Part shown: positions 1-64,000 of the stretch, one piece after another | Layout of the letters: every line of letters starts with the position of its first letter | Numbering within the stretch: the first letter of the stretch is position 1 | DNA from: a virus | Length of the DNA: 64,000 nucleotides | Virus record (IMG/VR): IMGVR_UViG_3300021598_001506 | Coordinates: 1-64,000 of that record | Reading direction: 5' to 3' (one strand) | Made by a program: the position numbers and the translations under genes | Notes under the pieces: model-generated | Database searches by the model: none | What the model saw: the letters and a program-made list of their open reading frames with translations, nothing else | Told to the model about the DNA's origin: nothing

Positions 1-36
1 TAAAGTCAAATTCCTTTATTACTTTATACTTTAATA

Positions 37-1296
37 ATGGCTACAACACCAAACACAAATGTTTCAAAACCTTCCCGCGATCAAATTAACGCATATCGCT
101 CAGACATGTTTGGACGTACCAAGGTCTCTGAAGGTTTTACTTTATTTGACGCCTCCCACAGATACAGTCAAAACGGAGACTTTAGCGATGTAACCTCTGG
201 TACCGCTTCAGCAACTCACATCCCAGAACAAAGCACAGCTGCTTTGACTATTGGAACTGCTTCTGGTGACAAACTTTATAGAGAAACAAAAAAGGTTTTT
301 TCATACCAACCAGGTAAATCATTACAGGTTTTGCAGACTTTTGTTTTTGCTCCAGCCAAGACAAATCTTCGTCAAAGAGCAGGATACTTCTCAATTCACA
401 ATGGTTTTTATTTAGAGCTTGATGGAACAACCATTAACTTTGTAAGACGTTCTTATGCAAGCGGCAATGTTGTCGAAGTTCGAGTTCCTCAATCTGAGTG
501 GAATGTAGACAAACTTGATGGCACTGGTCCTTCAGATGTACTTCTTGACTTAAGTAAGGCACAGATTCTTTGGTCTGAGTATGAGTGGCTTGGTGTAGGT
601 TCAGTTCGTCTTGGGTTTGCTATTGACGGTGTTTTTATTACTGCTCACCAGTTCAACCACGCAAACAATATAGACACGGTTTATATGACTACCGCTTCAC
701 TTCCCTGCAGATATGAAATTGAAAATACAGGGACTACTGCTTCATCAAGCACAATGAAGCAAATCTGTATTTCAGTTATTTCTAACGGTGGGTATCAAAA
801 GCAGTCAATCTCTTGGACAGCATCTCGTAATACAGCTGTTTCAGTTGGGACCACTTATTACCCACTCGTAGCAATAAGACTTGCAGCTGGTCGAGAAGAT
901 TCCGTTATTCTTCCAGCTAACTTTGCTGCACTTCCAACAACTGAGGGAAACTTTATTATTTCTCTTATTAGAAATCCAGCTTCAATAACTGGAGGAACTT
1001 GGTCTACTCATTCAAACGACAATGTTGAATATAATGGCTCAGCAACTTCTATGACTGGCGGAACTGTTGTTGGAGAGTATTTCTTAGCTGGAGGTTCTGG
1101 TCCAGGTGGTTCAGGCAAAAGCTCTGCTGCCGTTGGTCTTGATATCAATGGGCTAGCAAACTTTGCTTTACAGATTGGAAGAACTAATGCATCAAGCGTT
1201 GGCGGTCCAGTAAGTGATGTTTATGTTGTAGCAGCCAGAACTGTGTCTGGCACTGGAAGCCTTGTAGCTTCAATTTCTTGGTTTGACTTACTCTAA
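37..1296 (+). CDS. Virion structural protein, paralogue of the C-terminal part of the 2032-aa fibre protein
   Basis: A 419-aa protein without a signal peptide. Residues from about 85 onward follow the order of segments near the end of the 2032-aa protein at 44451-50549: a stretch around 'FSYQPGK' (there 'FRYQSGK'), then 'RVPQSEWNVD' (there 'RVPQSQWNID'), then a Tyr/Trp-rich 'GVGSVRLGF' (there 'GAGKIRFGF') and a similar ending. The function is inferred from that paralogy: a tail or baseplate component with a beta-rich fold, specific role unknown. It begins 36 bases after the window edge behind a TATACT hexamer at about 23-28. The start ATG has no strong ribosome site. Confidence 0.6.
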   Translation: MATTPNTNVSKPSRDQINAYRSDMFGRTKVSEGFTLFDASHRYSQNGDFSDVTSGTASATHIPEQSTAALTIGTASGDKLYRETKKVFSYQPGKSLQVLQTFVFAPAKTNLRQRAGYFSIHNGFYLELDGTTINFVRRSYASGNVVEVRVPQSEWNVDKLDGTGPSDVLLDLSKAQILWSEYEWLGVGSVRLGFAIDGVFITAHQFNHANNIDTVYMTTASLPCRYEIENTGTTASSSTMKQICISVISNGGYQKQSISWTASRNTAVSVGTTYYPLVAIRLAAGREDSVILPANFAALPTTEGNFIISLIRNPASITGGTWSTHSNDNVEYNGSATSMTGGTVVGEYFLAGGSGPGGSGKSSAAVGLDINGLANFALQIGRTNASSVGGPVSDVYVVAARTVSGTGSLVASISWFDLL

Positions 1297-1337
1297 ATAA
1301 CCTGGACTTTTTTCACTTTCTCTGATAGCGTCGAGCT

Positions 1338-2417
1338 ATGGAGAGTTGGCAAAAGCTACTGAGGTCAGACACCCCTCTAACCTCTTATGTAGAGATGGAC
1401 AGTCTTACGCGGGATTTGGTCCGTCCCTTCGATTACGAAACAAACGGTTCTTCAACCTTTCACCCGTTTGTTCTTCCAGAACTTCCTAGTGAGTTCAACA
1501 TTGGTGTAATCGTCGGAGCCTCTGGGACAGGCAAGTCAACTCTCCTTCAATCTTTTGGAAATCCAGTAGTCCCAGAATGGGACTCATCTAAATCAATCGC
1601 TTCACACTTTGAAAACCCAGTAGATGCAAATGAAAGACTTTCGGCTGCTGGATTGATGTCAGTACCTGAGTGGGTTAAGCCATACAACGTTTTGTCTAAT
1701 GGTCAGAAGTTTCGAGCTGACTTAGCAATATCTTTGCAAAGTGGTGCTGTCATTGACGAGTACACCTCAGTAGTGGATAGAAACGTAGCCAAGGCTGCTT
1801 CAACATCAATGTCTAAATACATCCGTCGCAACAACATAAAAGGAGTCGTACTGGCTACAGTCCACCGAGACATCCTTGAGTTCCTTGAGCCAGATTGGGT
1901 CATAGACACCGACCGCGGCGAGTGGACCTCAGGAAGGTATCTTCAACGACCTGAACTGGTTCTCGACATTTACCCTGCCCACAACAGCGTTTGGAGCTAC
2001 TTCGCTTCGCACCACTATCTCTCGCAGCAACTCAATAAAGCCTCACACAGCTACGTGGCTATCTGGGAACAACAGCTAGTTGGTTATGTAGCATCCATGA
2101 CTTACCCTTCAGGTACCGTACAAAATGCATGGCGTGAACATCGCTTAGTTGTGCATCCTGATTACCAAGGACTTGGTTTTGGACCAAAGATTTCTGAAGC
2201 AGTTGCTCAACATTACTTAAGCAATAATAAAAGATATTTTTCTAAGACTTCTCATCCTCGTTTAGGAGAATACAGAGACACTTCTCCACTGTGGAAACCG
2301 ACTTCAAAAAATCACATGAAGCGTTCAGATGGACGTATACATCGTGAAAACATGCGGTGGGAATTAAATCCAAATCGATGGTCATATTCTCATGAATACA
2401 TCGGCGAAAATAACTAA
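1338..2417 (+). CDS. ABC-type ATPase fused to GNAT acetyltransferase (COG2401-like)
   Basis: This 359-aa protein has two domains. The N-terminal half is a soluble ABC ATPase: Walker A GASGTGKST at residues 60-68, a signature-like LSNGQKFRADLA at 119-130, Walker B AVIDE at 137-141 and an H-loop His at about 176. The C-terminal half (about 215-355) is a GNAT acetyltransferase with the acetyl-CoA loop QGLGFG at 277-282. This order matches COG2401, ABC ATPases fused to a predicted acetyltransferase. No membrane segment is seen, so transport is unlikely; the substrate is unknown. The last 26 bases overlap the longest reading of the next gene. Confidence 0.8.
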   Translation: MESWQKLLRSDTPLTSYVEMDSLTRDLVRPFDYETNGSSTFHPFVLPELPSEFNIGVIVGASGTGKSTLLQSFGNPVVPEWDSSKSIASHFENPVDANERLSAAGLMSVPEWVKPYNVLSNGQKFRADLAISLQSGAVIDEYTSVVDRNVAKAASTSMSKYIRRNNIKGVVLATVHRDILEFLEPDWVIDTDRGEWTSGRYLQRPELVLDIYPAHNSVWSYFASHHYLSQQLNKASHSYVAIWEQQLVGYVASMTYPSGTVQNAWREHRLVVHPDYQGLGFGPKISEAVAQHYLSNNKRYFSKTSHPRLGEYRDTSPLWKPTSKNHMKRSDGRIHRENMRWELNPNRWSYSHEYIGENN

Positions 2418-2736
2418 TGTGTTACAGGTCTACACTGACTATATGAGCGATATGAACTCTTCTGACTCTCCGCAAGAAGAGCCAAAAAAGGACTCTGTTG
2501 ATTTCACTCAACTAGAGATTGAGCTTGGCATGTCTTCTTTGGACGAAGATGCAGCTCAAATGCATGAACTTTTTAAGTCTTTAGTAAAGGCAGGATTTAG
2601 AGAGCGTCAAGCTCTTCGCCTTGTTGCTCTGATTATCACCGAGCATGATGTTTTAGATGAAGCAATAGTTTTTCAGTCAGACATTGATTTTGATGACTCC
2701 GATGAGTCAGAGATAGATTTCGACGAAGAAGAGTAA
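2392..2736 (+). CDS. Small acidic protein, unknown function
   Basis: A 114-aa protein with a strongly acidic C-terminus (DFDDSDESEIDFDEEE). The middle is predicted helical. I do not recognise a family. The start is uncertain: ATG 2392 overlaps the upstream gene by 26 bases, while ATG 2443 (MSDMNSSD) would begin just after it; neither has a clear ribosome site. It is followed after two bases by the GTG of the next gene, so the two are probably cotranscribed. Confidence 0.6.
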   Translation: MNTSAKITNVLQVYTDYMSDMNSSDSPQEEPKKDSVDFTQLEIELGMSSLDEDAAQMHELFKSLVKAGFRERQALRLVALIITEHDVLDEAIVFQSDIDFDDSDESEIDFDEEE

Positions 2737-2738
2737 TC

Positions 2739-3080
2739 GTGGAAGAGCAAGATCAAGATAGGTTTGACTATCTCTTCGAACTCCTCCTCGAGATGGGTGC
2801 TGTAGAGTTTTATGGCATATCACCTGATACAGGTGAAGCGGTCTACAAAATAACTGATGTTTGTGAAGAGTTGTTCCCCGAGCTTTGGAAGATGCAAGTA
2901 CAGCATGTAGGCGAGACCGCCAATGCACTATGGCAAAAAGGCTTAGTCGAAATAAACCTTACAGTTTCAGGTGAGACAGTTTATTTTAGAGAGCATAACT
3001 ATAATAAATATCTAGAATTAAAAGATTCCCTGTCAGTAGAGGAAAAATCTTTTATTCAAGTTTTTCTTGACGATATGTAA
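2739..3080 (+). CDS. Hypothetical protein, possibly winged-helix-like
   Basis: A 113-aa acidic protein starting at GTG 2739, two bases after the previous stop. A helical N-terminus is followed by 'AVYKITDVCEELFPELW' and a 'LWQKGLVEINLTVSGETVYF' segment. That looks like the helix and beta-wing pattern of winged-helix folds, but this is only a shape impression. No function is assigned. Confidence 0.6.
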   Translation: MEEQDQDRFDYLFELLLEMGAVEFYGISPDTGEAVYKITDVCEELFPELWKMQVQHVGETANALWQKGLVEINLTVSGETVYFREHNYNKYLELKDSLSVEEKSFIQVFLDDM

Positions 3081-3112
3081 TATTATGCTCCATACTCAAG
3101 TAGGAGGTAAAA

Positions 3113-3352
3113 ATGTCTTACGCAAGACTTTTTTCTGATGATGTTTATGTTTATGCACATTCATCAGGCGGAGTAGTTTGTCAAATGTGCAGCTTTGGCG
3201 ACATGATTGAAACTTTTTACAAAGCTGAATCAACTCAAGAAATGGTTGACCACCTCAAAGCCCATCAAAAAAAGGGTGACTCTATGCCATCAGATATCTT
3301 TGACAAGCTTTGGGCAGATGACGCCGAGAACTATCCAACTAAAAAGGCTTAA
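3113..3352 (+). CDS. Hypothetical small protein
   Basis: A 79-aa protein with a good ribosome site (TAGGAGGT) seven bases before the ATG. It contains two Cys in 'GGVVCQMCSFGD' and a helical middle 'TQEMVDHLKAHQKKGD'. The family is not recognised. Its 3' end overlaps the convergent minus-strand gene by 14 bases. Confidence 0.65.
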   Translation: MSYARLFSDDVYVYAHSSGGVVCQMCSFGDMIETFYKAESTQEMVDHLKAHQKKGDSMPSDIFDKLWADDAENYPTKKA

Positions 3353-3749
3353 CATCCTTTAACTTGTCAAAAGCTTCTTCAATATCTTTTGGCAAATTGG
3401 TTGGGATGATTGTGTTGTTTGAATGATTGTCACCCGAGTGTGGAGCAAAGAAGTAAGTTTTTCCTTGGTCATTCGAGTAATACTTTGGGTTTCTTTTGTT
3501 TCTCCATAACTCATCTGAAACTTGAACCCACTCATTTGGGTGCTCTGTCAAACTACGCAGATTTTCGTGTGCAAACATCTTTCTTAAAACTTCTGGCATG
3601 TAGTAGATGGTGTTCTCGTTGTGAGGATACTCAACGAAAGCATCCATCATTTTTTCGTAGAATTCTCTAATATGAGGCTGTTCTGCTGCTAAGTCCATCT
3701 CAGACTTAACGTGACGAAGCCACTCTTCTTTGTCATATTTAAATGCCAT
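3339..3749 (-). CDS. Hypothetical protein
   Basis: A 136-aa, mostly helical, Trp/Tyr-rich soluble protein beginning MAFKYDKEEWLRHVKSEMD. The family is not recognised. It overlaps the end of the upstream minus-strand gene (pyruvyltransferase-like) by 11 bases, so the two probably form one transcript. Confidence 0.6.
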   Translation of the reverse strand: MAFKYDKEEWLRHVKSEMDLAAEQPHIREFYEKMMDAFVEYPHNENTIYYMPEVLRKMFAHENLRSLTEHPNEWVQVSDELWRNKRNPKYYSNDQGKTYFFAPHSGDNHSNNTIIPTNLPKDIEEAFDKLKDVKPF

Positions 3750-4470
3750 TGTTATCCCTATTTCTCACGTTGTCGTTGTACCACTGTCTGCCTTCGACAA
3801 TACTATTGACGAATACAGGCTCACCTAAGTCTACCGAAGCAAACCAGTCATACCACTTAGGCAAACAGTCTATGTATGGTCCATCTAGCAGAGCAAATGG
3901 CACTCCATAAGCATGCGCAGTCATAGCAGCATGCATAGAGCCAGCTAGTACAAATCTTGCACCAGATATTTTATGCACTATGCGGATGGTGTCGTCAAGA
4001 GTTTCAACTACTGCACTATAAATTTCATCTGCTCCATACTCATGAGCAGTAAATTCATTATATTCAGACGGGTCTTTTAGGTGGCGCATTACAAATGCCA
4101 AACCATTGGGTTGGGCTTTTGTCAGTAGTTCAGGAAGAACATAGGCAGGGTCTCTTGAAACTTCAACGTCTATCCCATGTCTTGCTAACTCAGCTTGAGT
4201 GTTTGGACCACGCACAGTCCTAAACTCGCACAGTTCAACAAGACTTCTATCTAGTTCTTCACCTCTCCACCCACATGTAATAAAAACTGGTTTTAATCCA
4301 ATTTTTAAACTTTCTTCTATTATTTCATTACATATAACGCTTCCCAAAGGAAAGTACATGTGGTCTTGGTTTTCTGCCCACATCTTATAAATAGAGGGTG
4401 GCGTTATTAACTCAGCCAGCGCATTGCCATAGTTCCTGACAACGCCATCCATCTTCCACTCGTATATCAC
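3739..4470 (-). CDS. Polysaccharide pyruvyltransferase-family protein
   Basis: A 243-aa protein resembling the PS_pyruv_trans family (PF04230, CsaB/WcaK-like), which transfers pyruvate ketals to cell-surface sugars or related groups. Family-like features are 'NYGNALAELI' near the N-terminus, 'RGPNT' (about 88), 'DPAYVLPEL' (about 107), 'RHLKDP' (about 129) and the C-terminal helix 'GARFVLAGSMHAAMTAHAYGVPFAL' region (from about 169). It is shorter than many cellular members. It probably modifies a host or virion glycan, but the acceptor cannot be read from sequence. It is transcribed away from the cytidylyltransferase pair. Confidence 0.7.
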   Translation of the reverse strand: MIYEWKMDGVVRNYGNALAELITPPSIYKMWAENQDHMYFPLGSVICNEIIEESLKIGLKPVFITCGWRGEELDRSLVELCEFRTVRGPNTQAELARHGIDVEVSRDPAYVLPELLTKAQPNGLAFVMRHLKDPSEYNEFTAHEYGADEIYSAVVETLDDTIRIVHKISGARFVLAGSMHAAMTAHAYGVPFALLDGPYIDCLPKWYDWFASVDLGEPVFVNSIVEGRQWYNDNVRNRDNNGI

Positions 4471-4528
4471 CCAACAACCCTACCCTCTCTCCCCCACCTT
4501 TATTTCTCGCAACGCCGATGCTTTTAAA

Positions 4529-4548
4529 GGAACGAGAGCCCGGAAAAT
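4529..4548 (+). repeat. Repeated 20-bp motif, copy 1
   Basis: The sequence is GGAACGAGAGCCCGGAAAAT, one mismatch from the consensus GGAACGGGAGCCCGGAAAAT. It lies 24 bases before the ATG at 4573, in the divergent gap between the minus-strand pyruvyltransferase-like gene and the plus-strand gene. A TATGAT hexamer follows at 4561-4566. Confidence 0.75.
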
Positions 4549-4572
4549 CAGATTCTCAACTATGATAAAGAC

Positions 4573-5322
4573 ATGGCAAAAGATAAAGACGAAGTAGTTG
4601 TTTATTGGGGACCTCCCTATCGAACAGGCTCCGATCACATGATTGATTGGAACATGTTCTACACAGACCCTGAAGAACTTCTACCTGATTTTAAAAAGGA
4701 CAGAATCAAAGAAATTCGTCAGAACAGTATTGCCTACTGCCCTGCTTTTAATGACAACTACAAAAATACGTTCATTGTTAGAAATGTAGTTGACAGTAAG
4801 TTCACATGGAACGACCAAGAGAAGAAGTGGGAGATTCCCACAAAGTATCAAGTCCACCCAGCTTTAGATGTTCGCATGCCTTATATGAATAATAGAATGG
4901 CAATCATTACCTCTTTGGTTTGGCTCTTTGTATGTGAAGAGTCTTTGGAGATGGAAATTATTCCTCCTTACATGCATCAGACAGAGGCGTCAAAGTATGG
5001 AGTTATTACTTCAGGCAAGTTTGATATCGGCAGTTGGTACAGACCAATTCTTGCTGAATACCTTCTTTGGGAGGGTGTAGACAGACTGCAACTTAAAGAG
5101 AATGAGCCTTTGTTCTACATCAGATTTAATACTGACAAAAAGGTAGTTTTAAAGAGGTTTGCTAACACAGAGGAAATATACAAGCACACAGTTTCTATTG
5201 TTCAAACCAAGTACATTTTTGGAAAGCTTCCAGCTCTTGACAAGCTTTACAACTACTTTGCTAGAACACAAACAAAAGACATCATGTTGAAAAAGATTAA
5301 AGACGCGGTGATTGATAAGTAA
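4573..5322 (+). CDS. Conserved phage-type hypothetical protein
   Basis: A 249-aa soluble protein rich in Trp, Tyr and Pro ('VVVYWGPPYRTGSD' at the start, 'AYCPAFNDNYKNTF' at about 53, 'YMHQTEASKYGV' at about 138). It resembles uncharacterised proteins I associate with T4-like aquatic phages, but I cannot name a family. The C-terminus is basic and helical. The stop overlaps the ATG of the cytidylyltransferase gene (TAATG), which suggests translational coupling. Confidence 0.65.
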   Translation: MAKDKDEVVVYWGPPYRTGSDHMIDWNMFYTDPEELLPDFKKDRIKEIRQNSIAYCPAFNDNYKNTFIVRNVVDSKFTWNDQEKKWEIPTKYQVHPALDVRMPYMNNRMAIITSLVWLFVCEESLEMEIIPPYMHQTEASKYGVITSGKFDIGSWYRPILAEYLLWEGVDRLQLKENEPLFYIRFNTDKKVVLKRFANTEEIYKHTVSIVQTKYIFGKLPALDKLYNYFARTQTKDIMLKKIKDAVIDK

Positions 5323-5771
5323 TGGAATCTTCTCTACTAGAGCTGGAAAGACTCTTTAAGCCCAACAAGGTTGGGTTCACTGCCTCATGCTTTGACCTAC
5401 TTCATGCAGGACACATTTTGATGCTTGAAGAAGCAAAGACAGTCTGCGACCACTTGATAGTTGCCCTGCAGACTGACCCAAGTATTGATAGACCCGAAAA
5501 GCGAAAGCCAATCCAATCTTTGGTTGAGCGTCAGATTCAGTTAAAAGCAGTTAGTTATGTAGATGAGATTATTGTTTATCAAACAGAAGAAGACCTGCTC
5601 AACCTGCTAAAAACCCTGCCTATTGATGTTCGTATCATCGGGGAGGACTACGCAGGTAAAGACTTCACTGGACGTGACTGGTGCGCAACTCACGGTATAG
5701 AGATTTACTACAATAGTAGGAAACACGAGTACTCCTCAACAGAGTTGATAGAGCGTATCCGAAAGGGTTGA
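5322..5771 (+). CDS. Cytidylyltransferase-like nucleotidyltransferase (TagD-type)
   Basis: A 149-aa protein of the HxGH nucleotidyltransferase superfamily, close to glycerol-3-phosphate cytidylyltransferases. 'FTASCFDLLHAGHILMLEEA' at residues 19-38 contains the HAGH nucleotide-binding motif (His28, His31). The C-terminal 'YSSTELIERI' corresponds to the family's ISTT-type motif. Expected chemistry: CTP plus a phosphorylated alcohol or sugar to a CDP-activated product. The length fits TagD enzymes. Overlapping the previous gene by one base, it is likely part of a small surface-chemistry operon. Confidence 0.8.
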   Translation: MESSLLELERLFKPNKVGFTASCFDLLHAGHILMLEEAKTVCDHLIVALQTDPSIDRPEKRKPIQSLVERQIQLKAVSYVDEIIVYQTEEDLLNLLKTLPIDVRIIGEDYAGKDFTGRDWCATHGIEIYYNSRKHEYSSTELIERIRKG

Positions 5772-5772
5772 G

Positions 5773-5988
5773 ATGAATTACAGAAGTATTGAAGCTGGTT
5801 CAATAGCTCAAGGGTGGGGAAGTTTTACTGCTCCAGCTCTAGAGAATGCTGTAACTCTATCTATTACTACTAAGTGTCCAGAAAAGTGGCTTCTTGTTGA
5901 TAGGGAAACTGGACAGGTGTATCAAGGCTCTTCAGAGGTAAATCCATATCTTTCTTCACAATATCTATGGAAACCTATAGACTCTTAA
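5773..5988 (+). CDS. Hypothetical small protein
   Basis: A 71-aa protein starting one base after the cytidylyltransferase stop. It reads as a short beta-rich domain ('WLLVDRETGQVYQGS'), with no motif I recognise. Confidence 0.55.
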   Translation: MNYRSIEAGSIAQGWGSFTAPALENAVTLSITTKCPEKWLLVDRETGQVYQGSSEVNPYLSSQYLWKPIDS

Positions 5989-6012
5989 TGTAAACCGATA
6001 TAGAAAGACAAA

Positions 6013-6474
6013 ATGAAAAAGGTTGTAGTAGGCGTTGCTTTAATTGTTTTATCACTTGGACTTTTAGTTTTTACCCAGCAGTCAAAAACAGATTGCGCAG
6101 AGATTTATGTTGACTACGGCCCGCTTAATGGCGGTGCAAAGCTCACCCAATGCATTGACATCGAGGGTGAAATTCCAGCTCTTGAAGTTTTAAAGCTTGC
6201 TAATCTTGAGATTCAAGGTACTCAGCAGTATGGCAATGCTGTTGTCTGTAGGGTTAATGAATTCCCCGATGCTTCAGTAGAAAGCTGTGAGGGGATGCCT
6301 CCAGAGAAGGCTTACTGGGCAATCTTGATAAAAGAATACGAACACTTCCCAAACCCGTTTGACTTAGTTGGCGAATGGGGATGGGCTCAGACAGGTATCG
6401 ACCAAATCACTATCCACAATGGTGATTCAATTGGTTTGGTATTTGCTAACAATGGAGAGGTTAAATTCCCGTGA
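6013..6474 (+). CDS. Membrane-anchored DUF4430/transcobalamin-like protein
   Basis: A 153-aa protein with an N-terminal membrane segment (about residues 4-21) and an exported remainder; Cys28 lacks a convincing lipobox. The exported part ('PALEVLKLANLEI', 'VCRVNEFPD', 'AYWAILIKEYEHFPNPFD', 'ITIHNGDSIGLVFAN') follows the pattern of DUF4430, the domain shared with the transcobalamin C-terminus: a helix, a short-strand core, a Trp-containing strand and a final GD turn. It lies directly upstream of a cobalamin adenosyltransferase, which supports a corrinoid-binding or uptake role. That role is inferred from context and remote similarity. Confidence 0.55.
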   Translation: MKKVVVGVALIVLSLGLLVFTQQSKTDCAEIYVDYGPLNGGAKLTQCIDIEGEIPALEVLKLANLEIQGTQQYGNAVVCRVNEFPDASVESCEGMPPEKAYWAILIKEYEHFPNPFDLVGEWGWAQTGIDQITIHNGDSIGLVFANNGEVKFP

Positions 6475-6629
6475 AAACTCTAACTCGTCCCACCGACATT
6501 ATTTCTGCTGAGCAGACTCAGGTAAGTCCGTGGGTGCAGTTTGCAGTAACACTAGGGTTTAACGTAGTAGCACTCTACATTTCTCATCAAATCACGTTGC
6601 AGGTGTGGCGTGCTATGACAGGACACTGA
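6471..6629 (+). CDS. Small membrane protein in the cobalamin cluster
   Basis: A 52-aa frame with GTG start at 6471, inside the end of the DUF4430-like gene, and a TGA at 6627-6629 that overlaps the ATG of the adenosyltransferase (ATGA-type). One hydrophobic segment is seen ('VQFAVTLGFNVVALYI', residues 22-37). The tight overlaps on both sides suggest a genuine coupled gene. The function is unknown; it could help a membrane assembly with the anchored upstream protein. Confidence 0.5.
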   Translation: MKTLTRPTDIISAEQTQVSPWVQFAVTLGFNVVALYISHQITLQVWRAMTGH

Positions 6630-7198
6630 TGGTAAACCTCACTCGCATCTACACCAAGACTGGTGACGATGGCACTACCTCGCTTGGAGATATGAGTCGT
6701 ACCTCCAAGAATGACCCACGTCTTGAAGCTTTTGCAACAGTAGACGAGGCTAACTCTTTTATTGGTGTTGCTATGTTGCATGTAGAGAGCCATGAGATAA
6801 AGACTCTCCTTCTTCGCATTCAAAACGAGTTATTTGATGTAGGTGCTGACTTGTGTACCCCTGTAATAGAAAATCCAACAACCGAAGCTCTTCGAGTTAC
6901 TGAGAAGCAGATTTACTATATCGAGACTCAGATTGACTACTACAACTCATTCTTAGACCCTCTGCGTTCTTTTGTTCTTCCATCAGGAACTGCTAGTTCT
7001 ACTCATCTTCATGTAGCTCGTACTGTGGTTCGTCGTGCAGAGAGAGCAACATGGCATGCAATACATCAGTTTGGTGACGGAGTAAATCTTTTAACTGCTC
7101 GTTATTTAAACAGGTTGTCAGACCTTCTTTTTGTTATGGCTAGGTATGAAAATCGCTCAGTTGGAGATTCTCTTTGGGAAGCAGGTAGGGATAGATAA
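6629..7198 (+). CDS. PduO-type ATP:cob(I)alamin adenosyltransferase
   Basis: A 189-aa enzyme that makes adenosylcobalamin from cob(I)alamin and ATP in the cytoplasm. The diagnostic N-terminal ATP site 'YTKTGDDGTTSLGD' (residues 8-21) is followed by 'EAFATVDEANSFIG' and by C-terminal helices containing 'RTVVRRAERATW' and 'RYLNRLSDLLFVMARYEN'. The length matches the PduO/MMAB family. I chose ATG 6629 over an upstream frame extension because it overlaps the preceding TGA and gives the canonical N-terminus. A likely beneficiary is a B12-dependent enzyme such as class II ribonucleotide reductase, not seen in this window. Confidence 0.93.
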   Translation: MVNLTRIYTKTGDDGTTSLGDMSRTSKNDPRLEAFATVDEANSFIGVAMLHVESHEIKTLLLRIQNELFDVGADLCTPVIENPTTEALRVTEKQIYYIETQIDYYNSFLDPLRSFVLPSGTASSTHLHVARTVVRRAERATWHAIHQFGDGVNLLTARYLNRLSDLLFVMARYENRSVGDSLWEAGRDR

Positions 7199-7308
7199 TG
7201 GCAGCTAAATCAGCTAGAGTTGTAAACGACAAAAGAAACAATGGAAAAGCTTTTAAGAAGCGTCCAAAAAAGTTTGATCAAACTAAGAGAAGATTAGTTA
7301 CAGCATAG
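7198..7308 (+). CDS. Small basic protein
   Basis: A 36-aa frame (MAAKSARVVNDKRNNGKAFK and a Lys/Arg-rich remainder) whose ATG overlaps the stop of the adenosyltransferase by one base. The strong positive charge suggests RNA or DNA contact. No family is recognised. The tRNA genes begin seven bases after the stop. Confidence 0.5.
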   Translation: MAAKSARVVNDKRNNGKAFKKRPKKFDQTKRRLVTA

Positions 7309-7315
7309 TTAAACT

Positions 7316-7387
7316 GCCCTGATAGCTCAGTGGTAGAGCAACCGCCTTGTAAGCGGTAGGTCGTCAGTTCAATCCTGACTCGGGGCT
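7316..7387 (+). tRNA. tRNA-Thr (anticodon UGU)
   Basis: A complete cloverleaf is visible. The acceptor arm GCCCTGA pairs with TCGGGGC (one G-T pair). The D-arm is TAGCTCAGTGGTAGAGCA. The anticodon stem ACCGC/GCGGT holds the loop CTTGTAA with anticodon TGT, and the T-arm contains GTTCAATC. It decodes ACA. CCA is not encoded. Confidence 0.93.
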
Positions 7388-7398
7388 CGATTACCCAA

Positions 7399-7469
7399 TC
7401 CCTGTTCGTCTAACGGCAAGACGCCGCCCTTTGGAGGCGGTTATCGTGGTTCGAATCCATGACGGGGAG
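7399..7469 (+). tRNA. tRNA-Gln (anticodon UUG)
   Basis: The acceptor stem TCCCTGT pairs with ACGGGGA, followed by a G discriminator base typical of Gln. The anticodon stem CCGCC/GGCGG holds the loop CTTTGGA with anticodon TTG, and the T-loop is GTTCGAATC. It decodes CAA. It lies 11 bases after tRNA-Thr and ends against the 3' end of the convergent minus-strand gene. Confidence 0.93.
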
Positions 7470-7470
7470 C

Positions 7471-8196
7471 TTAGTTATATTCTTTTTTGTGCCAGAATCT
7501 GTCTTTATATCTATTGTAAAAACTCATCTTTAGAATTCGCTCAGCTCGTGAAATTACTTTGTAATCTTCAGGAGTTGTTTCGACCATTTCAAAGCTTTCT
7601 CGTTTAAAAGGGATTACTTGAGCTACAGGGTAACCTGCAGGGATTATTCCTTCCCAGTTAGGGTCAATGATAAAAGGAATGTTGATTGGATTTGTATATG
7701 TATCTGTATCAACAATTGCAGGTAAGCATTGAATAATTTGTTCTTCTCTGTCTCTATTCATTGGAGGCAAAAATAGACATGAATAGCCTGGTGGAGTGAT
7801 GATTACCCAAGGCGAGTTAAATTTTGGAATTGCATAGTTTGGATGTTTTTCAACTTGAGGATGAGTACTCATCTGCACTGGAGGGTGAAAAGCTACAACA
7901 TCATAATCAGGCCACTGAAAGAATTGTTCTGGTCCTTTTTTTGTAACCTTTACATCAGTAGACAGTGGAATGATGTACCCAGCAGTCATGGCATCCAACA
8001 TCGGAATGCATTTTTTTCCTGTAGCAGTGCCCCCGTTGAGGGTCACTTCATTCCAAGATACCTCGCCAGCTCTCTCCCCTACGTACGAAGGCAGTTTTTT
8101 ATACCAAGAGGGGATGTTCTTTTTAGCAGGATACGGCTTGACCTCCGAAGGGAGGCTGCCTACAGCGTCTAAAAATTTGATTGGGACTGACTTCAT
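7471..8196 (-). CDS. Conserved phage hypothetical protein (DUF6065-like)
   Basis: A 241-aa protein read from ATG 8196 (MKSVPIKFLDAVG); an extra 29-residue upstream extension without a good start context was not used. Segments such as 'IPSWYKKLPSYVG', 'KKCIPMLDAMTAGYIIPLSTDV', 'INIPFIIDPN' and 'IPAGYPVAQVIPFKRE' match my memory of an uncharacterised family common in aquatic phages, possibly DUF6065. No catalytic motif is clear. It is transcribed toward the tRNA genes. Confidence 0.65.
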   Translation of the reverse strand: MKSVPIKFLDAVGSLPSEVKPYPAKKNIPSWYKKLPSYVGERAGEVSWNEVTLNGGTATGKKCIPMLDAMTAGYIIPLSTDVKVTKKGPEQFFQWPDYDVVAFHPPVQMSTHPQVEKHPNYAIPKFNSPWVIITPPGYSCLFLPPMNRDREEQIIQCLPAIVDTDTYTNPINIPFIIDPNWEGIIPAGYPVAQVIPFKRESFEMVETTPEDYKVISRAERILKMSFYNRYKDRFWHKKEYN

Positions 8197-8292
8197 AACA
8201 GCTAATCTACACTTTTTTTCATATAAAACAATAAGCAACGTACTTATAATAGCTTTGTATTTACAAGTTTCCTTACCCGACAAGCAAGGAAA

Positions 8293-8330
8293 AAGGCGGC
8301 TGGACCAATAAAAAACGGTCCAGTCGCCTT
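8293..8330. terminator. Bidirectional Rho-independent terminator
   Basis: AAGGCGGCTGGACC and GGTCCAGTCGCCTT form a 14-bp stem with one G-T pair around a 10-base loop. T-rich tracts follow on both strands. It stands between two divergently transcribed genes, so it would stop antisense or tRNA read-through on the plus strand rather than end a coding gene there. Confidence 0.75.
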
Positions 8331-8341
8331 CTTTTCTATAA

Positions 8342-8356
8342 GCGATAATAGACCTT
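8342..8356 (+). promoter_or_regulatory. Putative promoter -10 region of the lysis cassette
   Basis: The element GATAATAGA follows ATAAGC and precedes the ATG at 8378 by about 27 bases. A near-identical ATAAGAGATAATAGA string occurs at 11446-11460, upstream of the fibre gene at 11489, suggesting a shared phage promoter type. No convincing -35 element is seen. Confidence 0.4.
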
Positions 8357-8377
8357 GGACAGTGTATTGGAGGGAAA

Positions 8378-8539
8378 ATGAGAAAACTAGGAATCCTAAG
8401 CGTGGTAGCGCTAGGTCTTCTTCAAGCAGAGTGCAAACCACCTATTTGCACAGTCGCTGGGGTTTGCCCAGAAGACTTAGTTGGTGAAGATGTAGTCAAT
8501 GGAACTACAACAGATGGAGGAACAGCAACAAATGAGTAA
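8378..8539 (+). CDS. Small exported protein at head of lysis cassette
   Basis: A 53-aa frame with a strong ribosome site (TTGGAGGG) before the ATG. The N-terminus is a short hydrophobic export signal (MRKLGILSVVALGLLQAEC) ending in Cys19, followed by two more Cys ('PICTVAGVC') and a polar tail. It could be a small lipoprotein, although the lipobox is imperfect. Its stop overlaps the next gene's start region. Confidence 0.5.
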   Translation: MRKLGILSVVALGLLQAECKPPICTVAGVCPEDLVGEDVVNGTTTDGGTATNE

Positions 8540-8927
8540 AGCTAGATATTCTTCAGCAGACCTAGATGCTCGCTTGAAGTTCATTCTTGGAATCATCCTT
8601 GGATTGATTCTATTGTTCACAGCAGTTGGCATTCTTTATGCGCTGATTTTTGTTACTCAGCCAGTCAATGCTCAGTCTGAGAATGACAAGATGTTCTTCA
8701 ACGTTTTGGGAAGCATCGCAACATTTATTACAGGAACACTTGCAGGTATTTTGATTGGCAGCAAGGGCGGAGATTCTCCTGCACCTATTGACTTCGGAAC
8801 ACCAGAAGCTCCAGCTGCAGCAGCAGCTCCAGTAGAACCAACACCTACTGAAGATGCTCCAGCAGGTAAGCCAGAAGGCCAAATGCCAGAAGAGCAAGAC
8901 ATTGATGAGGAATGGGATAAAGACTAG
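8532..8927 (+). CDS. Two-segment membrane protein, putative holin
   Basis: A 131-aa protein starting at ATG 8532 (MSKARYSSADL), preceded by GGAGG and overlapping the previous gene. Two membrane segments are visible: 'FILGIILGLILLFTAVGILYALIF' (about 19-42) and 'VLGSIATFITGTLAGILIG' (about 60-78). A Pro/Ala/Glu-rich acidic cytoplasmic tail follows. Two membrane spans next to an endolysin suggest a holin or holin-associated protein. Confidence 0.55.
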   Translation: MSKARYSSADLDARLKFILGIILGLILLFTAVGILYALIFVTQPVNAQSENDKMFFNVLGSIATFITGTLAGILIGSKGGDSPAPIDFGTPEAPAAAAAPVEPTPTEDAPAGKPEGQMPEEQDIDEEWDKD

Positions 8928-8929
8928 GC

Positions 8930-9154
8930 ATGAAAGAGAAAATCATGTACATCCTCGCTGCGGGGGTGATGATTGCCATCGGTCTTGCAATCGTTGGTGA
9001 CTATTTAGTTGCAGCAATTGAAACTCAATCTACAGGAGAACCTGTAGAAGTTTCTTCAGATGTTATGACTCTTGTTCAAACTGCTCTCGGCGGTGTCATT
9101 GGAATTATTGGGGGCTACTTCGGAGCTAAAGGCTCTAAAAAGGATGATGAATAA
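8930..9154 (+). CDS. Small two-span membrane protein, putative holin
   Basis: A 74-aa protein with two hydrophobic helices ('IMYILAAGVMIAIGLAIVG' and 'TALGGVIGIIGGYFGA') and a charged KGSKKDDE tail. It overlaps the endolysin start by one base. Size, topology and position match class II holins, making this the better holin candidate of the cassette. Confidence 0.65.
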   Translation: MKEKIMYILAAGVMIAIGLAIVGDYLVAAIETQSTGEPVEVSSDVMTLVQTALGGVIGIIGGYFGAKGSKKDDE

Positions 9155-9723
9155 TGGCAGAGATGGGAACAGCAGCCAAGCTTATTGAGGTTGCAAAAGC
9201 TGAATTAGGAACTATTGAAGGTCCTAAGGATAACGAAACAAAGTACGGTGCTTACACAAAGGCTAACTTCCAACCTTGGTGCGGAAGTTTCGTCAACTGG
9301 TGCGGGAACGAGGCCGGGGTAAAAATCCCTAACACTGTTTACACTCCAGGCGGCGCAGCAGCGTTTAAAAAAGCTGGTCGTTGGTATGACGCACAGATTT
9401 GTGACCCAGAGCCAGGAGATATCGCGTATTTTGATTTCCCGGCAGATGGCGTTGATCGTATTAGTCACGTTGGAATTGTTATTGCAGACAATAACGATGG
9501 AACTGTCTGGTGTATCGAAGGAAACACTAGCCCAGATAAAAAGGGAAGCCAGCGAAATGGCGGACAAGTTTCAAAGAAACTTCGTGCATACAAGAAGAAC
9601 AAGGCTGGCGAGCAGATTTCAATCGTTGGATTTGGTCGTCCTAAGTTCAAAGGAGCGGGTGCAGCACCTGTTGCGCAACACGCAACACCTGCAGCAGCTA
9701 AATGCCCAACTTGCGGTAAGTAA
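9154..9723 (+). CDS. CHAP-domain endolysin
   Basis: A 189-aa peptidoglycan hydrolase, either amidase or endopeptidase. The CHAP domain spans about residues 10-150, with catalytic Cys43 in 'PWCGSFVNWC', His105 in 'ISHVGIV' and Glu122/Asn124 in 'IEGNTS'. No signal peptide is present, so release needs the neighbouring holin. The Ala/Pro-rich C-terminus ends with 'CPTCGK', half of a zinc-knuckle or a redox pair, with no recognisable wall-binding domain. Confidence 0.88.
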   Translation: MAEMGTAAKLIEVAKAELGTIEGPKDNETKYGAYTKANFQPWCGSFVNWCGNEAGVKIPNTVYTPGGAAAFKKAGRWYDAQICDPEPGDIAYFDFPADGVDRISHVGIVIADNNDGTVWCIEGNTSPDKKGSQRNGGQVSKKLRAYKKNKAGEQISIVGFGRPKFKGAGAAPVAQHATPAAAKCPTCGK

Positions 9724-9821
9724 TGTATTACCTAACCCACTTCACCTTCCAAGGAGCGTTTCTGTTGGTCTTAACCACAGTTACTATCCTTGGCTGGTGG
9801 TGGGCAGAACACGCTGAATAA
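9723..9821 (+). CDS. Tiny single-span membrane protein downstream of endolysin
   Basis: A 32-aa frame (MYYLTHFTFQGAFLLVLTTV then TILGWWWAEHAE) overlapping the endolysin stop by one base (TAATG). It is a single hydrophobic helix with a Trp-rich end. A terminator follows immediately, so it is the last gene of the lysis operon. A role in lysis timing is inferred only. Confidence 0.45.
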   Translation: MYYLTHFTFQGAFLLVLTTVTILGWWWAEHAE

Positions 9822-9843
9822 GCCTATATAGCTTTACAGAAAG

Positions 9844-9878
9844 CACCTGTAGTAGAGTAATCTACGACAGGTGTTTTT
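9844..9878 (+). terminator. Rho-independent terminator of lysis operon
   Basis: CACCTGT...ACAGGTG arms with additional GTAGA/TCTAC pairing form a hairpin followed by TTTTTC. It lies between the tiny membrane gene and the antiporter gene. Confidence 0.8.
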
Positions 9879-9903
9879 CATTATATAGACAAAGGGACTT
9901 TAT

Positions 9904-11085
9904 ATGTTGCGCAACCTCAGCGAGTTATTCTTAGCAGCTACTCTTTTAATTTATGTTGTTCCATACATTATTTGGAAAGTCTTTAAAACTGACAACTTTG
10001 TCCCACTACCAATTATTCAGATTATCTCTGGTCTTCTTCTAGGACCAGCAGTTCTTGGCTCTTTACACCCTGAGTTCTTCAACTACTTATTTACTAAAGA
10101 CAATATCAATGTCTTGAGTGGAGTAGCGTGGCTTGGCATCATCTTCTTTGTGTGGTCAGCAGGAGTCCATTTAGATATAAAAGCAGCCTTTACAAATAAG
10201 AAAGACACCTTCACAACAGCATCACTAGCCTTAACTGGTCCTCTAGTTTTTGGTTCTATCTTTGCTTTTATTATCTATGACCGAGGTCCTTGGGCAGGAG
10301 AACAGGCAGCAACTTGGCAGTTTGTTCTTGCTGTGGGTATGGGCATGGCTGTAACAGCGCTACCAATTTTGGTTTTGTTGATGGAAAAGCTTGGCATTTT
10401 TAATGGACCTATAGGAAGAAGAGTCCTAACTTATGCAAGCTTAGATGATATTTTTATTTGGGTTGTTTTAGCCATAATCATTATGGATTGGGATAGGTCT
10501 CTACGACAGCTAATCTTCCTCCCAATTTTTGCTTTGGCAGCTTATGGCTTAAACGCATTAGTAAAGACTCTTAAAAACAAACAAGACATCTGGTACATAA
10601 CAATTGTTTGGACTATTGCAGTTGCCCTTGCTGCAGACTGGTCAGGACTGCACTACATCGTAGGTGGTTTTATGGCTGGTGCAGTAATGAAGAAGGAGTG
10701 GTTTGAAGAAAAGCAACTCGAGGTCTTCAAAAACACAGTCTTAATTTTGATGATGCCTACATACTTCTTACTAACTGGGTTAAGGACCAGTTGGGAAGTA
10801 AGCGGTATTGCAGTTCTTCTCTTGGCTCTTGGTTTGTTTGTTGTTCAGTTTGCTGGGAAGACTACTGGTGTTTTTGTGGCAAGCAAGATTCTAGGTTGGC
10901 CTAAGGGCGAGTGGAAACTTATGGGCACTTTGCTTCAGACAAAGGCTCTTATAGAAATCATATTTGCTACGATTCTTTTGGATAAAGCCATCATTACAGC
11001 AGACATGTTTACAGCTCTCTTGCTTATGGCTGTAATCAGTACGATGGTGACGATACCAATAACCAGAAAGCTTTTAAAAGCTTAA
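9904..11085 (+). CDS. Cation:proton antiporter (CPA2/Kef-NapA type)
   Basis: A 393-aa integral membrane protein with about a dozen hydrophobic segments, matching the Na+/H+ exchanger domain PF00999. 'ISGLLLGPAVLG' (about 41-52) is the family's early conserved turn. 'LTYASLDDIFIW' carries the paired aspartates Asp181-Asp182 that bind the cation and protons in electrogenic CPA2 proteins. The regulatory RCK/TrkA-N domain of many Kef proteins is absent. The gene has its own spacing after a terminator. A full-length antiporter is unusual in a phage; it may adjust pH or sodium balance in infected cells. Confidence 0.85.
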   Translation: MLRNLSELFLAATLLIYVVPYIIWKVFKTDNFVPLPIIQIISGLLLGPAVLGSLHPEFFNYLFTKDNINVLSGVAWLGIIFFVWSAGVHLDIKAAFTNKKDTFTTASLALTGPLVFGSIFAFIIYDRGPWAGEQAATWQFVLAVGMGMAVTALPILVLLMEKLGIFNGPIGRRVLTYASLDDIFIWVVLAIIIMDWDRSLRQLIFLPIFALAAYGLNALVKTLKNKQDIWYITIVWTIAVALAADWSGLHYIVGGFMAGAVMKKEWFEEKQLEVFKNTVLILMMPTYFLLTGLRTSWEVSGIAVLLLALGLFVVQFAGKTTGVFVASKILGWPKGEWKLMGTLLQTKALIEIIFATILLDKAIITADMFTALLLMAVISTMVTIPITRKLLKA

Positions 11086-11381
11086 TCGTGTTTTAGGTTG
11101 CTTGGCACTTTAGCCAGCTTTCCTACAAACCCTTCTGGTGCATTTTCAAATCCAACCTTTTCATCAAGGTAGCCTTTGATTGCTCGTGGCACAATGAAAG
11201 TCAAAATTTCTCTTGCCTCACATACGTTGCATCCACAAAACGGTAGACCGCTTTCAGTCTCCACTTCAGAGTTCTCCTCATCCACGGAGTCGTACAAAGC
11301 CATCATGTAGCCTTCCAAACCATTTTGTAGGTCGGTAGCCCAATCTTCATCCCTAATCACAAACTCTTTAATTTCGCTCAT
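11082..11381 (-). CDS. Hypothetical protein with clustered cysteines
   Basis: A 99-aa acidic protein read from ATG 11381 (MSEIKEFVIRDEDW); an upstream in-frame extension would run into the repeated 20-bp motif and was not used. It contains 'PFCGCNVCEAREI', a possible metal site, and a helical N-terminus. Its stop overlaps the antiporter stop by four bases. The family is not recognised. Confidence 0.55.
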   Translation of the reverse strand: MSEIKEFVIRDEDWATDLQNGLEGYMMALYDSVDEENSEVETESGLPFCGCNVCEAREILTFIVPRAIKGYLDEKVGFENAPEGFVGKLAKVPSNLKHD

Positions 11382-11412
11382 TCCATCATCATACGCTGCT
11401 TCGGCGTAAAAG

Positions 11413-11432
11413 GGAATGGGAGCCCGGAAAAT
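11413..11432 (+). repeat. Repeated 20-bp motif, copy 2
   Basis: GGAATGGGAGCCCGGAAAAT, one mismatch from consensus. It lies in the divergent gap between the minus-strand gene at 11381 and the plus-strand fibre gene at 11489. A GATAAT hexamer is 20 bases downstream. Confidence 0.75.
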
Positions 11433-11488
11433 CACCCTTTGAAAAATAAGAGATAATAGAGTGCCCCTACCAGTAAGAAAGTACCCCC

Positions 11489-11845
11489 ATGCGTGCTGGA
11501 GTTCTCAATCTACTTGCCCTGCAAGGAAGTACCTTTTCGCGTACCCTCACATGGCAAATTGACGGGCAGCCTGTTAATTTGACTGGATACCAAGCTCGTA
11601 TGCAAATACGCACAGTTCCAGCCAATATCAAGCCAGCTAGACTGCTATTGAACCTAACCACTGTTAGTAATCGTGGGCTGGTTTTAGATCATGAAAATGG
11701 CGGGGTAACTATCAGTATCAGTGCAGCAGACACTTCTACACTTCCAGCTGGAAGCCATGTCTATGACTTAGAGCTTGTATCTGGTGACTATGTTCAAAGA
11801 CTTGTTCAAGGAAAGTTCGACGTCTCAGCGGAGGTAACTAAGTAA
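11489..11845 (+). CDS. Putative baseplate/fibre-attachment protein (BppU-like fold)
   Basis: A 118-aa beta-sandwich-like protein. The pattern 'LLALQGSTFSRTLTWQIDGQ' followed by 'VNLTGYQARMQIR' resembles the N-terminal Ig-like domain of phage baseplate upper proteins (BppU) and similar fibre-anchoring domains. It starts a tightly packed set of three genes with one-base overlaps (11845, 12045) encoding a collagen-like linker and a large adhesin. It is probably the docking piece of that fibre. Confidence 0.6.
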   Translation: MRAGVLNLLALQGSTFSRTLTWQIDGQPVNLTGYQARMQIRTVPANIKPARLLLNLTTVSNRGLVLDHENGGVTISISAADTSTLPAGSHVYDLELVSGDYVQRLVQGKFDVSAEVTK

Positions 11846-12045
11846 TGCCTGATAACAGTTTTATTTATGTTAATGACAGCGCTTCTATTGAAGTAGTTGT
11901 CTCTAACCTACAAGGACCTCAAGGTCCTCAAGGACCAGTAGGCCCTGCTGGTGGTCTAAGTGAAGGCAATATAGACGGCGGCAGTGCAAGCAGTGTTTAC
12001 GCAAGAACCCAATCAATCAACGGTGGAACGGCAGGTAGCTTCTAA
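11845..12045 (+). CDS. Short collagen-like fibre linker
   Basis: A 66-aa protein: a short beta segment, a GPQGPQGPVGPAGG collagen-like stretch (about residues 28-42) and a Gly/Ser-rich end. It overlaps both neighbours by a single base. A linker in the adhesin complex is inferred. Confidence 0.6.
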   Translation: MPDNSFIYVNDSASIEVVVSNLQGPQGPQGPVGPAGGLSEGNIDGGSASSVYARTQSINGGTAGSF

Positions 12046-14120
12046 TGGCTCAACAAATCCAACTCAGAAACGACACAACAGCTGGCTGGGAGTATGCAAA
12101 TCCAGTTCTTGCTCAAGCAGAGATTGGTATTGATACCACCCTCGGTAAGTTCAAGATTGGTAATGGCACAAGCACTTGGTCCCAGTTGCAGTTCCAAAGC
12201 GCAAGCATTGCTGATTTTATCTTTGAGTATGACGATAACGAGGGCGACAGCATTATGACTGTCACCGACCACGACATGGTTATTCGTACTGTTCGTGACA
12301 ATGACTCTGTTGGCTCAGACTGTGACGTCAACATTGAAGCAGCCGATGATGTATTTATCCGTGCCTTCGGGGATGAAATTGGTATTTATGCAAGTGATGA
12401 AGTCGAAATTAGAACTAATAACTATGACGGACAGGGAACTGGAAGCGGTGGTAATGATTCACACTCGTGGAGATTTGATAGAAATGGACACATCGAGTTT
12501 CCAGACGGAACTATTCAAACTACCTCTGCACAAGGAATTACCCCTCTTACAAGCTTCCTAACTTGGAGAGAAGGAAGAACTCATCTTCCAGACCTAAACA
12601 CACACTTTGGTTGGAACTCTCAGGGTCTTTGGTTTCAGAATGCAAGCGAAGCAAATGGAATAAATTCCTACCCAGTATTTACAGACTTTACTATTCCACA
12701 AGACAGTGCTGTAGTTGTTGAATTTGACGTCAACATCAACGATGAATGCTCTGATGTAGGCGTTTGCGTCTATGTAGATGAAACAACCCCTCAATGGGCT
12801 TGGGAACCAAACCTAACAAGAATTGCTGCTCAGTTTGACTGCACGAACCTAGAACTTATAGGTCGCACCAATGAGGTAGTTGGACAAGCTAGTGTGCCAG
12901 ACCCTGGATTCTACAGAGTTGTTTTTTCGTATAACCCAAATGCCTCCACTGACAAAGTAACCGTTTCATACAAGGCAGGAGACTCTGACCAAGTTATTGA
13001 AACACTAACTCTCGATGAGGCCCTACCTGCTGGTCCTTACCGAATTGGTTTTGCAGCAGACCAGAACTCTTCAAGCGTAAAAACCTACATGACTTACATG
13101 TCAATCGATGTTGCAGGTGGCAGTAGCTACGGCTCTGACCTAGATTATGGCAACTCTGGAACTACATCAGATGCAGACCTTGTTCTCCCAGTAGCCATCA
13201 AGGACGGCGATGGCGATGACTTCATCACCTTCACAAGAACTTCAAACAACACTGCTCGCATTGCAACTCCACAAGACGACCTTTCACTTCGCTCTGCAAG
13301 AGATATCACCCTGATTGCTGGAAGCGATGGTCCAGGAAATGTCTACATCGGCTGGGGCGATGCAACAATCAGCCCTAACGCAAGCAACAGAGTTGCAACT
13401 ATTGGCGACATCCCAAACGCTGAACTGGTTAGCACTGCCAATAACAGTGCTAGTTATGGAATTTATCAGGCAGCTGGATTTACAGAAGTGACAACTGAAG
13501 CGTCTACATCTTTAACTGGTGTTATCTACACATTAGGAGCAGCTTCAAACGTTGACTCTGTTAATTTTAGTATAGGCGGGGAACAGCACAACCTACTTAA
13601 TGGAAGCCCTTACCTAAGACGAATCTACATAACTGATGAGTCCAATACTGTAAGGATTTTAAGAAGCCCTAGTTATGTAGGAACTACTGAAGGTGGTTTC
13701 GAGTGGAGCTTTGAGTGTGACCTATCTCTAGAGCTTCTTAACGCCACTAACTATAATATGACTATTGAATATGCTGGTGCACCAACTGTTTGGTGGGATT
13801 CAGATGTTGTCAATCCTTCAGGAGTGGGGTCTTTCTCAAACGGAAACTTCCGTGGAGCAAAGATTGAGTACCACGCTTATGTATCTGACTCAGGAACCCA
13901 CATCGGAACTATCTACATAGCAAATGATTCTGACGATAACAACGTCACTCACATTGAAACCTCAAGTGGTGGAAGTGATGTCGGAACTGCCGTTTTCTGG
14001 GATAGAAGTAGTGGCAACGAAACACAGCTTTCTCTATACAGAATTGATGGTGAATCAGTTATCCACAAGATACAGTGGACTGCCCAGATGTATTACTCAA
14101 CTGAAGTTTACAACGACTAG
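12045..14120 (+). CDS. Receptor-binding/fibre protein with Mtd-like N-terminus
   Basis: A 691-aa protein. Residues 1-50 ('QLRNDTTAGWEYANPVL', then 'AEIGIDTTLGKFKIGNGTSTW') match the N-terminal domain of the major tropism determinant type (Mtd_N), which trimerises phage adhesins. Beta-rich segments follow, with Asp-rich turns ('DGDGDDFITF') and repeated Gly/Asn-containing beta strands. No C-type lectin or diversity-generating cassette is recognised. Start codon overlaps the preceding stop. Confidence 0.7.
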   Translation: MAQQIQLRNDTTAGWEYANPVLAQAEIGIDTTLGKFKIGNGTSTWSQLQFQSASIADFIFEYDDNEGDSIMTVTDHDMVIRTVRDNDSVGSDCDVNIEAADDVFIRAFGDEIGIYASDEVEIRTNNYDGQGTGSGGNDSHSWRFDRNGHIEFPDGTIQTTSAQGITPLTSFLTWREGRTHLPDLNTHFGWNSQGLWFQNASEANGINSYPVFTDFTIPQDSAVVVEFDVNINDECSDVGVCVYVDETTPQWAWEPNLTRIAAQFDCTNLELIGRTNEVVGQASVPDPGFYRVVFSYNPNASTDKVTVSYKAGDSDQVIETLTLDEALPAGPYRIGFAADQNSSSVKTYMTYMSIDVAGGSSYGSDLDYGNSGTTSDADLVLPVAIKDGDGDDFITFTRTSNNTARIATPQDDLSLRSARDITLIAGSDGPGNVYIGWGDATISPNASNRVATIGDIPNAELVSTANNSASYGIYQAAGFTEVTTEASTSLTGVIYTLGAASNVDSVNFSIGGEQHNLLNGSPYLRRIYITDESNTVRILRSPSYVGTTEGGFEWSFECDLSLELLNATNYNMTIEYAGAPTVWWDSDVVNPSGVGSFSNGNFRGAKIEYHAYVSDSGTHIGTIYIANDSDDNNVTHIETSSGGSDVGTAVFWDRSSGNETQLSLYRIDGESVIHKIQWTAQMYYSTEVYND

Positions 14121-14130
14121 GAGATAGAAA

Positions 14131-15189
14131 ATGGCAAAGCTGAATAAAATTGTAACTAGTCAGATTGAAAGCAGTACTGGCGCTAGACACGAAACAAATA
14201 CCTACTCCTATGATTCAGATGGCATACTTGTCCGACACGACAATGACCGTGTAGGCCAGCCAGTAGTGGGTCCTGGTGTTGTCTATGGTGCTAACAAAGA
14301 CAGTGCAGACGAAAGCGGTCTTAACACAATTAAGCTCGTTCCAAACGAAGAACTTGTATCTACTACAAACCAATACCTAGTCATCGAGCCAACTCTGCCT
14401 AACCACATCCACATTCGTGCTGGTGGTACGCAAGATGATTCCAATGCAACTCTTTATCTTGGTGCGGAAAGAAACGCTGTTGTAGTATCTGATGACCAAA
14501 GAGCAGTTGAAATCACAACAAGACCAGCAAGACGAACTGAAACTTACACAAACGTAGCTGGGACTGGTGGTGCACAGTTTATAGCAGCATATCAAGCAGG
14601 ATATCAACTAACTGTTGGCTGGAAGGTGCTTATTGAAAACACTGAGTACACCGTATCAGTAGTTGAAAGCGATACTCCTTCTGAAGGTTATCTAACTCTC
14701 ACACTAGAGGGAGTAAACAATATTGCAGATGGTGTATACACATTCACTTATGAGGAAACATATAACAATACTTGGACATTTACCAACGACGGTTATCTAT
14801 CTGGCCCAGCAATGGGTGGCTTATTTGCTACAGGAATTATGAATTTCCAAAGTGATTTGTACCTTCAGTCAAACAATAACGTCAATATCCAAAGCGGTGA
14901 TGACCATAACATCTACCTAAGCCCAGGCAGTGGCGGAAAAATCTTCCTTGAGCCAGCAGTAGACCATGTATATGTTGGAACCGAATTCCCAGCGAACAAG
15001 GTTGTAACAGTTGGAGCTATGCCATACCTTGCTGCTGCAGTGCCAACATCTTCTCTCGGTGAAGAAGGAGATAAAGTGGGTCTTGTTGCAGATGATGCAA
15101 ACTACCACTACTACTGCACAGGAACCTATAACGGAACTACCCACATCTGGAAGCGCATCGCTTGGGACGCTGGAACTTGGGGAGACTAA
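14131..15189 (+). CDS. Fibre/structural protein
   Basis: A 352-aa beta-rich protein beginning MAKLNKIVTSQIESSTGARH, 10 bases after the adhesin gene. It shares with it short 'IYLSPGSGG'/'VYIGWGD'-like strands (14915-15000) typical of beta-helical or fibre proteins. The C-terminal segment ('GDKVGLVADDANYHYYCTGT' ... 'HIWKRIAW') resembles the Trp-rich modules that close other fibres here. Specific function unknown. Confidence 0.6.
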   Translation: MAKLNKIVTSQIESSTGARHETNTYSYDSDGILVRHDNDRVGQPVVGPGVVYGANKDSADESGLNTIKLVPNEELVSTTNQYLVIEPTLPNHIHIRAGGTQDDSNATLYLGAERNAVVVSDDQRAVEITTRPARRTETYTNVAGTGGAQFIAAYQAGYQLTVGWKVLIENTEYTVSVVESDTPSEGYLTLTLEGVNNIADGVYTFTYEETYNNTWTFTNDGYLSGPAMGGLFATGIMNFQSDLYLQSNNNVNIQSGDDHNIYLSPGSGGKIFLEPAVDHVYVGTEFPANKVVTVGAMPYLAAAVPTSSLGEEGDKVGLVADDANYHYYCTGTYNGTTHIWKRIAWDAGTWGD

Positions 15190-15202
15190 CCCCCTCCCCT
15201 AA

Positions 15203-15240
15203 AACCCCTCTCATCCTCGGATGCGGGGGGTTTTTCTTTT
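15203..15240 (+). terminator. Rho-independent terminator
   Basis: AACCCC/GGGGTT arms with an inner CATCC/GGATG stem, then TTTTTCTTTT. It ends the 11489-15189 adhesin operon. Confidence 0.85.
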
Positions 15241-15243
15241 AAC

Positions 15244-15263
15244 GGAACGGGAGCCCGGAAAAT
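15244..15263 (+). repeat. Repeated 20-bp motif, copy 3
   Basis: An exact consensus copy, GGAACGGGAGCCCGGAAAAT, directly behind the terminator and 25 bases before the ATG at 15289. Confidence 0.8.
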
Positions 15264-15288
15264 AGGGTTTTTATGCTAGCCTCATTCC

Positions 15289-15426
15289 ATGATTGAATTC
15301 CTTAAAAAGCTTTTCTGTAAACACCCAATCACCACTCAAAGCTCCTGCCCTTTCACCATGAAGGATTACGACATCTGCATCGCATGCGGAAAGGTTTCAG
15401 AACGGAACGGGAGCCCGGAAAATTGA
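15289..15426 (+). CDS. Small cysteine-rich protein (zinc-ribbon-like)
   Basis: A 45-aa frame, MIEFLKKLFCKHPITTQSSC continuing to 'DICIACGKVSERNGSPEN'. Cys10, His12, Cys20 and the CIAC pair could bind one zinc. Its last nine codons are encoded by motif copy 4, and its stop overlaps the TTG start of the methyltransferase. Confidence 0.5.
   Translation: MIEFLKKLFCKHPITTQSSCPFTMKDYDICIACGKVSERNGSPEN
15404..15423 (+). repeat. Repeated 20-bp motif, copy 4
   Basis: An exact consensus copy. It forms the 3' end of the small cysteine-rich gene; its last base is the first base of the TTG proposed to start the methyltransferase. Confidence 0.8.
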
Positions 15427-16211
15427 TTTCCGAGCCATATAAGGACATTCCTAAAGAGATAGTGAATGTTCTTGAAGACCTTATTACCCCTGAAGACTCA
15501 TACCATCAGGGGCATAAGCGTCGTATGGCTCGCACCCTTGATGTACTTCTCAAAGAGAAACCAAAAGGCAAGCTACTAGAGCTCGGAACTTCAAAAGTTA
15601 TTCCGTTGTCACTTCAGCAGCTAGCTCCAGATTTAGAAGTTCATGTTACCGATTTTGATAAAAACCTGCCTTTAAGTGGTACTTCAACTATCTCAATCAA
15701 GGATAAAACCCTCAAAGCAACGACATACAGGGTTGACTTGGAGACAGAGGCTGTCCCTGTTGAAGATGCCACTTTTGATGTAGTTATCTGCTGCGAAGTC
15801 ATAGAACACATGGAGTTAGACCCCATGTTTATGTTGGCTGAGATAAATCGAGTTTTGAAGCCAAATGGAAAGCTGATCCTCACCACACCAAACATCACCA
15901 GCTCACGGGCCCTATACAAGATGCTTCGAGGAACAGATCCATACTTTTACATGCAATACCGACACAAGCCAGCTTTGTATCGCCACAACTACGAATACAG
16001 CGAATACTCACTACGCCAAGTAGTCAAGGCAGCAGGGTTCTCAGGTCAAGTATGGACAGAGGATTCTTTTGAAGATGGAGTGACGGAAGATATCACCCGC
16101 CTACGACAGCTTGGCTACCCACTTACCTCAATCGGGGACAACATCTTTGCAACCCTCACCAAAACTCGTGGAGTTGTAAATCGTTATCCCTCAGTAATCT
16201 ACGCAGACTAA
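15423..16211 (+). CDS. Class I SAM-dependent methyltransferase
   Basis: A 262-aa enzyme if read from TTG 15423; an ATG at 15384 in the same frame lies inside the preceding small gene. The Rossmann motif I is 'KLLELGTSK' (about residue 45), 'VTDFD' is motif II-like, 'FDVVICCEVIEHM' is motif IV, and 'NRVLKPNGKLILTTPN' is motif V/VI. This is Methyltransf_11-like, of the type that often acts on sugars or small molecules. 'YEYSEYSLRQVVKAAGF' is also typical of the family. The substrate is unknown. Confidence 0.82.
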   Translation: MISEPYKDIPKEIVNVLEDLITPEDSYHQGHKRRMARTLDVLLKEKPKGKLLELGTSKVIPLSLQQLAPDLEVHVTDFDKNLPLSGTSTISIKDKTLKATTYRVDLETEAVPVEDATFDVVICCEVIEHMELDPMFMLAEINRVLKPNGKLILTTPNITSSRALYKMLRGTDPYFYMQYRHKPALYRHNYEYSEYSLRQVVKAAGFSGQVWTEDSFEDGVTEDITRLRQLGYPLTSIGDNIFATLTKTRGVVNRYPSVIYAD

Positions 16212-16215
16212 TAAC

Positions 16216-16235
16216 GGAACGGGAGCCCGGAAAAA
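16216..16235 (+). repeat. Repeated 20-bp motif, copy 5
   Basis: The 19-base core GGAACGGGAGCCCGGAAAA is exact, followed by AATG, so the ATG at 16235 starts within the last bases. It lies four bases after the methyltransferase stop. Confidence 0.8.
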
Positions 16236-16408
16236 TGACTAAATGCACAAAGAAAGGTTTTCAAAGCAGGGAGCTGGCTGACAGGATGGTTCAAATGAAG
16301 AACTACTCTGAAACCAAAAAAGGAAGGCCAGCCAAGTACTTTTTGCACCCCTGCGATGCCTGTAACCATTGGCATGTCTTAAAAGCACGCTCAGCTCGTA
16401 CTATCTGA
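16235..16408 (+). CDS. Small zinc-ribbon-like protein
   Basis: A 57-aa basic protein (MTKCTKKGFQSRELADRMVQ...) with Cys4 and a 'HPCDACNHWHVLKARS' end. The CDACNHWH set resembles a compact zinc finger seen in many actinophage small proteins. It starts directly on motif copy 5. Its last eight codons and stop are repeated, at 25 of 27 bases, at 17665-17691. Confidence 0.6.
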   Translation: MTKCTKKGFQSRELADRMVQMKNYSETKKGRPAKYFLHPCDACNHWHVLKARSARTI

Positions 16409-16414
16409 ACTTGA

Positions 16415-16672
16415 CTATTTTGTTGAAGGTTTTGCTTTTTTAAGCCTTAGTCCTTTTAGTTTCAAGATTGCAGGTTTTTCTGAATACTTAACCCACTCAT
16501 AGACAAAGATGCATCCAGCGATTAAGAAGCCCAAGGATTCTGCTTGAACTATGTAATAGGTGGTTGGGTCTACTAGGTAGGTTTCCCAAGGGAAGGTGTA
16601 TGCAACTACAGGAAATGCAATTGCATTTCCAAACACCACAGCCGAGACGATGCTTTTATATACGTTTGTCAT
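16415..16672 (-). CDS. Small membrane protein
   Basis: An 85-aa protein with two hydrophobic segments ('SIVSAVVFGNAIAFPVVAYTF' and 'AESLGFLIAGCIFVYEWV') and a basic C-terminal tail. It lies 17 bases downstream of the NlpC/P60 gene on the same strand, so it is probably cotranscribed with it. Function unknown. Confidence 0.6.
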   Translation of the reverse strand: MTNVYKSIVSAVVFGNAIAFPVVAYTFPWETYLVDPTTYYIVQAESLGFLIAGCIFVYEWVKYSEKPAILKLKGLRLKKAKPSTK

Positions 16673-16689
16673 TGTGTCTTTTTCCTCTA

Positions 16690-17451
16690 CTAATTGTTAG
16701 TTTCAACAATTCGAGTATAGGTAATTACAACGTCTCCATTACCTTTACCCCATTTGCTGATAGATGTAATTTCTGTCTTGTCACCTCTTTTACCGCCAGA
16801 GTGGAGCATCTCATCTGGTCCAGTGTAAATGGCAGTATGGAAGGCTCCGCTAGAGCCTTTGTAGGTGAATGCGACTATGTCTCCGATTTTAGGCTCATCA
16901 ACAAAGGTTCCCGCTTCTTTTTGAGCAGAAGCGCTGTGATAGAGGTTGATTCCCAAGTGGGCGTATGTCCAGAGCACAAGCCCCGAACAGTCCCAAGCAT
17001 CAGGGGTAGAGCCACCTAGGGCGTACCATGTTTTACCGACATAGTTTTTGGTACGGGCGATTGCCGTATTGAGGTTCTTTGTGTCGTTAGCTATCTTTTC
17101 CAAGCGAGCAATCTCTGCCTCAAGTTCGGCTTGCTTGCGCTCAGCATCTGATTCAAGTTTGTCTTGTCTTGCTTTTTCTTGAGCCATCCAGTCAATAGAA
17201 CCGATTTCAGGAGTTTCTATCCTGATAACGGGCCCACCTACTACGGATGACACTTTTACTGGCCCCGAAAGGATGTCTGTGACCTGCACAGGATTGACAA
17301 TCTTTGGAGCTGGGATTGTTACTAGTTGTTCTTTTGTTACTTCTTGAATCTGTTCTGGTACCGCTTCTGCAAGAGCAAAAGCAGCACTTGTACCTGTAGT
17401 TATTACTAGTGCTGTCATTGCACCAGCTGTAATGAAACTTTTCCTTTTCAT
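16690..17451 (-). CDS. Secreted NlpC/P60 peptidoglycan hydrolase
   Basis: A 253-aa protein with a Sec signal peptide (MKRKSFITAGAMTALVITTG, cleavage after about residue 28), a Pro/Val-rich stretch, a coiled coil (about 90-125, 'RKQAELEAEIARLEKIAN') and a C-terminal NlpC/P60 domain. The catalytic Cys (about 155) is in 'DAWDCSGLVLW', His (about 204) in 'FHTAIYTG', and another His is in 'MLHSGG'. The layout is that of actinobacterial RipA-like secreted D-Glu-mDAP endopeptidases, not a phage endolysin. A Crp-type palindrome lies upstream. Confidence 0.87.
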   Translation of the reverse strand: MKRKSFITAGAMTALVITTGTSAAFALAEAVPEQIQEVTKEQLVTIPAPKIVNPVQVTDILSGPVKVSSVVGGPVIRIETPEIGSIDWMAQEKARQDKLESDAERKQAELEAEIARLEKIANDTKNLNTAIARTKNYVGKTWYALGGSTPDAWDCSGLVLWTYAHLGINLYHSASAQKEAGTFVDEPKIGDIVAFTYKGSSGAFHTAIYTGPDEMLHSGGKRGDKTEITSISKWGKGNGDVVITYTRIVETNN

Positions 17452-17534
17452 TTGGCGACCTACCTTTCCTTGGTAGTTAGTACTCGGTCGTTGAGTGTTG
17501 AGGTGTTCCTATTAAGTTGTTCGTCCACCATAGC

Positions 17535-17552
17535 ATGTGACCCACGTCACAT
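17535..17552. promoter_or_regulatory. Crp/GlxR-type operator
   Basis: A perfect inverted repeat, ATGTGAC-CCAC-GTCACAT, fits the Crp-family consensus TGTGA-N6-TCACA exactly. It lies about 84 bases upstream of the NlpC/P60 start. A weak TTAATA -10 on the minus strand near 17510-17515 would put the site centre about 41 bases before a transcript start, the class II activator position; that promoter call is tentative. Confidence 0.6.
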
Positions 17553-17562
17553 ACAACCTCAT

Positions 17563-17590
17563 TTGGCTTAAAATCTAAACTTTCTATAAT
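17563..17590 (+). promoter_or_regulatory. Sigma70-type promoter
   Basis: TTGGCT (17563-17568), a 16-base spacer and a perfect TATAAT (17585-17590). It faces the adenine methylase operon. Confidence 0.6.
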
Positions 17591-17664
17591 AAATACCCCT
17601 TTTACTAGCAGGGATGTATGGGAAAAACGGGGAAAACCCATTTTGACTCTAAAAAAGCCAAATA

Positions 17665-17691
17665 CACGCTCAGTTCGTACGATCTGAACTT
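17665..17691 (+). repeat. 27-bp duplicate of 16386-16412
   Basis: It shares 25 of 27 bases with the 3' end of the small zinc-ribbon gene. The core TCAGTTCGTACGATCTGA is an 18-bp near-palindrome around a perfect TCGTACGA. Confidence 0.6.
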
Positions 17692-17707
17692 TATCATACC
17701 TTTAAAA

Positions 17708-17726
17708 AACACCCCTCTTGGGTGTT
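17708..17726 (-). terminator. Hairpin terminator, U-tract on the minus strand
   Basis: AACACCC/GGGTGTT with a CTCTT loop. The minus strand continues into six Ts, whereas the plus strand does not have a T tract, so it best stops leftward transcription. Confidence 0.55.
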
Positions 17727-17760
17727 GTAATTTAGAATTAAGTTACTATAAACTAATAGC

Positions 17761-18255
17761 GTGGTAGAACCTTACGAGAAGAGTACGGGCTTTTATTCAA
17801 GCTCAACGGCTATGTCATCCCTTGATGACACTTGGTCTACGCCAAGAAGTTACTATGCCAAGGTAGATGCAGAGTTCCACTTTGCATTAGATGCTGCAGC
17901 GTTGCAGTCATCTACTTTGGTGTTAGATAACTGGTACGGACCAGACCATCCTCAGATAGACAGACAAGACGCTTTCCAGCGTGATTGGACTGCTGATGCC
18001 CAAGGTGGTGCTATTTGGCTTAATCCTCCTTATGGCAAGACCATCAAGGACTGGATGAGAAAGGCTGATGCTGAATCTCAAAAAGGAGCCACGGTTGTGT
18101 GCCTAGTGCCAGCAAGAACTGACACTGCTTGGTTTCACGACTACGCAATACACCACGAAGTTCGTTTTATTCGTGGAAGGCTGAAGTTTGGTAACTCGAC
18201 CAATGCAGCCCCCTTCCCCAGCGCTTTGGTGGTCATGAGACCACTAAACAGATAG
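17761..18255 (+). CDS. Phage DNA N6-adenine methyltransferase (Dam-type)
   Basis: A 164-aa protein of the phage DNA N-6-adenine methyltransferase family (PF05869). 'DTWSTPRSYY' (residues 23-32), 'FALDAAA' and the catalytic motif IV 'WLNPPYG' (NPPY at 88-91) are diagnostic, and 'LVPARTDTAWFHDY' is the conserved following strand. It likely methylates adenine in phage DNA to block host restriction. The start is GTG 17761, following a TATAAA box. Confidence 0.88.
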   Translation: MVEPYEKSTGFYSSSTAMSSLDDTWSTPRSYYAKVDAEFHFALDAAALQSSTLVLDNWYGPDHPQIDRQDAFQRDWTADAQGGAIWLNPPYGKTIKDWMRKADAESQKGATVVCLVPARTDTAWFHDYAIHHEVRFIRGRLKFGNSTNAAPFPSALVVMRPLNR

Positions 18256-18268
18256 AAAGGTAGTAATT

Positions 18269-18499
18269 ATGAATATCGATTGGCAAGCACCTTTTAAGTT
18301 GGCCTTTGATTTAGGTCTTTTCCTTATTGGTTCACTTTTAGTAGTAATTATTGTTGGGTTCTGTCTTCTTTTGCTTTATGCAATTGTCAAGACCTTCTTC
18401 CAAGCTTTTACTCGTGCCAAGGCAAATGTTGAGGGTAAGCACTCGAAGCCTAAGAAAAAAGAAGAGCCAAAGCCAAACCATCTAAAGCCAGTTCAGTAG
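18269..18499 (+). CDS. Small single-span membrane protein
   Basis: A 76-aa protein with a long hydrophobic segment (about residues 10-40, 'LFLIGSLLVVIIVGFCLLLL') and a Lys/Pro-rich cytoplasmic tail. It sits between the methylase and ThyX genes with short gaps. Function unknown. Confidence 0.6.
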   Translation: MNIDWQAPFKLAFDLGLFLIGSLLVVIIVGFCLLLLYAIVKTFFQAFTRAKANVEGKHSKPKKKEEPKPNHLKPVQ

Positions 18500-18501
18500 A
18501 A

Positions 18502-19275
18502 ATGAAACCTGATTGCCCCCAATGCCACACAGGAAGGTGTTTACATATGTTGAGATTTAGCTCTGATGTTGAGGTCGAGCTAGTCAAATGCAGCGCAGAG
18601 GACATGGATGTCGTGTTCTCTGCCCGCGTTAGTACGGAAGGCGAGCGAACCCGTGACTATGGAGCATCTTTTGATGAAACCAACGAACTCTCAAAGAGAG
18701 AGCAAGGTCTAATCAACTTCTTGATGCGAGAGCGTCACGGTACTCCTTTTGAGCACTCCTACTTCACCTTTTATGTAAAGGCACCTATCTTTGTGTGGCG
18801 AGAGCATATGCGGCACCGTATTGCTTCTTATAACGAGGAAAGTGGTCGATATAGAGAGCTAGAGCCAGAGTTTTATATCCCTAACAAAGATAGAAAACTG
18901 ATTCAGGTAGGTAAACCAGGAGCATATGTTTTTGAAGAAGGTAGTGAAGAGCAGTATCAGATAACTGTAAATAACTACAAGAAAGCATGTAGCGAGGCGT
19001 ACTTTAACTATAAGGAGATGCTCTCCAACGGGGTAGCTCGAGAAGTCGCTCGAGGAGTCCTACCAGTGACTATCTACTCTTCTGCATACGTGACAATTAA
19101 TGCTCGTTCTCTGATGAACTTTCTCAGTCTACGCAGAAACGTTGAGGGGCAGAGTTTTCCTTCTTACCCTCAAAGGGAGATTGAGATGGTTGCAGAACGG
19201 TATGAAGAGATTTTTGAATACCACATGCCAGTGACACACAAAGCATTTGTTGAAAACGGAAGAGTATCCCCTTGA
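18502..19275 (+). CDS. thyX: Flavin-dependent thymidylate synthase
   Basis: A 257-aa FAD- and methylenetetrahydrofolate-dependent enzyme converting dUMP to dTMP. The ThyX signature RHRIASYNEESGR is at residues 104-116. 'ARVSTEGE' near residue 41, 'HGTPFEHSYFTF' and 'REVARGVLP' are further family blocks. The first 15 residues (MKPDCPQCHTGRCLH) add three Cys and two His. A better ribosome site (AGGAAGGTG) precedes the in-frame ATG at 18547, so the true protein may begin there. It supplies thymidine for phage DNA synthesis. Confidence 0.93.
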   Translation: MKPDCPQCHTGRCLHMLRFSSDVEVELVKCSAEDMDVVFSARVSTEGERTRDYGASFDETNELSKREQGLINFLMRERHGTPFEHSYFTFYVKAPIFVWREHMRHRIASYNEESGRYRELEPEFYIPNKDRKLIQVGKPGAYVFEEGSEEQYQITVNNYKKACSEAYFNYKEMLSNGVAREVARGVLPVTIYSSAYVTINARSLMNFLSLRRNVEGQSFPSYPQREIEMVAERYEEIFEYHMPVTHKAFVENGRVSP

Positions 19276-19955
19276 GTGAAGGTATTGCTTATTGTTATGC
19301 ACGTGTATCTACTCAGATGCAAGCAGAAGAAGGTGTCTCTCTTGATGCACAAGAAAGACAGTTAATTGCTGCTGCTGAATCTGCAGGGTATACGGCAGTA
19401 ATTCTTCGTGAAGAAGGTAAGTCTGGTAAAAGTATTACTGGAAGACCTGTTTTGCGAAAAGCATTAGATGAATTAGACGAAGGAAAAGCGCAAGCACTTT
19501 TTGTTACACGCTTAGATAGACTTGCACGCTCTACTCGGGATTTTTTAAGTATTGTCGACCGTTCACATAAATACGAGTGGCGTTTAGCACTTCTTGATTT
19601 GGGATTGGACACTGGTACATACCAAGGACGTTTTGTTGTAACCATCATGTCTGCAATGGCAGAGATGGAGCGTGGAATGATTTCTATGCGTCAAAAAGAC
19701 GTACACAAAGACCGTAGAGACGCTGGGAAGATTTGGGGTGTCACAATTGGCCCTAAATCACCTCTATCTGCAGAGATTAAAGAAAGAATCTATAGTCAGC
19801 GTTTAGCTGGACTTTCATACGGAAAAATTGCTGAAGGTTTAGAAAATGACAAAATAGAACCACCCCGTGGAGGAAACGGGTGGTACGCAGCCAACGTAAG
19901 ACACATTTTTCTGGCGTATTCAAAAGAGAAAAGCATTTTAGGCGAAATCCAATAA
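19272..19955 (+). CDS. Serine recombinase (resolvase/integrase type)
   Basis: A 227-aa protein starting at TTG 19272, overlapping the thyX stop by four bases. The resolvase N-terminal domain shows catalytic Ser13 in 'YARVSTQ', then 'GKSGKSITGRPVLRKAL' and 'VTRLDRLARSTRDFLSIVD' with the catalytic arginines. The C-terminal part ('GLSYGKIAEGLENDKI' ... 'WYAANVRHI') is a short DNA-binding recombinase region. It is much smaller than large serine integrases. It could resolve genomes, invert DNA or integrate the phage. Confidence 0.85.
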   Translation: MSEGIAYCYARVSTQMQAEEGVSLDAQERQLIAAAESAGYTAVILREEGKSGKSITGRPVLRKALDELDEGKAQALFVTRLDRLARSTRDFLSIVDRSHKYEWRLALLDLGLDTGTYQGRFVVTIMSAMAEMERGMISMRQKDVHKDRRDAGKIWGVTIGPKSPLSAEIKERIYSQRLAGLSYGKIAEGLENDKIEPPRGGNGWYAANVRHIFLAYSKEKSILGEIQ

Positions 19956-19969
19956 GGTAAAATTACTAC

Positions 19970-20015
19970 GTAGCCTTGTGTGGACAGCAAGCTACAACAG
20001 GCGGTTTGTTAACCG
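19970..20015. other. Two inverted repeats between recombinase and surface-protein gene
   Basis: GTAGCCTTG (19970-19978) pairs with CAAGCTAC (19988-19995) with one bulge, and CGGTT (20002-20006) pairs with AACCG (20011-20015). They could form a terminator-like structure or a recombinase site. No att core can be proven from the sequence. Confidence 0.35.
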
Positions 20016-20045
20016 TTTGTATTGCCGTGCGTTGGAGGCAGTGCT

Positions 20046-23000
20046 TTGTTGCATACATTTTTTGGAAGAGCCGAACTTAATTTAAAAAGATTTTGGCTAT
20101 CAGCTGCTGCCACCCCTTTTATAATTTTTCTCATCGGGGTTTTAACTCCACAAGCTGCACATGCTTCTGACGAACAGGGGGTCCAACCAACACCAGACCC
20201 AAACCAAGCGCCAAGTTCAAATGCGTCGTCGGGAGGTGATCCACAAGCTTCTTCCAGTGGCTCAGCGCAAGAGCAAATCACAGAAGTAGCAACCGCAGTA
20301 GCAACAGCGGAATCTGCAGTAACACAGTTGGAAACAAAAGTTGACCAGATTTTGGAGGTAGCAACATCAGTATCTCAACCTTCTACGCAAGTAACGGAAT
20401 CAATATCTAATGCTCAGACTGCGGTAACAGAAGCTTCAAGTGCTACCCAACAAGCCAGTGAATCAGTACAAACAGCACAGACAGCAGTTACCGTATCGCA
20501 AATTGCCAATCAAACTTTGGCCCAAGCAACCTCCGCAGTTGAGGCCCAAACCGCAGTAGTAGAGCAAGCAACCACAGCTGTCTCTACAGCTGAAGCAGCA
20601 TTAAATACTGCAACAACAACTTTTTATCAAGAGAATGCAAATCTAGGGACTGCAACTTCTACACTTTCCACTGCTCAAACTACAGCAGAAAATGCAGCAG
20701 CAGAGGCAGCAGCAACAAATACAACTACAACAGTCACAGAAACTTTTGCTAACAACACTACTAGCGTTGTAGCAATTACTACTGGTGGGGTTTCAGTCAC
20801 AACAACACCAACCAGTAATGTATCAATTAGCGGACCTTGGAATACACCTCAAACAGCTGGTCCAGCTCTTGTTCTTATGAACCCAACTAATGATGTTGTT
20901 ATCAATGTAAATCCTTCAGGTCAAGGAACTGTCACCTCTGTGACTATGGGCGTGTATGCCAAAAATGGCGATACAACTATGACTGCAACAAATGCAGATG
21001 GAACAACTAATACAGAAGTAGTCAACAATAACGTTTCTTCCCAGACACAAGCAGTTCAATATACTTCTACAGAGACTGTTACTGGAACAAACATCCAAAC
21101 AGTTACTATCACAAAAGATAATGATTATTACGTTGTAGACAATATTGCTATAACAAAAACAACTTCCGACCCTGCTCTAGTAGCAGCGGCAGAAGCAGCA
21201 ACTGCAGCTCTTGCTTCAGCACAGGCTGCCCACGATGCACAACTAGCAGTTCGTGATGCATCCCACGCTGCGTGGGGTGCAGCCCACGTTGCTGCTAATG
21301 CTGCTCAGGCAACTCTTTCTACAGAGCAAACAGCGCTTACACAAGCTCAGACAACTCAGGAGACGGCTCAGGATTTAGCTACAGTGTCCACTGCTGGCGC
21401 TGTTTCGGCAGTTGCAACAGCTCAGGCTTCAGTAGAGCCAGCGATGACCGCCGTTGTGGAAGCAGTTGTAGTAGTTGCTCAGACTCAGGTTGTTGTTGCT
21501 GAAGCAGCAGTTGAAACCGTATCTAACACACTTCAAACAGTTGTTGCTTCAGCAGACGCTCTTCCACTACAAAAACCAGAAGTTACTGCAGTAGTTGATG
21601 CTGCTGTTGATGCAGTAGTCGAAGCACAAGAAGCGGTTGAAGCAGCAAAGACTGCTATGGAGACTGCAGTGACACTGGCAGAGACAGCATTAACAGAACC
21701 AGAAGCAGCAGCAGTAGTTGCAGATAAAACAGAGGTTTTAACTCAAGCTCAAGCTGCAGTAGACGCTCAAGAAGTTGTGGTCGCTACTGCAACTACAACA
21801 GAAGCGACTGCTCAAGCTGTTGTGGACTCTGCTACAACTCCAGGATTGAAAGTACAGGTCTACAGCGTTAATGGGCAAAACAACGCTCCAACTCTTCCTA
21901 CAAATGCTGTTCCTATTCACACCACTACAGATACAAACGGAATTAATGAGCAGTGGGGTAGCGGAACAGTTGCTGGCTCATACCGTAATGAAGATGTCAT
22001 TGTTAAATACACAGGCAACTGGACTCCTCAAACAACTGGAACTCAATATCTGCATGCACCAGCAGATGATGGCACAAAGCTTTACCTAGATGGAGAGCTT
22101 GTTATAAATGACTGGTATGACAAAGGTGGTGGCGGTTCTACAGCCGATGTAGAAACAACCGCTGGAGTAGGAAAAGTTTTTGAGTTCTGGTATTACGAAA
22201 ATGGTGGCGGAGCTGCTGTATCTTTATTGCGCTTTACAGATAATGGTTGGGAAGTTATTCCCGGTTCTGAGTTCACTCAATCAACAGCTACAACTCAACA
22301 GCTACAGGCACTAGCAACTGCCGAAGCAAATCTTGCAGCAGAGCAAACCGAACTTGAAGTTCTTGAGACAGTAGAAAATGTTGCCCAACAAAATTTAGCA
22401 AATGCTCAAGCAGATTTGCAAGAAGCTGAGAATGCTACAGCTGCTATGGAGACAGCCGTAGTTTTAGCTCAGACAGCAATTACAGAAACAGTTGAAGCAA
22501 TACAAGCTGTTCAAACTGCTCAAACAACCGTAGCTCAGGAAGTTATTTTTCAGAGCCCTATAGCTGCCCCGTCAAACATTGCAGTTACACAGTTATCAAA
22601 TGGAGATGTACAAGTTTCTTGGGACCCACCAACAGGTGTAATTTCTCCAGAACGTTATGCAATCTCTTGGTCAAATGGAAGTGGCGGATGGGGTGTAGCA
22701 ACTGGTAATGCGGGAGACGCTAATGCTCTTAATACAAGCATTGTTCTTTCAGCATCTTTGTTTGAGTCAACTGGTGGACTAGACACTACTTATCAAATTA
22801 GTGTTCGCTCCGATAATGACTCACTTGCTAAATATTCAGATGTAGTTGCAACTCAAATGTTTATTTCAGATCCCACCCCGGCTCCAGAACCTCAACCGAC
22901 TCCTCAGCCAGAACCAACTCCGAATCCAGAACCTCAACCAGAGCCGCAGCCTGAGCCCACACAGCCAGAACCGCAGCCAGAACCGCAGCCAGACCCACAA

Positions 23001-23894
23001 CCAGAACCAGAGCCAGAACCCACCACACCTGAGCCAGAACCTGAAATACCTGTGACACCTGAACCTCCTCTACCTGAACCTGAACCTGAAACCCCTACTG
23101 AGCCTGAACCTGAGACTCCTGTAGAGCCTGAACCTGAGACTCCTGTAGAGCCTGAACCTGAGACTCCTGTAGAGCCTGAACCTGAGACTCCTGTAGAGCC
23201 CGAAACACCAGTGGACCCCGAGACTCCTGTGGAGCCAGAACCAGAATCGCCAGAGCAACCAACAGACCCAGAACCTGAACCAGAATCACCAGAGCAACCA
23301 ACCGAACCCACAACACCTGAACCAACTCCTACCGAGCCTGAAGAAAAAGCTCCAGAAGCAATTATAGAAGATGCATTGGCGGATGGTGTTCTAACTGCTG
23401 AAGAAAAAGAAGCAGTGGTTGAAGCAATTTTGGAAGATCTAGCTCCAGGAGAAGCTGTAAGTTCAGAACAACTTGCTGAAGCTGGTATTACTTATGAAGA
23501 TTTGCCACCAGAGACTCCAGTTGAAACTAGAACTGACGAGGATGGCAACCCTGTCATAATTACTGCTGAGGTTGCTGCCGCTTTAGTTTTGTTGGAGAAC
23601 CCAGCAGAACTTATTGGCGAGATTTTTTCTGACCCAGGACAAGTGCTTCTAGCACTTGGAAGCATTGGTGCTGACATGTCAGAGGAAGAGCGAGAAGAGG
23701 CAGAAAAGATGGTTGTCGCAACTGTTGTTGCTGCTGGAGCTGCAATTAATGCTGCAGCTGCCGCAGCAGGAGCTGCTGGTTCTTCTAGCGGTGGAAGCGG
23801 TGGAAGCGGTGGAAGCGGTGGCGGTGGAGCGACTGGAAAAATGGATGGAACTAGAAGAAGAACTACTAGTGGAAAAGTTAGGAAGGTGAAATAA
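20046..23894 (+). CDS. Giant secreted surface protein with PA14, FN3 and Pro-Glu repeats
   Basis: About 1282 aa, starting at TTG 20046 or 20049 behind GGAGG. Residues about 1-40 form a signal peptide ending near 'PQAAHAS'. A long Ala/Thr/Gln-rich helical region follows (about 50-590). Then come a PA14 domain (about 600-750, '[20 protein letters not shown]'), another helical stretch, a fibronectin type III domain (about 838-938, 'DVQVSWDPP') and a Pro-Glu repeat wall-spanning-like region (about 942-1098). The end has an acidic helical part, an Ala-rich segment, a Gly-Ser linker and a basic tail. It resembles a host-type adhesin or wall-spanning protein rather than a virion part. No LPxTG motif is seen. 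Confidence 0.75.
23100..23195 (+). repeat. Four identical 24-bp tandem repeats
   Basis: Four head-to-tail copies encoding EPEPETPV, identical at the nucleotide level, followed by a diverged partial copy. Perfect identity suggests recent expansion by slippage. Confidence 0.85.
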
Positions 23895-24077
23895 ATGAAA
23901 AACTTCTTAAGAGATGTTCTAGACCAACTATGGACACTTTTGGGCATGTTTGTTGCTTGGATTGTTTTAGACGGCTCAGCAAAGACAATAGTTGGCTATG
24001 CAATTGTCTGGTCTACAGCCGTGTGGGTTATTACCTACAGACTAAGAAATCCAAAAGAAGAAGAGGGTGAAGAGTAA
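23895..24077 (+). CDS. Small membrane protein
   Basis: A 60-aa protein with two hydrophobic stretches ('LWTLLGMFVAWIVL' and 'IVGYAIVWSTAVWVITY') and an acidic tail (PKEEEGEE). The ATG directly follows the stop of the giant surface protein, so the two are probably expressed together. It might assist export or anchoring, which is inferred from position only. Confidence 0.6.
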   Translation: MKNFLRDVLDQLWTLLGMFVAWIVLDGSAKTIVGYAIVWSTAVWVITYRLRNPKEEEGEE

Positions 24078-24078
24078 A

Positions 24079-24111
24079 AGTCAGGAAGATTAAACTGATG
24101 TCTTCCTGACT
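24079..24111 (+). terminator. Hairpin, possible terminator
   Basis: AGTCAGGAAGA and TCTTCCTGACT form an 11-bp perfect stem around an 11-base loop. There is no following T tract, so it may be a non-canonical terminator or an RNA-stabilising hairpin. Confidence 0.5.
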
Positions 24112-24192
24112 CAGATGGTTGATTTAAAGCTCTATCTATGATAGATTTACACAGGACGCGTTGGATACAATGACATAGATGGAGATATAAAG

Positions 24193-24651
24193 ATGAGCAA
24201 CGAGCTTGTAGAACAGTATGCCCAGCTTATTCAACCGCATCTCGAAGATGCAAAGAAGGCATATGGAGCAAGAACTCAAAACAGTCCAGCGCATAATGCA
24301 AGTCGTGAATACACACGACTATTGATTGAGTTTCGCAATAAAGGTGGAAGCCTCCCACTTCTAGCAAAGCGACTTAAGGTGGCATATGCAGGAGTTCGCC
24401 GCCGTGTTGTTATGAATGAAATAAATGTTTCTAATATCAAGCCTCAAACTAAGATTCGGGGAGAAGCAGTCAAAGAATCTGCTCAACGAGTAAGAACTGC
24501 TAAAGCACAAGGCACTGACCAGTACCACGATCAACTGGCAGATGAATACAAGTCAGGTATTTCTCTTTCTAATTTAGCAAAAGAGCTAGGTCTTAGCTCT
24601 GCTGCCCCGCTGTACTATGGAGTTCAGAGAAGTCTTCAAAGAAATAGATAG
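24193..24651 (+). CDS. Putative terminase small subunit / HTH protein
   Basis: A 152-aa basic, helical protein. It contains two helix-turn-helix-like segments: 'GGSLPLLAKRLKVAYAGVRRRV' (about 56-77) and 'SGISLSNLAKELGLSSAAPLYYGV' (about 122-145). Position just before the large terminase and DNA-binding character suggest TerS, the packaging recognition subunit. The family match itself is not diagnostic. Confidence 0.6.
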   Translation: MSNELVEQYAQLIQPHLEDAKKAYGARTQNSPAHNASREYTRLLIEFRNKGGSLPLLAKRLKVAYAGVRRRVVMNEINVSNIKPQTKIRGEAVKESAQRVRTAKAQGTDQYHDQLADEYKSGISLSNLAKELGLSSAAPLYYGVQRSLQRNR

Positions 24652-24659
24652 GTGTCGAT

Positions 24660-26081
24660 ATGGGAAAGAGCTTCATGGAGCAGCTCGCCATGCTATCGCA
24701 AGAAGAGCAAGCTGCGGTTCTTTCCAGTATTGACCCAGAATTACTTCAGTGGGATTGGCGTTCTTGGGGCAGACCAGAACAACTTCCTCCAGAAGGCGAT
24801 GATTGGAATATTTGGCTTGTACTTGCAGGTCGTGGTTTTGGTAAAACAAGACTTGCGTCTGAATGGGTGAGAGAGCAAGCAAAATATACAACTGAAGGTC
24901 AAAGACGTTTTGCATTGGTGGCTCGTACTGCAGCCGATGTTCGTGACGTTATTGTTGAAGGTGAATCAGGGATTATTAATGTCTCTCCACCATCAGAGCG
25001 TCCACATTACGAGCCATCAAAACGTCGCTTAACTTGGCCTAACGGAAATACCGCAACACTTTTTACCGCAGATGAACCAGACTCTCTGCGTGGTCCTCAA
25101 TTTACTCACGCATGGGGCGATGAGATTGCAGCTTGGCGTCAGACTCCAGATGCTGCAGGTATGACCGCATTTGACAACTTGCGTGTTGGCACTCGTCTTG
25201 GTGCAAAACCAAAAATTGTTTGTACAACTACTCCAAAGAGAGTTCCACTTCTTTATAAATTGATTGAAGAATCAACTAATTCAAAGAGCCTTTCAAAAGT
25301 TATTGTGACTAGAGGCTCCACAATGGATAACGCTGGAAACTTGTCTGGAACATACCTAGACACAATCATGGGTGTTTATGAAGGAACATCACTTGCTCGT
25401 CAAGAACTTTACGGTGAAATGCTTGATGATGTTGAAGGCACACTGTGGACAATGGAGATGATTGAAAGTTCTAGACAAGGACTTCTTCCTCCTCAGGCTC
25501 CACTTCGTTGTATTGGTGTTGACCCATCTGTTGCAGAAAACCCTCGAGACGAGTGTGGAATTGTTGTTTGCGCATCTACAGCAGACCGTGATTTGTATAA
25601 GCGTCACGCATGGGTGCTAGAAGATGCAACAGTTCATGGTTCCCCAGAGGTGTGGGCAAATAAAGTTGTTGAAATGGCTAGACGCTGGGGTGCTCCAGTG
25701 GTAGCTGAAGTAAACCAAGGTGGAGCATTAGTTCGTAATGCAATTAATGCAATTGACCCAAATGTTAAAGTTTTGGAAGTGCACTCAAAACACGGTAAAG
25801 CGCTTCGCGCTGAACCTGTCGTTCTTGCTTACGAGCAGAATCGAATTCATCATATTGGTTATCTTCCAGACTTGGAGTCTCAGATGACAACTTGGGTGCC
25901 AGGAGAGTCCAAAAAATCTCCAGACAGGGTGGATGCCTTAGTTCACGCAATGACAGCCCTCCTAATCAAACCTCCGCAAGGGTTTGTTGGTGGCACATTG
26001 GTAGCCAAATCTTTTTCCTCACGACGCTTGCCTAATTTTAGAGCAGGTGGCGGAGGTCGAGTTTTTACTCCTAGAAGTTAA
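24660..26081 (+). CDS. Terminase large subunit
   Basis: A 473-aa packaging motor. The ATPase half has Walker A 'LAGRGFGKTRLASEW' (about residues 55-69), Walker B 'AWGDEIAAW' (about 150) and a coupling motif 'IVCTTTPKR' (about 183). The nuclease half has 'CIGVDPSVAENP' (about 283) and 'SPDRVDALVHAMTALL' (about 420) with metal-binding aspartates. The length and motifs fit the DNA-packaging COG5323/Terminase_6 group. Its stop shares TTAA with the convergent Prim-Pol gene. Confidence 0.92.
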   Translation: MGKSFMEQLAMLSQEEQAAVLSSIDPELLQWDWRSWGRPEQLPPEGDDWNIWLVLAGRGFGKTRLASEWVREQAKYTTEGQRRFALVARTAADVRDVIVEGESGIINVSPPSERPHYEPSKRRLTWPNGNTATLFTADEPDSLRGPQFTHAWGDEIAAWRQTPDAAGMTAFDNLRVGTRLGAKPKIVCTTTPKRVPLLYKLIEESTNSKSLSKVIVTRGSTMDNAGNLSGTYLDTIMGVYEGTSLARQELYGEMLDDVEGTLWTMEMIESSRQGLLPPQAPLRCIGVDPSVAENPRDECGIVVCASTADRDLYKRHAWVLEDATVHGSPEVWANKVVEMARRWGAPVVAEVNQGGALVRNAINAIDPNVKVLEVHSKHGKALRAEPVVLAYEQNRIHHIGYLPDLESQMTTWVPGESKKSPDRVDALVHAMTALLIKPPQGFVGGTLVAKSFSSRRLPNFRAGGGGRVFTPRS

Positions 26082-28699
26082 AACGCTCTATTGAAGTTAT
26101 TTAAAGTGCTCCAATCAAGCTCAGCACTTTGAACAACTCTTGGAACTAGACTTCTTCCTCGAATAACAGCTCGAGAACCTGTTCCTTCAATGATTACTCC
26201 TCTTTCAGTCATTTTCTTTTGTAGAGAGCCTTGACTTAGAGGACGTTCTCCGCGCTCTTCACTCCACTGACGATAGACACCGTAGACAATTTTTAGAGCA
26301 ACGTTTGCTGAAGGATTTTCATTAGTTTCTTCTGACAAGAAGATACCAATGCGGTCTTCGTTCTTGCGGTACATCTCAGCGGCTTCTGCTACTTGAGTAC
26401 ACCAACCCAATGCATCACGAGATGATGAACCTAGAATTTTTATCGCACCATCAACAGCCCATGACAAAACTGCTGGAAGTGCTCCTTCTGGGTCGAATAT
26501 GTATGCCTTCAAATTAGGATCAGGGTTTTCAGGCACTCGTGTCATTGGCATCGGACGGATACGACGCCACATGGCATCATCCGTGATGATTGGGCGGTGG
26601 TTTGTCGTAACCCAGAGCTTGGCTCTAGATTCGAACGTGAATGGCTGTTCTCCTGGAGAACGAGCAGAGATTACAGATGAACCAGTTAACTTCTTAACTT
26701 GGTTTTCTTTAATTCTTTCATTATCTGGCAACTCATCTACCCAAACTAGACGACGCCCACGCAACTGAGCCCAGTGATAAGCATCAGTATTACCACTGCT
26801 CATATCGTTTGCAGCAAGAATGTGAGAGTCAAGAGGCCACGCATATTGCTCAGTACCGAGACATTTCACAATTGCTTCAACAAGAGTGTTTTTACCAGAA
26901 CCTGCTGGTCCATACACAAGAAACATAATGTCGTAGATGTTTGAACCAGTTATTGAATACCCAGCAGCTTTTTGAAGCCAGTCTTGATATTCCTTATCGC
27001 CACCAGTTGCAAAATCTAAGAACTGCTGCCAACGAACATTTGTGTGTCCTCGAGTATATGTAACTGGAGCACGTCGAGTGATATGTAAGTCTGGTCTTCC
27101 TTTAAGAAGTTCACCAGTTTTTAAATCAATAACTCCGTTGAGAACGCCCAAAAGATTTTCATCGTTATCCCAACGACTAACAGGGATTTCAATTCTTGGG
27201 TCAGACTTTGCAGACTCGATTGCACCTTTCATTCTTGCATTTGAGCGAGATTGATGTGCCCATTGAATAACTGAAGCTTGTTGAGAATCTGGATACTGAA
27301 TTACTTCAGCAGAAATAATTGGTGGAACTCTTTTAGCTAGTTCTTGAACTTCCAACGATTCTTTGTCTGGCTTCCAGTAGCCTTCTTTCCAGACAAACCA
27401 ACCCAAACCGCTCGTATAACGAATGCCAGCGCCGAATACGTCAACAAGGCGACGACCGTTACCTGTGTCAGAAAGCGAACGTTTGCTTTCATTTCCTCCG
27501 TCTTCGATTCGTAGAGCATCTGGGTCCTTTGGAACATTGATATTAGTTAGTGATGTGGCTTGTTCAATGGAATCTCCATCTTCAATGCCAGCCATAACTG
27601 TACTTGAGATTGGACCAGTTCCCATTGGAAAAAATGTAGGTTCTTTTGGAGGTTGAACAACACCAGTCAGAGGTTGAACAACACCAGTTAGCGGTTGTAG
27701 CTCAGTTTGTGGCTGAGAGAGGCGCTCTGCTTGTTGTTTTTGCCATTCAGCTGTTTCTGGAGAAATGAATCCAATTTTTGGATTTGATGCCACAAAATCA
27801 ATGGCACGGTGGACGTGGTGCAAAAGCCCATTAGTTCCATCTATGTGAAGAGGTGGTCTAATTTTTGTAGCATTGAATCGAATCATGTCCGACTCAATCA
27901 TTCTTCTAGCGTCTTTACTAGTTCCAAATTTATTTGCAAGAGCGCATGTTAGTTTGTAAACATCTACGGCACGAGCACCTTCATCAATTCCTTTTTCAAG
28001 AATCCCAGAGATGTCAACTTTTTCATACTCTAGGTCGTCCCAATCTCCAGACTCTAGAGTGAAGCTGGTTCGCTTAGATCTTTTACGTAGAGCAGCAAGT
28101 AATTGTTCTGGTGCTTCAGCAATTTCAACTTCCCAAGGTGCTTTTCCAGGAACCCACTCATAGTTGACTCCAGAGAAGTGCTTACTTGGTGCAATAAGAA
28201 CATACCCGTTGTGTTTGATATCAATTCCATTAAGTCCCATTTTGGAAAGATTTCCAATAAGACCTTCTGAATCATCGCAACGGTAGTAGATGTGACGACC
28301 ACGAGTAGCAACACCTCGGTCATTTGTGTAAACACCAGTTATGGCTTCTACTGTTGGTGGCAATGCACCTTCAACTAGTTCTTCAAATTTGATAAAAGAA
28401 TCAGGACCGCCAGAACGTGGGTCAATATCAATTACAAAAAATCCACTCTTAGAGCAGTGAACTCCAACGTTGTAGTTTGGGTTTTCAGTCCACCACTGTT
28501 CAACCCTAGCTGGGTCATGTGTAGACATAACATTCCACTCATTGAGAGCGGGATGTTTTCCTACTTCTTTAGGTTCACCATGGGGCTTATTGCAAGTACA
28601 GCGCCCATTAACAATTCCGTGGCAGGGAAGAATGCTCCAGTCGATGCTCGAATAAAACCTTGCGCCTTTGACAAGGCGTTCGGAGGACTCGTCGCTCAT
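26078..28699 (-). CDS. Prim-Pol/SF3 helicase replication protein
   Basis: An 873-aa fusion. The N-terminal bifunctional primase/polymerase domain has a 'GVHCSKSGFFVIDIDP' DxD strand (about 98-113), 'GRHIYYR' and the late 'APSKHFSGVNYEW'. The middle is a Gln/Pro-containing linker and a D5-N-like region ('GWFVWKEGYWKPD'). The C-terminal superfamily 3 helicase shows Walker A 'GPAGSGKNT' (about 600), Walker B 'LVWVDELPD' (about 650) and the sensor 'LWVTTNHRPII'. It would prime and unwind phage DNA. A GGAGG site precedes the ATG. It runs opposite to its neighbours. Confidence 0.92.
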   Translation of the reverse strand: MSDESSERLVKGARFYSSIDWSILPCHGIVNGRCTCNKPHGEPKEVGKHPALNEWNVMSTHDPARVEQWWTENPNYNVGVHCSKSGFFVIDIDPRSGGPDSFIKFEELVEGALPPTVEAITGVYTNDRGVATRGRHIYYRCDDSEGLIGNLSKMGLNGIDIKHNGYVLIAPSKHFSGVNYEWVPGKAPWEVEIAEAPEQLLAALRKRSKRTSFTLESGDWDDLEYEKVDISGILEKGIDEGARAVDVYKLTCALANKFGTSKDARRMIESDMIRFNATKIRPPLHIDGTNGLLHHVHRAIDFVASNPKIGFISPETAEWQKQQAERLSQPQTELQPLTGVVQPLTGVVQPPKEPTFFPMGTGPISSTVMAGIEDGDSIEQATSLTNINVPKDPDALRIEDGGNESKRSLSDTGNGRRLVDVFGAGIRYTSGLGWFVWKEGYWKPDKESLEVQELAKRVPPIISAEVIQYPDSQQASVIQWAHQSRSNARMKGAIESAKSDPRIEIPVSRWDNDENLLGVLNGVIDLKTGELLKGRPDLHITRRAPVTYTRGHTNVRWQQFLDFATGGDKEYQDWLQKAAGYSITGSNIYDIMFLVYGPAGSGKNTLVEAIVKCLGTEQYAWPLDSHILAANDMSSGNTDAYHWAQLRGRRLVWVDELPDNERIKENQVKKLTGSSVISARSPGEQPFTFESRAKLWVTTNHRPIITDDAMWRRIRPMPMTRVPENPDPNLKAYIFDPEGALPAVLSWAVDGAIKILGSSSRDALGWCTQVAEAAEMYRKNEDRIGIFLSEETNENPSANVALKIVYGVYRQWSEERGERPLSQGSLQKKMTERGVIIEGTGSRAVIRGRSLVPRVVQSAELDWSTLNNFNRAF

Positions 28700-28747
28700 A
28701 TAACCTCCGTCGTCATGAATCCAAAGTTACTCGACTCTACAATATGA

Positions 28748-28865
28748 GTCAAGAGTTTTTTCGGCGTGTAGCAAATATACCCTGTAAGAGGCTAAACAAA
28801 AGTAGCCAACTAGCTTTTACTATAAACTATATTGATAGTCCCATAGTCTGGAAGTCGGTACCTAA
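28748..28865. other. Divergent intergenic region
   Basis: About 120 bases between the Prim-Pol gene (minus) and the membrane protein gene (plus). The string TTACTATAAACTA recurs from 17742-17754 just before the adenine methylase gene and probably contains the plus-strand -10 element. Confidence 0.4.
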
Positions 28866-29264
28866 TTGTTAATCCCTTTAGCCAACTCATGGTGGGAACC
28901 AGGTACCCCAAATTTTCTGGATATTGGGGATATCTCAGCAATCTTGGTATTTCTAATTACCCTTACAGGAGCCTTTTTTGGCGTGACAAAATTTTGGCTA
29001 AAGCTACTCCGTCGAATCATTCGTGAAGAGATTGAAGTGGCTACACAGCCAATTCATCCAAACGCGAATGGAGGGCTCAGTCTAGCAGATGTGGCTAGAA
29101 AAGCCAACAGGCTGGAAGAACAGTTAAGTGAGATGCATAAAGACAATCTTGAAACTAAGGATTTGTTGATAAAAGTTTTGTCTCAATCTGTGATAATTCC
29201 AGATACTCCGCCTATGGTTGAACAACCTGTGAAGCGGAAAAGCCGTAAGTCCGCTTCTTCCTAG
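28866..29264 (+). CDS. Membrane protein with coiled-coil tail
   Basis: A 132-aa protein from TTG 28866; no in-frame ATG exists nearby. One membrane helix ('DISAILVFLITLTGAFFGVT', about 22-41) is followed by a basic cytoplasmic segment, 'PNANGGLSLADVARKANRLEEQL' and a Lys/Arg-rich end. The arrangement resembles actinophage holin-like or membrane-anchored proteins, but I cannot assign a family. Confidence 0.5.
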   Translation: MLIPLANSWWEPGTPNFLDIGDISAILVFLITLTGAFFGVTKFWLKLLRRIIREEIEVATQPIHPNANGGLSLADVARKANRLEEQLSEMHKDNLETKDLLIKVLSQSVIIPDTPPMVEQPVKRKSRKSASS

Positions 29265-29402
29265 AAACACTTTTTTTCCGCGTTTTCGACACGCCAGAAG
29301 TCGCTAATTATTTTATTTTTATATCTTCACTGCTATCCTCATATCTAGAGTAACTGTAAGGTTTACGGTAACTCTACACATAAGGAAAACTGGAGGATTT
29401 CA

Positions 29403-29678
29403 GTGAGTTTAGCTGATAAATTGAACAGTGCCACTCGCAGTCAACCGGGTTTGCCCTGCGGTGTAGGCAAGCTTTTGACAGAGTTAAAAGGTGAAGATAA
29501 AGAAGCCTTAGAGATTATTTTCTCCACTCGTTCCGTGTCTGGAACAGTATCAAATAGGCAAGTACACAAGATCCTTCTTGAGGAAGGATATGAAATTGCA
29601 TTTGCCTCAATTTCACTCCATCGACGTAAGCAATGTCGTTGCTATACAAGTCGAGATAAGGCACATAAGGAGAACTAA
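29403..29678 (+). CDS. Small actinophage-type HTH-like protein
   Basis: A 91-aa protein from GTG 29403 behind TGGAGG. The segment 'SVSGTVSNRQVHKILLEEGYEIAFASISLHRRKQC' has a helix-turn-helix flavour and two Cys ('CRC'). Its stop overlaps the ATG of the phosphoesterase gene, a pairing I associate with actinophages. Probably a DNA-binding partner. Confidence 0.55.
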   Translation: MSLADKLNSATRSQPGLPCGVGKLLTELKGEDKEALEIIFSTRSVSGTVSNRQVHKILLEEGYEIAFASISLHRRKQCRCYTSRDKAHKEN

Positions 29679-30895
29679 TGTCGTCTTTAACCGAAAGACT
29701 CACTGAGCTAATTTCCCCAGGGCCAAGTGGTTCGGATATAAAAGCGACCAATACTCCTGAATCATGGAGACCTCGCCTCGAGATAGACCCAGAAAAAGGC
29801 GAAGGTTATTTTATCTCCACTCCTAGACCAGCAGGAAATAGTCCTGATGGCATTGAATTATTAAAAGAATTTGATTTAGACCCGAATGATTGGACTATTA
29901 CGTCCATCAGAAAATCTCGCTGGCAGAATCATAAAGGCGATTGGCTTGAAGCTTTTCGAGCAAGTCTTGTACCAACCAGCACAAAACAATCTTCTGAACT
30001 TGATTTTGATTTAGAAAAATTAATACAAGATGTGTCAAAGTGGAGACCATCAAAAGTCTCACAAAAAATTACAGGTGATTTAGCTTTTATTTTTGCTCCA
30101 AGCGACCAACAAATCGGAAAAAGGCAAGGAGACATAGGAACCGACACAACGGTATCAAGGTTACTTACTCTTACAGAGATGGGAGTCCAACGACTTCTTG
30201 AACTAAGAAAAATTGGAAGACCTATAGGAACAGTAGTTATTCCACTACCAGGAGACCATGTAGAGGGTAATGTTTCTCAAAATGGAAGAATTCAAGGACA
30301 AGCAGCCTCTGATTTAGGAATTACAGAACAAACTAGACTTGCTAGACGAGTTCTTATGGCTCAAATTAAAGCTTTTGCTCCTCTAGCAGAGCGCATCATA
30401 GTTCCAGTGGTTAATGGAAACCATGACGAAGCAGGTCGTCAAGTTATTACAGACCCTTCAGATGGTTGGAATGTTGAGATTGCGAGCGCCGTTCAGGACG
30501 CTTGCGCTGAGAATGCAAATCTTTCTCATGTTGAGTTTAGATTCCCAGAGAAGTCGCATCAAACATTGTCAATAAATATCTGCGGAACTATGGTTGGCTT
30601 GTTCCACGGACACCAGTCAGGTTCCAATGTTATGAAGTATCTTCAAGAGCAGTCTGCTGGTCAAACCGCCCTTGGAATGTCTGATATCTGGATTTCTGGA
30701 CACTTTCACAACTTTAAAACCATGGATATTGGTGAGCGTTTATGGCTCCAGTGCCCAACAGTCGACCCCGGTAGTGCGTGGTTTAGAGACCGCCACGGGC
30801 TAGAATCGCCACCCGGAGTTTTGACTCTTGTTGTAGGGGACGGCTATAACCCGAGAAGGGATATTAGCGTTCTTTCAGTGCCTAGGTCTGCATAA
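29678..30895 (+). CDS. Calcineurin-like metallophosphoesterase
   Basis: A 405-aa protein with the metallophosphoesterase core: 'FAPSDQQIGK' (altered motif I), 'PLPGDHVEGN' (about 190, GDxxEG), 'PVVNGNHDEAGR' (about 247, GNHDE), 'GLFHGHQSG' (about 308) and 'WISGHFHNFKT' (about 340, GHxH). This fits MRE11/SbcD-like or related phage nucleases or phosphatases. A role in phage DNA metabolism is likely. The N-terminal 125 residues are an extra domain of unknown function. Confidence 0.82.
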   Translation: MSSLTERLTELISPGPSGSDIKATNTPESWRPRLEIDPEKGEGYFISTPRPAGNSPDGIELLKEFDLDPNDWTITSIRKSRWQNHKGDWLEAFRASLVPTSTKQSSELDFDLEKLIQDVSKWRPSKVSQKITGDLAFIFAPSDQQIGKRQGDIGTDTTVSRLLTLTEMGVQRLLELRKIGRPIGTVVIPLPGDHVEGNVSQNGRIQGQAASDLGITEQTRLARRVLMAQIKAFAPLAERIIVPVVNGNHDEAGRQVITDPSDGWNVEIASAVQDACAENANLSHVEFRFPEKSHQTLSINICGTMVGLFHGHQSGSNVMKYLQEQSAGQTALGMSDIWISGHFHNFKTMDIGERLWLQCPTVDPGSAWFRDRHGLESPPGVLTLVVGDGYNPRRDISVLSVPRSA

Positions 30896-30903
30896 TTTAA
30901 GAC

Positions 30904-30917
30904 ATAGACATGTCTAT
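30904..30917. promoter_or_regulatory. 14-bp perfect palindrome upstream of the fibre operon
   Basis: ATAGACATGTCTAT is its own reverse complement. It lies eight bases upstream of a TACAAT hexamer (30926-30931 region), so it could be an operator over the promoter of the main fibre locus. Confidence 0.45.
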
Positions 30918-31001
30918 AACAGCGTACAATAGAGAACGATTTAGGAATCTGCTTGCCTGTGCAGATTTCAATCCATGCTATCGAGACCTGGAGCACCACT
31001 G

Positions 31002-34000
31002 ATGAGTTTTTCTCCTGACGTAAACACAAGAAATGTTGTGGGTCAGTACCTCAAGAGTTCTGGCTCTCCCGCTTCAGGAACAGTTACTTTTACAGCATCT
31101 AGCCGTATTGAAGACGCAAACGATGCAATTATTGTATCTAGCCCAATTACAGCAACACTTGATAATACAGGCTCTTTCTCGGTTGAACTCCCTTGCACAG
31201 ATGATTTAGACCTTAGCCCTCGTGGTTGGTATTGGACTGCAAAGGTAAGAGTTTCAGGAAGACGAGCAACAGAATTTAGATTTTATCTGCCAGAAGGCGA
31301 TGGCAGTGATGTCGAGGTTACAAAGCTAGATACGGTTGACCGTATTACTACTTCCCCAGCGGGCATTGACGTCCTTCGTGGACAAGTTGGTCCAGCTGGT
31401 CCTCAAGGTCCTACAGGCCCAGCGGGTCCCGCTGGTGGACCTACAGGTGCTGTAGGTAGTACAGGTCCAACAGGAGCAACAGGTGCAACAGGCTCCGTCG
31501 GACCAACAGGTGCAACAGGTGCGACAGGTGCAGCATCAACTGTAGAAGGACCAACTGGACCTACTGGTGCCACTGGTGCCACTGGTGCTCAAGGTGCAGC
31601 AAGCACAGTCACTGGACCTACAGGTGCAACTGGTCCTGCTGGTCAATTCGGTGGTGTAACAGTTGATTACACATTCTCAACAAATACAACAGATTCAGAC
31701 CCAGGTTCTGGTCGAGTTAAATTTAACAACGTTGATCTTGCAGCTGCAACATACATGTTCATTGACGATGAGCAAGATGGTGCAATTGATGTCCAAAGTC
31801 TTCTAACAACAATGATGGCTTCAACCAGTGAGTTGAAGGGCCACATTCGTATCTCTCGTAAGGGAGATTCAAACTACTTTGCAATGCTTGCTGTCGATGG
31901 TTATACAGAAGACACAGGTTATTTCAAGGTAAATGTAACTTACCTAAGCGGTCTTGCAACTGCGTTTGATAATAACGACGATGTAATTATCACCTTCGCT
32001 CGTGTTGGTGATGTTGGTGCACAGGGACCTACTGGTGCCACTGGTGCCACTGGTGCCACAGGTGCAACAGGTCCACAAGGTGCAGCTTCAAATGTTGCTG
32101 GTCCTACAGGTGCCACTGGTGAAGTTGGTCCTACTGGTCCAACAGGTGCAACGGGTGCTGCAGGTGTAGATGGTGCTACTGGTGCAACAGGTGCACAGGG
32201 TCCTACAGGTGTAAAGGGTGACCAAGGAGATGTTGGTCCGACAGGTGCTACAGGTGCTACAGGCGTAGGTGCTACTGGTGCTACAGGTGCGACAGGTGCG
32301 CAAGGACCTACTGGTGCGACAGGTGCTCAGGGTCTTCAAGGTATTCAAGGAGAGACTGGCCCTGCTGGTCCTACAGGCGCTACAGGCTCGCAAGGTCCTA
32401 CAGGTGCAACTGGAGCAGCGTCTACAGTAGCTGGTCCAACAGGTCCTACTGGTGCTACAGGACAATTTGGTGGAGTCACACTTGATTACACATTTAGCAA
32501 CAACACAGGTGACACAGACCCAGGTAGTGGAACTCTCAAGTTCAACAACGCTAACCTAACAAGCGCAACTTATCTCTACATTGATGATGAGTCTGATGGC
32601 GCTATTGATATTCAAAATTACTTGCGAACAATTGATGACTCAACATCTGCAATCAAGGGTCACCTTCGCATTTCGCTAAAGAGCGACTCAAATAACTTTG
32701 CGTTCTACGCAATTACTGGTGCAAGCATTGAGGCATCTGGATATTTCAAGATTCCAGTTTCACACCTTGATGGTCTTGCATCTTCATACTCAAATGGTGC
32801 AGATGTAATAATCACATTTGCTCGTACTGGTGACAAAGGTGACACTGGTGCTACAGGTGCAACTGGAGCAACGGGTGCAACTGGTGCTACAGGTGCTCAA
32901 GGTATTACTGGAGAGACAGGAGCTACAGGTGCCACAGGAGCGGCTGGACCTACAGGTGCTCAAGGAAGCACAGGAGCAACGGGAGCAACTGGACCAACTG
33001 GAGCTCAAGGAAATGTGGGCGACACTGGACCTACTGGTGCCGCAGGAGCCGATGGAGCAGTAGGTGCTACTGGTGCCACTGGTGCGCAGGGACCTACAGG
33101 TGCTACTGGTGCAACGGGTGCTACAGGTAATTTTGGTGGAGCTTCATTTGACTTCACATTCTCTTCAACTACAACTGAAGCAGACCCAGGTGTAGGAAAA
33201 CTTAGATTTAATCAATCTGATATTCAGATTGCTACATTCATGTTCATCGATGATGAATCTGACGGTGCAATTGATATTCAGGCATTCCTTCGTACAATCG
33301 ATGACTCAACAAGCCCAATTAAGGGTCACTTCCGAATCAGCAATAAAACAAACTCTGCTGATTTTGGATTGTTTGCTATTACAGGAAATATCACCGAAAA
33401 CAGCGGATATTTCACAGTACCTGTTTCTTATGTCAGCGGTCTAGCAACATCCTTCTCAAATGATGAAGACATCATTATCACTTTTGCTCGTACTGGCGAT
33501 ATGGGTCCACAAGGTATCCAAGGACCTACTGGTGCTACAGGTGCTACAGGACCATCAGTAACTGGTGCTACTGGTCCAACAGGTGCTGCTTCAACTGTTG
33601 CTGGTCCAACAGGTCCTCAAGGTGAGGTAGGACCTACTGGTGCCACTGGAGCAGCGTCTACAGTAGCTGGTCCAACTGGTGCTACAGGTGCTACTGGTCC
33701 ACAAGGTGAAGTCGGACCAACAGGTGCAACAGGTCCAACAGGAGCAGATAGCACAGTACCCGGTCCAACAGGTCCTCAAGGTGAGATTGGTGTAACTGGT
33801 CCACAAGGTGAAGTCGGACCAACAGGTGTAACTGGTCCTCAAGGTGAAATTGGTGTAACTGGTCCACAAGGTGAAATTGGTGTAACAGGTCCTCAAGGTG
33901 AGATTGGTGTAACTGGACCAACTGGTCCAACAGGCGAACGTGGAATTAGTTCTCTATCTTGGACATACAAAATAGATGTAACAAACACCGCAGATAGAGA

Positions 34001-37000
34001 TCCAACCAATGACTATGTAGGTTTTGTAACTCTACCTTTTGAGTCAGCTACTCAAATTCTAGTAGACGACAATCCTTTTGGAATAAACACAACTCTTCAC
34101 GATTTGTTCTTAGGCATTCAAAATGGCTACTTCACACTAACAAGTCAAACTAATGCTGGTACTTACGCCACATATGAGATTACTTCTTGTGTAGCTGGAA
34201 CTGCTACTAATGAGACAACACCTGGAAGTTATGTAGTTTTCAACGTAACTTCTTACACAGGTTATGGCTCATTTACTCATGATGAATTAGTTACATTGTC
34301 GCTTGGACTTACTGGTCCTCAAGGTGAGGTAGGACCTACAGGTGTTACAGGTGCAACAGGTTCACAAGGTGACACTGGCCCTACTGGTCCTCAAGGTGAA
34401 ATTGGTGTAACTGGTCCACAAGGTGAGCAAGGTGTAACTGGTCCACAAGGTGAAATTGGTGTTACTGGCCCTACTGGTCCTCAAGGTGAAATTGGTGTAA
34501 CTGGTCCTCAAGGTGAAATTGGTGTAACTGGTCCTACTGGAGCTACTGGTGCGCAGGGTATTGCTGGTATTGGTGTAACCATTCTTGGTTCCTATCCAAA
34601 TGAAGCAACTCTTATTGCTGCAAACCCAACATACACAACCCCACCTGCCGACTGGGACAACTTTGCTATGTATGGACTATATGACTTAGTTACACATATA
34701 GGGCAAGTTTGGATTCTTGCTGCCACTGGTGGTTGGACTGTTGGCGGTGCACCTGGTCTAGGTTACGGCTGGGCTGAATACACTCAACCAACATCAGGTG
34801 ATGGTTATTTAGTAACTGGTGACCTCTATGTTTGGGATGCTGTAAACACTGAGTGGGACAACGTTGGAAATATTCAAGGTCCACAAGGTTCAACAGGACC
34901 AACTGGTTCTACTGGTGAGGCAGGACCAACTGGTCCAACTGGTTCACAAGGTGAACTTGGTAATTTTGCAATCTCTGATACAACACCACCTACAAATCCA
35001 AATAACGGTGATGCGTGGTTTAACAGCAACAACGGAAAAACTTACGTCTATTACGACGGTTATTGGATTGAGACTGGTGCAGCTCCTGTAGGACCAACTG
35101 GTCCTACTGGTCCTCAAGGTGCTGATTCAACTGTAACTGGACCTGCGGGTGCTACAGGTCCTACTGGTCCAACTGGTTACCGAGGAATTACAGGTCCTCA
35201 AGGACCAACAGGTCCAGAAGTAACTGGTCCTACTGGACCAACAGGTCCTACAGGTTCAACTGGACCTCAGGGTGCGATTGGTGCTACAGGTGCAACTGGT
35301 GCCCCATCAAATGTAACTGGACCAACAGGACCAACTGGTCCAACTGGTCCACAAGGAACAGCTTTAAGTCTTCTTGGAGAGGTTGCAAACGTAGGTGCTT
35401 TGCCTACAGGCGGAAACTCTCTCAATGATGGCTATGTAGTTGTTTCTAATGGAAATCTTTATGTGTGGGATGGTTTTGGTTGGGTTGATGCTGGACAGTT
35501 TGTAGGCCCTACAGGTCCTGACGGTCAATTTATCCCACAGGCAAACACTCCACCGTCAAATCCAGCAGCAGGTCAAGTTTGGTTTGATACAAACAATGGT
35601 GCCGTATTTGTTTACTATGACGACTTCTGGGTAGAAGTTGGTAGTACCGAATTTGGTGGAGCTACAGGTCCAACTGGTGCACAGGGAACTATTGGAGCTA
35701 CTGGTCCAACAGGTCCTCAGGGTGCTTCTCTAACATTTAGAGGAAACTTAAATACATCATCTCTTCTACCTACAGGCGGAAATCAGACTAACGATGCATA
35801 CATCGTTACTGATTCAGGAAACCTTTGGATTTGGAGTGGAATTGCTTGGACTGATAGAGGACGATTTGTAGGACCAACTGGTGCTACTGGTGCTACTGGA
35901 CCAATTGTTACTGGTCCTACAGGTCCACAAGGTGTTGGTTCTCAAGCCAAGGGTTACTACAACACATACGCTGAGTTCATCGCTGGTGCTGGCGCAACTT
36001 CTGGTGAAGTTGGAGACTTCTACGTAATTTACGAAGAAGACACCATCTACATTTACACAGCAACTAATGGATGGATTGAAGCTGGTGCTTTGATTGGACC
36101 TACTGGTCCTACTGGTGCTAATTCAACAGTAGCTGGCCCTACTGGCCCAACAGGTGGAGCTGGTCCTACTGGAGCTACTGGTCCTCAGGGAACTTCAATC
36201 ACCATGAAGTCAAGCGTTGCTAATGTTGGAGCTCTTCCAGCAACTGGTAACACAATTAATGATGGTCGTGCTGTTGATGCAGATGGTGACTTATACGTTT
36301 GGGATGGCGACAGCTGGAACAATGTTGGACAGATTGTTGGACCTACTGGTCCAACAGGTCCAGGAGTTACAGGCCCAACTGGCCCTGCATCTACTCAGCC
36401 AGGTCCTACTGGTCCTACTGGTCCATTTGGTCCTACAGGTCCAAAGGGTGGCGTTACATATCGATTTACTTCTACTGGAGACAATGGTTCATACTCAGTT
36501 GAAGGAATTGTTGGCAACAACCCAACACTAATTGCAGTACGTGGTGAGCGTTTATATATTGATGTAAGCCAAGTTTTAACTGCTAACCCACTTGCATTGA
36601 GACTAAGTCAGTTCTCTTCCTCAACAGTTCCAGGAACTGTTAATAACTCACCTACTCAAGGTAGGTCTGGTGCAAGTCCTGATACAACTATTATTTACGA
36701 CGTTCCTTTGAATGCACCAACATCTTTGGTTTATGTAGATGTTACAGACCCAAGCATCGGTGGAATTATTGAAGTTGTAGATAAGATTGGTCCTACTGGT
36801 CCACAAGGTCCAGTTGGTGCTACAGGTTCTCCTGTATCTGCAACATATGTTCCTGTTGCTGGTGGAGTGACTGGAACTCCATCTGTTTTTGGAGAATATG
36901 TAAAGTATGGTCAAGAAGTTGTATTCTCAGTTAGAATTGTGTACTCAAGCTCTACCTTTAGCGCAGCTCAGCTGACAGCGACACTTCCATTCCTACCTAC

Positions 37001-37223
37001 TGGCGTTCAAGTAGTAACTGCTATTGGAGTATTGGACGTAGGCGGAGGTCAGAGTGGCGCTGTGTATGGAGTAAAGGCAGTATCTCAGGCTGAAGGTTCT
37101 GCAACTATGAAGATTTGGTTTGAAGGAACAAACGGCCTGTTGACCGCGGTAACTGGAACAGCGCCAACTACACTTTCTACTAGCACAGTCCTTTACATAA
37201 CAGGCTCTTACGTATCGAACTAG
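31002..37223 (+). CDS. Giant modular collagen-like fibre protein
   Basis: About 2073 aa from ATG 31002 ([11 protein letters not shown]), chosen over ATG 30975 because a GGAG lies close before it. An N-terminal beta domain of about 125 residues precedes long Gly-X-Y tracts rich in GPT, GAT and GPQ. Four globular inserts share a pattern 'DYTFS..T..DPGSG' and 'DDExDGAID' (31646-32020, 32464-32830, 33130-33500, and a diverged one at 33945-34310). Downstream, Trp-rich modules ('NDGYVV...LYVWDG..W') repeat at least six times. A beta-rich C-terminal domain (from about 36450) would be the trimer cap. This is a long flexible virion fibre. Confidence 0.85.
31385..36470 (+). repeat. Collagen-coding repeat tract
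   Basis: Degenerate 9-base repeats of the type GGT-CCT-ACA/CAA and GGT-GCT-ACA encode Gly-X-Y triplets across most of this stretch, interrupted by globular modules. Third positions vary, so selection is on the protein pattern. Similar tracts recur in the neighbouring fibre genes. Confidence 0.8.
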
Positions 37224-37244
37224 GAATGACAGAGAGGAGATAAC

Positions 37245-37946
37245 ATGCCAGCAATTGATTTTCCAAGTAACCCGACGTTGAATCAGGTTTACACAAATGG
37301 AGTTAACACCTATTCCTGGGATGGTACTGCTTGGCGACTAGTTCGTACTAGTGCTCAAGGTCCTACAGGTCCTACAGGACCAGCAGGTGCAGACTCAACA
37401 GCTATTGGTGCAACTGGACCTACAGGTGCGCAAGGACCGACTGGCCCAGAGGGACCAGCAGGAGCTCCTTCAACTACACCTGGTCCAATTGGGCCTACAG
37501 GTGCGACAGGTTCTTTTGCGATTGAACCTTGGACTTTATACACACCTGTTTGGTATGGCAGCACAACTAATCCACAAATCGGTAATGGAATTATTCAAGG
37601 TAGATATACCTATGTAGGTGCAACAATTTTTGGAGAAATTAGAATTCAAGCTGGAACTTCTGGATTTAACAGAGGAAGTGGAACTTATTCTCTAAGCCTT
37701 CCTTCAAACGGTATTGTCGAAAATTACCAGCCTGTAGGGCAAGTGGTTATGCGAGATGAAGGTCCAGGTATTACTTACTTTGGAACTGCAATTTTCAACA
37801 ATAACTTTACAAACAGAATTGAATTGTTTATGCACTCACAGTCTGCAACATTTGATGAAGGTGTAGCAGTTACTGAAAGCACTCCATTTTTGTTTAGCGG
37901 TAATGACAAGATTCTTGTCCAATTCACATATGAGTCAGTGGTATAG
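37245..37946 (+). CDS. Collagen-like fibre with AIDFP docking domain
   Basis: A 233-aa protein: an N-terminal module 'MPAIDFPSNPTLNQVYTNG' ending in 'YSWDGTAWRLV' (about 35 residues), a collagen-like tract (about 37-88) and a C-terminal beta domain of about 145 residues. The N-terminal module is shared with the genes at 37961 and 41003, implying a common attachment site on the tail. The C-terminal domain is likely a receptor-contact head. Confidence 0.75.
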   Translation: MPAIDFPSNPTLNQVYTNGVNTYSWDGTAWRLVRTSAQGPTGPTGPAGADSTAIGATGPTGAQGPTGPEGPAGAPSTTPGPIGPTGATGSFAIEPWTLYTPVWYGSTTNPQIGNGIIQGRYTYVGATIFGEIRIQAGTSGFNRGSGTYSLSLPSNGIVENYQPVGQVVMRDEGPGITYFGTAIFNNNFTNRIELFMHSQSATFDEGVAVTESTPFLFSGNDKILVQFTYESVV

Positions 37947-37960
37947 GAGGCGAGTAGATA

Positions 37961-39850
37961 ATGGCAGCTATTGATTTTCCTAATTCTCCTACACCAAACG
38001 ATTTATTTACTTCAGGTAGTCAAACTTGGCAGTGGGATGGAACTTCTTGGAACTTAGTTATTTCTCAAGTTGTTGGTCCTACTGGTCCACAAGGTCCTAC
38101 TGGAGCAGCAAGTAATGTAACTGGTCCAACGGGTGCGACAGGCACTGTTCTCTTAGCATCAGACACTCCTCCAACTGGAGCTTCTGCAGGTGATGCTTGG
38201 TTAAACACTGCAACTGGAAAAATTTATGTTTACTTTGATGACTACTGGGTTGAGTCTGCATCAAGTTTGAGCGGTAGCGAAGGTCCTACTGGACCAACAG
38301 GCGCTACTGGCCCTCAAAGTACAGTTCTAGGACCAACAGGTCCTACAGGTTCAACAGGACCTACAGGCCCACAAGGAAATACAGGCCCATCTGGTCCTCG
38401 AGGTTTTGACATAACTGGGCCTACTGGCCCACAAGGTCCTACAGGTGCGCAAGGTGTTACTGGTCCTGAAGGTGAAAGAGGTCCTACAGGTCCTATTGGA
38501 CCAATCGGAAATACTGGTCCTCAAGGTGAAGAAGGTGTTACTGGTCCAACTGGTGCACAAGGTTTACAAGGTGCTACAGGTCCAACTGGTCCTCGCGGAT
38601 TCGTTGGTCCTACTGGCCCAGTAGGTGCTACTGGTCCGTCAGTGACTGGTGCAACAGGTGCAACAGGTGCTTCTGGCCCGACAGGTCCTGCAGGTGGACC
38701 TACTGGACCAACAGGCGCTACTGGTCCTACTGGTTCTGAAGGTCCAACTGGTGCTGCTGGTCTTCGTGGTGCTACAGGTGCTACAGGTGCAACTGGTGCT
38801 GCTTCTACTATTCCAGGACCGACTGGTCCTACAGGTCCATCTGTCACTGGCCCAACTGGTGCTGCTTCCAATATTCCAGGACCTACAGGTCCAACAGGAG
38901 CAACAGGTGCTGGACCTACTGGCCCTACAGGTGCAGCGGGGGCAAGTTTTGCTGGAGTAACATCTACAAGCAACCTCTCTGTTTCTTTAGGATCTGAAAA
39001 CTTTATTGTTAATAAAGTTGATGCTTTTGCTGTCGGAACTCGAGCTCGCTTAGCTAGCTCTGCCTTTCCTCAGGATTATATGGAAGGCATCATCACCACA
39101 ATTGTTGGCACAACCATCACCATGTTTGTGGACAAGGTAAATGGTGAAGGTAATACATACGCAAGTTGGAATTTACTTCTCGGTGCTGGAGAAATTGGAC
39201 CTACAGGTCCAACAGGTCCACAAGGTGCATCTATTAAGTTCAAAGGTACTGTTCAATTTGACGTAAATCTTCCAGCAAGTGGAAATCAAATTAACGATGC
39301 TTATGTAGTTTCTGCAACAGGTGACCTTTGGGTTTGGAACGGAACTACTTGGCAAAATGTGGGACGTATTCAAGGTCCTACTGGAGGCACAGGACCTACT
39401 GGTTCACAAGGACTAATTGGACCAACAGGTGCGACAGGTGCTGCTAGCACTGTAGCTGGCCCTACTGGCCCAACAGGAAGCACGGGGCCTACAGGCTCTA
39501 CTGGTATTCAAGGACCTACTGGCCCTGCATTCTTTAATCTAACTGGTCCTCAGTATCTATCTTCTGTAACTCTTACTGCCAATGACAATGCTTCTCTAGT
39601 TAAGCTAAACAGCTCTTCTCCTACTGTTGTAACTATTCCAGCAGATGGAACTAGCGGATATACATTCGACACTGGTTCTCAGATTGTTTTGACTCAACTG
39701 GGCAGCGCTGTTTTCAGTGTCACTGGTGCTGCAGGAGTTAGTGTTCTTAGTGAAGGAAGTCGCTATACAAGTAAGCAGCGTTATGCAGTCGCCTCTTTGA
39801 TTAAGCTCGGGGCTAACTCATGGCTGCTAAGCGGAAACCTACAGGCTTAG
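37961..39850 (+). CDS. Collagen-like fibre with AIDFP docking domain
   Basis: A 629-aa protein with the same N-terminal module ('[17 protein letters not shown]...[11 protein letters not shown]'). It has extended GPT/GPQ collagen tracts with two or more globular inserts ('[20 protein letters not shown]', '[20 protein letters not shown]'). The C-terminal domain of about 90 residues ('[20 protein letters not shown]') resembles that of the 153-aa protein at 56214. A GGAGG site lies upstream of the ATG. Confidence 0.78.
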
Positions 39851-39851
39851 A

Positions 39852-40775
39852 ATGCTGATATCTACCCATGCAATGCATGCGACCCTGCCAGTAGCTTTTT
39901 TACCTACTAGCTGGTCACTTGTTCCTACCAGTTCTTTTGGCTCTACCAACATTAATTCAATTGCTACAAATGGCATGGGGCAATTTGTAGCAGTCGGTAG
40001 TTCTGGAAAACTTGCTACATCTAACGATGTTTCAACTAGTTGGACCCAGAGAACTTCTGGTTTTGCTGGTAGCAATATTTATGCAGTGGCATATGGAGAC
40101 GATATTTATGTTGTTGGAGGAAGTTCTGGAAAACTTGCTACATCAACTGATGGAATAAACTGGACACTACGTTCATCTTCTTTTGGTGCTAGTGCAATCT
40201 TGGGAATCACATACTCTCAAGCGGCAGGTTTGTGGATTGCTGTAGGCGGTTCTGGAAAGTTAGCTACTTCTATTGATGGAATTGAGTGGACTCAAAGACT
40301 TTCTTCTTTTGGAACTTCTTTTATAAACAACGTCTACTCTGACGCAAATCTTATTATTGCTGTTGGATATGATGGAAAACTTGCAACATCAACAAATGGG
40401 GTCAGTTGGACTCAACGGGGGTCATCTTTTATATCAAGCACAATTTTCTCAGTTGTAGGAAATCCAGCAAGAGACAAGTACATTGCCGTTGGAGACTCAG
40501 GAAAGATTGCTAGCTCGACGAATGGTCTTACATGGATTCAATCTTTCCCCGCAAGCAGCTTTGGTTCCTCTCAAATTAGGTCTGTTGCAGCAAATAGCGA
40601 AAACTACTATTTAGCTGGAGGAACTGCAGGAAAAGTGGCTACCTCAACGGATTCTATTCAATGGATTCAAAGAAATTCTGGTGTAGGTATATCCAACGTA
40701 AATGATGTTTATTTCGACGAGTCTTTAGCCATTGTTGTTGGAAACGGTGGCAAAATTGCTTATTCAGGAGGGTAA
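39852..40775 (+). CDS. Beta-propeller (BNR/HCF136-like) fibre-locus protein
   Basis: A 307-aa protein built of about six repeats of 40-45 residues with the pattern 'VAVGxSGKLATSxDGxxWTQRxSSF' ('GSSGKLATS', 'GGSGKLATS', 'GYDGKLATS', 'GDSGKIASS', 'GTAGKVATS', 'GNGGKIAYS'). This is typical of Asp-box or photosystem-stability-factor-like propellers. It has no collagen tract. It begins one base after the preceding stop. A sugar-binding or structural tail role is probable; sialidase catalysis is not supported because the arginine triad is not seen. Confidence 0.7.
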   Translation: MLISTHAMHATLPVAFLPTSWSLVPTSSFGSTNINSIATNGMGQFVAVGSSGKLATSNDVSTSWTQRTSGFAGSNIYAVAYGDDIYVVGGSSGKLATSTDGINWTLRSSSFGASAILGITYSQAAGLWIAVGGSGKLATSIDGIEWTQRLSSFGTSFINNVYSDANLIIAVGYDGKLATSTNGVSWTQRGSSFISSTIFSVVGNPARDKYIAVGDSGKIASSTNGLTWIQSFPASSFGSSQIRSVAANSENYYLAGGTAGKVATSTDSIQWIQRNSGVGISNVNDVYFDESLAIVVGNGGKIAYSGG

Positions 40776-40777
40776 GG

Positions 40778-40954
40778 ATGTTTAGCTACAACTTGACATA
40801 TGACAATCCAAGAGGTCCTATGGTTGAAGTTTTAGATGGTGCCAACGTGATTGACGAGAGTGGTCCGTGGGAGTCTATCGAGTCAGCCACCACTTGGGCA
40901 GAAGCATATGTGGGATTAAAAAATTCAAATGAATCAGAACCAGAAGTTGGATAG
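40778..40954 (+). CDS. Small hypothetical protein in fibre locus
   Basis: A 58-aa acidic frame (MFSYNLTYDNPRGPMVEVLD...) with AGGAGGGTAAGG before the ATG. It has Trp31 and Trp40 in a short helix. Located between two fibre genes; possibly a fibre chaperone, but no family is recognised. Confidence 0.5.
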   Translation: MFSYNLTYDNPRGPMVEVLDGANVIDESGPWESIESATTWAEAYVGLKNSNESEPEVG

Positions 40955-41002
40955 TAATTATCCAAGTAAAATAGATAGTTAGTCCAGAAAGGAGCAAGCA
41001 GA

Positions 41003-41653
41003 GTGGCAGCAATTGATTTTCCAACGCCCGTAGTAGTTGGAGAAGAGTTCACATCTGGCGGTCAAACCTGGGTCTGGACTGGACTAGTTTGGGAAGCTAA
41101 GCGTGTAACCCCAACAGGTCCTACTGGTCCACAAGGTATTCAGGGTCCTACTGGAGCTACTGGTCCACAAGGTGACACTGGTCCACAAGGTATTCAAGGT
41201 CCTACAGGTCCAGTATCAGATGTAGCTGGTCCTAGTGGTCCAATTGGTCCTACAGGTCCTCAGGGTCCTACAGGTCCACAAGGTTTGCAAGGAGACCAAG
41301 GTCCTCGCGGTTTTACTGGTCCAACAGGAGCAGATTCAAATGTTACAGGTCCACAAGGTCCAACAGGACCTCGTGGTGTTACAGGTCCTACTGGTACTAC
41401 AGGCCCACAGTCTGAAGTTCCAGGTCCTACAGGTCCTACTGGCCCAGTCGGTAAGTTTACTGCTAGCCCAACTCAACCTGATTTGTTGACTGCCGTTAAT
41501 GGTGATGCTTGGTTTGATACAAACACCGCTATTACTTATGTTTTTTACAACGGAGTTTTTATTGAGACTCAGGGTGGTTCAACAGGACCAGCTGGAGCAA
41601 CAGGTCCTGTAGGTTCTTTTGCGGTTAGCACAAGCTGGTGGTTAGGTACTTAA
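41003..41653 (+). CDS. Collagen-like fibre with AIDFP docking domain
   Basis: A 216-aa protein from GTG 41003 (ribosome site AAAGGAG). It has the third copy of the N-terminal module ('[20 protein letters not shown]' then '[12 protein letters not shown]'), a GPT/GPQ tract (about 38-155), a module '[20 protein letters not shown]' and a very short end. It lacks the large head domain of its paralogues, so it may be truncated or act as a spacer fibre. Confidence 0.72.
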
Positions 41654-41655
41654 TA

Positions 41656-41748
41656 ATGCAAAACACGAGCACTTTTTTAAAATCAAAGATTTGTAGCAGT
41701 GGTATTCTACTAACAGATCTCGTGTGTGGTGAGAGAGGTAATGATTAA
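41656..41748 (+). CDS. Possible 30-aa leader peptide
   Basis: A frame MQNTSTFLKSKICSSGILLT... fills the gap between two fibre genes exactly. Its ATG lies two bases after one stop and its TAA overlaps the next ATG. It could be a coupled leader peptide or chance. The DNA also has ACACGAG...CTCGTGT arms. Confidence 0.3.
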   Translation: MQNTSTFLKSKICSSGILLTDLVCGERGND

Positions 41749-44435
41749 TGCCCGGCTTTTTAGGTGGTAGCTCAGGCGGCTCAAGCGGTGTTGGTGGAGA
41801 AATTAACTTCCCAAAGGAGTTTATTGACCCAGTAACTAAACTTCGCGTATCCGAGCCTGAAAACCTCATCGATACCGACTTTGAATATGGTCTTCAGCCT
41901 ACCAAGTGGGAAACTGTTGAGCTTATTAACAACACCCCATCATTCTTTTCTAAGTCTGGTGACACCACTATCCCCAACATCACTGCCATCACAACTAACG
42001 ATGGCACACGTGAAATTACCGTCAGCACTGGCCTCCCACACGGGCTTGCGGTCGGTATTCCTATTAACGTAACAGGAACAAAATCAATTACAGCCGATGG
42101 TGCATACATCATCAACTCTATTCCGAACCCAACTACTTTCACCTACCTATGTCGCGACATTCAGCTAGGCAATAACTCTATTGAGGACCTCTACTCCTCA
42201 GTTATTACAGGTGAGTTTTTCCAAGGTTCGCAGCTACGTCTAGCAGACGCTGCTGGTATTACAACAGACGGTGAATCAATTTCAACACTTACTGTTACAA
42301 CAGGTTCTACTCACGGTTTTTATGTTGACACTCCGTTCTACTTCCTGAACCTAAACTCAACTATTTCGCAGGAATTCCCTGCAAATAACAACGAAGCTAA
42401 GTCTTTTGACGCTTCTAACTCTGCTGTAGCACAGACATTTGACGGTTCTAACACTCTTTCTCAAATCAACATTGACTGGTCTAACTCTGCAACTGTAGCT
42501 GGTGTTACTAGCACAGTTAATATGAATGCCCAGAACCTTGTGAACAACACTATTACTGTTGCTCACGGTACAGAAAATTTTGCAAATAGACCTGTTGGAA
42601 CTCCGTTTTACCATGATGTTGTATCTGGAGGCGGATATTTTGCTACTAATCCTCGCGGCGTTGTCTTCCTAAAAACAGCAACTGCTCTAGGAACTTCTAG
42701 CTCTACTTTCCAAGTTTCAGCAGTTCCAGATGGCGATGTCATTGAAATCCCAACCACAATGACAGGAACATTCCAGCTAGCTAACCAAGCACGTACTTTT
42801 GCTGGAAACAACACAAACTCTCTTACAGAAGTTGTGGTTGATATTGTTAAAGATGCTCCAAAAGTTTTTGATGGTGCAAACAGCTCTGTTCAAGTAGGTC
42901 AAGTAACTTCTTATAGTGGTTCTCTAGTAAACGTCACTTCAGCGCAAGCAGTTCCTCTTGAGTGGTATTTCGGAGCTATGGTTTTCTATACCACCACTGG
43001 TACTGCTGCAAACGGACTTACAAATAACACCACTTATTTTATTGACTCATTCTTCTCTACTGGCGGGCTTAACTACGCCTTCACTTTAAAGCCTCTTCCA
43101 ACTGGAACAACAATTACCTCAATTTCTGGTGGAACTGGTACACAAACATTTAAGCAAATTGGTGTTTCTCCAGATAAAGACATTTTCCACGTAAAAGACC
43201 ATGGCTATGCTCGTTTTGACATGCTTCGCTATGTTTCACCCGAGAACGGTGCTTTTACAGTAGTTGACTCATCTCAAGTCAAAAATTTCTACTTTGTGGC
43301 TACAGTTATTGACCAACACAACTTCACTTTGAATCAGACCGTTGGTGAGCTAAGTCCGTTAACTATTTCAAGAACAGGATTTTCTAGATACGCAATTACT
43401 CCAACAACCGTAACGGCTATTGGTATGACTGCACCTATTACTTATGCAGTCACAAGCGGAACTCTTCCATCAGGTTTGAGTCTTAATCCTTCAACTGGTG
43501 TTGTTTCTGGAACACCTACAGAAAATATCGCTGTTCCAGGTCGTCAAGTTATTATTACTGGTACAGACGTAGACGGAATCTCTGCATTTCAAGTACATAC
43601 ATATCAGTTTGATCAACCACCTGCTTTGTATTCATTCTCAAGCGTTACCTTTACACCGGGTGGTGCTGGCGGTGCTGGTGGACCTAACCTTTCTCAAGTT
43701 CGTTCTGGAGCTGGAAACCCTTCATGGGGTAACGAGTACATTCAAATGCCTGGTAACACAGGAACATTTGTATGGACAGTTCCAGAGGTTGCAACATATC
43801 GCGTAGAAGCTTATGGAGCTGCTGGAGGTTGGTCACCTAGCTGGGGTACTCGTGGTGGCTACGGAACTCGTATGCGTGGAGATTTTGCTTGGGGTCTTGG
43901 TGACACTATCAAGATGGCTATTGGTCAAGCTGGAGGTAGCTCAAGCGAGAGCGGCGGTGGTGGCGGCGGTACATTCGTAGCTCGTCAATCTGACAACTTG
44001 CCATACCTTGTTGCTGGTGGCGGCGGCGGTTCAGGCGCTGGTTGGTATTCATATTCAGATGCAACAACAGGTACCTCTTCTCGAGGCTCTAACTCATATG
44101 GTGGAGCAGGTGGCGGTAACGGTGGTAACGGTGAAGCATTTGGCGGTGGCGGTGGCTTCTACGGAAATGGTGGTGGCTGGGCAGGACCTGGTACATCATT
44201 CGTAAACGGTGCATACGGCGGTAACTACAACGGACCAAACGGTGGTTTTGGTGGCGGTGGAGCAGGTCGCGCATGGGCTGGTGGAGCAGGTGGCGGTGGT
44301 GGATACGCTGGAGGACCTGGTTCATGGTGGTCATCCGCTGGCGGTGGCGCTGGTTCATATAACAATGGAACCAACCAGAGCAACTCAGAAGTTTCTGGTG
44401 GCGGTAACGGTCAAATTTCAATCACGAGACTATAG
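41748..44435 (+). CDS. Fibre/adhesin with Ig-like domain and Gly-rich tip
   Basis: An 895-aa protein. The N-terminus ('LRVSEPENLIDTDFEYGLQP' then 'TKWETVELINNTPSFF') matches a structural-protein family I know from T4-like cyanophages. Beta modules follow, then a He_PIG-type Ig domain (about 555-625, 'TLPSGLSLNPSTGVVSGTP'). The C-terminal 250 residues are strongly Gly-rich ('FGGGGAGRAWAGGAGGGGG'), resembling polyglycine-helix receptor-binding tips such as S16 gp38. It likely contacts the host surface. Confidence 0.75.
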   Translation: MPGFLGGSSGGSSGVGGEINFPKEFIDPVTKLRVSEPENLIDTDFEYGLQPTKWETVELINNTPSFFSKSGDTTIPNITAITTNDGTREITVSTGLPHGLAVGIPINVTGTKSITADGAYIINSIPNPTTFTYLCRDIQLGNNSIEDLYSSVITGEFFQGSQLRLADAAGITTDGESISTLTVTTGSTHGFYVDTPFYFLNLNSTISQEFPANNNEAKSFDASNSAVAQTFDGSNTLSQINIDWSNSATVAGVTSTVNMNAQNLVNNTITVAHGTENFANRPVGTPFYHDVVSGGGYFATNPRGVVFLKTATALGTSSSTFQVSAVPDGDVIEIPTTMTGTFQLANQARTFAGNNTNSLTEVVVDIVKDAPKVFDGANSSVQVGQVTSYSGSLVNVTSAQAVPLEWYFGAMVFYTTTGTAANGLTNNTTYFIDSFFSTGGLNYAFTLKPLPTGTTITSISGGTGTQTFKQIGVSPDKDIFHVKDHGYARFDMLRYVSPENGAFTVVDSSQVKNFYFVATVIDQHNFTLNQTVGELSPLTISRTGFSRYAITPTTVTAIGMTAPITYAVTSGTLPSGLSLNPSTGVVSGTPTENIAVPGRQVIITGTDVDGISAFQVHTYQFDQPPALYSFSSVTFTPGGAGGAGGPNLSQVRSGAGNPSWGNEYIQMPGNTGTFVWTVPEVATYRVEAYGAAGGWSPSWGTRGGYGTRMRGDFAWGLGDTIKMAIGQAGGSSSESGGGGGGTFVARQSDNLPYLVAGGGGGSGAGWYSYSDATTGTSSRGSNSYGGAGGGNGGNGEAFGGGGGFYGNGGGWAGPGTSFVNGAYGGNYNGPNGGFGGGGAGRAWAGGAGGGGGYAGGPGSWWSSAGGGAGSYNNGTNQSNSEVSGGGNGQISITRL

Positions 44436-44450
44436 CAAAGAGGAACATAA

Positions 44451-47400
44451 ATGCCTATTAACGTGACAGCAGCTGGTGCTACTGGTACTCACTCTTTTTC
44501 TAGAGTAAACGTGAATCTTGATGAAGATTTTATCTACTTTAAGAACACAGCCCCAAACGTTATCCCAGCGGCGCTAGCTCCTGGAGTGGCATTTTTGTAC
44601 ACATCTGGTGTTGGTTCAGTTACAGGATTTACTGAGAATGGTCTTGTCTATGTAACTACAACTCAACCAAAGAAACTGCAATTTAGTACAACTTTTAATG
44701 GTTCAGCGGTTAATCTTACTAATAGCACAGCTGGTTCAATTAAGTTCAATACTCCAATTGTTTACGCAAATAAGCTAAACATTGACGCATCAACACCAAC
44801 AAATCAGGCAGTAAAGTACTACACAAACGGAACTCCTCTTACTGGTTTGACTAGTGGAGATACATACTTCCTAAAGAACGTATCAATTTCTGAGTTTGCT
44901 GGTTCACAGGCGCTTTACGCTTTCAGTACCCACACCTTTACAACCTGTGGAAAAACAGGTCGTGTTGGCCCTACCCAAACGGAAATGCGTAACTCTTATA
45001 ACACCACTTGGGACGATACATACATATCTCAAGGAGCATTTGTTGGTTATCAAGACTGGACAGTTCCTGTTTCTGGTATTTACAGCTTTAACGTTCGTGG
45101 CGCTTCTGGTTTTGATGGTAACGGAGCTGGTGGTGTAGGCCGCGGAGCTATTGTTGAAGGACGTGTTGCTTTAACTAAAGGTGAAATTATTACAATCGCT
45201 GTCGGTCAACGCGGTGAACAAGGTGGAAGTGCTACATGGGGTGGCTCTGGTGGTGGAACATTTGTTGTTCGTAAAACTGGTAACGAGCCTTTGTTTATTG
45301 CTGGTGGTGGTTCTGCTGAATCAAACTCTGGTGCTGGACGAGATGGTGTTCTTACAAGACTTGGTGGTACATCTACCAATGGTCAGCAAGCTGGCGGTAG
45401 TGTTGGTTTTGGTGGTCGTGCACAAAGCCCTCTTGGTTATTCTGCTGCTGGTGGAGGTTTCTTCTCTCGCGGACAGAACGGTAGCTTTAGCTCAGAACCA
45501 ACATTTGGTGGTGGTTCATTCCTAGACGGTCTAACCATGGGAACCAACATTCGCACTGGTGGTTATGGTGGTTTTGGTGGCGGTGGTCAATCTGACGGTA
45601 ACCGCGTAGGTCAGTCTGGTGGTGGTGGTGGCTACTCTGGTGGTGGCGGTGCTCGTTCTACAACTGCAAACCAGTCTGGTGGTGGTGGTGGTTCATTTAT
45701 CGTATCTACTGCTACAAGTGTTGCAACTTCTAATGGTTTATTTGATGGAGCAAACACATTTAATGGTTCTCCAATTTCAAATCTTTCTTCTTACCACACA
45801 GGTGAAGGTCAAGTTATTGTAAGTCTAGTTTCTAGCTTTACAACTGGTAACAGTGTCCACCCAACAGCACAGGACGCAGAAAATGGTACAAATGCAATTG
45901 CAGTTGCACCAGCTGGTTCTTCATACCACGCTTTTGTGCCAATTAGCTTGGACATTCAAAACGACCAAATCCATAGTGCTGCCCCACACACTCTTACAAA
46001 TGGTGAAGCAGTTCAAGTGAACTTCAATGGAGTTCCTCCAGTTGGAATAACAAATGGATCAATTTATTACATAAATACAGTCAGTGCGTTTAGCTATCGA
46101 TTGAGCACCACTCCTGCACCATCGTTTACAAATATTAATCTAACTGCTCCGTCTTCTCGAGAAGTCGCAACAACTGCTAAGTTGAGTCGTGTTGTTGTAA
46201 ATACAGCTACTGATACTCTAACTATCAATAACCACGGATTCTTAGTAGACCAACCTCTACGTTACAACGTTGGTGATGGAACAGCTATTGCTCCTCTTAT
46301 TGATCAAGCTACATACTATGTGGCTGAAGTTATCAATGCTAACCAAATTAGGTTGAAATCTTCTTTGAACGCACCTACTTACATCAACTTCACTAACACT
46401 GGTACTGGTACTGGTCACAGCTTTATCTTCTTGACTGTTAACGCTCTTGAAGATACTTTGTACATTCCAAACCACGGACTAGTGTCTGGTCAAGCAATTC
46501 GCTACTCAAAGGGTGGAGTTTCAAACGTTGTTATTCCAGGTTTGACTGATAACAACACCTACTACATTGTTAAAGTTGACAACAGCATTGTTCGTCTTGC
46601 TACAAACAAAGCATTGAGCATTATTGCAAACATCACTAACCAAGACCCATGGCCAGCAACTGGTACTCATTCGCTGTTTATTACATCGCTTGATTACACA
46701 ACTGACACAATCACTCTTCCAAGTCACGGATTCTTGCAGGGAGAGCTTGTTGAGTATGACTCAAAGGGTCAGACAGTTGTCAATGGTTTGACTACTGCTA
46801 CTCCATATTACGTAATTTTCGTAGATGGTGACAACATTAAGTTGGCAACTACTCCTGAAAATGCTGATGCAGGTACAGCTGTTGATTTAACAGCAAGCCC
46901 AGCTGGTGTTGGACGCCATACTCTACGTTCTTTGTCAAAGACTCCAGATGGTATTTACACCATCACTTCTACACCTTCTCCTCAGACATTTACTGTCGAG
47001 GCAGCTGGAAACGTTCCAATTATTACAAAGGTGTTTAACCCAAGAGGCACAATTGACCTTGAGCTAAATACTTTCTTTATTCCTTCTCACGGTTTTACAA
47101 CTGGAACAAAAGTTACATATGACCAAGGAGATGCTGCAACCGATATTGCTGGTTTGACAAACAACACTGATTATTATGTTGTTGCAATCAACCGTGACTA
47201 TCTACGTCTAGCAACTTCAGCGGAAAATGCTGCAGCTGGTATTACTCTTAACATCAGCGACCACGGTACTGGTGTTGGTCACAAGCTTATTACTGACCAA
47301 ATCAACGGTAACGTAACTGGTTCAGGAACCGTATCTGTTTCATCTGGTTCTGTTCTTGTTAACGGTACTGGTACTGCGTTCTCGAAGATTCTAAAAGTGG

Positions 47401-50400
47401 GAGACCGTTTCCGTCTATTCCCACCTAACATAACTAAGCAGCATGGAACTATGGTTTTTGGTGCTGCAGATGTAAACACAACTACAAACTTGATTACAAA
47501 GAGCAACACTTTCACTACAGGAACACAAGTTGTGTTCTCTGCTGGTGGTGGAACCGCGCCAGCCCCTCTAGTAGAAGGAGCTACCTACTTTGTAAGAGCA
47601 GTTAGCGCTGGGTCTACTATGACTCTTCACCCAACATCAACTGATGCTACTAACAATACAAACATTATTGACCTCACAACAGTTGGTACTGGAAGTAATT
47701 TCTCGATATCTAGCACAGTAAAAACATTTGCTGACGCTGATGTGAACACAACTAACAACAGAATTGTTGACACTCACAACTTTGCTACTGGTGATGTTGT
47801 TAAGTTTGCAGCAAATGGTGGTGTACCACCAACACCTCTAGTTGATGGTTACTACTACTATGTTCGTGCAGTTTCTAACACAGAAATTACTCTGCATACT
47901 ACATTGAACGATGCTCAAAATAACCTTCAGGCTCTTGACTTCAGTACACAAGGTACTGGTACAGGGTTCACTCTTACAAACACTGTTCCAGTAGGTCCAA
48001 TCATTCGTCGTATCACCGCGATTGGTGGAGATACTCAGATTACAGTGGACCGTCCGTATGCAAACGCATATAGCGCTGTTTCTTACTCATACCCAACATT
48101 CGTCTATGTACGTCCTCAGGGCTACTCACTACACCGTCCATTCGATGGCGGTGTTGAGATGTCAGTAGGTGCTAAGACATCGTTTGGTCAAATTGTTCGT
48201 CAGACTCGTAAGTACTTCCGTTACCAGTCAGGTAAGGGTATTCAGTCTTCTTGCGGTGTTAACTTCCAGCCTTCAATTGACCTTGAGAGCATGAGACAGT
48301 TCAGCTCACTTACAGTTGAATGTAAGACTCGTCGTCCTCACGGACTTGTTTCTGGTCTCTTTATTGTAGTAAATGGTGCAGAAGATTCTTACGGAAATAC
48401 AAGCACTGTTTACAACGGAGAGTTCCAAGTAACAGTTGTTGACCTAACAACATTCCGATTTACTTCTACAGAACCAATTATTGAAAACCGTGCTTACGGA
48501 TTCCCTCAGTTCTATGTTCGTGAGTGGTCAAACGGTGCTGTTCGTGAAGGTATGTTCGACTTCCAGAACGGTGCATTCTTTGAGTTTGATGGTGAAGCTA
48601 TCTACGCCGTACGTCGTTCATCTACTCAACAGCTAGCAGGTACAGCAGCTGCTCTACAAGGATCAGAGCTTATCTTTGGAACAAACACAGCGTTCCAAGC
48701 TCAGGTTGCAGTTGGTGACTTTATTGTTATGCGTGGTCAGTCTTACAGAATTACAGAGATTGAGTCAGATACACGTATGTCAATTCGCCCTGAGTATAAG
48801 GGTTCTTCTGGAACAGAAAAAGAATTCAACCCTCAGACTCAAGTCAATACAACCACTGACATCTTTACAATCATTGGTCATGGTTTTGCTGATCGTCTAC
48901 CAGTTATTTACAACTCCATTGACGGTGAGCCTATTGGTGGAATGATTAACGGTCGTACTTACTACGTTGATTTGATTAACAACAACAGCTTTAAACTTGT
49001 TGCTGACCCAGATTCTGAGATTAACGTAGATTTGTCTACTACAGGAACAACTACAGTTCACTCATTTGTACCTGCTAAGTCAGGTATTGTTATGACAAAG
49101 ACTGTAGATACCCGAGTTCCTCAAAGTCAGTGGAACATTGACGTTTGCGACGGTTCTGGTCCTACAGGTTACAACCTAAATATTTCTCGTATTCAGATGG
49201 CTTACATTGACTACTCTTGGTACGGTGCGGGTAAGATTCGCTTCGGTTTCAAGACTACAGATGGTCAAGTACAGTACGTTCACGAGTTCGTTCACAACAA
49301 CAACTTGTTCGAGTCATACTTCCGTTCAGGTAACTTGCCAGGTCGTTATGAAGTTGTAACTTACGAGAACCCAACTTACATTCCTTACCTCTTCCACTGG
49401 GGTACCTCGGTCATCATGGATGGTCGTTTCGATGATGACAACGCATACCTCTTCACTGGTTCAAGCCAGACTCTCGAGGTTAGAGGAACAACCGCTAAGT
49501 CATTTGCTTCATCTGGTATCAACCTAACAACTGACTTGTTTACTGTACAGAGTCACGGTTTTGCAACTGGTGATTTGCTACAGTTCCAGTCAATTGCTAC
49601 TAACGGATTCCCAGGTAATAACCTTTTGAACCCAGCAACTCAGGTTGTCGGTTCTAACACAAGAGCTAACTTGACTAACGATGCGTTGTATGGAGTTCTG
49701 GTCAACTCACCTAACTTGATTCACTTGACTCCTCCAAACGTAACTATTTCAAGAGGAGCTGGTTATAGTGGTGGTCAAGCTATCACAAGCGCTCAATCTG
49801 GTAATACTGTAACTATTACAACCACACTTCCACACAACCTATCAACTGGTATGTATGTCGGTGTATACGGCTCAACCCGTGTGCCAAATGGTCCGTTCTA
49901 TGTGACAGTTTCTAACGCAACTACATTTACATACACTGCCTCAACGTCGGCAACAGTTGCTAGCGCAGCTGATAATACAATTATCATGTGTGAAGTTATC
50001 AACTTTACTACCCAAGGAAATACTCAGTACACCTACTTCTTGTATCCAAATGGCTCATTGAATAACACATCTGGTCCTAACTACCAGCCATTGTTATCAA
50101 TTCGCCTCTCTCCTTCAGTATCTGAAGGTTTGACAGGTAAGCTTGGTGACCGAGACGTTATCAACCGAATGCAGTTACGTTTGCAGGAAATTGGTGTGTC
50201 TACGACACAGTTGGTTGACTGTAAGGTTCTTCTAAATCCACGTCTAAACAACCTAAACTTCGTGGGTGTAGATACACCTTCCTTGACTCAAATTGTTGAG
50301 CACACAGCTCAGGACACAGTATCTGGTGGAGTTCAGGTTTACAACTTCCGTGCTGCTGGTGGTGCTAGCGGTGCTGAAGACACCACTGTGGTAGATGTTT

Positions 50401-50549
50401 CAAGCCTGTTTGAGTTGTCAAACTCTATTCTTGGTGGAGACTCAATTTTCCCAGATGGTCCAGACATCTTGACAATTGCAGTATCTAGATTGACTGGTAA
50501 CGCTACAGTAACCTCAGCGAAGATGTCATGGGCAGAAGCTCAGGCGTAG
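44451..50549 (+). CDS. Giant multi-module fibre/adhesin protein (2032 aa)
   Basis: A 2032-aa protein with one beta module, a Gly-rich domain (about 150-460, 'GGFGGGGQSDGNRVGQSGGG'), then at least seven modules of about 80 residues with the pattern 'DTLTINNHGFLVDQPLRYN...LIDQATYYVAEV..NQIRL'. The final 700 residues include the segment shared with the first gene of the window ('RVPQSQWNIDVCDGSGP', 'GAGKIRFGF'). The Gly-rich domain parallels that of its upstream neighbour. It is probably a large tail-fibre or baseplate adhesin. Confidence 0.75.
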   Translation: MPINVTAAGATGTHSFSRVNVNLDEDFIYFKNTAPNVIPAALAPGVAFLYTSGVGSVTGFTENGLVYVTTTQPKKLQFSTTFNGSAVNLTNSTAGSIKFNTPIVYANKLNIDASTPTNQAVKYYTNGTPLTGLTSGDTYFLKNVSISEFAGSQALYAFSTHTFTTCGKTGRVGPTQTEMRNSYNTTWDDTYISQGAFVGYQDWTVPVSGIYSFNVRGASGFDGNGAGGVGRGAIVEGRVALTKGEIITIAVGQRGEQGGSATWGGSGGGTFVVRKTGNEPLFIAGGGSAESNSGAGRDGVLTRLGGTSTNGQQAGGSVGFGGRAQSPLGYSAAGGGFFSRGQNGSFSSEPTFGGGSFLDGLTMGTNIRTGGYGGFGGGGQSDGNRVGQSGGGGGYSGGGGARSTTANQSGGGGGSFIVSTATSVATSNGLFDGANTFNGSPISNLSSYHTGEGQVIVSLVSSFTTGNSVHPTAQDAENGTNAIAVAPAGSSYHAFVPISLDIQNDQIHSAAPHTLTNGEAVQVNFNGVPPVGITNGSIYYINTVSAFSYRLSTTPAPSFTNINLTAPSSREVATTAKLSRVVVNTATDTLTINNHGFLVDQPLRYNVGDGTAIAPLIDQATYYVAEVINANQIRLKSSLNAPTYINFTNTGTGTGHSFIFLTVNALEDTLYIPNHGLVSGQAIRYSKGGVSNVVIPGLTDNNTYYIVKVDNSIVRLATNKALSIIANITNQDPWPATGTHSLFITSLDYTTDTITLPSHGFLQGELVEYDSKGQTVVNGLTTATPYYVIFVDGDNIKLATTPENADAGTAVDLTASPAGVGRHTLRSLSKTPDGIYTITSTPSPQTFTVEAAGNVPIITKVFNPRGTIDLELNTFFIPSHGFTTGTKVTYDQGDAATDIAGLTNNTDYYVVAINRDYLRLATSAENAAAGITLNISDHGTGVGHKLITDQINGNVTGSGTVSVSSGSVLVNGTGTAFSKILKVGDRFRLFPPNITKQHGTMVFGAADVNTTTNLITKSNTFTTGTQVVFSAGGGTAPAPLVEGATYFVRAVSAGSTMTLHPTSTDATNNTNIIDLTTVGTGSNFSISSTVKTFADADVNTTNNRIVDTHNFATGDVVKFAANGGVPPTPLVDGYYYYVRAVSNTEITLHTTLNDAQNNLQALDFSTQGTGTGFTLTNTVPVGPIIRRITAIGGDTQITVDRPYANAYSAVSYSYPTFVYVRPQGYSLHRPFDGGVEMSVGAKTSFGQIVRQTRKYFRYQSGKGIQSSCGVNFQPSIDLESMRQFSSLTVECKTRRPHGLVSGLFIVVNGAEDSYGNTSTVYNGEFQVTVVDLTTFRFTSTEPIIENRAYGFPQFYVREWSNGAVREGMFDFQNGAFFEFDGEAIYAVRRSSTQQLAGTAAALQGSELIFGTNTAFQAQVAVGDFIVMRGQSYRITEIESDTRMSIRPEYKGSSGTEKEFNPQTQVNTTTDIFTIIGHGFADRLPVIYNSIDGEPIGGMINGRTYYVDLINNNSFKLVADPDSEINVDLSTTGTTTVHSFVPAKSGIVMTKTVDTRVPQSQWNIDVCDGSGPTGYNLNISRIQMAYIDYSWYGAGKIRFGFKTTDGQVQYVHEFVHNNNLFESYFRSGNLPGRYEVVTYENPTYIPYLFHWGTSVIMDGRFDDDNAYLFTGSSQTLEVRGTTAKSFASSGINLTTDLFTVQSHGFATGDLLQFQSIATNGFPGNNLLNPATQVVGSNTRANLTNDALYGVLVNSPNLIHLTPPNVTISRGAGYSGGQAITSAQSGNTVTITTTLPHNLSTGMYVGVYGSTRVPNGPFYVTVSNATTFTYTASTSATVASAADNTIIMCEVINFTTQGNTQYTYFLYPNGSLNNTSGPNYQPLLSIRLSPSVSEGLTGKLGDRDVINRMQLRLQEIGVSTTQLVDCKVLLNPRLNNLNFVGVDTPSLTQIVEHTAQDTVSGGVQVYNFRAAGGASGAEDTTVVDVSSLFELSNSILGGDSIFPDGPDILTIAVSRLTGNATVTSAKMSWAEAQA

Positions 50550-50558
50550 GAGAGACAC

Positions 50559-52952
50559 ATGCCAATTCAGCGACTTGGGATTCAGAACCCAACGGGTAAT
50601 ACTGATACTGTTCTTGCTACATTTTCTGAAGCGCACCTTGTTTCAGTAATTATTGCCAATAAAGGTGTAGTAGCAGTACCAGCATGTAAAGTAAGTATTT
50701 GGATTGCACCAGCTAATGCTGTAATCGCTCTTAACTTTGCGTACATTGCTTTTAACTTAGATGTACCTGTTGGCTCTTCTTTTGAAACCTTTAGATTTGC
50801 TGTCAATCCAGGCGACACACTTTGGGTACGTTCTAGTACATCAAATGCTTCATTTAGCTGTGTAGGTATCGCTCAAGAGGATTCAGCTCTTCCTGAAAAC
50901 CTCGTACAAACTTTTACTAATAAAGAAATTAGAGGTTTGTATAACACTGTTTATATTGACATTGGAACAACAGCAGAGCGTCGCTCTACTGCTGAAGTTG
51001 GTTATGTTCGATTTAATACAGAACTAAATGGTGGTGCAGGTGCTCTAGAGCAGAAGACTACAAACGGCTGGGAAATTGTAGGTACTGGTGTAACTTCTGG
51101 ACCAACTGGTCCAACTGGAGCCGCTGGCGCTACTGGACCAACTGGTCCATCTGGTGGCCCAACAGGTCCTACTGGTACTACAGGCCCAACTGGTGCTACT
51201 GGTCCTGTTGGTCTAGGTGGTAATGAAGGCCCAACTGGTGCTACTGGTCCACAGGGTCCAGCTGGTCCGCAAGCAACAAGCATTAATTTATTAGGTGGAG
51301 TAGCTAACTTTGCTGCACTTCCTTCCACTGGGAATACCGAAAATGATGCATATGTAACTCTTGATACACGAGATGTTTATTTGTGGACTGGAACTTCTTG
51401 GTCAAATCTTGGTCCTATTTATGGAGCAACTGGACCAACTGGGTCTACAGGTCCAACAGGTGCCGCATCTACCGTGGTAGGACCTACTGGTGCTACTGGC
51501 CCAGCAGGTGCTGCTGGTCCTACAGGCCCTCAGGGAGACGCATCTATTATTCCAGGACCGACTGGTGCACAGGGTGTAACTGGTCCAACGGGAGCTACTG
51601 GACCGACTGGTGCCACTGGCTCAACTGGTCCAACTGGCTCACAAGGTATTACTGGACCTGCTGGAACAAATATTGTTATGAAGGGTAGTGTTGCTGATTT
51701 CGCTTCTCTACCATCATCAGGAAACACTTTATATGACGCTTATGTAACTCTGGATACAGGCGATACTTACATGTGGACTGGTTCTGCATGGGTCAATCTT
51801 GGAGCAATTGCTGGACCAGTAGGTCCTACAGGTGCGACAGGTGCGACAGGTTCTACTGGTGATACTGGACCAACTGGTCCATCTGGTGGCCCAACAGGTC
51901 CTACTGGTGCAACTGGACCTGTCGGTCCTCAGGGACCAGGCAGCTCTAGTGTTGCAGTAGTTGAGACAGTAGATTCAACTGCATTTGTCGGTCTTTATGA
52001 AGATTTAACAGGTATTCAAGGTGGTAAAACTAATCAAGGAATCACCTTCGATGCTTCTACACAAAAACTTATTGTGTCTCAGATTGAGACCCCTACAATC
52101 CTTCCTCCTGCTTCAGGAGTTGGAACATTTACTGTAAGTTCTCCAACAACTTTAACTCTTGATGCAGAGAGTGAAGTTATTTCTAACGCACCATTTAAAC
52201 TTTTAAGTTCTACTGTTGCTGCTCTATCTAGCTTAACTGCTAGTGCTGGTGCAATTATTTACGTAAGTGATGCACCAATTGGATCCCAGTTGTATTACTA
52301 CAACGGAACTCAATGGGTTGAGATTGAAGGAACTGGTCAAGGACCTACTGGACCAACAGGTGCTACAGGTCCATCTGGTGGACCTACTGGACCAACAGGA
52401 GCAGTCGGTTCAACAGGACCTACAGGCCCTGCAGTAACAGGACCAACAGGAGCAGTCGGTTCAACAGGACCTACTGGACCTACAGGTTCACAAGGTGTTA
52501 CTGGCCCTACAGGACCAGCAGGTACTACTAACTTTGGCTCTTTGAATGACATCACTTCTGCTTCAGTAACTGTTGATGAAATTTATGAACCAGCAATTAC
52601 TATGCTACGAGTTGTTAATCAAGGTACAACTGCCTATAGATTTACAAGTCACTACGGATTGTCTAACAACCCAACAATTTATGCTATCTCTGGAACTACT
52701 ATTGCTTTCAATCTTGCTAATGCTGGTCACCCATTTGCAATCCAAACAGCAGATGGAAACAACTTTAGTGAAGGTTTAGTCCACGTAGACACAAATGGTG
52801 TTGTTTCTACCGATTCAAATGCTCAAGGTAAGAGCTCAGGAACTCTTTATTGGAGAATCAGACAAAACCTTACTGGTGGATATAGATATCAATGTTTGTC
52901 ACACCCAGCGATGGGCAACACTATCGTAATTAAAGATATCTCGGCTATCTAA
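50559..52952 (+). CDS. Collagen-like fibre with cupredoxin-like C-terminal domain
   Basis: A 797-aa protein. The N-terminal domain of about 105 residues ('[20 protein letters not shown]') is shared with the gene at 54608. Collagen tracts with Trp-rich inserts ('[19 protein letters not shown]') follow. The end (about 680-797) looks like a cupredoxin: '[19 protein letters not shown]' and '[17 protein letters not shown]' contain a possible type 1 copper ligand set, His (about 724), Cys (about 779), His (about 782) and Met (about 785). Similar domains occur in aquatic T4-like phage fibres. Confidence 0.78.
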
Positions 52953-52964
52953 TAGGACTGGTAC

Positions 52965-54557
52965 ATGAGTGAATACAAAGAGTACACAGTTACTACAGAA
53001 AGTTTAGAGCTTACTGATGCTGTGTGGGATGCTCTGCTTACTGAGGGGAGTAATTTAACTACTATCCCTATTAGAGCCGTGGAAGTGGCAAACGAGAGAC
53101 CAGAAAACCCTCTAAACACTTCATACTGGCTAACAGATAGAGAAGCAGAGTTTCTAAGACAAGACCCTCGCGTTTCTGATGTACAAGACTTAAGCATTTT
53201 TAAACCACAAAAGTTAGCTTTTCAAACTGGAACTTTTGATAAAACTACAAATGAGACTGGTCCTAAAGTTAACTGGGGATTGTTAAGACATTCAAAGCCA
53301 GCAAATGTTTATGGAACCAGCCTTCTAGACCCAGGTGGAACCTATGACTATGTTTTAGATGGTTCCAACGTTGATGTTGTCATCATAGATAGTGGTATTC
53401 AAGCCAATCATCCAGAGTTTTTATACCCTGACGGTAGTGGTGCAAGCAGAGTAAACCTTGTAGATTGGTTTGCAGTTAGTGGTGTCTCTGGAAGTATGCC
53501 TTCTGGCTTTTATCAAGACTATGACGGTCATGGAACTCATGTGGCGGCGACTGTTGCTGGTCTTAATTTTGGATGGGCAAAAAATGCAAGAATTTATTCT
53601 ATAAAGCTTGAGGGCTTGAAAGCTCCAAGCGACCCTGGATCAGGTTTTGATGTTGACACCGCTTTTGATGTACTAATTGGTTGGCACAACAACAAAACAA
53701 ATGGAAGACCTACTGTTGTTGTCAACAGCTGGGGGTACGGGGTATTTCATAGAGCTGATTTAGAAGCTTTTTCATTTGGACTAGATGAGTCAGAAACTCT
53801 TTATGCTATAAATGGAGGAGCCTACCGAGGTGTTACTTGGGAAGGTACTGTATTAGACACTGCAAAAGGTCACACTGGTGCTCTTGTTGCCCCATCTACT
53901 TATAGATACCCATTTAGAGTTGCTGCTGTTGATGCTGACATTAGAACTGGTGCTGAAGCTGGAATTTTATTTGTCAACGCTGCTGGAAATGAATACATAA
54001 AAATTGATGTCCAAGGTGGAATTGATTACAACAATTACATCACTACTGACTTCGGTGCTTTTACATATCATAGAGGTGGTACACCAGGAGCTAGTATTAC
54101 AGCACGAGAGAGTGTTTTCACTGTAGGTTCTATTGACCATCAAACAGTCACTGGAACTTCTACAGAGAGAAAGTCAAACTTTAGTAACTCTGGTCCAGGA
54201 GTGACAGTTTATGCCGCTGGGTCAAGAATTATGAGTGCAATGAGCCAAGTTAATGACGATAACTCTAACTACCCATACTTTTTAAATGGGTCTTTTAAAC
54301 AACAACTTTTGTCTGGCACCTCCATGGCAGCTCCTCAAATTGCAGGGATAGCGGCTCTTGTATACCAAATGCACCCAGATTGGACCCCAAGACAGGTCAT
54401 TAACTTCATCAAAGATAAGTCATTTTCTAGTCTTTTTAAGACAGACCTTACAAACGACTATACGAATGTCCATAGCGTACATGGCGGGGCTAACCTGATA
54501 GCCTACGTACCTATGGCTTCACAAAGAAAATTCTCCTTCCAAAGAGCCACGGTATAG
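52965..54557 (+). CDS. Subtilisin-like serine protease (peptidase S8)
   Basis: A 530-aa protein with the full S8 triad: Asp in 'VDVVIIDSGIQANHPEF' (about 142), His in 'DGHGTHVAATVAG' (about 189) and Ser in 'LSGTSMAAPQIAGIAAL' (about 450); the oxyanion Asn is probably in 'FVNAAGNEY' (about 332). Residues 1-110 may be a propeptide. No signal peptide is visible, so the enzyme acts in the cytoplasm or is carried on the particle. It sits in the fibre operon 12 bases after the previous gene. Fibre maturation or host-surface digestion are the main options. Confidence 0.88.
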   Translation: MSEYKEYTVTTESLELTDAVWDALLTEGSNLTTIPIRAVEVANERPENPLNTSYWLTDREAEFLRQDPRVSDVQDLSIFKPQKLAFQTGTFDKTTNETGPKVNWGLLRHSKPANVYGTSLLDPGGTYDYVLDGSNVDVVIIDSGIQANHPEFLYPDGSGASRVNLVDWFAVSGVSGSMPSGFYQDYDGHGTHVAATVAGLNFGWAKNARIYSIKLEGLKAPSDPGSGFDVDTAFDVLIGWHNNKTNGRPTVVVNSWGYGVFHRADLEAFSFGLDESETLYAINGGAYRGVTWEGTVLDTAKGHTGALVAPSTYRYPFRVAAVDADIRTGAEAGILFVNAAGNEYIKIDVQGGIDYNNYITTDFGAFTYHRGGTPGASITARESVFTVGSIDHQTVTGTSTERKSNFSNSGPGVTVYAAGSRIMSAMSQVNDDNSNYPYFLNGSFKQQLLSGTSMAAPQIAGIAALVYQMHPDWTPRQVINFIKDKSFSSLFKTDLTNDYTNVHSVHGGANLIAYVPMASQRKFSFQRATV

Positions 54558-54568
54558 GATTTTAAAGG

Positions 54569-54574
54569 TATAAT
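54569..54574 (+). promoter_or_regulatory. Possible -10 element
   Basis: A perfect TATAAT in the gap after the protease gene and 34 bases before the next ATG. No matching -35 is seen. It may restart transcription of the last fibre genes. Confidence 0.3.
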
Positions 54575-54607
54575 TATGAGAAAAGCTGACGAAGTAAGGA
54601 GCGACAA

Positions 54608-56194
54608 ATGGCAGCAAAACGCTTAGGTCTTGCTACTCCCAATGCAAACATAGCTACTCTGCTTGCTACCAACGACACAGTTGGTGTTGCTTCTGTAATT
54701 GTTTCAAACAGAGCTAATATTCAGAGTCTTGTTACTATCTATGTTGAACCAGCCGAAGCCCTCGGTGTAGAGGCAACTCGTTCCTACATTGTCGACAATT
54801 TGGCTGTTTCTGTGGGCCAATCTTTTGAGACATTTAGATTTGCTTTAAATGCTGGAGACCAAATTTGGGTTAAGTCCAGCACATCTCTTGCTAATTTTTC
54901 TGCAACTCTTGTTTATGACCAAGCTGGTAGAGCAAATATAACTTATTCTTCAAATCAACCAGGATTTCCTTCTGTAGGAGATATTTGGATTGATTCTGAT
55001 ACTCAGGAAGTTAATTTTTATACGGGTTCAGGATTTAATACTGTAGCAAGTATTGCTCCTTCAGGTCCTACAGGTCCTGCTGGCCCATCTGGTCCTACTG
55101 GCCCATCGGGACCTACTGGTCCTCAGGGGTCTAGCGTTCGTATTCTTGGAACATATGCAACTCTTAATCTTCTTCAAGCTGATAACCCAATTGGTGCAAT
55201 TGGAGATGCTTATGTTGTTGCTTCAGAATTTGTTTACGCATGGTCAGACCTTAACCAAGAGTGGGCGCTTGTTGGTCCAATTGGTGTAACTGGCCCAGCT
55301 GGTCCTACTGGTGCGACTGGTCCTCAGGGTATTGGTGGAGCAGATGGTGCAACAGGTGCTACTGGTCCTGCTGGTGAACCAGGAGGCCCTACTGGTGCTG
55401 CTGGTCCAACAGGTCCGACAGGTTCACTTGGACCTACTGGTCCAACTGGTCCTGAGGGACCCACTGGTCCAACAGGTTCTATTGGTGAGACAGGTATAGT
55501 TTCTGGTGCAGTTCCTCCAGCCGATGTATCAAGTATCTGGGTGGATACAACTGTAGATTCAGCAATTCTTATTCACGCTGCAACGCACGCTGTCGGTGGC
55601 GGTGATGAGTTAACTCTTGCTACAAGTCAAATTACAGGTTTGAATACAAGACTTGGTGATTTAGACGTTCTAACTAATGGTGAAGGCAGCATTGATAGAA
55701 AAGCTCCACTCACTGGTGTTGCATATGGAGCATCAGGAAACCTTATTCTAACTTATCGTCGAGCAATCAAAACAGAAACTATTACAAAACTTTCTATGGC
55801 TTGCGGTACTGCTGCTGGTGCAACCCCAACACTAGTGAAATATGGAATCTATTCAGTAAATGACTCTACTGGAGATTTAACTTTGGTAGCGTCTACTGCA
55901 AACGACACATCAATTTTTTCAACCGCTAACAGCGCTTTTGAAGTTAACTTAACTTCATCATTTACCAAGACAGCTGGTAATTTGTATGCATATGCAGTTG
56001 TACTGGTGAGCACACAAACGCTTCCTACAGTTATTGGTCACGCACATGTTGCATCTGCTGGTGTTAACGCAATCTTGGCTTTACCTCCAAGAATTACAGG
56101 TCTAGTTGCTGCTCAGACAGATTTACCAAGTTCTATTTCTGCAGGTTCTATAACAGCTTCTAACCGTGCACTGTGGACGCACGCCCTACCTTAA
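54608..56194 (+). CDS. Collagen-like fibre protein
   Basis: A 528-aa protein. The N-terminal 110 residues ('[20 protein letters not shown]') parallel those of the gene at 50559, so both likely dock at the same tail position. Short collagen tracts (about 150-180 and 222-300) surround the module 'LLQADNPIGAIGDAYVVASE'. A beta-rich C-terminal domain follows (about 310-528, 'GGGDELTLATSQITGLNTRL'). The two genes may encode alternative or mixed fibres. Confidence 0.75.
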   Translation: MAAKRLGLATPNANIATLLATNDTVGVASVIVSNRANIQSLVTIYVEPAEALGVEATRSYIVDNLAVSVGQSFETFRFALNAGDQIWVKSSTSLANFSATLVYDQAGRANITYSSNQPGFPSVGDIWIDSDTQEVNFYTGSGFNTVASIAPSGPTGPAGPSGPTGPSGPTGPQGSSVRILGTYATLNLLQADNPIGAIGDAYVVASEFVYAWSDLNQEWALVGPIGVTGPAGPTGATGPQGIGGADGATGATGPAGEPGGPTGAAGPTGPTGSLGPTGPTGPEGPTGPTGSIGETGIVSGAVPPADVSSIWVDTTVDSAILIHAATHAVGGGDELTLATSQITGLNTRLGDLDVLTNGEGSIDRKAPLTGVAYGASGNLILTYRRAIKTETITKLSMACGTAAGATPTLVKYGIYSVNDSTGDLTLVASTANDTSIFSTANSAFEVNLTSSFTKTAGNLYAYAVVLVSTQTLPTVIGHAHVASAGVNAILALPPRITGLVAAQTDLPSSISAGSITASNRALWTHALP

Positions 56195-56213
56195 GAGTCA
56201 ATAGGAGAATAAA

Positions 56214-56675
56214 ATGCCAGTCTTAAAAAAATATGATCTTAACGATCAAATTTGGAAGCCTATTGCTGTTGGAGCCACTGGACCTACAGGACCTACTGGC
56301 TTTGTTGGGCCTACTGGACCAACTGGAGCTCAAGGTATAACTGGTCCTCAGGGAGATTGGTCAACTGCTCAACCTATCGTTACAAAAAGCGCTTCTTTTA
56401 TTTTAGAGCTAACTAATGCTGGAAAAATTTTAAAATGTGATAGCGGCGCTTCTATGGTCGCAACAATACCTGTTGAGGCATCAGTTGCTTTTCAAGACGG
56501 TCAGAAAATCGATTTTATTCAGTATGGAGCAGGTCAGCTCACCATTGCTGGAGCAGTCGGTGTGACAGTGAGAGCAACTCCAACTAATAAATTGAGAGCT
56601 CCTTACTCTGTAGCTTCTGCGGTAAAAATTGGAACTAACGAGTGGATTCTCGTCGGAGACTTGGCGCTAGTTTAA
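56214..56675 (+). CDS. Short collagen-like fibre
   Basis: A 153-aa protein: a short N-terminus (MPVLKKYDLNDQIWKPIAVG), a GPT tract (about 21-45) and a C-terminal domain resembling the end of the 629-aa fibre at 37961 ('ATIPVEASVAFQDGQKIDFI' corresponds to '[20 protein letters not shown]'). GGAG precedes the ATG. Confidence 0.72.
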   Translation: MPVLKKYDLNDQIWKPIAVGATGPTGPTGFVGPTGPTGAQGITGPQGDWSTAQPIVTKSASFILELTNAGKILKCDSGASMVATIPVEASVAFQDGQKIDFIQYGAGQLTIAGAVGVTVRATPTNKLRAPYSVASAVKIGTNEWILVGDLALV

Positions 56676-56676
56676 A

Positions 56677-57306
56677 ATGCCAATAAATGTCGGGTCTATT
56701 GCTGGTGCAGGTTATTTAAAAAATCCTGCCGAAGCTTTTAATTTAGATTACAGGGTTAATTATATTAAAAACCCGACTTTTGAAGTAGATATCTCTGACT
56801 GGACACCTTTTGCTGGGACTACATTAGTAAGAGATACAAACGAATTTAACACAGGTTCGGCTTGTCTTAAAGTTACAAACACCTCTGGAGGAGGTGTTCA
56901 AACAGTCGAAAGAATTGCATTTATTGACACCGCAGAAGAGTGGACTGTCAGCGCTTATGTGAAACTTGACACTCTAAATGACAATGCGACCTACTATCTT
57001 CGTCATCTTCAATACACTACAAGCACTGCTTCAGCTGCTATATCTAGTGGAAATATTGGAATTCAAGCTCTAACTAGTGCTGACGGCTGGGTTAGATTGA
57101 GCGGGTCTTTTACTAGAACTTCTGGAGCTAACTTTTTTGCATTAAGAATTGTGACCACTTCAGCATCTAATACAGACGTATTTTTTGTTGACTCTGTTAT
57201 GGCAGAAAGGTCTTCTACTTTGGGGACCTATTTTGATGGCTCACTAGACGGATTTTGGACTGGAACCCCCCACTCAAGCTATAGCGGTGCTACCCCATAC
57301 GTGTAA
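56677..57306 (+). CDS. Carbohydrate-binding-module-like protein
   Basis: A 209-aa jelly-roll-type protein. 'IKNPTFEVDISDWTPFAG', 'NTGSACLKVTNTSGGG' and 'WTVSAYVKL' follow the pattern of CBM family 4/9-like domains, and a final segment 'SSTLGTYFDGSLDGFWTGTP' is common in phage tail proteins with this fold. It begins one base after the previous stop. It probably recognises a host surface glycan. Confidence 0.7.
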   Translation: MPINVGSIAGAGYLKNPAEAFNLDYRVNYIKNPTFEVDISDWTPFAGTTLVRDTNEFNTGSACLKVTNTSGGGVQTVERIAFIDTAEEWTVSAYVKLDTLNDNATYYLRHLQYTTSTASAAISSGNIGIQALTSADGWVRLSGSFTRTSGANFFALRIVTTSASNTDVFFVDSVMAERSSTLGTYFDGSLDGFWTGTPHSSYSGATPYV

Positions 57307-57338
57307 TTTAAGGTAAGCTATTTCACGAAAGGACGAAA

Positions 57339-57914
57339 ATGACATATCCCAACTGGTTTGAAAATGATGGTCAAGAGAACTTTAAAAACCATCTACTAGA
57401 GTTTTTAAATAAACCTGCTCGAATGTTGCAAATAGGTGCATACACAGGGGATGCTTCTGTGTGGCTTTGGGACAACATACTACGTCACAACCCAGACTCG
57501 GTGTTGATTGATGTGGACACGTGGGAGGGTTCTGACGAACCTGTTCATAATCAGATGAACTGGGAGTCTGTAGAAAGTTTTTATGATGTAAAAACTTTAG
57601 TAGGGCAGCAGAGCAAAAAAATTATTAAAGTCAAGTCTACAAGTGATTGGTTCTTTAAAAATAATCTAGAGAAGTATGACTTTGTGTATGTTGATGGAGA
57701 CCATACTTCCTATGGTGTAATAAAGGATGCAATAAGCGCTTACGAGTGTTTAAATGTAAATGGAATAATAGCTTTTGATGACTATCAATGGTCCGCTGGG
57801 CTTGGCTATTTAAACGAGCCAAAATTGGCAATAGACGCGTTTAGTACAATTTATTCAGACCGACTCGAACTTTTAGTTGACGGGTATCAGCGTTGGTATA
57901 GAAAAATAAGATAG
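57339..57914 (+). CDS. SAM-dependent methyltransferase (Methyltransf_24 type)
   Basis: A 191-aa class I methyltransferase. Motif I is 'MLQIGAYTGDASVWLW' (about residues 29-44). The diagnostic 'FVYVDGDHTSYGVIKDAISA' (about 113-132) and 'NGIIAFDDYQW' place it near the macrocin-O-methyltransferase/Methyltransf_24 group, which acts on sugars and other small groups. AAAGGACG precedes the ATG. It starts the modification cassette after the fibre genes. Confidence 0.8.
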   Translation: MTYPNWFENDGQENFKNHLLEFLNKPARMLQIGAYTGDASVWLWDNILRHNPDSVLIDVDTWEGSDEPVHNQMNWESVESFYDVKTLVGQQSKKIIKVKSTSDWFFKNNLEKYDFVYVDGDHTSYGVIKDAISAYECLNVNGIIAFDDYQWSAGLGYLNEPKLAIDAFSTIYSDRLELLVDGYQRWYRKIR

Positions 57915-57923
57915 GGTGCTCAC

Positions 57924-59000
57924 ATGAAAGTAGCTATATACACAATCGCATTAAATGAACGACAGTTTGTTGATAAATGGTATGAAGCTTCAAAAGAAGC
58001 TGATTACTTGTTAATAGCCGATACAGGCTCCACAGACGGCACCGTTGAGCGTGCAAAAGAGCTTGGAATTAATGTAGTTGATGTTCGAGTATCCCCTTGG
58101 CGTTTTGATGACGCTAGAAACGCAGCAATGGCAGCTTTACCAATCGATATTGATATGTGTATCTCCCTTGATATGGATGAAGTAATTACTCCTAACTGGC
58201 GTCCACTGCTTGAAGCTGCATGGCAACGTGGAGTAACACGTCCTCGCTATAAGCACATTTGGTCTTGGAATGATGATGGAACTCCAGGTTTGGAATTCAG
58301 CTACGACCACATCCACACTCGGAAAAATTACCGCTGGCGTCATCCAGTGCATGAGTGTCTATATGTTTACGGACGCGAAGAAGTGCAAGAATGGATTGAA
58401 GGTTTAGAAACTCACCATCACCCAGACCCAACAAAATCGCGCTCTCAGTATCTACCCTTGCTGGCTCTCTCTGTTCAAGAAGACCCATACAACGACCGCA
58501 ATGCGTTCTACTATGGTCGAGAACTTTATTTCTATGGTCGCTACCAAGAAGCAGCAGTAGAGCTAAAGCGACACCTTGAACTCCCAACAGCTCGATGGGC
58601 ACCAGAGCGTGCTGCATCAATGCGTTTTATTGGTAAGAGCCTTCCTGCAGAGGCAGAGATTTGGTTCCGTAAGGCTATTGATCAAGCTCCAGGACGCCGT
58701 GAACCTTTTGTTGATTTAGCAGAGTTGTACTATCAACGCAAGGACTGGCAGAAGTGTTATGAGGCAGCTAAAGATGCCATCGCTATTGCTGAAAAACCTT
58801 TAGAGTATTTGTGCGAAGCAAAAGCATGGGGAGCAGCCCCGCATGATTTTGCTGCAATTTCTGCTTACTATTTAGGTAAGTTTGAAGAAGCAGTAGAGCA
58901 TGCAAAGAACGCTTTTAGCATCGAGCCAGATAATGAAAGACTTGCAGAAAACCTTAAATTCTGTCTTAGCGCTATAAATCCAGAAGAAAAGAGTGTCTAG
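57924..59000 (+). CDS. Family 2 glycosyltransferase with TPR repeats
   Basis: A 358-aa protein. The N-terminal GT-A fold has 'IYTIALNERQFVDKWYEA' and 'LLIADTGSTDGTVERA' (about 29-44), plus a DxD-like 'SLDMDEV' (about 81-87). The second half is tetratricopeptide-like helices ('NAFYYGRELYFYGRYQEAAV', 'FEEAVEHAKNAFSIEPDNE'). GT2-TPR fusions often glycosylate proteins or peptide chains, with the TPR binding the acceptor, although this is not universal. It overlaps the halogenase start by one base. Confidence 0.85.
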   Translation: MKVAIYTIALNERQFVDKWYEASKEADYLLIADTGSTDGTVERAKELGINVVDVRVSPWRFDDARNAAMAALPIDIDMCISLDMDEVITPNWRPLLEAAWQRGVTRPRYKHIWSWNDDGTPGLEFSYDHIHTRKNYRWRHPVHECLYVYGREEVQEWIEGLETHHHPDPTKSRSQYLPLLALSVQEDPYNDRNAFYYGRELYFYGRYQEAAVELKRHLELPTARWAPERAASMRFIGKSLPAEAEIWFRKAIDQAPGRREPFVDLAELYYQRKDWQKCYEAAKDAIAIAEKPLEYLCEAKAWGAAPHDFAAISAYYLGKFEEAVEHAKNAFSIEPDNERLAENLKFCLSAINPEEKSV

Positions 59001-60505
59001 TGAAATTTGTAGTCTGCGGTGGTGGAACGGCTGGATGGCTTACCGCTCTAACCATTCACTCTAGTAACCCAAAGTTTCATGAAGTAGTGGTTATAGAATC
59101 ACAAAAAATAGGAATTATTGGAGCTGGAGAGGCTACAAGCGGTCTTCTCTATGATGTATTAGATGGCTCTACCTTATTTGGAAATAATCAAACAATAAAT
59201 CCAAACAAAGTGGCTTTTGATTTTGCAGAGTTTGCTAAGAAAGTCGATGCTGTACCTAAGTATGCACTTAAGCACATCAACTGGGCTAAAGACAAAGGCT
59301 CTTATTGGGCACCAATTAACGGCTCAGAAACTTCTAAGCGCTCTCCTGACCATCTGTTTAATTATGTTGTAGCAGAGTTTGGTCCTGAAAAAGCTTATCT
59401 ATCTTCTGTATTAGGGCAGTCTTATGATCTAAATAAACTCCCACCTTCTGGAGGTTATGGGTTCCAGTTTGATGCCCACAAAGTAGCTAAGTTTTTACGA
59501 GAGTATATAACTACAACCACAAAAACTACTCATATAGATTCAATTATCAAGGATGTTACTGTCACTAGCGATGGTCTAGTTGAAAGCGTGACTATCGAAG
59601 ATGGTCAAGTTATTGAAGGAGATTTCTTCATTGACGCTACTGGATTTGTTAGATTATTGGCAAACAAAGTTGGTATTGGGTGGACAGACTACAAAAACCA
59701 ACTTCTTGTAGACAGAGCTATGCCTTTTATAGTTCCATACAAAGAAGAAGAAAAAGTACAACCTGTAACAGTTGCAGAAGCTCTCTCTTCTGGTTGGATG
59801 TGGCGAACTCCTACAGGAGGCCGCCGAGGTTGTGGGTATGTCTATAGCAGTGCGTTTATTTCTGAAGATGAAGCTCAAAAAGAAGCTGAAAAAATTATGG
59901 GGCATCCTATCGAGCCAATTAAGCATATTAAATATGAATCAGGCCGAGTGGACCAATTTTGGAAAGGCAATGTTTTAGTAGTTGGCCTTGCAAGCTCTTT
60001 TATTGAACCTTTAGAGGCAACCAGTATTCATGCAACTATTATGCAAATCTTTAGTTTCTGTCAAGAATATCTTTCAGATACAAAAGAGAAAACTTTAAAC
60101 CCTGCCTCAATACAAAAATACAATGCTAAAACTGAAAAAATGTATGAATACTATAAAGACTTTACAGTGTTCCACTATCAAGGTGGAAGAGAAGATTCTG
60201 AGTTCTGGAAAACTATTAAGTTCGACAAGATTACCTCTCCTGCTGTAGAAAACTACATCGAGAGGTCAAAGAGCAGAATCCCAAGTGTTCTTCATTTTAT
60301 GGATTTCTGGGGCGTTGATTCTCTGTGGAAGTGGACATTAGCTGGTCTTGGATATGTATCCAGAGAGCAAGCGATGGATGAGTTAGTTCAGTTTGACCAA
60401 TTTGAATACGCTCAAAACCACTACAGAGCTTTTAGAGAAGACATGCGAAAAGCACATGAAAATAGTAGACCTTTTGAGATGAATCCGAAAGACTTTATTA
60501 TTTAA
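59000..60505 (+). CDS. Flavin-dependent (tryptophan-type) halogenase
   Basis: A 501-aa enzyme of the Trp_halogenase family (PF04820). It has an FAD-binding 'GGGTAGWLTAL' (7-17), 'GEATSG' (43-48), a lysine in 'KYALKHINWA' (K91 region, near the position of the catalytic Lys of PrnA-type enzymes), 'GWMWRTP' (about 264-270, the WxWxIP-type motif) and 'ASSFIEPLEATSIHATIMQI' near the substrate pocket. It would use FADH2, oxygen and halide to halogenate an electron-rich group. The start is GTG 59000. Similar genes occur in cyanophages. Substrate unknown. Confidence 0.9.
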   Translation: MKFVVCGGGTAGWLTALTIHSSNPKFHEVVVIESQKIGIIGAGEATSGLLYDVLDGSTLFGNNQTINPNKVAFDFAEFAKKVDAVPKYALKHINWAKDKGSYWAPINGSETSKRSPDHLFNYVVAEFGPEKAYLSSVLGQSYDLNKLPPSGGYGFQFDAHKVAKFLREYITTTTKTTHIDSIIKDVTVTSDGLVESVTIEDGQVIEGDFFIDATGFVRLLANKVGIGWTDYKNQLLVDRAMPFIVPYKEEEKVQPVTVAEALSSGWMWRTPTGGRRGCGYVYSSAFISEDEAQKEAEKIMGHPIEPIKHIKYESGRVDQFWKGNVLVVGLASSFIEPLEATSIHATIMQIFSFCQEYLSDTKEKTLNPASIQKYNAKTEKMYEYYKDFTVFHYQGGREDSEFWKTIKFDKITSPAVENYIERSKSRIPSVLHFMDFWGVDSLWKWTLAGLGYVSREQAMDELVQFDQFEYAQNHYRAFREDMRKAHENSRPFEMNPKDFII

Positions 60506-61046
60506 GTTGTTGCTTCTTAAGTTTTTTAGCTAAACGCTTTTTCTCCAGCTTTAGAGCTTTTTTCTCTCGAATGCGTGCTCTTTTTTCAGATTTATCAATA
60601 CGCTCTTGTTTATAAGCTTCGATAGCATTTACGCTAGTTCGACTGCGCCAAGAAAAGCCACATACCGTACATGTGACTATCTTGGCGACAGTCCACCTAC
60701 CACCACCAGGAATTTCCTGAGAACTTGTTTCTAGCTTTGACGGACGAGCTGAACAATAAGGACAGTGCGGGTATCTACGGCGTTTTATCTCTTCACCCTT
60801 GTAAGAGACAGAGAGTGCTCGACGTATCTCGCTCTCGTCTTTGCCACCCCACGTACCCCAAATCTGTCGGTGCTCTAAAGCCCACTGCAAACACTGAGCC
60901 CGTACAGGGCATTCGTAGCAGAGGTTTTTTGCATCGTACTTTTGCTTAGGGTCTTTAGAAAAAAACCAGTCTTTGAAATGAGTATTTTGAGGCTGAGCAC
61001 AAAGGGCTTCAGACTGCCATTCTATGTTGTTAGCTGGTTTCCACAC
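60498..61046 (-). CDS. WhiB-type protein fused to a zinc-ribbon and basic tail
   Basis: A 182-aa protein. Residues 1-75 are a WhiB (Wbl) domain with four Fe-S-binding cysteines (Cys16, Cys43, Cys46, Cys52) and the GTWGG turn (64-68). A second module has Cys95/Cys98 ('CPYC') and Cys126/Cys129 ('CTVC'), a zinc ribbon. A Lys/Arg-rich helix closes the protein. Wbl proteins bind the housekeeping sigma factor. A phage WhiB may redirect or silence host transcription. Its stop overlaps the halogenase end by eight bases. Confidence 0.88.
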   Translation of the reverse strand: MWKPANNIEWQSEALCAQPQNTHFKDWFFSKDPKQKYDAKNLCYECPVRAQCLQWALEHRQIWGTWGGKDESEIRRALSVSYKGEEIKRRRYPHCPYCSARPSKLETSSQEIPGGGRWTVAKIVTCTVCGFSWRSRTSVNAIEAYKQERIDKSEKRARIREKKALKLEKKRLAKKLKKQQLK

Positions 61047-61108
61047 ATATTAGACTATATACTATAGAACCATAAAATAAGCAAGCAACACACTATAAAA
61101 CTATAAAA
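61047..61108. repeat. Short AT-rich repeat before the WhiB-zinc gene
   Basis: Three spaced copies of ACTATAAA(A) lie in 61071-61095 with further TATA-rich sequence. They lie upstream of the minus-strand WhiB-zinc gene and probably form its promoter region. Confidence 0.4.
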
Positions 61109-61447
61109 CTATAATTCAACCCAAGTAAACTCAAAGACTTCTTCTACATACTCACCGTACTCGGTTTCACCATTTGCATCACAGAAGGTGTAATTATTTT
61201 CTCCTTCTATAATACCTGCCCAACCAATTTCTACATGTGAATCCACAATTGAATTGAAGCCATCTGATAGAGAATCAACTATGCCGTCTCTTTGCAGCGT
61301 TGATGCTAGACCTCTGCGAACTAGCTCATTTTCAAGATCAACATGCTCTTTAGTATAATAAATGCTATCAGTGTAAAGCTTTTGCTCGATGTAGCCTTCG
61401 CCATCCCAATGAATCCAGAGGGACTCGCCGATTCTTTTATCCTTCAT
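61109..61447 (-). CDS. Hypothetical protein
   Basis: A 112-aa acidic protein (MKDKRIGESLWIHWDGEGYI...). It is beta-rich at the N-terminus and ends 'GEYVEEVFEFTWVEL'. No family is recognised. It starts two bases after the neighbouring zinc-ribbon gene ends, in a row of small minus-strand genes. Confidence 0.6.
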   Translation of the reverse strand: MKDKRIGESLWIHWDGEGYIEQKLYTDSIYYTKEHVDLENELVRRGLASTLQRDGIVDSLSDGFNSIVDSHVEIGWAGIIEGENNYTFCDANGETEYGEYVEEVFEFTWVEL

Positions 61448-61449
61448 GA

Positions 61450-61770
61450 CTACTCCCTATCTTCTCCATAGTAGCCACCAAGTTCGTCTTCTTGGTACTC
61501 ATCTTCCTCATACATTCGAGGCTCTTCAGAGTCCGCAGAGAATACAATCTTGTGCTCTTTTACATCAAAAATCCCAGCGATTGTTATTTTCCCGCAAATG
61601 GAGCAACTTTCAACTGTTCCTGTATTTATCTTTTGGGGGACATCTACACCTGATAAAGCCATTTTAATGTTGCCATGGTCATCCATACTGTGTGGCTCCC
61701 AGCGGGCGTGCTCTTTTAACCAGCACTGTTCACACACTGGTGTAGGAGTGACTATAGGTCCACCGCTCAT
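61450..61770 (-). CDS. Zinc-ribbon-like small protein
   Basis: A 106-aa acidic protein with two CxxC pairs ('VCEQCWLKEH' and 'SCSICGKI'), which can form one zinc site. The acidic C-terminus (EEDEYQEDELGGYYGEDRE) is disordered. Often such proteins sit in actinophage early or late small-gene arrays. The exact role is unknown. Confidence 0.65.
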   Translation of the reverse strand: MSGGPIVTPTPVCEQCWLKEHARWEPHSMDDHGNIKMALSGVDVPQKINTGTVESCSICGKITIAGIFDVKEHKIVFSADSEEPRMYEEDEYQEDELGGYYGEDRE

Positions 61771-61779
61771 ACAATAATT

Positions 61780-62058
61780 TTACGCTGTTTTCTTGTAGGG
61801 GAATGGCCTACGTTTGCTCTTTATATGCTTCCTGTCGGCAGGGCTTAAACCGCCCCACAAACCAAACTCTTCGTTTTCTAATCCCCACAAAGCACATTCA
61901 ACAAGATGTGCGCAACTCTTACAGATTTTTCTAGCACCTTCGTAATTTATCTCTGGTGTTCCTGGCAAACTGGGTTCATCTCTATCTTCAGCAAAAAAGA
62001 AGTTTCCTCCTACCTGAGCACAAAGGGGGTCTTCATACTGCCAAGGCGGACGAATCAT
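61780..62058 (-). CDS. WhiB-family transcriptional regulator
   Basis: A 92-aa compact Wbl protein with Cys13, Cys46, Cys49 and Cys55 as the Fe-S ligands, then 'EFGLWGGLSPADRKHI', the G[VIL]WGG turn and basic segment typical of the family. It is close in length to cellular WhiB proteins. A second Wbl protein lies at 60498-61046. Confidence 0.92.
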   Translation of the reverse strand: MIRPPWQYEDPLCAQVGGNFFFAEDRDEPSLPGTPEINYEGARKICKSCAHLVECALWGLENEEFGLWGGLSPADRKHIKSKRRPFPYKKTA

Positions 62059-62065
62059 TTAGAAT

Positions 62066-62374
62066 TTATCCCTTCTTCTTCTTGTCTTCTCGAAGTCCTA
62101 CTTCATAACCACATCCAGCATAGCCAGCAATATCAATCCATGTGTCTGGTTGGAAATCACCTTTATTTGCATAGCGAGCCATTTTCAAACCCACCATCAT
62201 CATTGCTACATCTTCATTTGAAATAGGAATTCCAAGAATTACAGACCAAATTTTTGCTGTTCTGTCGAAGTTATCTTCAGGGTCTCCATAATTGGTGTTT
62301 CTATCAGTAGAGATGATACGAGCTGCTTCTCTAAGAGCTTCTATGCGTGGGGGTGTTACTTCATTTTCTGACAT
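62066..62374 (-). CDS. DUF6378-like phage protein
   Basis: A 102-aa protein with 'DRNTNYGDPEDNFDRTAKIW' and 'DVAMMMVGLKMARYANK...TWIDIAGYAGCGYE', a pattern I recognise from the DUF6378 family widespread in actinophages. The helical, acidic-residue-bearing layout resembles MazG-like nucleotide-binding helices, but no activity is claimed. It overlaps the upstream gene by 14 bases. Confidence 0.78.
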   Translation of the reverse strand: MSENEVTPPRIEALREAARIISTDRNTNYGDPEDNFDRTAKIWSVILGIPISNEDVAMMMVGLKMARYANKGDFQPDTWIDIAGYAGCGYEVGLREDKKKKG

Positions 62375-62612
62375 CTTTTACCTTCGCAATCACTTGTGCA
62401 GAGTATTCGTATACAGACGTAATGTCTTCTTTTTGAGTGACTATTAGTTCGTAATTGACTTGTTGAAAATTTTCTGGAGTGTCTTCTTCGTCAAAAAAAT
62501 CATCTCCTTCGTCATTAGTCCCTAAAAATTTTGCAATAGCTATGTCAGCTTTTTCACGAAGCTCTTCATAACTATCACCCTGAACTGTTATGTTCAGGGT
62601 AATACTTTTCAT
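62361..62612 (-). CDS. Hypothetical small acidic protein
   Basis: An 83-aa protein beginning MKSITLNITVQGDSYEELRE. A beta-alpha N-terminus precedes an acidic loop (DEGDDFFDEEDTPENF) and two strands. It overlaps both neighbours (four bases at the start, 14 at the end), so it belongs to the same transcript. Confidence 0.6.
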   Translation of the reverse strand: MKSITLNITVQGDSYEELREKADIAIAKFLGTNDEGDDFFDEEDTPENFQQVNYELIVTQKEDITSVYEYSAQVIAKVKDVRK

Positions 62613-63031
62613 GTCAAGACCAGCTTCTCTAATTTAGCTGGTGGGTAGTGAGCCCCGTCAAGAACAGGTTCTTTACCATCATTACTTTTAATAATGACGT
62701 CTCCGTACCTAACACCCACAACAACGCCTCGACGTCCGTTGTGAATTGATCCGAGCTCTCCATCAAAAGCATTAGCTTTGACTCGTACTTGTTCGGCTAC
62801 TTTAATAAAACCTGCTTGTACTGGAATCCAAGTTTCATTTTTATTTTCTTTAACAACAATGTGACCTTTTGCTAGTGAAGCAAACATGTCAATTGCTTTA
62901 TTTTTAAATTCAGGAGTAAGGTCTAAAGACTCAATCAGTTCGATTAATTTCATTGTGGCATCGCCAACTGGCTTTCTTACCTTAGCTGCCTGTAATTGGG
63001 ATTTAACCCAATCCATGTCTAACTTTGACAT
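62609..63031 (-). CDS. Actinophage-type protein with KOW/SH3-like C-terminus
   Basis: A 140-aa protein from ATG 63031 (MSKLDMDWVKSQLQA), preceded by AAGGAGG; a longer reading from 63046 would place its start upstream of that site. A helical N-terminal half is followed by 'EQVRVKANAFDGELGSIHNG' and 'GVVVGVRYGDVIIKSNDG', which looks like a KOW-type SH3 barrel. Function unknown. Confidence 0.65.
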   Translation of the reverse strand: MSKLDMDWVKSQLQAAKVRKPVGDATMKLIELIESLDLTPEFKNKAIDMFASLAKGHIVVKENKNETWIPVQAGFIKVAEQVRVKANAFDGELGSIHNGRRGVVVGVRYGDVIIKSNDGKEPVLDGAHYPPAKLEKLVLT

Positions 63032-63080
63032 TTGACCTCCTTTCATACAGTGTATTAGTTTTTAGTTGTTTAGTAAAGGT

Positions 63081-64000
63081 TTAAGCTAACTGTTTTAGTG
63101 TTTTAGTTAATTTTTCGTTTATATCATCTTGGCTAGGGAGTTGATCAAGATATGATTGTTTTTGACTAAACGCCAACTCTGTTCGTTCCACTGTGTCCAT
63201 AAGCTCTACGCTTGTTGCAAGATGTCTCCACTCTTCTCCCATGTACCCAGTAATTTTCCAATCGTGAACTACAGGAACCCCCTGAGACAGAGATTGAGCA
63301 AGTGCAGGAGACCACCAAGATTCATTATTTCTATAGGTAGATACAATCGTTCCGACTGCTCCACGGATGTGAGTAAGAGTCTCTGATTCAACTTCCCAAA
63401 CGTCTTGTTTGATTGGGACAACCTTTTTTGTCAACATTTGAGCATAACTTTTTCCAGAAGAATTAAAAGCATCGCAAACCCAATACTCATCACTGAGGTA
63501 GTAGTTTTTTGTTTTTTCTGGCTGAAGAAGAATATAGGAATCCACACTCACGCCTACTAGGCTTTCTGCAGAAAGGTTAGGCAAATACTTAGTTAGTAAA
63601 TCTGTAGTTGACCATGGGTACGATGGGTAAAAAGTTGTAGGCCACTGCTCATTACTTAGGTATTCAACAAAACTCTTAATCTCGGCTTTAAGCTCTGGAT
63701 TATCTACAACATCGGAATAACTTTTTCTTCTGTCGTAAAAACTTTTGAAAGTTGACGCTTCGTTGGTCCAAGCATTTAACGAAGGTGGGATTTTAAAACT
63801 TTCTGGGGCATCAATTAAAAGAGACAGATTGCCTATCTCTCTACACTTATTTGCTGTTATAAAAGCAGGATAGATTTTGTTAGCAGAGATGCTGGTTGTT
63901 GGAGCAATACCAACTATTACCAAATCAAACTCCTCTAAGTATGACTTTTCCCAGCTGATTTGAGGAGAAGCAAAAGTAACGTCAATACCAGCATTTTTAA
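63081..64000 (-). CDS. Glycosyltransferase-like protein, 5' end outside window
   Basis: The frame is open to the window edge (residues read KNAGIDVTFASPQISWEK... before 'LVIVGIAP'), so the N-terminus is missing. At least 306 residues are visible. The C-terminal part 'WWSPALAQSLSQGVPVVHDW' resembles the donor-binding region of GT-B glycosyltransferases, and 'FDLVIVGIAPTT' a Rossmann strand. A role in glycan transfer is plausible; the family is not certain. Confidence 0.55.
   Translation of the reverse strand, partial: KNAGIDVTFASPQISWEKSYLEEFDLVIVGIAPTTSISANKIYPAFITANKCREIGNLSLLIDAPESFKIPPSLNAWTNEASTFKSFYDRRKSYSDVVDNPELKAEIKSFVEYLSNEQWPTTFYPSYPWSTTDLLTKYLPNLSAESLVGVSVDSYILLQPEKTKNYYLSDEYWVCDAFNSSGKSYAQMLTKKVVPIKQDVWEVESETLTHIRGAVGTIVSTYRNNESWWSPALAQSLSQGVPVVHDWKITGYMGEEWRHLATSVELMDTVERTELAFSQKQSYLDQLPSQDDINEKLTKTLKQLA

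Follow-up and report, generated by a model that had tools for sequence, protein, structure and literature searches.

A two-gene module of uncultured actinophages encodes a predicted membrane-anchored surface protein with exchangeable heads

In a stretch of viral DNA of 64,000 nucleotides, referred to here as the window and forming part of a 66.4-kb virus record, two genes follow each other directly: the first encodes a large protein, A, predicted to be secreted and held in the membrane, and the second a very small protein, B, with two hydrophobic stretches (Table 1). The preliminary description of this locus had reported a secreted protein of 1280 residues, and the open reading frame is indeed present; its likely start is the TTG codon at 20046, which has the sequence GGAGG seven bases upstream and brings the protein to 1282 residues. 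An Rfam search gave no match at the module, promoter-like sites there were in no excess over shuffled sequences, and terminator-like sites, sought in the same scan, exceeded the shuffles.

Table 1. Features of the A and B genes in the window
Feature	Coordinates	Strand	Basis
Ribosome-binding site GGAGG (putative)	20034..20038	+	Read from sequence; role from spacing
Protein A, 1282 aa, predicted secreted, membrane-anchored surface protein	20046..23894	+	Open reading frame; viral relatives
Signal peptide of A (predicted), end AHA/SD	20046..20165	+	Sequence; signal-peptide-like N-termini across the family
D1, CBM-like beta-sandwich of A	20712..21185	+	AlphaFold2 model, Foldseek
PA14 domain of A, Asp-Asp-Gly (D-cis-D type) motif	21834..22226	+	Pfam PF07691, alignment
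Fibronectin type III-like domain of A	22548..22850	+	Alignment with solved FN3 domains
Pro-Glu repeat spacer of A, about 176 aa	22854..23381	+	Composition
Conserved C-terminal domain of A	23397..23891	+	Alignment; low-confidence model
Predicted transmembrane anchor helix of A	23709..23777	+	Hydropathy; long helix in model
Basic C-terminal tail of A, 14 residues	23850..23891	+	Sequence
Protein B, 60 aa, two hydrophobic stretches, directly behind A	23895..24077	+	

Much of the layout proposed earlier for A could be recognized, including the signal peptide, the long Ala-rich helices, which appear as Ala/Thr/Val-rich stretches of coiled-coil type, the PA14 domain, the Pro-Glu repeats, and the basic tail. 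Features that had gone unmentioned are the D1 beta-sandwich, the conserved C-terminal domain, the swapping of ectodomains, and the size of the family. The C-terminal domain, called here the anchor domain, is composed of a small part with helices and a beta-hairpin, a hydrophobic helix, a Gly-rich linker, and the basic tail, which in homologues mostly ends in RRKP or a similar sequence. Wall-spanning surface proteins of the sortase type in Gram-positive bacteria likewise combine a signal peptide, a head, a proline-rich spacer, a hydrophobic helix at the C-terminus, and a tail of basic residues. Protein A resembles them in layout but differs in that it lacks LPxTG and is accompanied by a small membrane partner instead of a sortase; no LPxTG-type motif precedes the C-terminal helix in any of the 61 homologues whose C-termini were read. 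The likeness of the C-terminus to a sortase signal had raised the idea that B is a sorting enzyme, which was rejected because B is far too small and LPxTG is missing. Nor does the signal peptide of A lead into a lipobox cysteine, its place being taken by the AHA/SD junction; the only cysteine of the open reading frame lies upstream of 20046, and none follows.

Export and anchoring were scored with simple, rule-based hydropathy measures, using as controls the other open reading frames of at least 250 residues in the same loci. An N-terminus resembling a signal peptide was found in 127 of 128 complete A homologues, compared with 96 of 469 control frames, and the best C-terminal 16-mer reached a hydropathy of at least 1.8 in 91% of A proteins and 7% of controls. 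The anchor helix is Ala/Gly-rich and only moderately hydrophobic, with a median of 1.95 for the best 16-mers, which speaks against membrane anchoring. In a structure model of the anchor domain, which is of low confidence, the C-terminal helix spans residues 96-127; the significant viral structure matches of this low-confidence model are all to other proteins of uncultured phages, and two matches are annotated as TerB-like and SUEL lectin. By these hydropathy rules, A is predicted, with good support, to be exported and anchored in a membrane.

The coupling of A to a 60-residue membrane protein proved stronger than had been claimed. B lies directly 3' of A in all 61 complete homologues, at a spacing of -7 to 0 bases, and downstream of A in each of the 80 best anchor-domain loci out of at least 546 confirmed. 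Its homologues measure 55-61 residues, possess two hydrophobic stretches, carry charged residues at the C-terminus, and share the core motif WTLLGMFxAWxVLDGSAKxxVGY, with 18 invariant columns in the alignment. Departures from the arrangement are few: one extra gene for a small membrane protein stands between A and B in L287 and L297, and at L133:744 a short, secreted-looking frame without the anchor domain precedes B, apparently a real exception. B thus appears to be a near-obligate partner of A within a two-gene module.

This module is real and widespread. A search with A retrieved 109 related stretches in viral contigs, the anchor domain at least 546 confirmed matches, and B alone at least 600, and the pair is carried, as judged from these sequence matches, by hundreds of contigs of uncultured actinophages. 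Exactly one copy is present in 29 of 30 contigs, the thirtieth (L016) ending inside A. Among 160 distinct module loci, A occupies a single frame in 140, is split in 9 and truncated in 6; one further locus is too short to judge, and four have no recognizable anchor domain, two of them starting at a contig edge, one (L067) looking frame-disrupted, and the last being the L133 exception. Neither the anchor domain nor B belongs to a family in Pfam, PHROGs, NCBIfam or PADLOC, and tblastn with both found nothing among 50,697 phage records.

The heads of these proteins often carry domains of carbohydrate-binding type. The PA14 domain of A, which had been proposed earlier, matches PF07691 at 32.6 bits, above the curated cut-off of 24 (E = 8e-8), and its closest solved structure is the PA14 domain of RsgI3 (6qe7, 2e-31), while the adhesin structure 6m8m is matched at 3e-7. 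The residues D78-D79-G80 are invariant in 26 aligned sequences and align with the Asp-Asp-Gly of 6m8m, a D-cis-D calcium motif as read from the sequence. Bacterial adhesins use PA14 domains to bind sugars, and in MhPA14, the Marinobacter adhesin domain of 6m8m, the Asp-Asp motif binds both Ca2+ and sugar (PMC6650083). The PA14 domain of A has the predicted fold and the Asp-Asp motif in common with MhPA14 and RsgI3, which are bacterial proteins, whereas A is a phage protein. D1 was modeled with AlphaFold2 at a mean pLDDT of 86.6, and Foldseek matched it to CBM29, CBM22 and CBM61 and to a pectate-lyase CBM (E ~1e-3, TMq 0.44-0.56), as well as weakly to phage tail and tailspike proteins; the modeled D1 therefore resembles carbohydrate-binding modules in fold, which is no proof of binding. 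The FN3-like domain has no Pfam match when A is used singly, but an alignment of 14 sequences matches solved FN3 domains at 5e-5. Glycan binding by A is suggested by analogy, since the Asp-Asp-Gly motif invariant in its PA14 domain binds calcium and sugar in MhPA14 and since D1 is CBM-like.

Ectodomains range from short to about 1370 residues, and clustering 128 of them with thresholds of 40% identity and 60% coverage gives 87 groups. Pfam recognizes PA14 in 6 of 10 ectodomain representatives (5 above cut-off), D1, PA14, and FN3 are combined in different ways, and a proline-rich spacer is present in 102 of 128 homologues; a PA14-D1-PA14 class may really be D1-PA14, since its domain boundaries overlap in the profile matches. 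Some pairs of loci have near-identical DNA downstream. In L202 and L203 these flanks are 98.5% identical in nucleotides and the anchor domains 99%, with ectodomains at 33%; the corresponding values for flank, head, and anchor domain are 92.5, 29 and 84% for L013/L102, 94.1, 34 and 86% for L086/L189, and 87.8, 13 and 73% for L145/L223, and L076/L077 likewise differ by an ectodomain swapped on a fixed backbone. Other close pairs retain the head, and in a few the head is retained while the anchor domain differs. Near-identical phages thus appear to exchange their heads but to keep anchor and B. It was also observed that L023 and L024, which are of one phage type, encode A proteins of 1272 and 1156 residues that are near-identical at start and end.

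A is unsplit in the window, but in ten relatives (L092, L100, L103, L104, L106, L107, L164, L165, L167, and L168) the head frame stops and the anchor domain resumes in the -1 frame, an arrangement noted, for example, at 5365-5658 in L092, 7663-7929 in L103, 4380-4721 in L104, 7729-8001 in L106, and 7654-8001 in L107. A slippery heptamer of the form X XXY YYZ stands directly before the UAA stop in all nine split genes measured, as C CCA AAA in five, T TTA AAA in three and A AAA AAA in one, and L100, which is cut at the contig start, has the same kind of junction as judged by eye. Such a heptamer occurs at 17 of 1883 distinct ends of open reading frames of at least 150 residues, and since nine of these are the split A genes, the background is 8 in 1874. 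A stem-loop is predicted a few bases past the stop in eight split genes (L100 uncounted), with z-scores of -1.3 to -3.4 and weak covariation, and the case for frameshifting consequently rests on the heptamers. A -1 frameshift in these relatives should yield both secreted and anchored forms of A.

Actinobacteria and the phages that infect them characteristically carry genes of the WhiB type (PMC10202952). Such genes exceeded the cut-off in 24 of 27 contigs, among them that of the window, and the hosts are therefore taken to be actinobacterial; the two WhiB-like genes of the window lie at 60816-61019 and 61825-62034 on the minus strand. Of 122 distinct loci, 73 have a CHAP-type endolysin cluster close to the module and 65 a gene for a small membrane protein; in the subgroup to which the window belongs, the terminase follows the module in place of the endolysin. 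Elsewhere in the window, tryptophan halogenase-like and beta-1,4-glycosyltransferase-like genes (59000-60505 and 57924-59000) lie at the end of the fiber-gene region, which belongs to a phage that also encodes collagen-like fibers and a tail-fiber-like protein. A Na+/H+ exchanger family protein is encoded at 9904-11085, and at 16690-17451 on the minus strand lies the gene of an NlpC/P60 protein whose N-terminus resembles a signal peptide; an exported cell-wall hydrolase of this sort is unusual in a phage.

When 84,980 species genomes were scanned, the anchor domain gave no match and B a single locus, in the metagenome-assembled genome acMicro-4 AMD-COM-C5. There, A and B lie at L160:7012-8174 beside an apparent tRNA-Thr, alone among ordinary chromosomal genes, with no other phage genes and no endolysin nearby; this A measures 323 residues from its first start codon and comprises a signal peptide, Pro-Glu repeats, and the anchor domain. 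In the relative L313, whose flanks are about 94% identical, the site is empty, with about 160 bases where acMicro-4 has about 1.6 kb. The genome may be mis-assembled, yet host genes stand on both sides of the pair in a contig of 292 kb. Further bacterial copies were absent from 300 family, 19 genus, and 396 phylum genomes. The module thus appears to be nearly exclusive to phages, and since the acMicro-4 copy looks like a recent insertion, the gene flow that can be seen runs towards the host. The comparison with host surface proteins put forward earlier thus gives no support to recent transfer from them.

Two kinds of phage protein offer points of comparison. Superinfection-exclusion proteins of the Llp/Ltp type, such as Llp of phage T5, are encoded by phages, exported, attached to the membrane and exposed at the surface, where they block further infection (PMC9586334, PMC3952083). 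A is like them in being a phage-encoded, predicted exported and membrane-attached protein of the infected-cell surface. Llp and Ltp are small lipoproteins, whereas A is long and modular, with a C-terminal anchor of transmembrane type, heads of carbohydrate-binding type and a 60-residue partner, and no sequence relation between A and Llp/Ltp was seen. The PA14/glycosidase cargo of cryophages is exported, varies strongly between phage variants and ends in a conserved C-terminal sorting domain (PMC7468147). Both this cargo and A are encoded by phages, contain PA14, and are variable with a conserved C-terminal part, but the cargo employs a T9SS domain in hosts of the Bacteroidetes type, and A a membrane anchor plus B in actinobacterial hosts.

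The reading that probably holds is that A and B form a Sec-exported, membrane-anchored cassette by which phages of aquatic actinobacteria display a surface protein on infected cells, with receptor masking, one of several possible functions, as the likeliest benefit. During infection, Sec would export A, the C-terminal helix would halt in the cytoplasmic membrane, leaving the basic tail on the inner side, and would pack with B, and the Pro-Glu rod would carry the head through the cell wall. The head would then cover or bind glycans on the infected cell. Blocked receptors would then keep further phages from adsorbing and released progeny from sticking to the spent host; adhesion to neighboring cells would be the second choice. 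In some relatives, how much of the protein is secreted and how much anchored would be determined by the -1 frameshift immediately ahead of the anchor. A masking or exclusion effect is suggested by analogy with T5 Llp and the cryophage PA14 cargo, and a role against surface glycans that change would agree with ectodomains being swapped while the anchor stays fixed.

A role in lysis would also fit the CHAP endolysin and small membrane-protein genes nearby. B would then act as a holin resembling class II or regulate lysis, and A would link the envelope or time the event; besides being short, B has an acidic tail and two stretches whose KD value exceeds 1.3, the shape of a class II holin, but no known holin family in Pfam, PHROGs or NCBIfam matched it above cut-off. 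Holins diverge quickly, whereas B retains its 18 invariant positions, other holin-like small membrane genes already stand beside the endolysin, lysis has no need for swappable lectin-like heads, and the chromosomal pair is kept with no endolysin nearby, all of which makes this role unlikely. Slightly less likely again is that A belongs to the virion, as a decoration, fiber or spike, and that its hydrophobic N-terminus is no true signal peptide, with B aiding assembly. PA14, FN3, and CBM-like folds are also known in phage fibers, D1 has its weak tail and tailspike matches, and in the window and its subgroup the module has structural or terminase genes as neighbors. Against this, tailed virions assemble in the cytoplasm, no tail or virion family in PHROGs matches A, the near-universal signal-peptide-like N-terminus is joined to a C-terminal hydrophobic segment, the phage has fibers of its own, and the chromosomal pair has no virion genes nearby. 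The earlier view that A is built for display rather than as a virion fiber is thus well supported by signal peptide, membrane anchor, membrane partner and the lack of a tail-fiber family, and also by the chromosomal pair with no other phage genes nearby; the effects proposed there, on adhesion, aggregation or superinfection, are candidates.

The same chromosomal pair, together with the sugar binding of PA14 in bacterial adhesins (PMC6650083), could be taken to mean that the module is adhesin cargo, derived from the host or serving the cell's own benefit and unrelated to phage adsorption. This seems the least probable of the alternatives, given a single bacterial match in the genome-collection scans and none in the family, genus, and phylum genomes, an insertion missing from a close relative, and a near-constant gene pair occurring once per phage genome. 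Masking or exclusion by a displayed protein is more likely than a lysis or virion role.

Phage-encoded surface proteins as a kind already have precedents; what stands apart is the construction, with a constant anchor, a near-obligate mini-partner and a swappable head, sometimes joined by a frameshift, of which no description was found in the databases and literature searched. Whether this amounts to a widespread and hitherto undescribed viral display machine, in which a constant anchor and an obligate 60-residue partner carry interchangeable lectin-like heads, with dual forms by frameshifting in some members, is evenly balanced. Few freshwater bacteria are as abundant as the actinobacteria, whose diversity at fine scale has been put down, by assumption, to predation by their phages (PMC10202952). 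If the cassette does redecorate the infected cell, it would connect phage genes, surface glycans, and exclusion in a concrete way that can be tested; B marks the system strongly, and the pair of anchor and B could become a display tool in actinobacteria.
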